Shown here piece after piece: positions 1 to 34,455 of a DNA stretch of 34,455 bases. Numbering within the stretch: position 1 is the stretch's first letter; each line of letters opens with the position of its first letter. The notes under the pieces are model-generated. The model had not been told where the DNA came from, made no database searches, and worked only from the letters and a program-made list of their open reading frames with translations. Made by a program: the position numbers and the translations under genes. Source of the DNA: Sporichthyaceae bacterium (GTDB lineage Bacteria > Actinomycetota > Actinomycetes > Sporichthyales > Sporichthyaceae); NCBI GenBank assembly GCA_036493475.1, contig DASXPS010000158.1, positions 1-34,455 on the forward strand, read 5' to 3'.

Positions 1-73
1 GCCGCAGGTTCGACGGGACGTCCCCGATGCGCACCGCCAGTTGCACGGCGCAGACGCGCTTGGTCGCAGTCAT
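1..73 (-). CDS. Carbon-nitrogen hydrolase (nitrilase family), N-terminal fragment
   Basis: Only the first 24 codons lie in the window; the rest runs off the left edge. The visible start has a short polar lead, then a beta strand ending in Val-Gln-Leu and the segment RIGDVPSNL. This is the usual first strand and loop of nitrilase-superfamily amidases, where a VALVQ.. strand precedes a GD...N motif. The catalytic Glu-Lys-Cys residues lie outside the window, so activity cannot be judged. The ATG shares bases with the TGA of the upstream FAD oxidoreductase gene (ATGA overlap at 70-73), so the two are almost certainly co-transcribed and translationally coupled. The family call rests on this short N-terminus and the coupling only. 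Confidence 0.6.
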   Translation of the reverse strand, partial: MTATKRVCAVQLAVRIGDVPSNLR

Positions 74-1473
74 TCACCACGCTCCTTGCGCGGCGGCCAG
101 ACGTAGTCCGCCCGCTCCGAGGCGGTGATCCGCGGCGACCGGAACTGCGGCCGCAACTCCTCGCGCCACACGTCCCGGTCGATGCGGATCTCGCCGAGCG
201 CCTCCTTCAACAACGCCTTGCGGTCCGAGCCCGGCCGCAGCATCGCCCGCGCCACATACTTCGCCCCGCGCACGGGGTTCAGCACGTGGTGCGGGGCCTT
301 GATCCGGTCGAACATGTGCAGCAGCAGCGGCGGTTCGCGACCGTCGAGATCGACCAGCGCCTCCTGCACGATCGGGTTGACCACGAAGTCGCGCGATTCC
401 CGGTTGCCCCAGTGATAGGTCGCGTTGCACTCCCGGTCCCGCCGTGCCTCAACCGAGCGCGCCGCCGCGTCGGCGGCCTCGGGCTCGTCCAGCAGCGGCG
501 CGCAGGCCTCGCCGAGGAGGCGCCCGAACCGGAGCGCGTCGCGGATGCCCTGCCCGATGATCGGGTCCTTGAAGTGCCCGGCGTCCCCGCACAACGCCCA
601 TCCCGGCCCGCTCGAGCGGCGGAAGAACGCCACGTTGTCCCCGGTGGAGCGCAGTCGGCTGAAGTTCGTCGCGCCACCCAGGCGCACCCGGACCGCCGGG
701 TTGGCGTCGAGCATCGCCGCCCACATGCCTTCGGGGTCGGCGCGGAACTTGGGGATGTCCACGGCCGGCCCCATGAACAGGCACAACACCCGGTCGTTGG
801 GGCACGGGAAGATCAGCGCGTGCGTGTCCCCGGACCGCAGCTGGATCAGCCGCAGCCGCCACTCCGTGCCGATCTGCGGATCGTCCATGTACCAGAACGC
901 GCAGCCGCGTTCGTTGCGTGAACCCCGGTACGGCCGGTCCGCGTCCACCAGCTTCGCCACCGTCGAGCGGCGCCCATCCGCACCGACCAGCATCTTGCAG
1001 GCGATCTGGGTATGACTGCCGTCCGGCTCTCGCACCACCACCCCGGCGATCCGCCCGTCGCGCCACAGCACCTGCTCCACCGAGGTGTGCTCGCGCACCT
1101 CGGCGCCGGCCTCCCGCGCGGTCTGCACCAGCGCCAGGTCCAACTCGGGACGGGGGAGGCAGATGCCGAAGTCAATGCCGTCGACGGTCGCGAACCGTTG
1201 CATGCACCGGGCGCCGTCGGCCTCGATCATCCCGTGCGTGCACCGCGGCGGGTCATACGCGAGCACCCGGTCCAGCGCCCCGACCGCCTGAATCTCGGCG
1301 ACCGCGGACGGGAAGTTCACGTGCGTTGACAGGGTGTCAGAAGGGAACTTGGCCCGGTCCACGGCGATCACGCTTCGCCCGGCCCGGGCGAACCCGATGG
1401 CCGCGGCACTGCCCGCGCAGCGGGCTCCGGCGATGACCACGTCGGCGCTGTCGTGGCGCGCGATCCCATTCAT
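70..1473 (-). CDS. FAD-dependent oxidoreductase / monooxygenase-like flavoprotein
   Basis: The product has 467 residues. The N-terminal dinucleotide-binding fold is DVVIAGARCAGSAAAIGFAR, then an acidic strand end VIAVDR and FPSDTLSTH. The PHBH-type second FAD motif appears near residue 290 as LCGDAGHFKDPIIGQGI, which contacts the flavin phosphates. A conserved DGR sits in MLVGADGRRSTVAKL. Together these define the group A FAD monooxygenase/geranylgeranyl-reductase-like family; many members hydroxylate aromatic or polyketide substrates with NAD(P)H and O2, but the substrate cannot be read here. ATG 1473 is chosen because the fold begins ten residues later; the open frame continues upstream only as antisense to the crotonase gene. 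No strong ribosome site is seen. It overlaps the nitrilase-family gene downstream and is divergent from the crotonase, with 93 bases between starts. Confidence 0.88.
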   Translation of the reverse strand: MNGIARHDSADVVIAGARCAGSAAAIGFARAGRSVIAVDRAKFPSDTLSTHVNFPSAVAEIQAVGALDRVLAYDPPRCTHGMIEADGARCMQRFATVDGIDFGICLPRPELDLALVQTAREAGAEVREHTSVEQVLWRDGRIAGVVVREPDGSHTQIACKMLVGADGRRSTVAKLVDADRPYRGSRNERGCAFWYMDDPQIGTEWRLRLIQLRSGDTHALIFPCPNDRVLCLFMGPAVDIPKFRADPEGMWAAMLDANPAVRVRLGGATNFSRLRSTGDNVAFFRRSSGPGWALCGDAGHFKDPIIGQGIRDALRFGRLLGEACAPLLDEPEAADAAARSVEARRDRECNATYHWGNRESRDFVVNPIVQEALVDLDGREPPLLLHMFDRIKAPHHVLNPVRGAKYVARAMLRPGSDRKALLKEALGEIRIDRDVWREELRPQFRSPRITASERADYVWPPRKERGE

Positions 1474-1566
1474 GGACGAACCGTAGGGCCCGCCCCGTGG
1501 TCCCGTCGCCCTTCGTGGTGCACTCAACGCGCAACAAGACGTTCGACCGACTTCTCGGAGGCGGAA

Positions 1567-2469
1567 ATGACCGACCTCAGCACCCTCGTGTACGCCGCCG
1601 ACGGCGGCATCGCCACGATCACCCTGAACCGGCCGGAGAGCCTCAACACCATCGTGCCGCCGATGCCGGAGGAGTTGCAGGCCGCGGTCGACGAAGCGGT
1701 GCGCGACGCGAGCGTGAAGGTGATCGTGCTGCGCGGTGCGGGCCGTTCGTTCTGTGCCGGCTTCGACTTCGGTGACGGCTTCCACCACTGGGACGACCTG
1801 CTCTACACCGACGGGAAGTGGGACCCCGGCAAGGAATTCATCGCGGCCTCCTCGCCCACGCTGGGCTGGGTGCCCAAGTTCATGAGCCTGTGGCACTGCC
1901 CGAAGCCGGTGATCTCCCAGGTGCACGGCTGGTGCGTGGGCGGCGGTAGCGAGATGGCGTTGTGCGCGGACCTGGTGATCATGGCCGAGGACGCGGTGAT
2001 CGGTACGCCGTATTCCCGGATGTGGGGCTGCCACCACGCCGGCATGTGGGTGTACCGGCTCGGCCTCACCAAGGCCAAGGAGTACGCGCTCACCGGCAAG
2101 GCGTTGACCGGCGTCGAGGCCAAGCAGCTGGAGCTGGTGAACGACGCAGTGCCGTTCGACCAGCTGGAGCAGCGCGTCCACCAGACCGCCCAGCAGCTGC
2201 TGAGCATCCCGCTCAACCAACTCACTGCGATGAAGCTGGTGATCAACCAGGCCTACGCGAACATGGGCCTGGGCTCCACTCAGCTGGTCGGCAGCCTGCT
2301 CGACGGCATGCTGCGCAACACCCCCGAGGCGCTCGAGTTCATCGAATACGCCGAGGAAAACGGCGTGCCGGCCGCCGTGGCCCGCCGCGACGGTCCGTTC
2401 GCGGACTACTCGCAGGGCAAGCGCCCCGACCCCACCCATATCGTCGAGGTAAAGCCATCCTGGGGCTGA
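1567..2469 (+). CDS. Crotonase / enoyl-CoA hydratase-like protein
   Basis: The product has 300 residues. The crotonase fold is clear: ITLNRPESLNT near residue 20, the first oxyanion-hole loop SFCAGFDF near 60, and the second, GWCVGGGSEMALCADL, near 122-137. Glu129 aligns with the first catalytic glutamate of hydratases. The second catalytic glutamate, expected 20 residues later in a G-x-P-E motif, is Tyr149 in GTPYSRMWG, so classical syn-hydration is doubtful. Isomerase, hydrolase or another CoA-thioester reaction is possible. Actinobacterial crotonases with a PYSR-WG loop exist. The 30-residue C-terminal extension is longer than in minimal crotonases. ATG 1567 is set by GGAGG six bases upstream. 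It is divergent from the FAD oxidoreductase, suggesting a shared catabolic role, which is inference. Confidence 0.9.
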   Translation: MTDLSTLVYAADGGIATITLNRPESLNTIVPPMPEELQAAVDEAVRDASVKVIVLRGAGRSFCAGFDFGDGFHHWDDLLYTDGKWDPGKEFIAASSPTLGWVPKFMSLWHCPKPVISQVHGWCVGGGSEMALCADLVIMAEDAVIGTPYSRMWGCHHAGMWVYRLGLTKAKEYALTGKALTGVEAKQLELVNDAVPFDQLEQRVHQTAQQLLSIPLNQLTAMKLVINQAYANMGLGSTQLVGSLLDGMLRNTPEALEFIEYAEENGVPAAVARRDGPFADYSQGKRPDPTHIVEVKPSWG

Positions 2470-2546
2470 GTTCGCTTACTCGGACTATGCGCATTTAGTC
2501 ACAACGCGTGGTACAGCCGGCGCGGGCACGCACCGAAGCTCCGGGC

Positions 2547-2957
2547 ATGACCGATTTCGACGAGCTCATCGCCGAGCGGCTGACCGCGCTCGGACCGGCC
2601 TGGCGGATCCGGCACGCAGTCCCGTCCCCGGAGCTGGACATCCGCCATCTGGTGATCGGCCCCGGCGGCGTTTTCGCGGTCACCACCGAGTACCACCCGG
2701 GCAAAGCACGGTTCCAGTCCCGCAGGGCGGCACGGCTGCTCACCGTCGCGGCGGGCTGTCCGGTCGAGGTCACCACGTTGACCGTCCTGGCCGGTACTGC
2801 GCGGGAGATCGGGGACTATCCGTCGGACGTTGTCGTGTGCAACGCCCAGGAGCTACCCGGCCTGCTGAAGAATCGGCCGCCGGTACTCAGCCCGGTGACC
2901 ATCGGGGCTATCCACGGCGCCGCCCGCCGCCGCGAAACGTGGCGACCTGCGGCATGA
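2547..2957 (+). CDS. Small NERD-like (nuclease-related domain) protein
   Basis: The product has 136 residues if it starts at ATG 2547; the frame is open from a GTG at 2508, but those codons read like non-coding sequence. The core is a strand-turn-strand with DIRHLVIGPGGVFAVTTE, followed by a lysine/arginine stretch and a helix. In NERD domains the corresponding segment is D-H-hhhGP-GhhhhDTK. Here the usual D-T-K/N is T-T-E-Y, so the nuclease-like catalytic residues are not clearly retained and a binding or relic role is possible. The C-terminal third (LSPVTIGAIHGAARRR) matches the partner-strand portion of NERD proteins. It is cytoplasmic with no membrane helix. It precedes the mycothiol-dependent enzyme gene by 12 bases, so they may share a transcript. 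Confidence 0.6.
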   Translation: MTDFDELIAERLTALGPAWRIRHAVPSPELDIRHLVIGPGGVFAVTTEYHPGKARFQSRRAARLLTVAAGCPVEVTTLTVLAGTAREIGDYPSDVVVCNAQELPGLLKNRPPVLSPVTIGAIHGAARRRETWRPAA

Positions 2958-2969
2958 GATAACAGCCTC

Positions 2970-3584
2970 GTGGAAACCGACGAGGCACGCACCTACGCCT
3001 GCGCCGCCGACACCGTCGCCGACTTGGTCGAGCGCGTCGACCCGGCGACCCTGACCGGCCCGGCCCTCGGCGAATGGGACCTGCGGGCGCTGATCGGCCA
3101 TACCGGTCGCGCCCTGACCACCGTGGTCACCTACTTCGACCAACCGGCCGCCACCGAGGACGTCGCCTCACCCGAGGCGTACTTCGCCTTGGTGGCGAAG
3201 GTGCAGGTCGACCCGGCAGCCATCGCCGAGCGGGGTCGACGGGCGGGCGCGCAGCTGGGCGCGAACCCGGCAGCGGCCTTCCGTGAGCTGGTGGCACAGG
3301 CGCAGGCAAAAGTCATCGCCACCGATCCCAACGCGTTGATCGGCACGCTCGCGGGTGGCATGCGGGCGGCGCGCTACCTGCCGACCCGCACGTTCGAGTT
3401 GGTGGTGCACGGCCTGGACATCGCCGCGGCCACCGGGTTGGCCCTGGAATTCGACGGCGAGGTCCTTGCCGAAGCGGCTCAACTGGCCGCGCGCATCTGC
3501 GTGGTCACCGGTCAGGCACCCACGCTGCTCACCGCGCTCACCGGACGCGCCCCGCTGCCCGGCGGTTTCACCCTGGTGCCCTGA
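2970..3584 (+). CDS. Maleylpyruvate isomerase family, mycothiol-dependent enzyme fold
   Basis: The product has 204 residues. The N-terminal four-helix DinB/MDMPI bundle has GEWDLRALIGHTGRAL (about 30-48), matching the W-x-h-x-x-h-x-x-H metal-binding helix of the family. FELVVHGLDIAAATG (about 147-161) supplies the second conserved histidine in an H-x-x-D context. Family members are zinc enzymes that use mycothiol as cofactor or conjugate it; maleylpyruvate isomerase itself is one case, and most paralogues have unknown substrates. The GTG start at 2970 is the only start upstream of the first helix. It is followed within seven bases by the convergent SnoaL-like gene. The presence of the family implies a mycothiol-producing actinomycete. 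Confidence 0.82.
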   Translation: METDEARTYACAADTVADLVERVDPATLTGPALGEWDLRALIGHTGRALTTVVTYFDQPAATEDVASPEAYFALVAKVQVDPAAIAERGRRAGAQLGANPAAAFRELVAQAQAKVIATDPNALIGTLAGGMRAARYLPTRTFELVVHGLDIAAATGLALEFDGEVLAEAAQLAARICVVTGQAPTLLTALTGRAPLPGGFTLVP

Positions 3585-3591
3585 CGTCGCG

Positions 3592-4011
3592 TCAGTTGCG
3601 GTGGTACTGGTCCGTCAACAACACATCCACGCCCCGCCAGCCCCAGTACACACGGTGCGCCTGGATCAGCCCGCCCTCGACTTCCATGATCTCGACGAAG
3701 TCCATCTGCTCGCCGGCCGGCGCATCCCGCGGGTACTCCCACGTCACCCGGTGGCCGTCGGTGAAGAACCCGGTGCGGTGATACTGCCGCACGTCCGGGG
3801 TACGTGCGACGACCTTGGCCAGGAACGGCCGCAGTTCCGCGTGGCCACGGACCACGCCACGGCCACCCATCAGGTGTGCCACCACCGGGCTCTCCAGGAC
3901 CGCGTCGCTCGCATAGCAGGCAACCAGCGCGTCCAGATCGTGCGCGGCCAGCGCCTTCTCCCATCGGTGGGTGAGCGCCTCGATGTCGGTGCGGGTATCG
4001 GTGTTCGTCAT
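3592..4011 (-). CDS. SnoaL-like / NTF2-fold protein
   Basis: The product has 139 residues, the usual size for a single SnoaL/NTF2 domain. The order of elements fits: an N-terminal helix with WEKALAAHDLDALVACYA, then DAVLESP, a loop with a histidine-rich segment (RGHAELRPFLAKVV), and paired long strands ending in FVEIMEVEGGLIQAHRVYWG. The last motif (I-x-x-x-R-x-Y/W-h-D/G) is typical of nuclear-transport-factor-2-like hydrolases, isomerases and polyketide cyclases. No substrate can be inferred. ATG 4011 is preferred because the helix begins eight residues later. It lies 40 bases downstream of the luciferase-like gene stop only on the map: transcription runs from 5077 towards 3592, so the two probably form a two-gene unit. 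Confidence 0.82.
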   Translation of the reverse strand: MTNTDTRTDIEALTHRWEKALAAHDLDALVACYASDAVLESPVVAHLMGGRGVVRGHAELRPFLAKVVARTPDVRQYHRTGFFTDGHRVTWEYPRDAPAGEQMDFVEIMEVEGGLIQAHRVYWGWRGVDVLLTDQYHRN

Positions 4012-4051
4012 GGTGAGCGCATACCCGCAGGTACGGCGATCGACACCACCG

Positions 4052-5077
4052 TCAGAGCTGCTGCACGATCTCCAGCAACACCTGCAGCGCGGCCAGCTGC
4101 ACATCCCATGGCCCGGCCGTTTTCGCCAGCAGCGTGGTGATGCCTACTTTCTGATACTGCGTCACCCGTTCGGCGGTCTGCTCGAGGGTGCCGACCAGGT
4201 TGGTCATGGTGCCCAGCTCCAACGGGACCGCGGCCGCAGCCTCGTCGCGGCGCTTCTCCTTCCACAGCCGGGCCACCTCGGCCACCTGTGGGCCGAAGCC
4301 CAGCCGGGTGAAGGCGTCGTTGTAGAAGTTCGTCGAGCCGGTGCCCATCGCCCCGATGGTGAAGGCGTAGCCGTCCGCGTGCTTACGGCCGCGGCGGCGC
4401 GCGTCCGCGTCATCGGTGGCGATCTCCAACGCCACCGGCGCCACCAGGTCCAGGTCGGCCAGGGTGCGACCGGCGCGCGCCGCACCCTGCGCGATCGGGC
4501 CGAGGAAGATCTCCGCCTGCTCCGGCACGAAGGTGTTGCCCAGCCAGCCATCGGCCAACTCGCCGGTCAACGCCAGGTTCGCCGGGCCCAGGCAGGCCAC
4601 GTAGATCGGCACGTGCGCGGGCTGCACCGCCGGGGTGATTGCCTTGCCGCGGCTGTCCGGCAGCGGCAGCGGATAGATCTCGCCGGGGTGCTCCAGCCTC
4701 TCCCCACGGGACACCATGCGGACGATCTCGATGGTCTCCCGGGTGGTCTGCACCGGCTTGTGAAACCGGACGCCGTGCCAGCCCTCCATCACGCCGGGGC
4801 CAGAGACGCCGACGCCGAGCCGGAACCGGCCGCCGGACAGTGTCTGCAGGCTCAACGCGGAGGAAGCCAACAGCGCCGGGCTGCGCGAACCCAGCTGCAC
4901 CGCGAAGGAGCCGACCGCCAGCGTGGTGGTGCGCGCGGCGATCCAGGACAGGCCGGTCAGCGCGTCGTAACCCCAGGTCTCCGGGGCCCACACGCTCGAT
5001 ACCCCGATGCCCTCGGCACGCTGCGCGAACTCCACCGCGCCCGGTGCCTGCGGCTGCACCAACACGCCGACCCGCAT
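4052..5077 (-). CDS. LLM-class (luciferase-like) oxidoreductase, probable F420-dependent
   Basis: The product has 341 residues. The TIM-barrel starts at once (MRVGVLVQPQAP) and shows the family pattern: GVSSVWAPETWGYDAL around 25-40, RTTTLAVGSFAVQLGSRSP, then ALSLQTLSGGRFRLGVGVSG near 80-98, the diagnostic L..LS.GR...G.G.S signature. ADGWLGN near 180 is the conserved D-G-W segment. In actinomycetes with coenzyme F420 most such proteins use F420H2, but FMN use cannot be excluded from sequence. The ATG at 5077 has an upstream purine stretch GAAGGGTGG at a workable distance. It is divergent from the SRPBCC gene across a 58-base spacer holding a perfect 7-base inverted repeat. Neighbouring SnoaL, SRPBCC and TetR genes suggest a small-molecule degradation or modification locus. 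Confidence 0.88.
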   Translation of the reverse strand: MRVGVLVQPQAPGAVEFAQRAEGIGVSSVWAPETWGYDALTGLSWIAARTTTLAVGSFAVQLGSRSPALLASSALSLQTLSGGRFRLGVGVSGPGVMEGWHGVRFHKPVQTTRETIEIVRMVSRGERLEHPGEIYPLPLPDSRGKAITPAVQPAHVPIYVACLGPANLALTGELADGWLGNTFVPEQAEIFLGPIAQGAARAGRTLADLDLVAPVALEIATDDADARRRGRKHADGYAFTIGAMGTGSTNFYNDAFTRLGFGPQVAEVARLWKEKRRDEAAAAVPLELGTMTNLVGTLEQTAERVTQYQKVGITTLLAKTAGPWDVQLAALQVLLEIVQQL

Positions 5078-5100
5078 GGCGACCACCCTTCGCAGCACAA

Positions 5101-5122
5101 TACTATGGTCATAAGCATAGTA
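5101..5122. promoter_or_regulatory. Candidate TetR operator 1 in divergent promoter (perfect inverted repeat)
   Basis: TACTATG at 5101-5107 and CATAGTA at 5116-5122 form a perfect 7-base inverted repeat with an 8-base centre. It lies between the divergent luciferase-like and SRPBCC genes. Each arm contains TACTAT, a good -10 hexamer, one per strand. Use of the plus-strand hexamer would start the SRPBCC transcript near 5113, just ahead of its GAGGGAGG ribosome site; use of the other would start the luciferase-like transcript near 5110. A protein bound here would cover both promoters. It shares TATGGT....A.C.TAG with the site before tetR. Binding by that TetR is inference. Confidence 0.65.
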
Positions 5123-5135
5123 GAGGGAGGCTCCG

Positions 5136-5627
5136 GTGCGTTACCGCGACTACCCGACCATGGAGTGCTCGATCCGCGTTGCGGCCGCCGCCGGGGACGC
5201 CTGGGCGCTGGTCACCGACATCAGCCTGCCCGCCCGCTTCGCCGGCGAGCTGCAGGCCGCCGAGTGGCTGGACGGCGCCACCGGGGTGGCCCTCGGCGCC
5301 CGCTTCCGTGGCCACAACAAGCACGAGGCGCTCGGCGAGTGGACCACGGAATCCGAGGTATGCGAGGTGGAAGACGGTCGACGCTGGGTCTGGCAGGTGT
5401 TCAATGGGGACGGCGAGGTGAGTGCCTCCTGGGGCTTCGAGGTGGAGCCCGGCAAGGACTCCACGACCATCCGGCAGTGGGGGAAGATGGGCCCGGCGTT
5501 GTCCGGACTGAAGGGCGCGATCGAGTCCATGCCGGACAAGGAGGGCCGCATCGTGGCCCGTCGACTGGAGGAGTGGCAGGCCGGGATCACCGCGAACCTG
5601 GAGGGCATTCGACGACTGTTCGCCTGA
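5136..5627 (+). CDS. SRPBCC-fold (START/polyketide cyclase-like) protein
   Basis: The product has 163 residues, starting at GTG 5136, which is fixed by GAGGGAGG at 5123-5130. The helix-grip fold is visible: an early strand MECSIRVAAAAGDAWALVTD, where the conserved A..AWALV/hhTD opens the ligand pocket; then FAGELQAAEWLDG, GARFRGHNKH, long strands with WTTESEVCEVEDGRRWVWQV, and a long C-terminal helix (EEWQAGITANLEGIRRLFA). These proteins bind hydrophobic ligands or act as cyclases/aromatases. No catalytic residue can be assigned. It is followed by tetR after 30 bases and is divergent from the luciferase-like gene, so it is a likely regulon member. Confidence 0.85.
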   Translation: MRYRDYPTMECSIRVAAAAGDAWALVTDISLPARFAGELQAAEWLDGATGVALGARFRGHNKHEALGEWTTESEVCEVEDGRRWVWQVFNGDGEVSASWGFEVEPGKDSTTIRQWGKMGPALSGLKGAIESMPDKEGRIVARRLEEWQAGITANLEGIRRLFA

Positions 5628-5630
5628 TTT

Positions 5631-5647
5631 TATGGTTGATACCTTAG
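5631..5647. promoter_or_regulatory. Candidate TetR operator 2 / leaderless tetR promoter
   Basis: TATGGTTGATACCTTAG (5631-5647) sits between the SRPBCC stop and the tetR ATG. Its core is the imperfect palindrome TA-T/A-GGT, four bases, ACC-T-TA. Aligned with 5104-5120 it agrees at 11 of 17 positions including all of TATGGT and the final TAG. TAGAAT at 5645-5650 is a plausible -10 element seven bases before ATG 5658, and no ribosome site is visible, so tetR may be read as a leaderless message that its own product can block. Both the promoter and the autoregulation are inferred. Confidence 0.5.
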
Positions 5648-5657
5648 AATTGGGCGT

Positions 5658-6263
5658 ATGGCAGCGCGCGGCGAGACCCGGCAGAAGATGCTGGTCGCCA
5701 CCATCGAGGTGATGCGCGAACGCGGCGCCGCGGGGGTCACCGTCGAGGAGGTGCTGACGCGCAGCGGCGGCCCACGCGGCTCGGTGTACCACCACTTCCC
5801 GGCCGGGCGCGCGCAGCTGATCGACGAGGCGCTGGACTACGCCGGCGAGTCGTTCGCCGGGATGATCGAGCGCGCCGCACGCAACGGCGCGGACGCGGTG
5901 CTCACCCGGCTGATTGGGTTCTGGACGCGGGTGTTGGAGGACAGCGACTTCCGGGCCGGCTGCCCGGTGGTGGCCACCGCCGCCGACGCCGGAGCGGACG
6001 GTGCGGCCCTGGCGCACAAGGCCGCGCTGATCCTGGCAGGCTGGAGGTCCACCATCGCGGGGGCCTTCCGGGCCGAGGGATGGGCGCCGGCCGACGCCGA
6101 CTCATTGGCCACCACCTGCCTGGCCTCGATCACCGGCGCGATCGCATTGTGCCGCGCGACGCGTTCCATCGACCCGTTGTTCCAGGTGGCCGAGGAGCTG
6201 CGCGCGTTGCTGTTCAGTCGCTCGCTGCTCGCCCGGCTAACCCCGGACGGCGTTGCGGGCTGA
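5658..6263 (+). CDS. TetR/AcrR family transcriptional regulator
   Basis: The product has 201 residues, typical of the family. The N-terminal DNA-binding domain is complete: TRQKMLVATIEVMRERG as helix 1, GVTVEEVLTRSGGPRGSVYHHFP as helix 2-turn-helix 3 with the canonical G..YHHF ending, followed by a helix-4 arginine/leucine segment. The C-terminal ligand-binding domain is all-helical, with the segment FRAGCPVVATAADA that marks the YxaF/LmrA-like subgroup (C-P-V/L motif). Such regulators usually repress adjacent genes and release on binding a small hydrophobic ligand. Candidate operators lie at 5104-5120 and 5631-5647. The 3' end overlaps the antisense small membrane-protein gene by 27 bases. 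Confidence 0.93.
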   Translation: MAARGETRQKMLVATIEVMRERGAAGVTVEEVLTRSGGPRGSVYHHFPAGRAQLIDEALDYAGESFAGMIERAARNGADAVLTRLIGFWTRVLEDSDFRAGCPVVATAADAGADGAALAHKAALILAGWRSTIAGAFRAEGWAPADADSLATTCLASITGAIALCRATRSIDPLFQVAEELRALLFSRSLLARLTPDGVAG

Positions 6264-6389
6264 CCGCTTACCGCGCTGCTTACTCGCCAGCACACCGGCG
6301 GCGATGGCGCCGACCAACATCATGCCGATCTTCACCCCCGTCGAGGACTTGAGCACCTGGTCGGTGAGCGGGTCGCTGTTCTCCCTCAT
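6237..6389 (-). CDS. Small single-helix membrane protein (50 residues)
   Basis: A 50-codon gene, short enough to be missed by length cut-offs. It begins at ATG 6389 and is preceded by an excellent ribosome site, TAGGAGGGG, with five bases before the start. The product has a polar, acidic N-terminus (about 1-17), one hydrophobic helix GVKIGMMLVGAIAAGVLAS (about 18-36), and a strongly basic tail (KQRGKR and more arginines). The charge pattern predicts N-terminus outside and C-terminus inside. It starts 11 bases after the Abi-alpha stop and is in the same orientation, so it is probably the last gene of that operon. Its end overlaps the 3' end of tetR on the other strand by 27 bases. Function unknown; no family recognised. 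Confidence 0.72.
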   Translation of the reverse strand: MRENSDPLTDQVLKSSTGVKIGMMLVGAIAAGVLASKQRGKRSARNAVRG

Positions 6390-6399
6390 CGGTCCCCTC

Positions 6400-7239
6400 C
6401 TACCGCACATCCTTCACCCAACCGCCGGCGTTATAGCCGTCGAGGGTGAAGCAGACGTGGCAGAACTGCAGCCCGAACTGGGTGATCTGGATGCTGCGAT
6501 ACACCGTCACGGTGCGCTTGGCCCGCGCCATCGCGGCCGCGGCCACCGGCTGCGCCTCCACGAACGAGTACCGGCGCGGATCCTCCACCTGCTCGGCGGA
6601 GAAGAAGATCATGCCCAACCGGTCCAGGTTCGCCAGGTACTCCTGGTAGCGCTCCGGGTAGGTGCAGCCGGCCATCTCGGCGACCAGATTGATACCGCTG
6701 GCGATCAGCTCCGACCCCACGCCCAACGGCGTCTTGGTGCGCACGTCGATGGCCGGTTGCGGACCGGCCAGCGCCATGAATCGCAGGATGCGGGCCTCAT
6801 CGGGCATCAGCTCGCGCAGGATGCGGGTGAACGCCGGGTGCTCGTTGTGCGGCCGGGCGTGTGGGTCACCCACCTGTCGCAGCAACTCGTCGCCCTGCTC
6901 CCGCAGCTCCGCCAGTGACTGGCCGTCATGGTGGACCCGCACCACCAGGGGATGTTGCGGGTGCTGCGGCTGCAGGCCCAGCCCGCGCACCACACGGAAG
7001 CGCACCGTCTCGATCTGCCGGTCCACGATCTCGGTGATCGGCTCTCCCGCAACGACGTCGCGGACCAATCCGGTGGACGCGGCGACGGCGCCCTTCAGCA
7101 CCCCGGTGGATACCCGCCAGGAGGTCCCCACCGCGAACCGGACCAGGCCGGTCGCGCCGGAGTAACTCCGCAGGTCCAGCCGCACCGGCAGGCGGTGGCC
7201 GTTGGACGACGGCACCGGCGCCGGGACCGGCTCGCTCAT
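6400..7239 (-). CDS. Abi-alpha family protein (DUF4393)
   Basis: The product has 279 residues from ATG 7239. The GTG six bases earlier (7245) would leave no room for the GGAGGG site, which is correctly spaced for 7239. The first 110 residues are variable with no helix long enough to be a clear membrane anchor. The family core follows: EHPAFTRILRELMPDEARIL near 145-165, then an Asp-rich turn, and YLANLDRLGMI near 220-230, closing with SIQITQFGLQFCHVC. The HPAF..I...L.PDEA.IL and Y..NL.RLG signatures match Abi-alpha/DUF4393 proteins, a family named for abortive infection, whose mechanism is not established. It starts inside or just after the DUF445 gene stop (7242-7244), so the two are translationally coupled. 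The link to phage defence here is inference from the family name. Confidence 0.85.
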   Translation of the reverse strand: MSEPVPAPVPSSNGHRLPVRLDLRSYSGATGLVRFAVGTSWRVSTGVLKGAVAASTGLVRDVVAGEPITEIVDRQIETVRFRVVRGLGLQPQHPQHPLVVRVHHDGQSLAELREQGDELLRQVGDPHARPHNEHPAFTRILRELMPDEARILRFMALAGPQPAIDVRTKTPLGVGSELIASGINLVAEMAGCTYPERYQEYLANLDRLGMIFFSAEQVEDPRRYSFVEAQPVAAAAMARAKRTVTVYRSIQITQFGLQFCHVCFTLDGYNAGGWVKDVR

Positions 7240-7241
7240 GC

Positions 7242-8597
7242 TCACCCTCCGAAGATCACCAGGTGGATGACACCGACGAACAGCCCCAGGAAACCACCGT
7301 GCGCGTAGAGCAGCCAGGCGTCCTGCTCAACGGCCGAGTACAGCATCTCCATGAATTCACTCGGCGGCAGCTCCCGCAGCTTCTCCGTACAGAACGCATC
7401 GATCTTCTCCGCCTGCCGCTGGGTGAACGCGGCGTCCTCCAGCAGCCGCGGCGCGACGTCCATGGCCGCGCCGGTGGTGCCGAGCCGGATCGCCTCGAAC
7501 TCCCGGCCGCCCACCGCCGCGCGCACCAGCGTGCGGGTCGGGCCGACGATCTCATCGACCTCGGAGAGCATCACCGCCTGGATGAGCACCCGGGTCTTGT
7601 CCGAGCGCGGCCCGGAGACCAGCTCGGTGATGATGTTCGGCATCGTGATGACCTCGTAGGCCAACGACCAGCCGAAGCTCGCGGCCGCCTCGTGCTGCCG
7701 CCGAGCGAACTTGGCCTGCTTCCACAGGTAGCGGTAGCGCGGGGCAGGGTCGGCCGGTTCGAACACCATCTTGATCGCGACGATGTTCACGATGATGCCG
7801 ATCAACGAGGCGCCGGTGATCACGATCAACCAGTGCGGGACTGCTGACAGCCCGGGCACGGAACCGGTTGCCTGCAGGAACAACGCCAGCAGCAGGCCCA
7901 GCGGCAGCCCCAACCAGAAGCCGATCGCGGTCATGAACCGCAGCTCCTTGGCGCCCAGGTTGTAGATGATGTCGCGCAGAATCTTCGGGTCCTCACGCAG
8001 CCGGCCGACCACCATCAGCTTGATGTCGATGAGGTCGTCGATGTTCTCCTCGATGGTGTCCATCGCGTGGTTGGCGATCGTCGGCAGCCGGTTGAGCACC
8101 CGTTGGTAGACGACCTCACGCAGTTGCTGCGGTAGTTGGTCCCACAGCTCGGGATGCTCGCGCTCCATGATCTCGTCGACCATGCCGCGCACCTGTGGGC
8201 GGGCCACCACCGCGAGTTGGTCGGCGATCAACTTCGGGTCCAGCTCGGTGAGGAAGTCCCCGATGCTGCCCAGCCGGGACAACCCCTTGTCCACGCAGAT
8301 GCTGGCCATGCGTTCGGCGCGGGCCGGGATGAAGCCCTGGAAGCCGAGGATGCCGCCGGGGGCAAAGATCGGCAGCACCTGCAACCGGCGCGGCAGGAAC
8401 GGGAAGAGCGTCTTGACGCCCGGGCAGTGGAAGCCGCGGAAATGGATCGGCGCGAACAGCATGATCACGCCGGTCCAGTTGGTGACCAGCCCGGCGATTG
8501 CGCTGAAGATCGGGATGCTGACCAGGTCGATGACGAATGTCGACTGACCGGTCATCGATTCGAAGTCGACCAGCCCGCCGGCGGCGACGACGCTCAT
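7242..8597 (-). CDS. DUF445 family membrane protein
   Basis: The product has 451 residues from ATG 8597; GGAGG eight bases upstream decides this start over the in-frame ATG at 8612, which would overlap that site. DUF445 features are plain: an N-terminal membrane segment with IFSAIAGLVTNWTGVIMLF, then PFLPRRLQVLPIF and GFQGFIPARAERMA, matching the family pattern W-T-N-W-h and G-W/F-Q-G-h-h-P-x-x-A. Two central helices, FWLGLPLGLLLALFLQ and HWLIVITGASLIGIIVNIVA, and a C-terminal hydrophobic segment GGFLGLFVGVIHLVIFGG complete the topology, with a large soluble part between. The family is uncharacterised (YheB-like). It overlaps the Abi-alpha start region and lies 80 bases after the signal peptidase gene. 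Confidence 0.88.
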   Translation of the reverse strand: MSVVAAGGLVDFESMTGQSTFVIDLVSIPIFSAIAGLVTNWTGVIMLFAPIHFRGFHCPGVKTLFPFLPRRLQVLPIFAPGGILGFQGFIPARAERMASICVDKGLSRLGSIGDFLTELDPKLIADQLAVVARPQVRGMVDEIMEREHPELWDQLPQQLREVVYQRVLNRLPTIANHAMDTIEENIDDLIDIKLMVVGRLREDPKILRDIIYNLGAKELRFMTAIGFWLGLPLGLLLALFLQATGSVPGLSAVPHWLIVITGASLIGIIVNIVAIKMVFEPADPAPRYRYLWKQAKFARRQHEAAASFGWSLAYEVITMPNIITELVSGPRSDKTRVLIQAVMLSEVDEIVGPTRTLVRAAVGGREFEAIRLGTTGAAMDVAPRLLEDAAFTQRQAEKIDAFCTEKLRELPPSEFMEMLYSAVEQDAWLLYAHGGFLGLFVGVIHLVIFGG

Positions 8598-8677
8598 ACA
8601 GGTCGCCTCCATTCCGTGGACCCGGCATGTCCGGGGCCATCGTGAAGCGCGGCCGCCCGCGTTGTAAACGCCCGGGC

Positions 8678-9298
8678 TCAGTCCGCCGGCCACAACCGCA
8701 GGTGCCCGCCGACCCGACCGACGTCGCCGAGCGGCCAGACGCGCCACCCGACCACGCCCTGCACCAGGTCCGCCGGCGCCCAGCCCAGGCTGAGCGAATC
8801 GCGGGACGCCGCGGCGTTGTCGCCGAGCAGGAACAGCATTCCGGCGGGCACCACGACCGGCACCGCGGCGTCGGTGGCCTTCCCCTCGCCCGTGCAGCAG
8901 GCCGTGCCCTCAGCCCAGTCGCGCACCGCCCACGCGGGGTTTTCCACCTGCCGCCACGACCCGTCGCCGCCCGGCTGCACCTCGACGTGAACGTGCCCGG
9001 CACTGTCCCCGCGGATCTGCACCCGATCGCCGGGCAGGGCGATGATTCGCTTGACCACCCGCGGTCCACCTGCCTCGAAGCGTCCCACCACCAGCGCGAA
9101 ACGGTGCGGTAGACCACCCCCGGTGAAAGGGCGCAGCAGCACCCGGTCGCGGTCGTTGAGGGTCGGCTGCATGCTCTCGCCCTGCACCCGCACGGCCAGC
9201 ACCGCAACGGCCGCGGCCAGCAGGGCGAGCACGAGCAGTACGACCCCGCCCGCCACCAGCGCGACCCGGCGGGACCTCACCTGCGGCAATCGGCGCAC
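8678..9298 (-). CDS. Signal peptidase I (S26 family)
   Basis: The product has 206 residues from GTG 9298, chosen because it places a short basic N-terminus (RRLPQVRSRR) right before one membrane helix (VALVAGGVVLLVLALLAAAV). The frame is open further upstream without a convincing start. Catalytic Ser42 is in VQGESMQPTL and Lys83 in RVVKRIIALPGDRV, the Ser-Lys dyad of type I signal peptidases. Box E appears as LFLLGDNAAASRDSLSLG. An inserted CC-containing loop (AEGTACCTGEGKATD) between these boxes is unusual and might be cell-surface exposed. It cleaves signal peptides of exported proteins on the outer face of the membrane. It heads the DUF445/Abi-alpha operon and is divergent from the operon of small exported DUF6230 proteins. 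Confidence 0.93.
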   Translation of the reverse strand: MRRLPQVRSRRVALVAGGVVLLVLALLAAAVAVLAVRVQGESMQPTLNDRDRVLLRPFTGGGLPHRFALVVGRFEAGGPRVVKRIIALPGDRVQIRGDSAGHVHVEVQPGGDGSWRQVENPAWAVRDWAEGTACCTGEGKATDAAVPVVVPAGMLFLLGDNAAASRDSLSLGWAPADLVQGVVGWRVWPLGDVGRVGGHLRLWPAD

Positions 9299-9337
9299 CG
9301 CGTCCCATCCCGCTGCGGAAGTCTTTGACGGATCGTA

Positions 9338-9360
9338 GGGCCCAGCTGTTCGATGGGCCC
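9338..9360. promoter_or_regulatory. Inverted repeat in the divergent signal peptidase / DUF6230 promoter region
   Basis: GGGCCCA (9338-9344) and TGGGCCC (9354-9360) form a perfect 7-base inverted repeat with a 9-base spacer. It is in the 91-base gap between two divergent operons, 30 bases before the GTG of the first DUF6230 gene. TTTGACG at 9324-9330 is a possible -35 for the plus strand, and TACGAT (minus strand, 9337-9332) a possible -10 for the signal peptidase. Whether the repeat is an operator is inference. Confidence 0.4.
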
Positions 9361-9389
9361 ACCTTCGTCCCACCCGGAGGGAACCTGCT

Positions 9390-10049
9390 GTGAGCGCGTC
9401 GGCGTCGGACCTGCCCCGCGGCGGCACCCGATGGCGCCGCACCGCGGCCGTGTTCGGCCCATCGCTGGTCGCCGCCGTGGCGCTCATTGTCGCGACGCTG
9501 CGCGGCCCGATCCCGATCAACCTGACCATCTCCGGCCAGGACATCAAACTGTCCTCCAACGGCGGGCCGGTGGAGTTGCCCCGCGGGCTGACGCTCTACC
9601 CGTCCACGGTGCAGATGAAGAACGGCGGCGAGACGCGCGGGGTGATGATCGCCGGGCTGCCCGAGGCGGTGCTGACCAAGGGCCTGTGCATCTCGCTGGT
9701 GCTGAGCTTCCCCGCGCTGGGCAGCTACACGATCCGGCTGCACACCTCCGGGCGGACGACGGCCCATCAGATGACCTTGGACGCCGCGGGCATCAACGTG
9801 GGTCTGGCCACGCTGGCCGCGGGCGCCGACGGCAAGGACCCGATCGCACTGGGCCATTCCGCCCTGGACTCCTTGGGGGAAACGTCCGACGCGCACGGTC
9901 GTTTCGGCATCTCGGCGCCCGGCGCGGGGTCGCTGCAGGCATTGCAGGCAAACGCGCAGGGCGCGATCATTGCCGGCACCGTGGACCTGAACGGGCTCAA
10001 GGTGAAGGTCAACAAGGGCAGCGGCGTTGCCAACGGGGAGTGCTACTGA
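9390..10049 (+). CDS. DUF6230 family exported protein, copy 1
   Basis: The product has 219 residues from GTG 9390, with GGAGGGAA in front. The N-terminus is basic (GTRWRRTAAVFGPS) and runs into a single hydrophobic helix (LVAAVALIVATL); a clear signal-peptidase site is not visible, so it may stay anchored. The remaining 180 residues are beta-rich with hydroxyl residues, typical of DUF6230 (GTRWRR start, GLC motif). Cys near residue 101 in TKGLCISLV and a Cys at the C-terminus (GVANGECY) may form a disulfide; the same pair is kept in the two paralogues downstream. Function unknown. Its TGA shares a base with the ATG of the next gene. Confidence 0.78.
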   Translation: MSASASDLPRGGTRWRRTAAVFGPSLVAAVALIVATLRGPIPINLTISGQDIKLSSNGGPVELPRGLTLYPSTVQMKNGGETRGVMIAGLPEAVLTKGLCISLVLSFPALGSYTIRLHTSGRTTAHQMTLDAAGINVGLATLAAGADGKDPIALGHSALDSLGETSDAHGRFGISAPGAGSLQALQANAQGAIIAGTVDLNGLKVKVNKGSGVANGECY

Positions 10050-10483
10050 TGCACCTGACCCAGCTGCGCAACTCACCGCCCGTGCTGCGGTTCCGCCGCT
10101 TCCGACGCAGCCGACCGTTCTGGGGTGGGTTGCTGGTGGTGATCGCCGGTCTGGAGTTGGGCGCGCTGCCGATCGGCCCCACCGATGCGCTGATCAAGGC
10201 CGGCAAGAGCGCGGGGGCCGGGTTGGCCTGCGCCGGATTGTTGTTGTTGATGGGCGTGGTGATCCTGATCGTGCCCTCGCAACGGATCGTGGCCGGGCTG
10301 ATCGCGGTGGGCGCCTCGCTGGCCTCGTTCGTGCTGTCCAACCTCGGCGGGTTCGTCATCGGCATGCTGTTGGGCGTGCTCGGCGGATCGTTGGCGGTGG
10401 GGTGGGTGCCGGACCTCACGGCGTTTCCGAGGAGCCGCGGGACCTGGTTCCGCCGCGCCCACGGGGGGTGGGCCGATGGGTGA
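10049..10483 (+). CDS. DUF6114 family membrane protein, copy 1
   Basis: The product has 144 residues. After a basic lead comes the family signature RRSRPFWGGLLVV, then about four membrane helices (LVVIAGLELGALP, GAGLACAGLLLLMGVVILIV, IVAGLIAVGASLASFVLSNL, GGFVIGMLLGVLGGSLAVGW). PSQR in the second loop and SNLGG between helices 3 and 4 recur in copy 2. DUF6114 is an uncharacterised integral membrane family that travels beside DUF6230 in actinomycetes. It starts on the stop codon of DUF6230 copy 1 (TGATG), and its end overlaps the next gene by 8 bases, so translation of all three is coupled. A likely role is to hold or export the DUF6230 partner, which is inference. Confidence 0.8.
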   Translation: MHLTQLRNSPPVLRFRRFRRSRPFWGGLLVVIAGLELGALPIGPTDALIKAGKSAGAGLACAGLLLLMGVVILIVPSQRIVAGLIAVGASLASFVLSNLGGFVIGMLLGVLGGSLAVGWVPDLTAFPRSRGTWFRRAHGGWADG

Positions 10484-11153
10484 GCACCGGCGCAGTGCCC
10501 GGCTGGTTGCGACGCTGCACGCGAAGCACCGGGCGATGCTCACCGCGGCCGAGCAGGGCCCTGAATACGGGACCCGATGGGCCCGCGGTGCGGCCGTATT
10601 CGCCCCGGCCGCCGTCGCCTCGGCCGCGGTTGGCGTCGCGATGGCGCAGGGCGCGCTGGCCGCCGGGTTCAACGTGACCAACCAGAAGTTCGGCCTGCAC
10701 ATTGACGAGCTCGACGGCAGCGGTCTGGGCGCGGTGCTGGTCGTCGCGCAGACCCAGAGCGGCAGCAAGCCCGTCGTGCTGCACGCCGCGCTGTCCTCGG
10801 CGAAGCTGTCCGGGCTGTGCATCCTGGTGCACCAGTCGCTGCTCGGGGTTAACTACACGATCAGCATCGGCTCCGTCGGGACGCAGCAGTCCTCGGGCAC
10901 CAACCTGCTGTTCGACATCACCGACCTGAGCTCAACCTCGTCGACGCTGACCGCCGTGCTCGGGGTCTCCGCGGACACTGTGAGGTCGGGCGATCAGTCA
11001 TTGGGCGGCGTGCCGGGCGCGTTCGGGCTGACCAACGGCGAGGTGACCTTGCACAACGTGTACGCGTCGGCGTATCAGACCCAGGTCGTGGGCGGCCTGA
11101 CGCTGCCGAACCTCGGCATCCACGTGCACCCGGGCGATGTCTCGGGGTGCTGA
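10476..11153 (+). CDS. DUF6230 family exported protein, copy 2
   Basis: The product has 225 residues. It has a longer cytosolic lead (about 32 residues with many Arg/His) than copy 1, then the family's YGTRWARGAAVFAPAAV segment and a hydrophobic helix ending AQGALAAGF, where AxA could be cleaved by signal peptidase. The beta-rich body has LSGLCILVHQSLLGVNY near residue 110 and a single Cys as the last residue (GDVSGC). These correspond to the Cys pair of copies 1 and 3. There are many Ser/Thr residues, as in surface proteins. The ATG overlaps the DUF6114 copy 1 stop by 8 bases; the next gene begins one base after its stop. Confidence 0.8.
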   Translation: MGEHRRSARLVATLHAKHRAMLTAAEQGPEYGTRWARGAAVFAPAAVASAAVGVAMAQGALAAGFNVTNQKFGLHIDELDGSGLGAVLVVAQTQSGSKPVVLHAALSSAKLSGLCILVHQSLLGVNYTISIGSVGTQQSSGTNLLFDITDLSSTSSTLTAVLGVSADTVRSGDQSLGGVPGAFGLTNGEVTLHNVYASAYQTQVVGGLTLPNLGIHVHPGDVSGC

Positions 11154-11154
11154 G

Positions 11155-11553
11155 ATGAGGAGCAGCGCTGAGGCGGTGACGCGCGACCGGCTCGACGCCG
11201 CGCGGCGGACGCTCCGCGCGTTCCGGCGCACCCGGCCTTTTTGGGGTGGGCTGTGGTTGCTGGTGGGGGGTTGGTTGGTGCTGCGGCTGTCCATGGTGCC
11301 CGCGCACATCGCAGTTGGGGCCGGGCTGAGCGGGATCGGCGGCTGGCTCACCGGCGGCGGCATGATCCTGTGCGGATTGGCCGCCTGGGGCGCGCCCAGC
11401 CAGCGGTACGTGGTCGGCGCCGTCGGGGTGCTGCTCGCGGTGACCTCGCTGATCGTGTCCAACCTCGGCGGCCTGTTCCTCGGCATGCTCGCCGGCATCA
11501 TCGGCGGCGCCATGACGCTGGCGTGGGGACCGAAGAAGCCGGCCCGCCCGTGA
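11155..11553 (+). CDS. DUF6114 family membrane protein, copy 2
   Basis: The product has 132 residues from ATG 11155, one base after the previous stop. It is clearly paralogous to copy 1: RRTRPFWGGLWLLVGG, then a membrane helix, a glycine-rich second helix (LSGIGGWLTGGGMILCGLAA), PSQRYVVGAVGVLLAV, and SNLGGLFLGMLAGIIGGAMTLAW. The conserved WGGL, PSQR and SNLGG positions support a shared structure with four helices. The gene ends at TGA 11551-11553, overlapping a possible GTG start of the next gene; a strong hairpin follows 24 bases after the stop. Function unknown. Confidence 0.82.
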   Translation: MRSSAEAVTRDRLDAARRTLRAFRRTRPFWGGLWLLVGGWLVLRLSMVPAHIAVGAGLSGIGGWLTGGGMILCGLAAWGAPSQRYVVGAVGVLLAVTSLIVSNLGGLFLGMLAGIIGGAMTLAWGPKKPARP

Positions 11554-12218
11554 CCCCGCCCGCCGCCACCCTCCACCCCCCTTGCGTCCGAAGAAGTGTG
11601 GGTGCGCGGACACTCTTCTTCGGACGCAAGGGGATGGGGGTCGCGTTGGCGGGGCTGCTCGCCGTGGGCAGCGCGCTCGGCCCGTCCCGCCTGGCGGGCG
11701 CGGTGACCCGGCCGGCGGCCGCGCCCGCGCCCGGCTTTCTCGCCGCGCCCACGCCGGTGCACGTGACCGCGCCGACGCTGCGCATCACGGCGCTGTCCGC
11801 GATCCAGTCGCGGCAGCCGGTGGCCCTGGCCGGCGGCGGGAAGTCGCCGAGCAACACGCTGCTGTTGGAGTTCGCCCGCATCGACCTGGACAAGTTGAGC
11901 ATCAGTCAGCGCAGCAGCGGCGCGGCGTTGGCGATCAGCAACGCCGGATCGGGGGCCGGTGCCGCGGTGCTCGGCGGGCAGGACGTGTTGCTGTGGGGCG
12001 TGGTGCACCGCCTCGACGTGTGCTTGCCCCCGGCGCCGTGCACCGACCTGCACTCGATCCTTGGCCTGCTCGGGCAGTTGGTGAAGTCCGGCGCGCTGCC
12101 GCACGTCATCAACGCGAAGGACCTGGACGTCGACATCTACGCCCTGCGGGCCGTCGGCACCAGCGGCGGGATGTCGTTGCTGCTGCCCAGTGTCAGCGTC
12201 ACCGTGGAGCCAGGATGA
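11550..12218 (+). CDS. Unrecognised secreted protein within the DUF6230/DUF6114 operon
   Basis: The frame is open from GTG 11550 (GTGA overlap with the previous stop), giving 222 residues, but ATG 11634 (194 residues) or a TTG at 11646 preceded by GGGGG are as likely. The first 28 codons consist largely of the 19-base inverted repeat at 11578-11633 and look non-coding. From 11634 on a good signal peptide is seen (GVALAGLLAVGSALGPSRLA) with candidate cleavage after an Ala-Gly or Ala-Ala site. The mature part is beta-rich, with two Cys in a loop (LDVCLPPAPCTDLHSILG). I do not recognise the family. It ends by overlapping the ATG of DUF6230 copy 3 (ATGA at 12215-12218), so it belongs to the same operon. 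Confidence 0.65.
   Translation: MTPPAATLHPPCVRRSVGARTLFFGRKGMGVALAGLLAVGSALGPSRLAGAVTRPAAAPAPGFLAAPTPVHVTAPTLRITALSAIQSRQPVALAGGGKSPSNTLLLEFARIDLDKLSISQRSSGAALAISNAGSGAGAAVLGGQDVLLWGVVHRLDVCLPPAPCTDLHSILGLLGQLVKSGALPHVINAKDLDVDIYALRAVGTSGGMSLLLPSVSVTVEPG
11578..11633. repeat. 19-base perfect inverted repeat (strong hairpin) at a gene start
   Basis: The left arm at 11578-11596 begins CCCCTTGCGTCC and ends GAAGAAG; the right arm at 11615-11633 begins CTTCTTCGGACG and ends CAAGGGG. The arms are exact complements over 19 bases around an 18-base loop, and within the loop GTG and CAC can add pairs. It follows the DUF6114 copy 2 stop and ends directly at ATG 11634. No T-run follows, but actinobacterial terminators often lack one. 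It may be an intra-operon terminator/attenuator, an RNA-processing site, or a small inserted palindromic element. Confidence 0.85.
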
Positions 12219-12853
12219 TGCCCGCGGGCAACGAACCTGACTTAGAGTCAGGGACTCGCTGGGGCGTGTTCGGGGCGGTGCTGGCGCCGGTCCTGGTGGC
12301 GGTCGGGGTGCTGGGCGTGCTGCTGGCGAACGGTGCACTGGCGCTGTCCTTCGTCGCGCAGTCCGGCTCGATGGACCTGGCCACCTCCGGACTGACCGGC
12401 ACTGGTTTCGGCGTGGTGGTGGCCGACGTTCCCACCACCGGCGGACATACCCCGACAGCCCGCATCGGCGTCGGCGCGGGGCGCATCGACGGGCTCTGCC
12501 TGGCCGAGCACACGGACGTTCTCGGACAGCCGCTGACGCTGCTGCTCACCGGTGGCGACGCCGACCCGGCCAGCTACGAGATCGCGGTGGATGGCCTGCT
12601 GCTGGACCTGTCCTCGGTGTCCGGCGTGTTGAACGCGGGCGGGCAGGTCCAGTTGAACAAGAGCGCAGCGGACGTGGTGGTGAACGCGCCCGGGCTGGCT
12701 CTCGACGGGGCGGCGAACCGGTTCGGCCTGCAGGCATCGACCGTGCAACTGAGGAACGTGCGGGCCACCGTGCGGGACATCGTGATCCCGCACCTGCTCG
12801 ACGTCCCCGGCTTCCACATCCAGGTTCTCGCCGGCAGCCACGGCTGCCCCTAG
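12215..12853 (+). CDS. DUF6230 family exported protein, copy 3
   Basis: The product has 212 residues from ATG 12215; an immediately following ATG (12218) is equally compatible with GGAG at 12206-12209. It has a short acidic lead, then SGTRWGVFGAVLAPVLVAV and one hydrophobic helix (LGVLLANGALALSFVA) with an AxA-like exit. The beta-rich body keeps the family features: GTGFGVVVADVP, IDGLCLAEHTDVLG with the conserved Cys, and a Cys near the C-terminus (GSHGCP). It is the last gene of the six-gene run. Its TAG (12851-12853) interlocks with the stop codon of the convergent membrane-protein gene. Function unknown. Confidence 0.78.
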   Translation: MMPAGNEPDLESGTRWGVFGAVLAPVLVAVGVLGVLLANGALALSFVAQSGSMDLATSGLTGTGFGVVVADVPTTGGHTPTARIGVGAGRIDGLCLAEHTDVLGQPLTLLLTGGDADPASYEIAVDGLLLDLSSVSGVLNAGGQVQLNKSAADVVVNAPGLALDGAANRFGLQASTVQLRNVRATVRDIVIPHLLDVPGFHIQVLAGSHGCP

Positions 12854-13686
12854 GTTGCATTGCGACTTGCGAACTCCACCACCTGCTGCTGCACACCGTG
12901 CCGAACGGCGCCTGCCGCGGGGAGTGACCCACTCGGCGGCGGGATCATCGCGGTCAGCATGCGCACCCACGCTGCCGCCGTGGCGATGGACACCAGGGTC
13001 GCCGCGCGGATCCACCACACGGTGGCCTCCTGTGCGTGGATGGCCACGATGGTCGCCCAGCCGGCGCCGAAATTCGTGCCCAGCATGGTGATCGGGAAGA
13101 TCACGAAGGTGCCCAGGCTCTGCCAGGACTCCGTCATCCGGTAGCGCAGGTGGGCGCAGGCGATGGCGAAGGTCATCACCTGCGCGGCCTCCAGCACCCC
13201 GACGACGAGCGGGTAATGCCAGACGCGGAACACGTGCGGGCCCCAGTAGGTGTAGGTGCCCATGTTGATGCCGGCGATCTCGAACACGCAGGACTCGAGC
13301 AGCTCGACCCCGGCCCACGCCCACAGCCGGGTGGGCGACATCTTTCCCTCGCCGATCTCCTTGACGATGAGCAAAGTCGGCAGGCCGTAGAGGATCGCGT
13401 AGCCGCTGTAGGCCCAGACCGGCTGCGGGATGTCGAAGACCGTGTAGGTCTTCTGCATGCCGTGCCCGGAGTAGAAGTAGAGACTGAACATCACGTCGTA
13501 GAGCGGCTCGGCCAGCGCGGCCACGCCGGAGGCGAGCACCAGACACAGGAAGATCGGGTGCTTGGCCCGCCGACTCAACCACCCGGCGAGTACCAGGACC
13601 GCGGCGGCGATCACCCAGCTGGCGATCGTGAGCACGTTCTGACCGGTGTGATTGAGGTGGTGGGAGACGATATCCGGCGGCGTCAT
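12850..13686 (-). CDS. Polytopic membrane protein of unknown function, weakly AveC-like
   Basis: The product has 278 residues with about seven membrane helices: WVIAAAVLVLAGWLS, IFLCLVLASGVAALAEPLYD, a segment around VWAYSGYAILYGLPTLLIV, WAWAGVELLESCVFEIAG, YPLVVGVLEAAQVMTFAIA, GTFVIFPITMLGTNFGAGW and ATVWWIRAATLVSIATAAAW. Polar residues in helices (E in ALAEPLYD, E-L-L-E-S, N-M-G-T-Y-T-Y-W-G-P) could line a catalytic or binding pocket. EPLYD followed by an aromatic-rich W..-GY segment and TYWGP recalls the AveC-like/spirocyclase-associated membrane family, but the match is weak. ATG 13686 follows no strong ribosome site. It converges on DUF6230 copy 3 with interlocking stops and is divergent from the MmcQ/YjbR gene. 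Confidence 0.7.
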   Translation of the reverse strand: MTPPDIVSHHLNHTGQNVLTIASWVIAAAVLVLAGWLSRRAKHPIFLCLVLASGVAALAEPLYDVMFSLYFYSGHGMQKTYTVFDIPQPVWAYSGYAILYGLPTLLIVKEIGEGKMSPTRLWAWAGVELLESCVFEIAGINMGTYTYWGPHVFRVWHYPLVVGVLEAAQVMTFAIACAHLRYRMTESWQSLGTFVIFPITMLGTNFGAGWATIVAIHAQEATVWWIRAATLVSIATAAAWVRMLTAMIPPPSGSLPAAGAVRHGVQQQVVEFASRNAT

Positions 13687-13754
13687 GGGATAACTCTAGA
13701 TGTTAGTCGTCAATCACGTCTACGTCCGATCTGGATGACATGAGGAGCGAGCAG

Positions 13755-14114
13755 ATGCTGACGCTGGACGAGATTGGCCAACTGACGTTGGGTTTTCCGG
13801 ATGTCACCGAGGTCGAGCGCCGGGGCAACCGCGCCTGGAACCTCCGCAATAAGTGCTTCGCATGGGAACGGCCGTTCACAAAGGCCGACATCAAAAGGTT
13901 CGCTGGGGCGGCTGTTCCGGAGGGCGAGATCCTCGCCGTGCGGGTCGCGGATCTACACGAGAAGGAGGCTGTGCTGGCCAAGCCGCCGAAGGGGTTCTTC
14001 ACCATTCCCCACTTCGACGGCTGGCCCGCCGTCCTCATCCAGCTGCGGGTAGCCACCCGCAAACCGGTGCACGATGCGCTATTGGACGCCTACCGCTGGG
14101 CCGACGGCCGGTGA
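13755..14114 (+). CDS. MmcQ/YjbR family protein
   Basis: The product has 119 residues from ATG 13755, preceded by AGGAGCGAG with a good spacing; an in-frame ATG at 13740 would add five residues without a ribosome site. The fold shows the CyaY-like double-wing pattern: an N-terminal helix ending in FPDVTE, strand RRGNRAWNLRNKCFAWERPF, then AVRVADLHEKEAVLAKPPKG with the typical K-E/A-x-L segment, F-F-T-I-P-H-F-D-G-W-P and a final helix. Family members are small cytoplasmic proteins often labelled DNA-binding by similarity; actual function is unknown. It stands alone between a divergent membrane-protein gene and two tandem hairpins. Confidence 0.85.
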   Translation: MLTLDEIGQLTLGFPDVTEVERRGNRAWNLRNKCFAWERPFTKADIKRFAGAAVPEGEILAVRVADLHEKEAVLAKPPKGFFTIPHFDGWPAVLIQLRVATRKPVHDALLDAYRWADGR

Positions 14115-14157
14115 GGGCTCCCACTGGGCCAAGCCGGGCACATTCGCGGCGCACTGC

Positions 14158-14192
14158 GTCGCCGCCGGTGGCGACAGGCCAGAATGGGGCCT
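14158..14192. terminator. Two small tandem hairpins after the MmcQ/YjbR gene
   Basis: GTCGCC (14158-14163) and GGCGAC (14170-14175) pair around a 6-base loop, directly followed by AGGCC (14176-14180) and GGCCT (14188-14192). They lie in the 106-base gap before the membrane-anchored protein gene. They could end the MmcQ/YjbR transcript; neither is followed by a T-run, so the assignment is tentative. Confidence 0.35.
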
Positions 14193-14220
14193 GCCCGTCC
14201 GCCGGGGAGGAAGCAGGTTC

Positions 14221-14748
14221 ATGCGCGCCCGCAGTCCGCAGTTCGCCGCGCTCGCAGTGACCGTCGTGGTCGTCGGCGGCGGCGCGACGTTGGGGTGGCA
14301 CCACTGGCACGGCTCGGACGACAACCAGTCCGCGCCGAGCAGCACGCAGCCCACCCCGGCGGATGCACATCAGGTCGCCCAGGCGCTGGCGAAGATGCCG
14401 AGCAAGCCACAGGATCTGATCGCCACCGACGTGCGCTCGGCGATCGGCACCCAGGCGAAGCAGGCCCTGCCGGCCGGTGCCACGGTCACCGCCAACGAGG
14501 CCACCTGGCACCCCGACGGCCTGGGTGGCGGCACGATCACCGCGACGGTCACCGCCCCCGGCGCGCCGACCACCGTCTACACGGTGATGATGATCAAGGA
14601 GCCGACCGGCTGGAAGGTGGTCGGCACGGTGCCGATGACACCGTCCGCGCCCAAGGAGCCGGTGGCCCCGAAGCCACCCGCCGCGCCCAACCCGTTGCCG
14701 CCTGCACCGACCACCCCGGCTCAACCCCCGAAGGCGGACACGCAATGA
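14221..14748 (+). CDS. Membrane-anchored exported protein of unknown function
   Basis: The product has 175 residues; GGGGAGGAAG before ATG 14221 is an excellent ribosome site. An N-terminal hydrophobic helix (FAALAVTVVVVGGGATLGW) is followed by HHWHGSDD, with no lipobox, so it is likely an uncleaved anchor or a Sec signal. A Ser/Thr/Pro linker (about 38-55) precedes a globular part (about 56-140) of helix plus strands, ending in VYTVMMIKEPTGWKVVGTVP. This last strand pair, with W-K-V, resembles the end of small cystatin/NTF2-like extracellular domains, but I cannot name the family. The C-terminal 35 residues are Pro/Ala-rich (KEPVAPKPPAAPNPLPPAP). The stop overlaps the start of the large hydrolase-like gene, so the two proteins may act together outside the cell. 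Confidence 0.75.
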   Translation: MRARSPQFAALAVTVVVVGGGATLGWHHWHGSDDNQSAPSSTQPTPADAHQVAQALAKMPSKPQDLIATDVRSAIGTQAKQALPAGATVTANEATWHPDGLGGGTITATVTAPGAPTTVYTVMMIKEPTGWKVVGTVPMTPSAPKEPVAPKPPAAPNPLPPAPTTPAQPPKADTQ

Positions 14749-16895
14749 GGCGCCACCTGCGGCTGGGCCTGGGGGCATTGGCGGTGCTGAGCCTCACCCT
14801 GCCCACGGTCACGTTGGCCCGGGCCGCGAGCAGCGGCGCCCCGGAGGCGGCGGCGTGCGGGCAGATCGAACCCGCCCCGATTCTCGAGCGCGCCGACGAC
14901 GGCTCGAAGATCAAGTCCCGGCCGGACCGGCGCGGCGTGTACGTGCCGATCATCATGGTCCCGGACTGGACCGGGCGGTCCAAGCACGACGCCACCCGCA
15001 CCGGGGACTTCTCCGTCCCCATCGACATGAGCACCAGCGGCACCCCGCCGCCCGCGCGCCGCGCCTCGCTGATCGGGCAGTTGCAGCAGATCCCCGGCGC
15101 GGCGGTCTACACGTTCGACTACCGGGGCAGCGCGGGCAAATGGGTGGACGACCCGGCCATCGGCCCCGCGCTGGGTGACGCCATCGACTGCGTGACCGCA
15201 GCGCTCGGGCAGAAGGCGATCCTGATCACCCATGGGCTGGGCGGCGCGGCCGCGCGGTACGCCGTGGCCGGTCAGGTCGCCGGGCACGACCGCGGCAACG
15301 AGGTCACCACGGTGATCGGTTTCGGCAGCGCGCAGAACGGTTCGCAGTTGGCGGACCTGACCAATACCGGGGTGGGCACCACTGCCTCCGAGCCGCGCAT
15401 CCTGTCCCGGCTGCTGCTCGGGGCATGCGCCGGGTTGGCCCCAACCAAGTTCGATCCCTACTCCCCCTGCGGGTCGATCCCGCCGGAGGCGGCCGCGATC
15501 GGCAGCAGCGGCGCGGCGGCCAGCTACGCGGCCGGGTCGGCCGCGCTTACCGGGTTGCTGCCCTACCCGCCCAACGTCGCGCTGGACGCGTTCGCCGGTG
15601 ACGTACAGGTGAAGGCGCCGAACCTGGGTTGGTTCAACCTGCGCCCGTTCCGCACCGACCAGATCTCCCTGGGCGACCTGGCCACCAGCACCGCCGCAGT
15701 GACCCTCGCCGCCCGTTCCCAGCTGCGGTCCACCTGCTCGTTCACCCTCAGCGCCTTCGGCACCGGCAACCAGAGTGTGGGGATGCGCCTGGACGACGCC
15801 ACCGCACCCCAACTCGGCCCGGTCTGGGCCTCCACGGTGCGCCAGTGCTACGCCGCCGACCTGCCGCGGATCAGTGAGTTCGCGGACAGTGTGACCGCCA
15901 TCATCTCCAAGGAGATCCGTAACCGGCAGCCGCTGGACACCTCCGAGCTGGAGTCGTTGCCGGTGCCCGCGCTCTGTGGGCATCCCGCGGGAAACCTCGT
16001 CGGCGGCTACCTACCGAACGTCCCGCCGGACCAGGGGCAGGTGGCATTGGCGTCCACGCTGGACCCCAGCCGGTTCAAGGACTACACGGTGTTCGGGGAC
16101 ATCACCGGCGACGGCGTGCCGGACACCGTGGTGGTGCTCAAGTGCAGCGACGCCAACGGCGAGGGCGCGGATGCGGTGGCCGCGTACGACAGCCAGGCGA
16201 GCCTGCTCGGCTACGTCAGTCTGGACACGGTGACCGGCCGGCCGCGCAACGAGATCTACCGGGTCAGCGTCGACAAAGAAGTCGGCAAGATCAACTGGCG
16301 CACCGATCGGGACACCGACTCGGGGTGCTGCCCCACGCTGGACGTCGCGGCCACCTTCACCTACGACACCAGTACCGGCGGGCTGAAGGCGGACAAGCTG
16401 CAGACGTTCAACGAGACCGAGATCGCCGCGGCACTGTTCGACGCCGCGCGCACTGGCAAGGTGGACAAGAAGGTCGCCGCGACGGCCCCGACGGAGATCC
16501 TCAACGCGATGATCGCGGCCAACCGGGACACCGGCGCCTTCCGCTCGCTGACCTGCTACGGGCCGTCCCCCGATGACACGTCGTGGCCGATTGTGGCCAG
16601 GGCGGATTTCGGCGAGAACTGGCCGCCCAACGATGGCCTTCGGCACGGCGACCGGTTCTGCCTGATCAAGTTGGGCGCCACCGGGGCCGGGCCCGCGCCC
16701 GCCCCGGATGGGCCGGGCGTCGTTCCGCCGGATGAACCGGAGCGGTACGCCCTGCTCGGCCTGGAGCACACCGGCTACCGCCAGTGGGAGGCCGTGGAGT
16801 TCCGACTGCCCGGCGACCAGCAGCCGACCAATCCGGACGGTGGCGGCGGGATCTTCGGCACGCCGCGACCGGGTGGCGGCCCGCTGTTCCCCTGA
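14745..16895 (+). CDS. Large secreted alpha/beta-hydrolase-like protein lacking the nucleophile serine
   Basis: The product has 716 residues. A clear signal peptide (LGLGALAVLSLTLPTVTLAR, AxA near 26-28) targets it outside. Residues about 60-190 follow the lipase/PGAP1-like layout: VPIIMVPDWTG as the strand before the oxyanion loop, VYTFDYRGSAGKW, and AILITHGLGGAAARYAVAG at the nucleophile elbow. In active relatives that elbow is G-H-S-h-G-G; here it is T-H-G-L-G-G with Gly164 in place of Ser. A downstream segment, FGDITGDGVPDTVVVL (about residue 452), resembles a calcium-binding FG-GAP/dockerin-like loop. Ten or more Cys suggest disulfides. It overlaps the anchored protein gene (ATGA). It may be a non-catalytic binding protein. 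A frameshift is unlikely because the frame is open throughout. Confidence 0.72.
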   Translation: MRRHLRLGLGALAVLSLTLPTVTLARAASSGAPEAAACGQIEPAPILERADDGSKIKSRPDRRGVYVPIIMVPDWTGRSKHDATRTGDFSVPIDMSTSGTPPPARRASLIGQLQQIPGAAVYTFDYRGSAGKWVDDPAIGPALGDAIDCVTAALGQKAILITHGLGGAAARYAVAGQVAGHDRGNEVTTVIGFGSAQNGSQLADLTNTGVGTTASEPRILSRLLLGACAGLAPTKFDPYSPCGSIPPEAAAIGSSGAAASYAAGSAALTGLLPYPPNVALDAFAGDVQVKAPNLGWFNLRPFRTDQISLGDLATSTAAVTLAARSQLRSTCSFTLSAFGTGNQSVGMRLDDATAPQLGPVWASTVRQCYAADLPRISEFADSVTAIISKEIRNRQPLDTSELESLPVPALCGHPAGNLVGGYLPNVPPDQGQVALASTLDPSRFKDYTVFGDITGDGVPDTVVVLKCSDANGEGADAVAAYDSQASLLGYVSLDTVTGRPRNEIYRVSVDKEVGKINWRTDRDTDSGCCPTLDVAATFTYDTSTGGLKADKLQTFNETEIAAALFDAARTGKVDKKVAATAPTEILNAMIAANRDTGAFRSLTCYGPSPDDTSWPIVARADFGENWPPNDGLRHGDRFCLIKLGATGAGPAPAPDGPGVVPPDEPERYALLGLEHTGYRQWEAVEFRLPGDQQPTNPDGGGGIFGTPRPGGGPLFP

Positions 16896-16969
16896 GCCGA
16901 AAAAAGCCTGCGGTACAGGGAATTCCGAGCCAATGGCCGGCGTGGATGCAGTGAGTTCCCGGCGGGGTT

Positions 16970-16995
16970 TCATCCGAGGTCAGCCGTTCGGATGA
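16970..16995. other. 8-base hairpin in the gap before the secreted esterase gene
   Basis: TCATCCGA (16970-16977) and TCGGATGA (16988-16995) pair perfectly around a 10-base loop. It lies in the 253-base gap between two plus-strand genes, 75 bases after the hydrolase-like stop and about 150 before ATG 17149. It may end the upstream transcript or be part of the esterase leader. TTACGT (17056-17061) and TAGCGT (17081-17086) further on are weak promoter-like hexamers at a spacing (19) longer than usual. Nothing else is recognised in this gap. Confidence 0.4.
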
Positions 16996-17148
16996 CCTTG
17001 AGCCGGCCGTTTTCCAAGGCTTGTCGAAAGATCTTCCCGAACGCACACCTGTCACTTACGTTCTCGACGTGGCCGCGGGTTAGCGTGGCACACACCACAA
17101 CGCCGCGGGCGTCGCACGGGGGTGCGCACGCCGGCTCGGGGGGTTCGC

Positions 17149-18117
17149 ATGCCGAAATTACCCGTGACCCTGACTGCTGCAACCGCCTTGGTTGGTGGCA
17201 TGCTCACCGCCGCGGTCGCGATGCCGACCACGGGATCTGCCGCCGCCACGGCGGTACATCCTGCGTCTGCCCCGTCAGCCGCCGGGCAAACCACCCCAAT
17301 GTTGGCGTCGACCACCGCGTCCGCCACATCCGGCGTGTCCGTCAAGCACTTCAACTACGGCAAGCACACGCGCAACGACATCGACGTCTTCGCGCCTGCC
17401 ACGGTGGCGGCGGCGCCGCACGGCACCGATTTGCGGCCGGCGGTGATCCTGGTGCACGGCGGATCCTGGACGCACGGCAGCAAGACGAGCATGTACGGCG
17501 CGGCCCGCCAAATGGTCGGGCAGGGCTATGTGGCGTTCCCGATGAGCTATCGATTCGCCCAGGACAGCTCGTACCCGGCCGGGCGCGAGGACGTGCAGGC
17601 CGCGGTCAAGTGGGTGAAGGGACACTCCGACGCGCTGCACGTGGACCCGCACAAGATCGTGGTGTTGGGCAGCTCGGCGGGTGGCGAGCTGGCCGCCTCG
17701 GCGCTCACCTGGGGGGACGGCAGCCGCTACGGCGCCGGGTTGATCACCCTGTCCGCGCCGATGGACCTGGGCCTGGTGGCGGCCAACACCACCCACACCG
17801 CGGGCTCGGCCAAGCTCGCCCGGACCGTCACCGACACCCTGCTGAACTGTCTGCCGCTGAAGTGCGGGAAGGCGTTCGACCGGGACGACGCGGCCGAGCA
17901 CCTGGACCACCGCGACCCGGCGGTGCTGTCGTTCGCCTCGACCGATGAGTGGGTGGACAACCGCAGCACCATCCGCTTCCATCAGGTCGCCGTCAAGCAC
18001 CACGTGCCGTCCGAGCTGCACATGATCGACGGCGACAAGCACGGCATGGACTACTGGGACAAGGCGTGGCCGACGATCAAGTCGTGGCTGAAACAGCGGT
18101 TCGCCGCCATCAGCTGA
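17149..18117 (+). CDS. Secreted alpha/beta hydrolase / carboxylesterase (BD-FAE/hormone-sensitive-lipase-like)
   Basis: The product has 322 residues from ATG 17149, which follows a GGGGGG stretch; a GTG at 17122 would add nine residues. A Sec signal peptide is present (LPVTLTAATALVGGMLTAAVA), followed by an Ala/Ser/Thr-rich spacer. The esterase core is intact: LVHGGSW with His103-Gly-Gly forming the oxyanion hole, VVLGSSAGGELAAS with nucleophile Ser176, an Asp in STDEWVD, and His298 in DGDKHGMDYW. It would cleave ester bonds of lipids or acetylated polymers outside the cell. Two Cys (NCLPLKCGKAF) near 230 may form a disulfide in a lid loop. It converges on the GT-C-like gene, sharing a palindrome at the stops. 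Confidence 0.9.
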   Translation: MPKLPVTLTAATALVGGMLTAAVAMPTTGSAAATAVHPASAPSAAGQTTPMLASTTASATSGVSVKHFNYGKHTRNDIDVFAPATVAAAPHGTDLRPAVILVHGGSWTHGSKTSMYGAARQMVGQGYVAFPMSYRFAQDSSYPAGREDVQAAVKWVKGHSDALHVDPHKIVVLGSSAGGELAASALTWGDGSRYGAGLITLSAPMDLGLVAANTTHTAGSAKLARTVTDTLLNCLPLKCGKAFDRDDAAEHLDHRDPAVLSFASTDEWVDNRSTIRFHQVAVKHHVPSELHMIDGDKHGMDYWDKAWPTIKSWLKQRFAAIS

Positions 18118-18128
18118 CGTTACGTCAG
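18114..18128. terminator. 15-base palindrome containing both convergent stop codons
   Basis: CTGACGT (18114-18120), one T, ACGTCAG (18122-18128) is a perfect inverted repeat. The TGA of the plus-strand esterase (18115-18117) and the TGA of the minus-strand gene (18127-18125) lie inside the two arms. As RNA it would fold as a 5-base stem with a 5-base loop in either direction. It is likely a minimal bidirectional transcription end, though short and without a T-run. Confidence 0.5.
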
Positions 18129-19657
18129 TTGTGTTGCCACACCTCGACCAGACCGCGTGGGCGGGTGACCGCGATGCGGGTGTAGTCCGTGGCCAGTTCG
18201 GCGCGGGTCGCGGCCAGCACGTCCGCGACCGGGCCCGGTCGGACCTGCTCGGTGCCGATCAGCAGCACGAACTCGATAGCCGGGTGGGCTGCGCCCAAAT
18301 GCACGCGCGGGGGCACCGCAGGTAGCCCGACCAGCATCGGATCGATCATCCGGCGTGGGTCGGTGCCGGCCCGGAATTGCGTCGGGAAGTAGTCGAACTC
18401 CGCCTCGTAGTGCCCGACGTCCACGGCGTGCACCTGCGCGGCCAGTTGGCTGGAAAGGTGACGCAGCGGATCCCAGTGCCCGTTGCGTCCGGCGTCCGGA
18501 CCGAACTCGGCGAAGCGCAGCGCGACCAGCGTCGAGTTCGGGCGCAGGAATTGCGCGGCGCGGGCGTACTCGTCGGCCAGCTGATTCTCCTGGCGCAGGG
18601 TCGGCACCCGGATCGCGGCCAGGGCGACCAGCGCGACCAGGGATGCGCCCGCGACGGTGTGCGCGGCCCGGCGCGGGATCGGGCGGGCAGCGAGCCAGAG
18701 CAGGCCGAGCAGCACCGGGAACAGGCTCAGCCGATCGTTGATCAATCCGAAGGCCACGCCGAAGCTGTCCGGCGCGGCCAGGTAGAGCACCGTGGCCGCG
18801 ACGCCGGCCCACGCCACCGCACGTGCGTCCCGGGCGTAGCACGTACGGGTGCGGAGGACGACGGCGAGCAGCACCAGCGCCAACCCGACGCCGACCACGT
18901 TCTCCCACCGGGAGTAGGTGACCAGCGGGGTGTGCAGGGTGATCAGCCCGAGCAGCAGGCCCGGTGAGCCGTTCCAGGTCGGGCCGCTGCCCTGCGTGGT
19001 GTGCGCGGCGTAGGCCACGGTGAGCGCGACGCCGGGCAGTGCGGCGGCCGTCCCGGCCAGCAGCGTGCGCGCGCGGCGCGGACCCACGAGCGTTTGCGCG
19101 GCGAGGAACACCAGCGCCAGCGCGAACGGCACCAGGTGCAGGAACCAGGTCGCGACCAGGGTCACCGCCAGCGCGGCGGTCCGGCCGGGCCGCCAATCCG
19201 GCGCGGCGCGCAGCGCCAGGCCCACCGCACCCAGGCAGCCGACCAAGCCCAGGCAGAAACTGTAGAAGCCGTAGAAGTACAGGTAGTTGAACGCGAACGG
19301 CAGCGCGGCCAGACCCAACCAGCCCTGCTCGGGATGCAGCGCGCGGATCGCATAGCGCAGCACAAGCGGCAGGCCGACCACGCAGGCCACCTCGACGACG
19401 GTCTCCGCGGCGCGCACCGTGGTCAGCTTGACCAGCCCGGCGAGGATCAGACTTCCGCCGAGGTTCGGCGTCGGGAACCAGTTCAGCCGGTAATAGTGCG
19501 CGTACAGCGGCTCGTGGTGATCGACCAGGGCCACCGCACCCAGCACGTGCGCCGGTCCGTCCACCGTGTGCGGCGGCCAGATCGCTACCGCCGCGCCCAC
19601 CGCGAGCACCGACAACCAAAACATCGCGTCAACCGCCGAGGTGCGACGGACCGCCAT
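18125..19657 (-). CDS. Large polytopic membrane protein, GT-C glycosyltransferase-like
   Basis: The product has 510 residues with roughly ten to eleven membrane helices over the first 340 residues, followed by a soluble C-terminal part of about 170 residues. The opening helix is followed by WPPHTVDGPAHVLGAVALVDH, an acidic extracytoplasmic loop with the D-x-x-x-H arrangement typical of GT-C enzymes, which use polyprenyl-phosphate sugars. Later helices include LPFAFNYLYFYGFYSFCLGL and VTLVATWFLHLVPFALALVF. The C-terminal domain contains FLRPNSTLVALRF and ends in ITRIAV-like strands, as in mannosyl/arabinosyltransferase-like hypothetical proteins. No named family is certain, and activity is inference. 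ATG 19657 begins the first helix. It is convergent with the esterase; the 153-base gap upstream holds a long inverted repeat. Confidence 0.7.
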   Translation of the reverse strand: MAVRRTSAVDAMFWLSVLAVGAAVAIWPPHTVDGPAHVLGAVALVDHHEPLYAHYYRLNWFPTPNLGGSLILAGLVKLTTVRAAETVVEVACVVGLPLVLRYAIRALHPEQGWLGLAALPFAFNYLYFYGFYSFCLGLVGCLGAVGLALRAAPDWRPGRTAALAVTLVATWFLHLVPFALALVFLAAQTLVGPRRARTLLAGTAAALPGVALTVAYAAHTTQGSGPTWNGSPGLLLGLITLHTPLVTYSRWENVVGVGLALVLLAVVLRTRTCYARDARAVAWAGVAATVLYLAAPDSFGVAFGLINDRLSLFPVLLGLLWLAARPIPRRAAHTVAGASLVALVALAAIRVPTLRQENQLADEYARAAQFLRPNSTLVALRFAEFGPDAGRNGHWDPLRHLSSQLAAQVHAVDVGHYEAEFDYFPTQFRAGTDPRRMIDPMLVGLPAVPPRVHLGAAHPAIEFVLLIGTEQVRPGPVADVLAATRAELATDYTRIAVTRPRGLVEVWQHN

Positions 19658-19691
19658 TTGCGCACTATCTCAGGCAGCGCGCCCCCACCCA

Positions 19692-19764
19692 GCGCATGTC
19701 ATGCGCAATGAGGCCTTGTCAGCCGTCCAGACGAACGACAAGGCCCTCGTGGCCATGACATGCG
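19692..19764. repeat. 72-base composite inverted repeat in an intergenic gap
   Basis: Left arm 19693-19720 and right arm 19737-19764 are complementary at 22 of 28 positions around a 16-base loop. The outer 11 bases (CGCATGTCATG against CATGACATGCG) and inner 9 bases (GGCCTTGTC against GACAAGGCC) are perfect. The left outer arm is itself part of a perfect palindrome, GCGCATGTCATGCGC (19692-19706), and ATGTCATGCG occurs again at 19778-19787. It sits between the starts/ends of two minus-strand genes. It could be a terminator, a processed RNA hairpin or a miniature mobile palindrome. Confidence 0.8.
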
Positions 19765-19810
19765 TTCCCCGGAACGGATGTCATGCGGTCGCTGCCGGCG
19801 GTCAGCGCGG

Positions 19811-20245
19811 CTAGCCGGCGAGGGCAGGCTCGGCGGGGGTGGGGGTGACCAGGCCCGCGACCTCGGCGGGAGTGCTCTGGCGGTAGGCGTGGGCAGGGAC
19901 GCCCTGGCGGACCAGCAGGCGGGACAGCCGCACCGGGCCGCGGCCGGCGGCGGGGACCGCTTCCAGGCCGGGCTGGTGGTGCACCACCCAGATCTTCCGG
20001 GTCGGCAGCCAGGACGCGTTGCGAGTCAGAAATCGCAAGGTTTCGCGACGACCGGCGCGGGAATGCCCCGACCAACCGAGGAAGACCGCGACATAGGGTT
20101 CGACGGTGCGGACGTAGGCAATCGGCTGCACATCGACCTCAAGATCGCCGACCGCGGCAATCTGGCTGCCTACTGCGGCGGCCTGCCGGCTGGTGAAGCC
20201 GGTGCTGGCCGCGTAGGCGACGAGCACTCGCGCAGACATGTGCAT
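19811..20245 (-). CDS. Flavodoxin-like domain protein
   Basis: The product has 144 residues from ATG 20245 (AAGGG a few bases upstream); ATG 20239 is an alternative. The first strand and phosphate loop, VLVAYAASTGFTSRQAAAVG, match the flavodoxin pattern in which S-x-T-G-x-T binds the FMN phosphate. A second strand, VDVQPIAYVRTVEPY, and AVFLGWSGHSRAGRRETLRF, then KIWVVHHQPG, correspond to the VhhGSshYhG..h....F.... and PVWLF.SGP strands of protoporphyrinogen-oxidase-type flavodoxins (Flavodoxin_5-like). The FMN-stacking aromatic appears as Trp in LGWSG. It is cytoplasmic and alone, with no reductase partner nearby. Redox function is inferred from the fold. Confidence 0.65.
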   Translation of the reverse strand: MHMSARVLVAYAASTGFTSRQAAAVGSQIAAVGDLEVDVQPIAYVRTVEPYVAVFLGWSGHSRAGRRETLRFLTRNASWLPTRKIWVVHHQPGLEAVPAAGRGPVRLSRLLVRQGVPAHAYRQSTPAEVAGLVTPTPAEPALAG

Positions 20246-20271
20246 CAACCCTTGGTGCTAGACGTCCCGTT

Positions 20272-20300
20272 GCGTCGACCCACCCTGACGGGGTCGACGC
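20272..20300. promoter_or_regulatory. 10-base perfect inverted repeat upstream of the flavodoxin-like gene
   Basis: GCGTCGACCC (20272-20281) and GGGTCGACGC (20291-20300) are exact complements around 9 bases. The repeat lies 27 bases upstream of the flavodoxin-like start, where its leader or promoter would be; TATTCT on the minus strand (20341-20336) is a possible -10 just beyond it. It may be an operator or a leader hairpin. The rest of this 251-base gap (to 20496) shows only the aminotransferase promoter element. Confidence 0.5.
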
Positions 20301-20484
20301 TGCCGCAAATGCGACCGTCTCGCCACCGATTTCCAAGAATAGCTTGAGAAAAGGCATTGTGGGGGCCAAGCCGGTCACTTGTTACATCGGCAGTGTCGAC
20401 GCCGTTCTTGACCCTGGCACAAGTTCATCTTCGGGGTTGCCGTACGCACCAGTAATTCACCCACGCGTCGGCCGGGCGCCCACC

Positions 20485-20490
20485 TAAGAT
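20485..20490 (+). promoter_or_regulatory. -10 element giving a leaderless aminotransferase mRNA
   Basis: TAAGAT at 20485-20490 is a near-consensus -10 hexamer ending six bases before the GTG at 20497. There is no ribosome site in the 30 bases before the GTG. Transcription starting seven bases after the hexamer would begin exactly at the start codon, the usual arrangement of leaderless genes in actinomycetes. No convincing -35 is present. Confidence 0.6.
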
Positions 20491-20496
20491 CTGCTG

Positions 20497-21708
20497 GTGG
20501 AGATCACTCAGTCCAACAAGTTGGCGAACGTCGCCTACGACGTCCGCGGCCCGGTGCTCGAGGAGGCCAACCGTCTCGAGCAGACCGGTCACCGCATCCT
20601 GAAGCTCAACATCGGCAATCCGGCCCCGTTCGGCTTCGACGCCCCCGACGACATCGTCGCCGCGATCGTGCGCAATTTGCCCAACGCCTCCGGCTACTCC
20701 GACTCCAAGGGCCTGTTCTCCGCACGCACCGCTGTCGCCCAGTACTACACCGCCCTCGGCGTGGACGACGTCGACGTCGACTCGATCTACCTGGGCAATG
20801 GCGTCTCCGAGCTGATTGCCATGGCCCTGCAGGCGCTGCTGAACACCGGGGACGAGATTTTGGTGCCGGCCCCCGACTACCCGCTGTGGACGGCGGTGTC
20901 CACGCTGGCCGGCGGCCGCCCGGTGCACTACCTGTGTGACGAGGGCGCCGACTGGATGCCCGACCTGGCCGACGTCGAGGCCAAGATCACCGAGCGCACC
21001 AGGGCCCTGGTGGTGATCAACCCGAACAACCCGACCGGCGCGGTGTACTCCCGCGACGTGCTCGAGGGCCTGGCCGCGATTGCCCGTCGGCACAACCTGG
21101 TGCTGTTCTCCGACGAGATCTACGACCGCATCGTCTACGACGACGCCGTGCACGTGCCGATGGCCGTGGTCGCCCCGGACGTCCTCACCATCACGTTCGG
21201 CGGGCTGTCCAAGTGCTATCGGGTGGCCGGCTTCCGCTCCGGTTGGGCGGTGGTCACCGGCCCCCGGCAGCACGCGCGCAGCTACCTCGAGGGCATGACG
21301 ATCCTGGCCAATATGCGGCTGTGCGCGAACGTGCCGTCGCAGTGGGCGATCCAGACCGCGCTGTCCTCCGCGCACGGCATCGACGATCTGGTGTTGCCCG
21401 GCGGTCGACTGCTCGAGCAGCGCGACATCACCTACGAGATGCTCAACGCGATTCCGGGCGTCTCCTGCGTCAAGCCCAAGGGCGCGCTGTATTGCTTCCC
21501 GCGGCTGGACCCGAAGGTGCACCCGATCGTGGACGACGAACGGCTGTGCTTGGACCTGCTGCGCAGTGAACGGATCCTGTTGGTGCAGGGCCGGGGCTTC
21601 AACTGGCCGACGCCGGATCACCTGCGCATCGTCACGCTGCCGCACACCGACGACCTGCGCGAGGCGCTCACCCGCATCGCCCGGTTCCTCAGCACCTACA
21701 AGCAATAG
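20497..21708 (+). CDS. alaA: Pyridoxal-phosphate aminotransferase, AlaA-type (glutamate-pyruvate)
   Basis: The product has 403 residues, the usual length for class I aminotransferases. The start MEITQSNKLANVAYDVRGPV, with a long N-terminal stretch leading to ILKLNIGNPAPFGF, is characteristic of the AlaA branch, which makes alanine from pyruvate and glutamate. Key sites: YLGNGVSELI near 92-101 (phosphate/ring contacts), NPNNPTGAVY near 172, SDEIYDRIVYD (cofactor Asp and Tyr), FGGLSKCYRVAGFRSGW with Schiff-base Lys239, and the substrate-binding Arg in DHLRIVTLP. It is cytoplasmic. It stands alone, with a probable leaderless start and a strong terminator 18 bases after its stop. Exact substrate preference is by family similarity. 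Confidence 0.92.
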   Translation: MEITQSNKLANVAYDVRGPVLEEANRLEQTGHRILKLNIGNPAPFGFDAPDDIVAAIVRNLPNASGYSDSKGLFSARTAVAQYYTALGVDDVDVDSIYLGNGVSELIAMALQALLNTGDEILVPAPDYPLWTAVSTLAGGRPVHYLCDEGADWMPDLADVEAKITERTRALVVINPNNPTGAVYSRDVLEGLAAIARRHNLVLFSDEIYDRIVYDDAVHVPMAVVAPDVLTITFGGLSKCYRVAGFRSGWAVVTGPRQHARSYLEGMTILANMRLCANVPSQWAIQTALSSAHGIDDLVLPGGRLLEQRDITYEMLNAIPGVSCVKPKGALYCFPRLDPKVHPIVDDERLCLDLLRSERILLVQGRGFNWPTPDHLRIVTLPHTDDLREALTRIARFLSTYKQ

Positions 21709-21725
21709 AGCCGAGCGTGCGCCCG

Positions 21726-21780
21726 GCGCACAGAAACGCCGCGGTCGGGAATCTGCTGACCGCGGCGTTTCTTTGTGCGC
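21726..21780. terminator. Strong bidirectional terminator between convergent genes
   Basis: AGAAACGCCGCGGTC (21732-21746) and GACCGCGGCGTTTCT (21758-21772) form a perfect 15-base stem with an 11-base loop, extended by GCGCACA (21726-21732) with TGTGCGC (21774-21780) across a small bulge. It fills the whole gap between the aminotransferase stop and the stop of the minus-strand gene at 21781. The stem base is A/T-rich on both sides (AGAAA and TTTCT), suiting termination in either direction. Confidence 0.92.
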
Positions 21781-22806
21781 TCAGACGGGGATGTTCGCGG
21801 TGCGCCGCGCCTGCTCGGCAATCGCCATGGACAACTCAGTGGCCAGGTCCAGCGACCGTTCGGACATCGGGTTCTGCCGCATCCACCAGCAGGCCAGCTG
21901 GGTGATCTGACCGGCCAACTGCGGGTGCACCCGCATCGCTTCCCCGACGCTGACCCGACGCTCCTGCTCGCCGCAGATCGAGTACCAGTGACCGTCGCGG
22001 AAGCCAAGGTCGACGTTGCCCAGCGGGCCGGTCAACGTCACATCGAAGACACTCACCGGGTCGAACATCTCCGCCGGTGACTCCGGCACCTCACCGGTGG
22101 GCGGCCATTCGCCCATGTGCGGCAAAGGGCCGGACGGGTGGTCCCAGGGTTCCGGAGCGAACAACTCGGCCAGGTCCACCGGCTCGGTGAGCACGCTCGC
22201 CGGGGAAATCGGGGCTTCCTCCCAGTCCGGCCACTCGGTGAGGTCCACCGGCTGGGTCTGCAGGGCGGCGTGATCGACCGGCTCGGGCTGCGGGGCGACC
22301 ATCTCGATGTCGGCCGACTGGATGACGGCCATCTCGATGACCGCGGGCTCGATGACCGCGGGCTCGGTGACGGCGGGCTCCGGAGCGGCCGACAGCAGGT
22401 CGTCGTAGGCGAGCTCGACGGGTTCGACCATCCGGTGCCGGGCGCCGACGACCTGCACCACGGCGGTGGTGGGCCGCTCGGGCTTGGCTGCCGCCGGGAC
22501 GGGCCACGGGTCGGTCAGCGGGTCCCAGCCGGGCGGCGCGTCGATGTCCACAATGGGCTCGGATTGATACTCGAACCCGTTGGGCCCGGCGAGCCAGGAC
22601 CCGGCGTGGAACGCGTAGTCGGTCCGGGCGGCGGGCTGCAGTTCGGAGTACTGCAGAGCGCCGGGCACGACGGTTCGCGGGGAGCCGTTCGCGCGGAACG
22701 TCACCGCCGTATCGGCGGGCCCGGAGGCGGTGCTGAACGACGCCGACTCCAGGGCATCGTCGGCGCCGGGCGGGTCGTGCCCGATGTCATTCGGGATGCT
22801 GGCCAT
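21781..22806 (-). CDS. Unrecognised acidic, low-complexity protein with a conserved-looking C-terminal domain
   Basis: The product has 341 residues from ATG 22806, with GAGGAAGG upstream. The first 260 residues are Pro/Glu/Ala-rich with a pI that must be low; around residues 140-165 there is a run of five-residue repeats (EPAVI, EPAVI, EPAVT-like). The last 80 residues look globular: LGNVDLGFRDGHWYSICGEQ, RRVSVGEAMRVHPQLAG and two helices ending QARRTANIPV. The C-terminal part may be a binding domain and the rest a flexible linker. No signal peptide or membrane helix. No family recognised. It faces the terminator shared with the aminotransferase. The 284 bases upstream (to 23090) show no gene or clear promoter to me. 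Confidence 0.65.
   Translation of the reverse strand: MASIPNDIGHDPPGADDALESASFSTASGPADTAVTFRANGSPRTVVPGALQYSELQPAARTDYAFHAGSWLAGPNGFEYQSEPIVDIDAPPGWDPLTDPWPVPAAAKPERPTTAVVQVVGARHRMVEPVELAYDDLLSAAPEPAVTEPAVIEPAVIEMAVIQSADIEMVAPQPEPVDHAALQTQPVDLTEWPDWEEAPISPASVLTEPVDLAELFAPEPWDHPSGPLPHMGEWPPTGEVPESPAEMFDPVSVFDVTLTGPLGNVDLGFRDGHWYSICGEQERRVSVGEAMRVHPQLAGQITQLACWWMRQNPMSERSLDLATELSMAIAEQARRTANIPV
22333..22377. repeat. 15-base coding tandem repeat
   Basis: CTCGATGACCGCGGG occurs at 22333-22347 and 22348-22362, and a two-mismatch copy at 22363-22377, with a degenerate copy before. On the minus strand it encodes repeated E-P-A-V-I/T units of the acidic protein. Such repeats expand and contract by slippage, so the length may differ between strains. 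Confidence 0.8.
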
Positions 22807-23090
22807 GCGGTGCGCCTTCCTCACCGGCACGGCGCACGACCGATGCGGGCCTTAGGACCCGAATCGGGGCGGACGCCGCCGCACCGGCACCGTTACCGAA
22901 CCTGGATGAGCGACCTTTGCAGGGTCGAAGACAGGCAAGGCACCGTCAAGGTGAGGGACGTTGAATTGCACGCAGCTTGACTCCCGATTCGCCCGCTACC
23001 AGGCAAAACGCCAACGGGCAATCGCTGTGTAAACCCGCAGAACGCCCGACGGGCCATCCGCGCTGTTAGTTGCGCAGCAGCACCGAGCGG

Positions 23091-24989
23091 TCAGCAGGAC
23101 CCGGGGTCGGCGGGCGCGGCCGCCGCGGCCGGCTTGGGCTTGGGCTTGGCCGCGGTCTTCATCACGCTGCCCGCCTTGGTCTGGCGGGCGTGGTCACGGG
23201 AGGCGACCACCACGCCGGCCGGTCGCGGTGCCGGCGGCTGCTGCGACGCGGTCAGCGCGGCCTGCACCTGCTTCTGGATGTAGGCGAAATCGGGGTGGGC
23301 CGGGTCGAACTGCGCGTTGCGCACAATGCTCACGTCGGTGACCTTGGCCTGTTTGGCCTTGCCCGCCAACGAGTACAGGTCCGGCAACGCAGCCATCGGG
23401 ATGTCGGTCAGGATGATCTGCCGCGCCGCGCCGGCCAGCTTGCTGAAGTTGGTCAGCACGGTGAGCGGGCTGGCCTGATGGGCGATCGCGGTGAGCAGAC
23501 ACCGCTGCCGCGCCATCCGGGAGTAGTCGTCGGAGTCGAACCGGGACCGGCCGTACCAGAGCGCCTCGTAGCCGGACAGCTTGCGGTGGCCCGGCTGCAG
23601 ATACCCGGTCGGCGGGGTGATGACCTTGTTGTGCCCGTCGTGCCGGCCGCCGATCGGCAGCGGGCGCGGCACGGTCATGGTGACCCCGCCGATGGCGTCC
23701 ACCAGGTCCGCGAAGCCCGCCAGGTTAACCAGCACGAAGTAGTCGATGTTCTGCCCGATGGTGTACGCGAAGGATTGCTTGATCAGTTCGCCACCGGGGA
23801 ACGGCGTGCCCGGCATGACCTCGGGGTGGTCAGTGCCGTACCGGTAGACCGCGTTGAGCATGTCGTCGAAGCCGTTCGGGAACCGCTTGGCCATCGGGGT
23901 GCCGGGCAGGAACGGCGCGTCCATCATGTTGCGCGGCAACGAGATCAGCACGGTGCTGCCGGTGATCGTGTCGATGCTGGCCAGGATCATCGAGTCGGTG
24001 CGCACGCCGGTACGGTCCTTGCCGCCGTCGCCACCGAGCAGCAACACGTTCACCCGCTGCTTGCCCGCGAAGATCCCGTGCGAGGGGCCGAAACCGACGG
24101 GCTTCACCACGGCCTTCGGCTGGACCACCGGCATCATCGGGGCGCTGAAAATGTCGTTGAGCAGGTCGTACTGCACATAGGCGGTGCGGGCGCCGAACGC
24201 GAACGGCGCGGCTATACCCAGACTCAACGTGGCCGCGACCGACGTTCCGATCACGCGTTGCGCGGGGCCCATGCCGCTGGGTCGGGCCACCCACCAACTG
24301 CTGGCCACTACGCCGGCCCAGATCAGGCCGAGCACGCCGCACACGCTCATCACCGCGACGAGGTCGTCCGGCTTGAGCGCCACCCGCACCCAACGGGAGT
24401 GCGGCACGGCCAGCGCCAGCACGGTGGCGGTGATCAGCAGCGCCCCGAAGGTCGCGACGATCGCCATGCCCAGCCGACGCCGCCCGGAGGCCAGGTGGCC
24501 AATGCCGGGGATCAGCACGGACAACGCGGTCCAACGCAGCGCCCGGCCCAGGCTGGGCCGCCGCCGGGGGCGGCGGTGCACCGGTGCCGGGCCGTCGACC
24601 TCGAACACGTCGCCGAGTTCTGCCGGCGGGGCGATGACCCGGCGGGCGTGCTTACCGGCGGCGGATTCCTGCGCAGATGCCGGGGCCGTGCCCGATGACG
24701 GGGTCTCGGCTGCGGTGGGCGTGCCGCGGTGTCGCCGCGGCTCGTGCTCGGATGCGCCGGTCTTCGGCGGCGCCGCCCCCGGCTCGCCCAGACCGCGATG
24801 TGATCCATTGCCCGGCTTCACCCACGTCTCACCGGGGGCCGGCGTACCGCGATGTGAACGCGGTCGCGCGGCGATGTCCGGCAGATCCTCGGCGGGCGTG
24901 CCGCGGTGGCTGCCCCGACCCGAGTCGCCCACGGTCGGCGCACCCTCGGCCGGGCCGCGATGGCCGGGCTGGCGATGAGAGCCGGACAC
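23091..24989 (-). CDS. LytR-CpsA-Psr (LCP) family cell-wall ligase with repeat-rich N-terminus
   Basis: The product has 632 residues from GTG 24989 (AAAGG ten bases upstream); an ATG at 25031 has no ribosome site. Residues about 1-150 are a low-complexity cytosolic stretch with SHRGTP-like motifs repeated six times. Four hydrophobic helices follow (about 175-320, e.g. GMAIVATFGALLITATVLAL). The LCP catalytic domain, about 350-580, is extracytoplasmic: VNVLLLGGDGGKDRTGVRTD, SLPRNMMDAP, DYFVLVNLAGFADLVDAIGG, and YGRSRFDSDDYSRMARQ, containing the Asp/Arg residues that bind the pyrophosphate and catalyse transfer of polyprenyl-linked glycopolymers to peptidoglycan. Ordinary LCP proteins have one helix; four plus a long repeat tail is unusual. 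Pro/Ala/Lys-rich C-terminus. Confidence 0.9.
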   Translation of the reverse strand: MSGSHRQPGHRGPAEGAPTVGDSGRGSHRGTPAEDLPDIAARPRSHRGTPAPGETWVKPGNGSHRGLGEPGAAPPKTGASEHEPRRHRGTPTAAETPSSGTAPASAQESAAGKHARRVIAPPAELGDVFEVDGPAPVHRRPRRRPSLGRALRWTALSVLIPGIGHLASGRRRLGMAIVATFGALLITATVLALAVPHSRWVRVALKPDDLVAVMSVCGVLGLIWAGVVASSWWVARPSGMGPAQRVIGTSVAATLSLGIAAPFAFGARTAYVQYDLLNDIFSAPMMPVVQPKAVVKPVGFGPSHGIFAGKQRVNVLLLGGDGGKDRTGVRTDSMILASIDTITGSTVLISLPRNMMDAPFLPGTPMAKRFPNGFDDMLNAVYRYGTDHPEVMPGTPFPGGELIKQSFAYTIGQNIDYFVLVNLAGFADLVDAIGGVTMTVPRPLPIGGRHDGHNKVITPPTGYLQPGHRKLSGYEALWYGRSRFDSDDYSRMARQRCLLTAIAHQASPLTVLTNFSKLAGAARQIILTDIPMAALPDLYSLAGKAKQAKVTDVSIVRNAQFDPAHPDFAYIQKQVQAALTASQQPPAPRPAGVVVASRDHARQTKAGSVMKTAAKPKPKPAAAAAPADPGSC

Positions 24990-25054
24990 GATCAGCAATA
25001 CCTTTCGGGCGGGCGCGGGTTCCAGCGGCATTACGTCGTTGCTTGCCTGGTGAT

Positions 25055-25155
25055 TGAACAACGTTCACCTTGGGCACAAACCGGGCCGGTGCCAAGTTTG
25101 GGCAAGCCCTGAAAGACGAGAAGCAGGCGCACCCGCCAAAGGGGGCGTCCGCTTC
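25055..25155. promoter_or_regulatory. Divergent control region with an inverted repeat and a 15-base hairpin
   Basis: TGAAC AAC GTTCA (25055-25067) is a perfect 5-base inverted repeat. CTTGGGCAC (25069-25077) pairs with GTGCCAAG (25089-25096) with one bulged G. The arms 25120-25134 and 25141-25155 (GAAGCAGG..., ...CCGCTTC) pair at 12 of 15 positions around GCCAAA. All lie between the LCP gene and the acyl-CoA synthetase, which are divergent. They may be operators, a leader hairpin or an upstream terminator. No regulator gene is adjacent. Confidence 0.4.
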
Positions 25156-25263
25156 TACCCCAATTGTCCGCCGGCGATGGCTGCGATGACAAGTCGAACC
25201 GTGGCTGTCAGGATGCGGCCAACCGGTGCCGGCAGGCGGGCGGGATAGCTGAGGGGACTTTCG

Positions 25264-26913
25264 ATGCGCAGCACGATGCAGGATGCACCACTGACCGTCG
25301 GACGCATCGTGCGGTACGCGACATCCGTGCACTCGGCCGGCGAGGTGGCCACCTTCGACGGCGAGGGTTGCCGGCGCATCAGCTACGGCGAACTGGGCAA
25401 GCGGTCCGCGCGCCTGGCGAACGTCCTGCGCTCGCTGGGCATCCGCGGCGACGAGCGCGTCGGCTCCTTCCTGTGGAACAACACCGAACACGTCGAGGCC
25501 TACGCGGCGGTGCCCAGCATGGGCGCGGTGCTGCACACGCTGAACATTCGCCTGTTCCCCGAGCAGCTCGTCTACATCACCAACCACGCCGCGGACCAGG
25601 TGGTGATCTGCGACGGCAGCCTGATCGGACTGCTCGCGCCGGTGCTGGACCAGATGAAGACGGTGCGGCACGTGCTGGTCACGCCGGGTGGGGACGGCAG
25701 CGCGCTGGAAGGCATGGGCGCGGACATCCACGACTACGAGGAGTTGATGGCCGGCGCGTCGGAGGACTTCGACTTCCACCCCGGCCTGATCGACGACGAA
25801 CGTGACGCCGCGGCCATGTGCTACACGAGCGGCACCACCGGCAACCCCAAGGGGGTGGCCTACTCGCACCGCTCGATCTATCTGCACTCCATGCAGGGCA
25901 TGTCGGCGGAGGGGTTCAACCTGTCGCAGGGCGACAAGGTGCTGGCCGTGGTGCCGATGTTCCACGCCATGGCCTGGGGCCTGCCCTATGCCGCGATGAT
26001 GTGCGGTGCGGATCAGTTGATGCCGGACCGCTTCCTGCAGGCCGAACCGATGGCCCGGCTGATCGCGACCGAGCGGCCGGACGTGGCCGGTGCGGTGCCC
26101 ACGGTGTGGGGTGCGCTGCTGGCGCATCTGGACGCCAACCCGGTGGACGTCTCGTGTCTGCGCGACGTGGTGGTCGGCGGGTCGGCCTGCCCGCCGTCGA
26201 TGATGAAGGGCTTCGAGGAGCGGCACAGCGTGCGGCTCATCCACGCCTGGGGGATGACCGAGCTGTCGCCGATCGGGTCGGTCGGGCGTGCCCCGGTCGG
26301 GCTGTCGCCGGAGGAGACCTGGGCGCGGCGGATCAGCCAGGGTCGGCTGCCCTGTGCGGTGGAGGGCCGACTGGTCGACGACGACGGCGCGATCATGCCC
26401 AACGACGGGGAGGCCGTCGGCGAGCTCGAGGTGCGCGGGCCGTGGGTGGCCGCTTCCTATTACCACAACCCGGACATGCCCGATGACCTCGGTGAGGAAA
26501 AGTTCCGAGATGGGTGGCTGCGCACCGGCGATGTCGGCACGCTGACCCCGGACGGGTTCCTGACGTTGACCGACCGGGCCAAGGACGTGATCAAGTCCGG
26601 CGGGGAGTGGATTTCCTCGGTGGACCTGGAGAACACGATCATGGGGCACCCGGCGGTGGCCGAGGCCGCGGTGATCGGCATCCCGGACCCGAAGTGGGAC
26701 GAGCGTCCGCTGGCCGCGGTGGTGCTGCGCCCGGAGGCGAACGTCAGCTTCTCCGAACTGCGCGACTACCTGGGCGACAAGGTCGCGAAGTGGCAGCTGC
26801 CGGAGAACTGGGTATTCGTTGCCGAGGTGCCGAAGACCTCGGTCGGCAAGTTCGACAAGAAGGTATTGCGCGCACGGCACGCGGCCGGCGAGTTGGACGT
26901 GACGACCTTCTGA
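25264..26913 (+). CDS. Long-chain fatty-acid-CoA ligase-like acyl-CoA synthetase
   Basis: The product has 549 residues; GAGGGGAC nine bases before ATG 25264 fixes the start. The ANL-superfamily motifs are complete: CYTSGTTGNPKGVAYSHR (A3, from residue 186) binds ATP phosphates, AWGMTELSPIG (A5), GWLRTGDVGTLTPDGFLTL (A7), DRAKDVIKSGGEWIS (A8) and PKTSVGKFDKKVLR with catalytic Lys529 (A10). TLNIRLFPEQLVYITNH near 92 is typical of medium/long-chain enzymes. It activates a carboxylic acid to its acyl-AMP and CoA thioester in the cytosol. The chain-length preference is not readable. It is followed three bases later by the stop of the convergent PAS protein gene. Confidence 0.94.
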   Translation: MRSTMQDAPLTVGRIVRYATSVHSAGEVATFDGEGCRRISYGELGKRSARLANVLRSLGIRGDERVGSFLWNNTEHVEAYAAVPSMGAVLHTLNIRLFPEQLVYITNHAADQVVICDGSLIGLLAPVLDQMKTVRHVLVTPGGDGSALEGMGADIHDYEELMAGASEDFDFHPGLIDDERDAAAMCYTSGTTGNPKGVAYSHRSIYLHSMQGMSAEGFNLSQGDKVLAVVPMFHAMAWGLPYAAMMCGADQLMPDRFLQAEPMARLIATERPDVAGAVPTVWGALLAHLDANPVDVSCLRDVVVGGSACPPSMMKGFEERHSVRLIHAWGMTELSPIGSVGRAPVGLSPEETWARRISQGRLPCAVEGRLVDDDGAIMPNDGEAVGELEVRGPWVAASYYHNPDMPDDLGEEKFRDGWLRTGDVGTLTPDGFLTLTDRAKDVIKSGGEWISSVDLENTIMGHPAVAEAAVIGIPDPKWDERPLAAVVLRPEANVSFSELRDYLGDKVAKWQLPENWVFVAEVPKTSVGKFDKKVLRARHAAGELDVTTF

Positions 26914-26916
26914 GCG

Positions 26917-29130
26917 TCAGCCGATCAGGCCGGACAGCCGGGCCAAGAGCACAGCCAGCTGCTGGTCGACGGTCGCGTTCTCCAGACGCGGACACAACCC
27001 GATGACGGTCTGCCCACGCTCGAGCCGGTATTGGTGGCCCTCGGCCAGTTCGTCGGTGGTGTAGGCGAGCACCGGGATCGGCGGCGCGTCGGGTCCGTGC
27101 AGCCAGACGGTGTCAACCGGCTCGGGACCGGCGAGGTTGCGCAACACCACGTCGGGTCGGGCGTGCGCCAGCCGGCCGGCCGCCTCCGCGTCACTGCGCG
27201 CGTGCCAGCCGCGCACACCGGCCAGCGCCAGCCCCGCACCGAAGGCCGCGGCGAGCGCCGGGTCCTCCTCGATGATCAGCACGCGACCGACATCGCCGGA
27301 CGGGACCAGGCCGCTCAGCAGCACCGCGGGGTCACCGGCCGGATCAGATCCGTCGACCTCGGCCAGGCCGGCCACGGCCAACAGCGGCAGCGCCGCCTCG
27401 GCCGCCGCGGCACCGAGTTCGGTGAGCCGGCGCCGCCGCAACGGCTCGGCACCCGGGTCGATGAACACGACCGCGGTGCCCACCGGCACGATCACCGGCT
27501 GCTCGAATCGGGCCAGGGCCACCGAGGCCAGGCCTCGCGCCAGCAGCGCCCCGGCCAGCGAAGGGGTGGGTTCCGGCCACACCAGGACCTGCGGCGGGGC
27601 GAGGTCAGTGAGGATGACATCAGCGGTGGCCACGGACAGTTCGGCAGCGGTGGGCACAGCGGGCATGGCCGGCTGAGGCGGAATGACGGCGCTCGGGATC
27701 GGCTCGGGCGCGGGCTGCGGCACCGAATTACGGGCGTGCTTGCGCGGGCTGGTCGAGGGCGGGACGGGACGCGGCAGTTCAATCACGTACGAGCGGATCC
27801 CGTCCGGCTTGGACTCCAGCAGGAACCGGCCGCCGTGCGCCTCGGCCACGATCTGCACCAACGCCAGATCCGGGTCGGCGCCGCCCGGCACCGATCCGCG
27901 CGGCCGTAGCCAACGCAGCAGTGGGTTTTCCGCCGGGCCGGTGCTCTGATCGACCCCGTCCACCGAGATCCGCAGCAGTTCGACCTCTGGGCTCAGCGTC
28001 ACGCTCACCGTGCCGCCCGCGGGCGTCGCGTCCACCGCTGCCCGGATCAGCTCGGACAGCGCCAGCACCAGCCGCGGGGCGTCGGCGGCCGCCGGGGCGT
28101 CGATCGTGTGCACGGTCAACTCGACGCCGCGCTCACCCGCCGCCTGTTGGCGTGCCGCAACCGCCTCGACCACCACATCGCGCAGGTCGGCCGCGGTCGG
28201 CTCCGGCGTCGCCTGACCCGTCATCAGATTCTCATAATCGATGGCGTCGGCCACGATCGCGCGCAGCCGCGCTACCAGGTCCTCCTGGTCGCCCTGCACG
28301 CTGAGCTTGCCCAGCCCGGGGGTCAGCTCGGCGGCCAGCACGTCGACCAATCGGATCCGGCGGCGCTCCAGCTCCCCGGCCTCGGTCATGTCGTTGAAGG
28401 CCAGCACCGCGCCGATCACCTCGGCGCCGTCCTTGATCGGCGCCGAGGACACCTCCACCGGCACCGGGCTGCCGTCCTGTCGCCAGACGATCTCCGGGCG
28501 CCGGCGCAACCGTCGCCCGCTGCGCAGGGTGCGGGTCACCGGGGATTCCGCCACCGGGTAGGCGGTGCCGTCCAACCGGGTGTGCATGGCCAACGAGTGC
28601 AGATCCCGCCCGGCGATCGCGCTGACCCGGGCGCCGAGCAGCCGGGCCGCCGCCGGGTTCGCCAGCATGACCCGGCCCTCGCGGTCGACCCCGCAGACGG
28701 CCTCCTCGGTGCTGCGCAGCACCGCCTGAGCGGCGCGACCGGTGCGCACCAGCTCGGCCTCCACCGCCGACTCGCCCTCGCGCAGCGAGACCAGCAGACG
28801 CTCCTCCCCGCTCCCCCACGGCACCCGGGAGCAGGTCACCTCCACGCCGAACGAGCTGCCGGTCAGCGCGTGGGCGTAGGTACGCGACGCGGCGCCGCCG
28901 TCCGCCGGCCAGGTCGACGGGGAGCCGGCGAGGTCCGGGGTCAGGCCCGGCAACAACTCGCTGAGAGTGCGCCCGACCAGGGCCGCCGCGCCGCCGGCGC
29001 CGAACGCCTCGATAGCGCGTGCGTTGGCATTGACCACCGCGCCGACCGGGTCGATGAGCAACAGCGCGTCGGGAAGGTGATCGAGGATCGCGGCCAAGCG
29101 GGCGGTGTTGCGCGTCGGTCTGGCTGCCAC
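26917..29130 (-). CDS. PAS-PAS-degenerate histidine kinase-pseudoreceiver protein
   Basis: The product has 737 residues from GTG 29130 (GGAGG ten bases upstream); the frame extends to 29220 without a ribosome site. Two PAS domains are seen: LPDALLLIDPVGAVVNANAR (about 15) and AVCGVDREGRVMLANPAAARL (about 160), the latter ending with AVLAFNDMTE. The DHp-like segment VLAAELTPGL aligns with kinase VSHELRTPL but has Ala267 for His. In the ATP-binding fold the N-box is LSELIRAAVD (usual NLLxNA), and the D-box lacks its second Gly. A Pro-rich linker (about 470-515) leads to a receiver-like C-terminus, VLIIEEDPALAAAFG, whose phospho-acceptor Asp is Asn in PDVVLRNLAG. No membrane helix: a cytosolic sensor. 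It cannot work as a classical kinase. Confidence 0.82.
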   Translation of the reverse strand: MAARPTRNTARLAAILDHLPDALLLIDPVGAVVNANARAIEAFGAGGAAALVGRTLSELLPGLTPDLAGSPSTWPADGGAASRTYAHALTGSSFGVEVTCSRVPWGSGEERLLVSLREGESAVEAELVRTGRAAQAVLRSTEEAVCGVDREGRVMLANPAAARLLGARVSAIAGRDLHSLAMHTRLDGTAYPVAESPVTRTLRSGRRLRRRPEIVWRQDGSPVPVEVSSAPIKDGAEVIGAVLAFNDMTEAGELERRRIRLVDVLAAELTPGLGKLSVQGDQEDLVARLRAIVADAIDYENLMTGQATPEPTAADLRDVVVEAVAARQQAAGERGVELTVHTIDAPAAADAPRLVLALSELIRAAVDATPAGGTVSVTLSPEVELLRISVDGVDQSTGPAENPLLRWLRPRGSVPGGADPDLALVQIVAEAHGGRFLLESKPDGIRSYVIELPRPVPPSTSPRKHARNSVPQPAPEPIPSAVIPPQPAMPAVPTAAELSVATADVILTDLAPPQVLVWPEPTPSLAGALLARGLASVALARFEQPVIVPVGTAVVFIDPGAEPLRRRRLTELGAAAAEAALPLLAVAGLAEVDGSDPAGDPAVLLSGLVPSGDVGRVLIIEEDPALAAAFGAGLALAGVRGWHARSDAEAAGRLAHARPDVVLRNLAGPEPVDTVWLHGPDAPPIPVLAYTTDELAEGHQYRLERGQTVIGLCPRLENATVDQQLAVLLARLSGLIG

Positions 29131-29245
29131 CCCGCCGCCACCTCCGAATACCCGCCGCGCCGCCGCCCGCGTCGGTCCCGGACGACAGGGCAGTCTTGCA
29201 CCGCTGCCCACACAAATCACAGGGGGTTGACCCTCTAGATCGTCT

Positions 29246-29273
29246 TTGCTTGCCCGCGGCGGCGACCGATAAC
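29246..29273 (+). promoter_or_regulatory. Probable tRNA-Ser promoter
   Basis: TTGCTT (29246-29251) and GATAAC (29268-29273) are -35 and -10 hexamers with a 16-base spacer. Transcription would begin near 29280, 14 bases before the mature tRNA 5' end. This is the only good promoter-like pair in the 163 bases between the PAS protein start and the tRNA. Confidence 0.55.
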
Positions 29274-29293
29274 GTGTGCGCGTTAGAAACTCT

Positions 29294-29384
29294 GGAGGCT
29301 TCGCCTAGTCCGGTCTATGGCGCCGCACTGCTAATGCGGTTTGGGCCTTAAAGCCCATCCGGGGTTCAAATCCCCGAGCCTCCG
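29294..29384 (+). tRNA. tRNA-Ser (anticodon GCT)
   Basis: The acceptor stem is GGAGGCT (29294-29300) with AGCCTCC (29377-29383), discriminator G29384. The anticodon stem CCGCA/TGCGG encloses the loop CTGCTAA, so the anticodon is GCT (29330-29332), reading AGC/AGU serine codons. A long variable arm (TTGGGCC...GGCCCA-type pairing region after 29339), the class II trait of serine tRNAs, precedes the T arm GGGGTTCAAATCCCC. CCA is not encoded. Confidence 0.95.
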
Positions 29385-29686
29385 CGTAGGGGTGGAGTGT
29401 GGTCGGTGCGCTTGGCGCACCTTCCCCACCTACGCTCCGGTTGTTTCATTGCGACGCTTCGCGTCGCGGCGCGGGCTTCGCCCGCGCACGGCCGACGGGC
29501 TCGCTGCGCTCGCGGTCGGCCCCTCGCTGGGCGGTCGTGGCTTGGCCCACACGGTGAATGCGTTGCTCCCAACGGGCTCGCTGCGCTCGCCGTCGGCCCC
29601 TCGCTGGCGGCGGTCGTGGCTTGGCCCAAACGGTGAATGCGTTGCTCCCATAGGGTGGTTTCGGGTTCAGGGTTTGGGAGGCCGCG
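29385..29686. repeat. Hairpin cluster and 78-base tandem repeat after tRNA-Ser (302-base gene-free gap)
   Basis: No gene is seen here. Three perfect hairpins with 3-base loops come first: GGTGCGC TTG GCGCACC (29405-29421), GCGACGC TTC GCGTCGC (29451-29467) and GCGCGGGC TTC GCCCGCGC (29469-29487). Then GGCCGAC (29490-29496) pairs with GTCGGCC (29515-29521). A direct repeat follows: copy 1 at 29495-29571 (77 bases), copy 2 at 29572-29650 (79 bases), nearly identical, each opening ACGGGCTCGCTGCGCTCGC and closing GTTGCTCCCA. The first hairpin probably ends tRNA transcription. The SPFH gene starts 37 bases after copy 2. Confidence 0.85.
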
Positions 29687-30844
29687 GTGGGACTGATCGG
29701 CAAGATCAAGGGCGAGTTCGTCGACATCATCGAGTGGATCGATGACTCGCGGACCACGCTGGCCTGGCGCTTCCCCCGCTACAACAACGAGATCAAGAAC
29801 GGCGCTCAGCTGATCGTGCGGGAGGGGCAGCAGGCGGTCTTCGTGTATCGGGGGCAGCTCGCCGACCGGTTCCAGCCCGGGCACTACCAGCTCACCACCG
29901 AGGCGTTGCCACTGTTGGCGACTTTGCAGGGGTGGAAGCACGGGTTCGCCAGCCCGTTCCGGTCCGAGGTCTACTTCATCAACACCCGGCCGGTCACCGA
30001 CCTGCGCTGGGGGACCCCGCAGCCGGTGGTCATCCGTGACCCGGACTTCGGCATGGTCCCGGTGCGGGCCAACGGTCTGTGCGTGGTGCGCATCGCGGAC
30101 GCGGAGATCTTTCTGCGCGAGGTCATCGGCACGGACAGCGCGGTGGAGCTCGACGAGATCACCGAGCTGCTACGCCGGCTGATCGCCACCGCGTTCGCCG
30201 ACCTGCTGTCCGGCTCCGGTTACGGCGCAATCGACCTGCAGGGCAAGAACGCGGAGATCGCGGGCAAGCTCAAGACCGCGGTGCAGGAGGGCGTGGACGA
30301 CGAGTACGGCCTGGCCGTGGAGTCGATCGCGATGAACGTCTCGCTGCCCGAGGAGATCACCGCGGCGATGACCGCAGGCGTGGCCCGCGGTCTGGAGACC
30401 AAGGGTTACGTCGGCAACGTCGGCGACGTCGGACGGTTGCAGCAGGTGCGCGCCGCGGACGCCACGCTGGCCGCCGCGGAGAACGCGGGCGGGGGCGCCG
30501 GATCGATGGTGGGCGCCGGGGTCGGACTGGCCCTGGGCCAACAGATGGCCGGCGCCCTGGCCGCCGGTCAGGCCCCGCAGGCGGCACCGGGTGCAGTTCC
30601 GCCGCCGATGCCGGCCGGCGTGATGTTCCACGTGGACGCGGGCGGGCAGCCGTCCGGCCCGTTCAATCTGGCGCAGCTGCAGGCCATGGTCGGCACCGGG
30701 CAGCTGCAGGCGGCCACCCTGGTGTGGACGCAGGGTATGCCCGGCTGGGCTGCGGCCTCCTCGGTGGCCCAACTCGCCGCCTTGTTCGCCACCCCACCGC
30801 CGATGCCGCCGCCGCCCGTCCCGCCGGCGCCGCCGGCACAGTGA
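29687..30844 (+). CDS. SPFH-domain (YdjI/virion-core-like) protein with C-terminal GYF_2 domain
   Basis: The product has 385 residues; GGGAGG sets GTG 29687. It is soluble, with no membrane helix. The N-terminal part IIEWIDDSRTTLAWRFPRYN, then NGAQLIVREGQQAVFVYRG and FQPGHYQLTT are diagnostic for the SPFH subgroup that contains Bacillus YdjI. The SPFH coil follows (about 100-235), with ITELLRRLIATAFADLL and LAVESIAMNVSLPEE. Residues about 313-360 form a GYF_2-like module (GQPSGPFNLAQLQAM...WTQGMPGWAAA), which binds proline-rich peptides. The tail is Pro-rich. The adjacent overlapping gene encodes a protein with a long proline-rich stretch, an obvious candidate ligand for the GYF_2 module. Such proteins build membrane-associated rings in stress responses. 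Confidence 0.88.
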   Translation: MGLIGKIKGEFVDIIEWIDDSRTTLAWRFPRYNNEIKNGAQLIVREGQQAVFVYRGQLADRFQPGHYQLTTEALPLLATLQGWKHGFASPFRSEVYFINTRPVTDLRWGTPQPVVIRDPDFGMVPVRANGLCVVRIADAEIFLREVIGTDSAVELDEITELLRRLIATAFADLLSGSGYGAIDLQGKNAEIAGKLKTAVQEGVDDEYGLAVESIAMNVSLPEEITAAMTAGVARGLETKGYVGNVGDVGRLQQVRAADATLAAAENAGGGAGSMVGAGVGLALGQQMAGALAAGQAPQAAPGAVPPPMPAGVMFHVDAGGQPSGPFNLAQLQAMVGTGQLQAATLVWTQGMPGWAAASSVAQLAALFATPPPMPPPPVPPAPPAQ

Positions 30845-32118
30845 CCTCGCCCGAGGAGACCCCGCCGCCGATCCCGACGGGGCCGCTGCCGCAGGACCCG
30901 CCCGACCCACCCCCGATGCCGGGTCCACCGCCCATGCCCGGTCCACCGCCCATGCCCGGGCCGCCGCCGCTGGACGGGCCCCCGCCGATGCCGACACCGC
31001 CTGCCATGCCCGCGCAGGCGCCGTCCACCGTGCATTTCGCCTGCTTCTCCTGCGGCGCCGGCATGGTGTGGAGCGGTCGGGTGGGTGGACTGCTCTGCCC
31101 GAGCTGCGGGTCCACCAAGCCGATCGAGCGGGACCCGACCAAGCCGGCCGAGCGGGACCTGGAGGCGGCCCTGTCCGCGCCCCCGCCGCCGGCCGCCGCC
31201 GAACCGAGCGCACCGGAGAAGGAACTGGTGTGCCCGAACTGCAACGGCGCCATCGGCCTGGTCGGCACGCTGACCGCAACCCGCTGCCCGTTCTGCGCCA
31301 CCCCGGTGCAGCGCAGCGACGTCCGCGATGCGCCGGACCGGTTGCCGGTGGACGGCGTGGTGCCGTTCGGCATCGACTCCAAGCAGGCGCACGAACTGGT
31401 CGAGGGCTGGATCTCGCAACGCTGGTTCGCACCCAACGCGTTCAAGCGATACAGCTCGACCGGCTCGTTCAACCCGATCTACGTGCCGTTCTTCACCTTC
31501 GACGCGCAGACGCTGACCGACTACGCGGGCGAGCGTGGCGTCACGTACACCCGCACGGTGGGCTCGGGGAACAACCAGCGGGTCGAGACCTATACGCAGT
31601 GGTACTACGTCGAGGGCAACGTCGATGTGCCCTTCGACGACGTCGCGATCGAGGCGACCACGTCGTTGGAACCCGAGCGGATGGCCAAGCTCGAGCCGTG
31701 GCCCACCCAGGACGCGGTCGCGTTCAAGGGTGAGTACCTGGCCGGGGCGGTGTCCCGTTCCTACGACCTGGACCTGCCGCAGTGCTACGGCGTGGCCCGG
31801 CAGAAGATGGCCGCGGAGATCGAGAGCAGTGTGCGCGCCGACATCGGCGGGGACCAGCAGCGCATTCAGCGCCTCGACACGACGTGGCGCGACCAGACCT
31901 TCCGGCATCTGCTGCTGCCGCTGTTCCTGCTGGTGGTGACGTTCCGTCAGAAGCCTTTCCAGGTCTACGTCAACGGGGTCACCGGCGAGGTGCACGGGCA
32001 GCGCCCGTACAGCTGGATCAAGATCGCGCTGGCGGTGCTGGCCGGGTTGATCGTCGCCGGAGTCGCATTGGCGATCTACGCCTCCCAGCGGCACAGTGGC
32101 GGCGCCGGGTATCGCTAG
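30841..32118 (+). CDS. Double zinc-ribbon membrane protein (YdjG-like), Pro-rich N-terminus
   Basis: The product has 425 residues; its GTG overlaps the SPFH stop (GTGA). Residues about 8-60 are Pro-rich with three PPPMPG repeats. Two zinc ribbons follow: Cys68-x2-Cys71 with Cys86-x2-Cys89, and Cys131-x2-Cys134 with Cys149-x2-Cys152. A beta-rich soluble domain (about 165-385) includes YVPFFTFDAQTLTDYAGERG and WYYVEGNVDVPFDD, the pattern seen in TFIIB-type zinc-ribbon proteins beside SPFH genes. The C-terminus has one or two membrane helices (HLLLPLFLLVVTFR, then IKIALAVLAGLIVAGVALAI). In Bacillus subtilis the YdjF-G-H-I operon pairs such a protein with PspA and SPFH factors for membrane stress; here no PspA gene is adjacent. 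The assignment by analogy is inference. Confidence 0.78.
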   Translation: MTSPEETPPPIPTGPLPQDPPDPPPMPGPPPMPGPPPMPGPPPLDGPPPMPTPPAMPAQAPSTVHFACFSCGAGMVWSGRVGGLLCPSCGSTKPIERDPTKPAERDLEAALSAPPPPAAAEPSAPEKELVCPNCNGAIGLVGTLTATRCPFCATPVQRSDVRDAPDRLPVDGVVPFGIDSKQAHELVEGWISQRWFAPNAFKRYSSTGSFNPIYVPFFTFDAQTLTDYAGERGVTYTRTVGSGNNQRVETYTQWYYVEGNVDVPFDDVAIEATTSLEPERMAKLEPWPTQDAVAFKGEYLAGAVSRSYDLDLPQCYGVARQKMAAEIESSVRADIGGDQQRIQRLDTTWRDQTFRHLLLPLFLLVVTFRQKPFQVYVNGVTGEVHGQRPYSWIKIALAVLAGLIVAGVALAIYASQRHSGGAGYR

Positions 32119-32913
32119 TCACGCCCGGGCGAGGATCTCGCCGTGCAGCAGGGCCATCCAGCCGTCCGGGTGCGCGGCCCAGCTCTGCCACGCCCGGGAG
32201 ATCTCCTCGAGGTCGGTGGGGGTGGCGTAGCCGGCTTCGACGGCCTGACGGGCCATCGCGGAGTCCAGGATGCGGTCCGCCCACATGCCGCCCCACCAAG
32301 CCCGGTCGGCTTCATTCGCGAAGCACCAGGTACTCGCCGAGGGCGTGACGTCGGCGAAGCCGGCCGCGTGGGCCCAGGCCAGCAGGTGGCGCCCGGCGTC
32401 CGGTTCGCCGCCGTTGGCCCGCGCGCAGCGCTGGTAGAGCGTCATCCACACGTCGAGTTCGGGCAGCCTCGGGTACCAGGCGAACGCGGCGTAGTCGCTG
32501 TCCCGCGCGGCGACCAGGCCACCGGGGCGGGTGACCCGGCGCATCTCGCGTAGCGCGGTGACCGGGTCGGCGACGTGCTGCAGCACCTGGTGGGCGTGTA
32601 CGACGTCGAAGGCGTCGTCGGGCAGGTCCAGCGCGTGCACGTCGGCGACGACCAGATCGATGTCCATACTCCGGCGGGCGGCCTCGGCCCGGGTCAGGTC
32701 CAGCGCTTCGGCGGTGGGCTCCACTGCGGTGGTACGGCCCGGTGCGACGCGCTGCGCCAGGTCGAGGGTGAGGGTGCCGGGGCCGGAGCCCACGTCCAAC
32801 AGGCGGTCACCGGGACGCAGATGCTCAACGAGGTGCGCGGCGGAGTTCTCGGCGGTGCGCCAGCGGTGCGAGCGCAGGACCGACTCGTGATGGCCGTGCG
32901 TATAGGTGGTCAT
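32119..32913 (-). CDS. Class I SAM-dependent methyltransferase
   Basis: The product has 264 residues. Motif I, LLDVGSGPGTLTLDLA (about 38-53), with acidic Glu at the end of strand 2 (TTAVEPT), VVADVHALDLPDDAFDVV (motif II/III, with D-L-P-D-D-x-F-D typical of UbiE/COQ5-like enzymes), and LREMRRVTRPGGLVAARD are all present. The C-terminal third, with WCFANEADRAWWGGMWADR, is a lid that may determine the substrate; it resembles actinobacterial methyltransferases of unknown substrate. It is cytoplasmic. It converges on the zinc-ribbon gene with adjacent stop codons (32116-32121) and is divergent from the glycerophosphodiesterase across a control region with nested inverted repeats. Confidence 0.93.
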   Translation of the reverse strand: MTTYTHGHHESVLRSHRWRTAENSAAHLVEHLRPGDRLLDVGSGPGTLTLDLAQRVAPGRTTAVEPTAEALDLTRAEAARRSMDIDLVVADVHALDLPDDAFDVVHAHQVLQHVADPVTALREMRRVTRPGGLVAARDSDYAAFAWYPRLPELDVWMTLYQRCARANGGEPDAGRHLLAWAHAAGFADVTPSASTWCFANEADRAWWGGMWADRILDSAMARQAVEAGYATPTDLEEISRAWQSWAAHPDGWMALLHGEILARA

Positions 32914-32929
32914 GCCCGCAACCCTACGC

Positions 32930-32972
32930 CTGTCTCAAATGTCAGGACGGATAGTCTCGTCAAATGAGACAG
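32930..32972. promoter_or_regulatory. Nested inverted repeats in the methyltransferase/GDPD control region
   Basis: CTGTCTCA (32930-32937) and TGAGACAG (32965-32972) form a perfect 8-base inverted repeat. The right arm also pairs with a nearer GTCTC (32954-32958) to make GTCTC-N7-GAGAC (32954-32970). GTCTC thus occurs twice in direct order with one inverted partner, an arrangement suited to cooperative repressor binding. It begins 17 bases upstream of the methyltransferase ATG. No regulator gene is adjacent; the binding protein is unknown. Confidence 0.55.
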
Positions 32973-32984
32973 CCCATTGCGTCG

Positions 32985-33016
32985 GGCCAACCCGCACCTA
33001 TTGCGTCGGGTTGGCC
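32985..33016. other. 10-base hairpin with direct repeat upstream of the GDPD gene
   Basis: GGCCAACCCG (32985-32994) and CGGGTTGGCC (33007-33016) pair perfectly around a 12-base loop. ATTGCGTCGGG occurs twice, at 32976-32986 and 33000-33010, one per arm. It lies just upstream of TATGGT (33029-33034), a possible -10 whose transcript would begin at the GDPD ATG (33041), again leaderless. It may be an operator rather than an RNA structure. Confidence 0.45.
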
Positions 33017-33040
33017 GGACGCAGCGCATATGGTCGCGCG

Positions 33041-34150
33041 ATGAACCGCACATCCCGTCGCCGGATCGCCGCCGCGCTGGCCCTGTGGGCGGTCACCTCC
33101 ACGGCGCCCGCGGCACAGGCAGCACCCGTCCCGCACCGGACAGGCTGTCGGCTGGTCATCGGCCACCGCGGTGCGCCCGGCTATCGACCGGAGCACACCC
33201 TGGCGTCCTACGCGTTGGCCGCGCGGATGGGTGCGGACTACATCGAGGCGGACCTGGTCAGCACCGCCGACGGCGTGCTGGTGGCCCGGCACGAGAACGA
33301 CATCTCGCAAACCACCGACGTCGCAAATCATTCCGAGTTCCGGTCCCGGCGCACCACCAAGACCATCGACGGGGTGCGCACCACCGGCTGGTTCACCGAG
33401 GACTTTACCCTCGCCGAACTGCGGACGCTGCGCGCCAAGGAACGCCTACCGGCCATCCGTCCGCACAACACGCGTTACAACGGCCGCTACCGGGTGCCCA
33501 CCCTGCAACAGATCATCGACCTGACCCGGCGACTGTCCAAGCAGCTCGGGCGGACCATCGGCCTCTACCTGGAGACCAAACACCCGACGTACTTCCGCTC
33601 CATCGGCAAACCGCTGGAGCCCCCGCTGGTGGACGCGCTGCGCCGCAACGCGCTGGAGGGGTCGGACGCCAAGGTGTTCGTCGAATCCTTCGAGCCGAGC
33701 AGTTTGCAGACGCTGCGCCGGCAGGTCGGGGTGCGGCTGGTGCAGTTGCTGGCCGAGCCGGTGGACCGCCCGGCGGACTTCGTCAGGTCCGGTGACCGGC
33801 GTACCTACCGCGCCCTGGCGACCACCACGGGACTGCGCGGGATCGCCCGGTACGCCGACGCGGTCGGCCCGTCCAAGGACTACGTGATCCCGGTGGACGC
33901 CCACGGCAACTCCCGCCAACCGACGTCCTTCGTGCGCCACGCGCACGCCGCCGGGCTCGAGGTGCACCCGTACGCGTTTCGCAGCGAGAACCAATTCCTG
34001 CCCACCCAGCTGCGCCGCGGCGGCAATCCGAACACCAAGGGCGACGCCGTCGACGAGTACCGGCTGTTCTTCGCCGCCGACATCGACGGGGTGTTCAGCG
34101 ACTATCCCGACACCGCCGTGAAGGCCCGCGGCAATAGTTGTTCAGCCTGA
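33041..34150 (+). CDS. Secreted glycerophosphodiester phosphodiesterase (GDPD)
   Basis: The product has 369 residues from ATG 33041; no ribosome site is seen, and the message may be leaderless. The Sec signal peptide (RRRIAAALALWAVTSTAPAAQA, cleavage after AQA) sends it outside. The catalytic TIM barrel opens with LVIGHRGAPGYRPEHTL: His42-Arg-Gly and Glu51 are active-site residues. ADYIEADLVSTADGVLVARHE supplies the metal-binding Glu/Asp and second His. YLETKHP and FVESFEPSSL are further conserved strands, and GLEVHPYAFRSEN and GVFSDYPDTA close the barrel. A 60-residue insertion (about 95-155, rich in Arg/Thr) is typical of the longer secreted GDPDs. It releases glycerol-3-phosphate from glycerophosphodiesters or teichoic acids for phosphate or carbon. 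Confidence 0.94.
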   Translation: MNRTSRRRIAAALALWAVTSTAPAAQAAPVPHRTGCRLVIGHRGAPGYRPEHTLASYALAARMGADYIEADLVSTADGVLVARHENDISQTTDVANHSEFRSRRTTKTIDGVRTTGWFTEDFTLAELRTLRAKERLPAIRPHNTRYNGRYRVPTLQQIIDLTRRLSKQLGRTIGLYLETKHPTYFRSIGKPLEPPLVDALRRNALEGSDAKVFVESFEPSSLQTLRRQVGVRLVQLLAEPVDRPADFVRSGDRRTYRALATTTGLRGIARYADAVGPSKDYVIPVDAHGNSRQPTSFVRHAHAAGLEVHPYAFRSENQFLPTQLRRGGNPNTKGDAVDEYRLFFAADIDGVFSDYPDTAVKARGNSCSA

Positions 34151-34151
34151 C

Positions 34152-34167
34152 GTGGCCGGCCGGCCAC
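34152..34167. terminator. 16-base GC palindrome after the GDPD gene
   Basis: GTGGCCGGCCGGCCAC is a perfect palindrome beginning one base after the GDPD stop. A shortened stem would form a strong hairpin in RNA. It likely ends the GDPD transcript before tRNA-Arg. TAGACT (34196-34201) further on is a possible -10 for the tRNA. Confidence 0.6.
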
Positions 34168-34223
34168 CCGCGGGGGGCCGCCCGCCGGCGAACGCTAGAC
34201 TTGCCTCTCGGCCCACCGGCCGG

Positions 34224-34296
34224 GCGCTCGTAGCTCAACGGATAGAGCATCTGACTACGGATCAGAAGGTTGGGGGTTCGAATCCCTTCGAGCGCG
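34224..34296 (+). tRNA. tRNA-Arg (anticodon ACG)
   Basis: The acceptor stem is GCGCTCG (34224-34230) with CGAGCGC (34289-34295) and discriminator G34296. The D arm contains AGCTCAACGGATAGAGC, the anticodon stem TCTGA/TCAGA holds the loop CTACGGA, giving anticodon ACG (34257-34259), whose first base is normally deaminated to inosine to read CGU/CGC/CGA. The T arm is GGGGGTTCGAATCCCTTC-like. CCA is not encoded. Confidence 0.96.
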
Positions 34297-34313
34297 CCCG
34301 GTATCACCGCAGG

Positions 34314-34455
34314 TCAACGGCCCCTTTCCCACCCCGGGAATGGGGCCGCGTGGTCGTCCGGAGCCCAATCGAGCTGATCCCCGCCGCGAATCTGCCGCCA
34401 CCCTCGAGCCGGTCCGACGGGCCGGGCGGCGTCGGTCAGCCAATAGGTGGCGTCC
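34314..34455 (-). CDS. C-terminal end of an unrecognised gene
   Basis: The last 46 codons of a minus-strand frame enter from the right edge and stop at TGA 34316-34314. The sequence (for example DATYWLTDAARPVG and GGDQLDWAPDDHA, ending PGWERGR) has the aromatic/acidic composition of real protein, unlike the Arg/Pro-rich alternative frames here. No family can be named from this piece. It lies 17 bases beyond tRNA-Arg on the opposite strand. Confidence 0.5.
   Translation of the reverse strand, partial: DATYWLTDAARPVGPARGWRQIRGGDQLDWAPDDHAAPFPGWERGR

What the first reader, a model, noticed from the sequence alone, without database searches (positions are those of the whole stretch)
9390..12853. 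Six-gene coupled DUF6230/DUF6114 operon with an embedded unknown secreted protein
Three exported DUF6230 proteins alternate with two four-helix DUF6114 membrane proteins, each overlapping or abutting the next by a few bases. All three DUF6230 copies keep a Cys after a GLC motif and another at the C-terminus, while sequences elsewhere diverge strongly. The two DUF6114 copies keep WGGL, PSQR and SNLGG. Together this suggests a dedicated export or surface-assembly module: small disulfide-bonded proteins plus membrane partners, with paralogues specialised for different places or partners. Both families lack an assigned function. The operon is divergent from a signal peptidase I gene that could process its products.
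Basis: partly seen in the sequence, partly recalled or inferred. Interest (0 to 1): 0.8.

Follow-up and report, generated by a model that had tools for sequence, protein, structure and literature searches.

The report
Conserved six-gene actinobacterial envelope operon
Many soil actinobacteria share the same six adjacent genes, in the same order and with their own signal peptidase, which make a set of small disulfide-pinned exported proteins and their membrane partners; this looks like an undescribed cell-envelope machine of unknown task, possibly one that handles lipids.

Summary
Window 9390-12853 holds DUF6230(A1)-DUF6114(B1)-DUF6230(A2)-DUF6114(B2)-X-DUF6230(A3), overlapping or abutting, divergent from a signal peptidase I. 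A scan with B2 alone recovered the identical A-B-A-B-X-A order in 49 loci from at least seven orders of Actinomycetes; 45 have a signal peptidase I within 3.5 kb, and these peptidases cluster apart from housekeeping ones. A1, A2, A3 and B1, B2 are ancient separate lineages: one inherited unit, not recent tandem duplication. X is a conserved family, not an orphan. In A proteins the most conserved residues include a two-cysteine pair (kept or lost together) and a GTRWxR motif before the membrane segment; no histidine is conserved, which argues against the name 'cholesterol esterase' that SCO5420, by synteny a DUF6230 protein, carries. AlphaFold2 gives confident all-beta models of A2 and X without significant PDB match. 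Best reading: a dedicated export/assembly module that puts disulfide-pinned beta-proteins on or outside the membrane, matured by its own peptidase; a lipid-handling task is only inferred.

The parts
9390..10049 (+). A1: DUF6230 paralogue 1 (GTG start); no AxA site after its membrane segment, so probably a membrane anchor
   Evidence: PF19741 51.4 bits; A1 lineage; GPIPINL where A2/A3 have GALA
10049..10483 (+). B1: DUF6114 four-helix membrane protein, partner position of A1
   Evidence: PF19609 104.8 bits; B1 lineage
10476..11153 (+). A2: DUF6230 paralogue 2; GALA|AGF cleavage-like site; all-beta ectodomain
   Evidence: PF19741 79.4 bits; AlphaFold2 pLDDT 91.7, pTM 0.71
11155..11553 (+). B2: DUF6114 membrane protein, partner position of A2
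   Evidence: PF19609 103.7 bits; B2 lineage
11550..12218 (+). X: secreted protein of a conserved family, gene 5 of this operon in all lineages; start GTG 11550 (4-nt overlap, as in relatives) or ATG 11634
   Evidence: X family joins Nocardiaceae, Streptomyces, Nocardioides and Pseudonocardiaceae copies; AlphaFold2 pLDDT 87.0, pTM 0.78
11578..11633 (.). palindromic interspersed repeat between B2 and X (23-nt arms, 96% complementary)
12215..12853 (+). A3: DUF6230 paralogue 3; GALA|LSF cleavage-like site
   Evidence: PF19741 68.9 bits; A3 lineage
8678..9298 (-). dedicated signal peptidase I (likely GTG start at 9298), divergent from the operon
   Evidence: TIGR02227 87.9 bits; cluster of operon peptidases apart from housekeeping ones
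7242..8597 (-). DUF445-like membrane protein, frequent neighbour
   Evidence: PF04286 25.3 bits, below cut-off 33.8; within 4.5 kb in 13 of 49 complete operons
6400..7239 (-). Abi_alpha (PF14337) protein paired with the DUF445-like gene
   Evidence: PF14337 E 1.3e-35; same pair next to the operon in several lineages

Best explanation
A dedicated actinobacterial envelope export/assembly module, inherited as one unit. Three specialised DUF6230 proteins enter the membrane through one N-terminal segment preceded by a conserved GTRWxR motif and expose a long-stranded beta ectodomain pinned by one disulfide. Two DUF6114 four-helix proteins are the membrane partners of A1 and A2, and X is a further exported beta protein. 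The neighbouring signal peptidase I releases the members with an AxA site (A2, A3, X); in the window and most Nocardiaceae copies A1 lacks the site and would stay as anchor. The assembled proteins probably bind or move hydrophobic (lipid) material at the cell surface. Shown: gene content, order, co-inheritance, paralogue specialisation, cysteine pattern, predicted folds. Inferred: A-B contacts, peptidase specificity, and the lipid task (about 1 in 3). The confidence given is for the export/assembly module, not for the lipid task.
For: 49 complete A-B-A-B-X-A operons in at least seven orders, found with a B2-only query; 45 have signal peptidase I within 3.5 kb. A1/A2/A3 form separate lineages (A1 needs 3 label changes and A2 4, shuffled mean 44.3 for A1; A3 set of 53 rows at 100). 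B1/B2 mirror this, and the B of the Streptomyces SCO5421-type pair joins B1 just as its A joins A1, so A and B seem to duplicate as pairs. Operon peptidases form one cluster at 99 apart from housekeeping ones. Cysteines: A2, A3 and SCO5420-type all keep the pair; A1 has both (42) or neither (9), never one. R34, R37, C115 and C225 are among the most conserved residues. AxA-like sites in 48/51 A2, 43/51 A3, 46/51 X. Three genomes have DUF6114 fused to an X'-like tail. Lipid hints: SCO5420, by synteny DUF6230, rises 37-fold on Tween (PMC7494193); one A-B pair sits beside a squalene/undecaprenyl synthase fusion gene; X's best structural match is LptA (Z 3.0).
Against: No complex was predicted; the LptA match is far below a trustworthy Z; the locus has no ATPase or channel that would power transport. 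Four Nocardiaceae loci lack a neighbouring signal peptidase. The genomes also have housekeeping peptidases that could do the cleavage. AxA scoring was by simple pattern, not by a trained signal-peptide predictor; A1 of most other lineages does have the pattern.
Confidence: 0.6

Rival explanations
1. DUF6230 proteins are secreted cholesterol (fatty-acyl ester) esterases, and the operon is an expanded set of such enzymes for using lipid esters.
For: SCO5420 is called cholesterol esterase and rises 37-fold on Tween 40 (PMC7494193). By synteny with pyk2 (SCO5423) it is the DUF6230 gene of the A-B-X' locus. Proteins named cholesterol esterase are abundant in the S. scabiei secretome (PMC5158115). 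Xiang et al. 2007, known here only from reference lists, describe a 'novel family' of actinomycete cholesterol esterases; that this family is DUF6230 is inference.
Against: No histidine is conserved in any A group, SCO5420-type included; conserved polar positions of SCO5420-type proteins are mostly not kept in A1-A3. No enzyme fold was found.
Confidence: 0.13
2. The A proteins polymerise into surface fibres after cleavage by their own peptidase, working like the TapA-SipW-TasA system of Bacillus.
For: A dedicated signal peptidase with several small exported beta proteins is the same logic; several paralogues per operon; the segment after the membrane helix is modelled with lower confidence (blocks 79 and 73), as a free donor strand might be.
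Against: No hit to camelysin/TasA in Pfam; the peptidase matches TIGR02227 (bacterial type), not the SipW type; TasA was not among the listed fold matches, which does not exclude it.
Confidence: 0.13
3. The module is a lipid bridge proper: A and X are beta-taco proteins that pass lipids from DUF6114 outwards, as LptC/LptA do.
For: X's top VIA match is E. coli LptA, Z 3.0, 3.5 A over 71 residues; A = membrane-anchored beta domain, X = soluble one, resembling LptC and LptA; lipid-linked expression.
Against: Z 3.0 is within noise; A2's own listed matches do not include Lpt proteins; no LptB2FG-like ABC transporter in the locus.
Confidence: 0.15
4. The locus is part of an anti-phage or abortive-infection island, because it sits beside an Abi_alpha gene.
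For: Abi_alpha with DUF445-like next to the operon in the window, G001, Skermania, Antrihabitans, several Nocardioides and, co-directional with A-B, Pseudonocardia L110; PADLOC candidate PDC-S47; Abi_alpha is rare in the class sample (6 of 60 genomes).
Against: The pair also stands alone in genomes without the operon and is absent beside the Streptomyces operons; no operon protein matches PADLOC.
Confidence: 0.06

Closest known systems
DUF6230-DUF6114(-X') locus of Streptomyces, SCO5420-SCO5422 type
   Same: Same two Pfam families in the same A-then-B order, usually followed by a secreted third protein; its A joins the A1 side and its B the B1 side of the trees
   Different: One pair only, no dedicated signal peptidase seen beside it; third protein X' is 450-500 aa with a linker, or fused to DUF6114 in three genomes; X' is not detectably X
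TapA-SipW-TasA operon of Bacillus subtilis (own knowledge)
   Same: Small cluster coding for exported beta-rich proteins plus a dedicated signal peptidase
   Different: No camelysin domain, bacterial-type instead of SipW-type peptidase, extra multi-helix DUF6114 partners, three ancient paralogues
Lpt bridge (LptC/LptA) of Gram-negative bacteria (own knowledge)
   Same: Membrane-anchored and soluble all-beta domains; weak structural match of X to LptA
   Different: No ABC transporter in the locus, no sequence match, fold similarity within noise

Membership tests
DUF6230 (PF19741) | profile score over Pfam's cut-off | tested here: met
   51.4, 79.4 and 68.9 bits against 27.5
DUF6114 (PF19609) | profile score over Pfam's cut-off | tested here: met
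   104.8 and 103.7 bits against 27.9
Signal peptidase I (TIGR02227) | profile over cut-off and catalytic Ser/Lys motifs | tested here: met
   87.9 bits against 47; GESMQP and VKRIIALPGD in the translation
DUF6230 family, claimed for X | profile or profile-profile match | tested here: inconclusive
   no Pfam hit; A-X profile score 32 against 8-18 for most controls but 28 for reversed-reversed
Cholesterol esterase of the SCO5420 type | belongs to the SCO5420-type sequence set | tested here: not met
   SCO5420-type copies lie on the A1 side of the tree; A2 and A3 lie elsewhere
Serine hydrolase (esterase) | conserved Ser-His-Asp/Glu triad | tested here: not met
   no conserved His in A1, A2, A3 or SCO5420-type alignments
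Cholesterol esterase of the SCO5420 type | hydrolysis of cholesteryl esters | not testable with these tools
   needs an enzyme assay
TapA-SipW-TasA type fibre system | camelysin/TasA domain in the exported proteins | tested here: not met
   no such hit in Pfam scans of the single proteins and of 69 relatives (one search shows the first 25 of 27 families)
TapA-SipW-TasA type fibre system | SipW (archaeal/ER-type) peptidase | tested here: not met
   best match TIGR02227; no SipW-type model among the hits
TapA-SipW-TasA type fibre system | dedicated peptidase gene adjacent and co-inherited | tested here: met
   45 of 49 operons, own cluster in the tree
Lpt beta-taco bridge | beta-taco fold | tested here: inconclusive
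   X to LptA Z 3.0 only; no significant Foldseek match for A2 or X
Lpt beta-taco bridge | ABC transporter LptB2FG in the system | tested here: inconclusive
   none seen among the genes around the operon in the window, L044 and L045 by reading the translations; the rest of the genome was not searched

The most novel reading that the evidence does not exclude
A categorically new envelope machine of Actinomycetes: a heteromeric assembly of disulfide-pinned beta proteins of a fold not yet solved, recruited by a GTRWxR sorting motif to DUF6114 membrane partners and matured by a private signal peptidase, moving or displaying lipids at the cell surface.
Probability: 0.25. Interest if true: 0.85.

Novelty: new variant of a known kind. 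Interest (0 to 1): 0.62.

Why it matters
Two Pfam families of unknown function, an unnamed third family (X) and a separate signal peptidase lineage turn out to be one inherited unit in orders that include antibiotic producers and mycolic-acid bacteria. That makes the function directly testable by one operon deletion in a tractable Streptomyces, and it questions the name 'cholesterol esterase' for DUF6230 proteins, in which no catalytic triad is conserved.

Tried and rejected
Orphan X: rejected, X is a family found in all operon lineages. Recent tandem duplication: rejected, paralogues are ancient. Genome-wide use of the GTRWxR signal: a degenerate DNA pattern was too generic to tell (hits 36, 58, 14 and 19 against 14, 36, 20 and 9 for the reversed control). 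Peptidase CC motif as a mark of the operon cluster: rejected, housekeeping peptidases have it too. The first peptidase tree lacked outgroups through a faulty pattern and one script crashed; repeated. PDB sequence search for A and X: nothing significant. Foldseek for A2 and X: best E 0.05 and 0.35, no significant match; VIA second look: only weak rows, TasA not listed. Rfam: no match. Promoter scan: nothing; the one terminator-like site lies inside B1 and is at chance level. Literature on DUF6230/DUF6114: one incidental mention (PMC12835213). Sven_0933, a nitrogen-starvation-induced 'putative cholesterol esterase' without an S. coelicolor homologue (PMC3087709), may belong to the operon, but its sequence could not be checked.
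Full report
What is there. Window 9390-12853 holds six co-directional genes: A1 9390-10049, B1 10049-10483, A2 10476-11153, B2 11155-11553, X 11550 (or 11634)-12218, A3 12215-12853. Three are DUF6230, two DUF6114, X has no Pfam or NCBIfam match, and the genome has no other DUF6230 or DUF6114. Junctions overlap by 1-8 nt or leave 1 nt, except that X may start either at GTG 11550 (4-nt overlap, the usual arrangement in relatives) or at ATG 11634 after an 80-nt gap. Upstream and divergent lies a signal peptidase I, then a DUF445-like gene and an Abi_alpha gene.

Is it more than chance. A scan of 84,980 species genomes with an alignment of B2 only fetched 69 loci. Genes were called in them with a simple codon-position method and labelled with profiles built here. 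Smaragdicoccus has two complete copies in tandem. Some Actinokineospora keep a reduced A-B-X-A; the two A copies tested there group with A2-type and A3-type proteins. In a sample of 297 genomes of the class, 65 have DUF6230, but only the window, G033 and G047 show three clustered copies, so the full operon is uncommon and patchy.

One inherited unit. In a tree of 170 DUF6230 proteins A1 needs 3 label changes and A2 4, against a mean of 44 for shuffled A1 labels, and A3 sits in a fully supported set. DUF6114 shows the same kind of separation for B1 and B2 (3 and 5 changes against about 27 shuffled). Branches are long and several joins carry warnings, so the exact order of duplications is not claimed. 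The Streptomyces SCO5420-type A falls on the A1 side and its B on the B1 side, which suggests that A and B duplicate and travel as pairs. X copies from the four main lineages are one family by profile comparison, directly or through intermediates.

The peptidase. 45 of 49 operons have a signal peptidase I within 3.5 kb; the four exceptions are Nocardiaceae. It lies divergently, or between B1 and A2 on the other strand in Antrihabitans and Skermania, or co-directionally upstream; the Streptomyces loci whose sequences were read add a TetR gene. Operon peptidases group apart from housekeeping peptidases with support 99; the one intruder is a very long branch. After the membrane segment an AxA-like pattern is present in 48 of 51 A2, 43 of 51 A3 and 46 of 51 X. 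In the window and most Nocardiaceae-type A1 proteins it is replaced by a Pro-containing sequence, while most other A1 proteins keep it (43 of 51 in all). For the window this suggests a fixed A1 and released A2, A3 and X. It is inference from a simple pattern.

The proteins. The most conserved DUF6230 positions are the two cysteines (C115, C225 of A2), some glycines, and the GTRWxR motif before the membrane helix. A1 proteins have both ectodomain cysteines (42) or none (9), never one; A2, A3 and SCO5420-type always keep both positions. This is the pattern of a disulfide partner pair. No histidine is conserved. AlphaFold2 models A2 at mean pLDDT 91.7, pTM 0.71, with a membrane helix 35-57 and eight strands, most of them long, and X at 87.0 and 0.78. 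The order of strands, short helix and last long strands looks alike in both, and profile comparison of A with X scores 32 against 8-18 for most controls, though the reversed-reversed control scores 28, so a common origin is possible but not shown. Neither model has a significant PDB match. In the VIA second look X's best row is E. coli LptA, Z 3.0, which is within noise.

What it may do. Expression and naming point to lipids. SCO5420 is reported as 'cholesterol esterase' and rises 37-fold on Tween, and pyk2 is SCO5423 in the same paper (PMC7494193). The Streptomyces loci read here show pyruvate kinase - X' - DUF6114 - DUF6230, so SCO5420 is DUF6230 by synteny; the S. coelicolor sequence itself was not compared. 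'Cholesterol esterases' are prominent in the S. scabiei secretome (PMC5158115), but that those entries are DUF6230 was not checked. One Streptomyces-type A-B pair overlaps a squalene-synthase/undecaprenyl-synthase fusion gene. Against an enzyme stands the lack of any conserved triad. I therefore favour an export/assembly module whose exported beta proteins bind or carry hydrophobic matter, and rate the module claim well above the lipid claim.

Beyond the coordinates. The DUF445-like/Abi_alpha pair lies next to the operon in the window, its sister species, Skermania, Antrihabitans, several Nocardioides and, co-directional with A-B, Pseudonocardia L110. Abi_alpha occurs in 6 of 60 sampled genomes, three of them with the operon or its remnant; the pair also exists alone elsewhere. 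It is a frequent but separable neighbour. In the sister species G001 the operon is a remnant: X and A3 fragments, a broken peptidase, DUF445-like and Abi_alpha intact.

Limits. Gene calls outside the window are heuristic; the scan was seeded with B2 and cannot count operons that lack a recognisable B2; no complexes could be predicted; the paper library holds only open-licence papers, so absence of literature is not proof of novelty. Because the component families are known and the A-B pair is known from Streptomyces genomes, I grade the operon as a new variant of a known kind, with a categorically new machine as the less likely reading.

Noticed in passing
window 11578-11633: Interspersed palindrome GTCCGAAGAA-N20-TTCTTCGGAC: 16 copies in the own genome, 9 in G002 and 1 in G003 of another genus of the family, 0 in the sister species and the other genomes searched, 0 in the reversed control. 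Overall length is fixed at 40 nt, and the middle is itself largely self-complementary and differs between genera. As RNA the stretch folds at -76.5 kcal/mol, z -5.2. It may supply N-terminal codons of X or insulate X from B2.
   Followed up: partly
window 6400-8597: Abi_alpha (PF14337, PADLOC candidate PDC-S47) and a DUF445-like gene form a conserved pair, also found alone in genomes without the operon.
   Followed up: partly
L046 5416-8004 (G001): Sister species carries a decayed operon: X and A3 fragments and a signal peptidase remnant with an in-frame stop, beside intact DUF445-like and Abi_alpha genes.
   Followed up: partly
L058 and L063 (Smaragdicoccus): Two complete six-gene operons in tandem, and a third operon on another contig of the same genome.
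   Followed up: no
L049 7784-10652: A divergent A-B pair directly followed by a gene that fuses squalene/phytoene synthase with undecaprenyl diphosphate synthase.
   Followed up: no
L052 7021-8802, L053 8736-10202, L054 12494-13699: DUF6114 fused to a long linker and a C-terminal domain resembling the third protein of the SCO5420 locus.
   Followed up: partly
window 14745-16895: Large secreted protein with an alpha/beta-hydrolase-like look (MVPDWTG, HGLGGAA) but no Pfam match.
   Followed up: no
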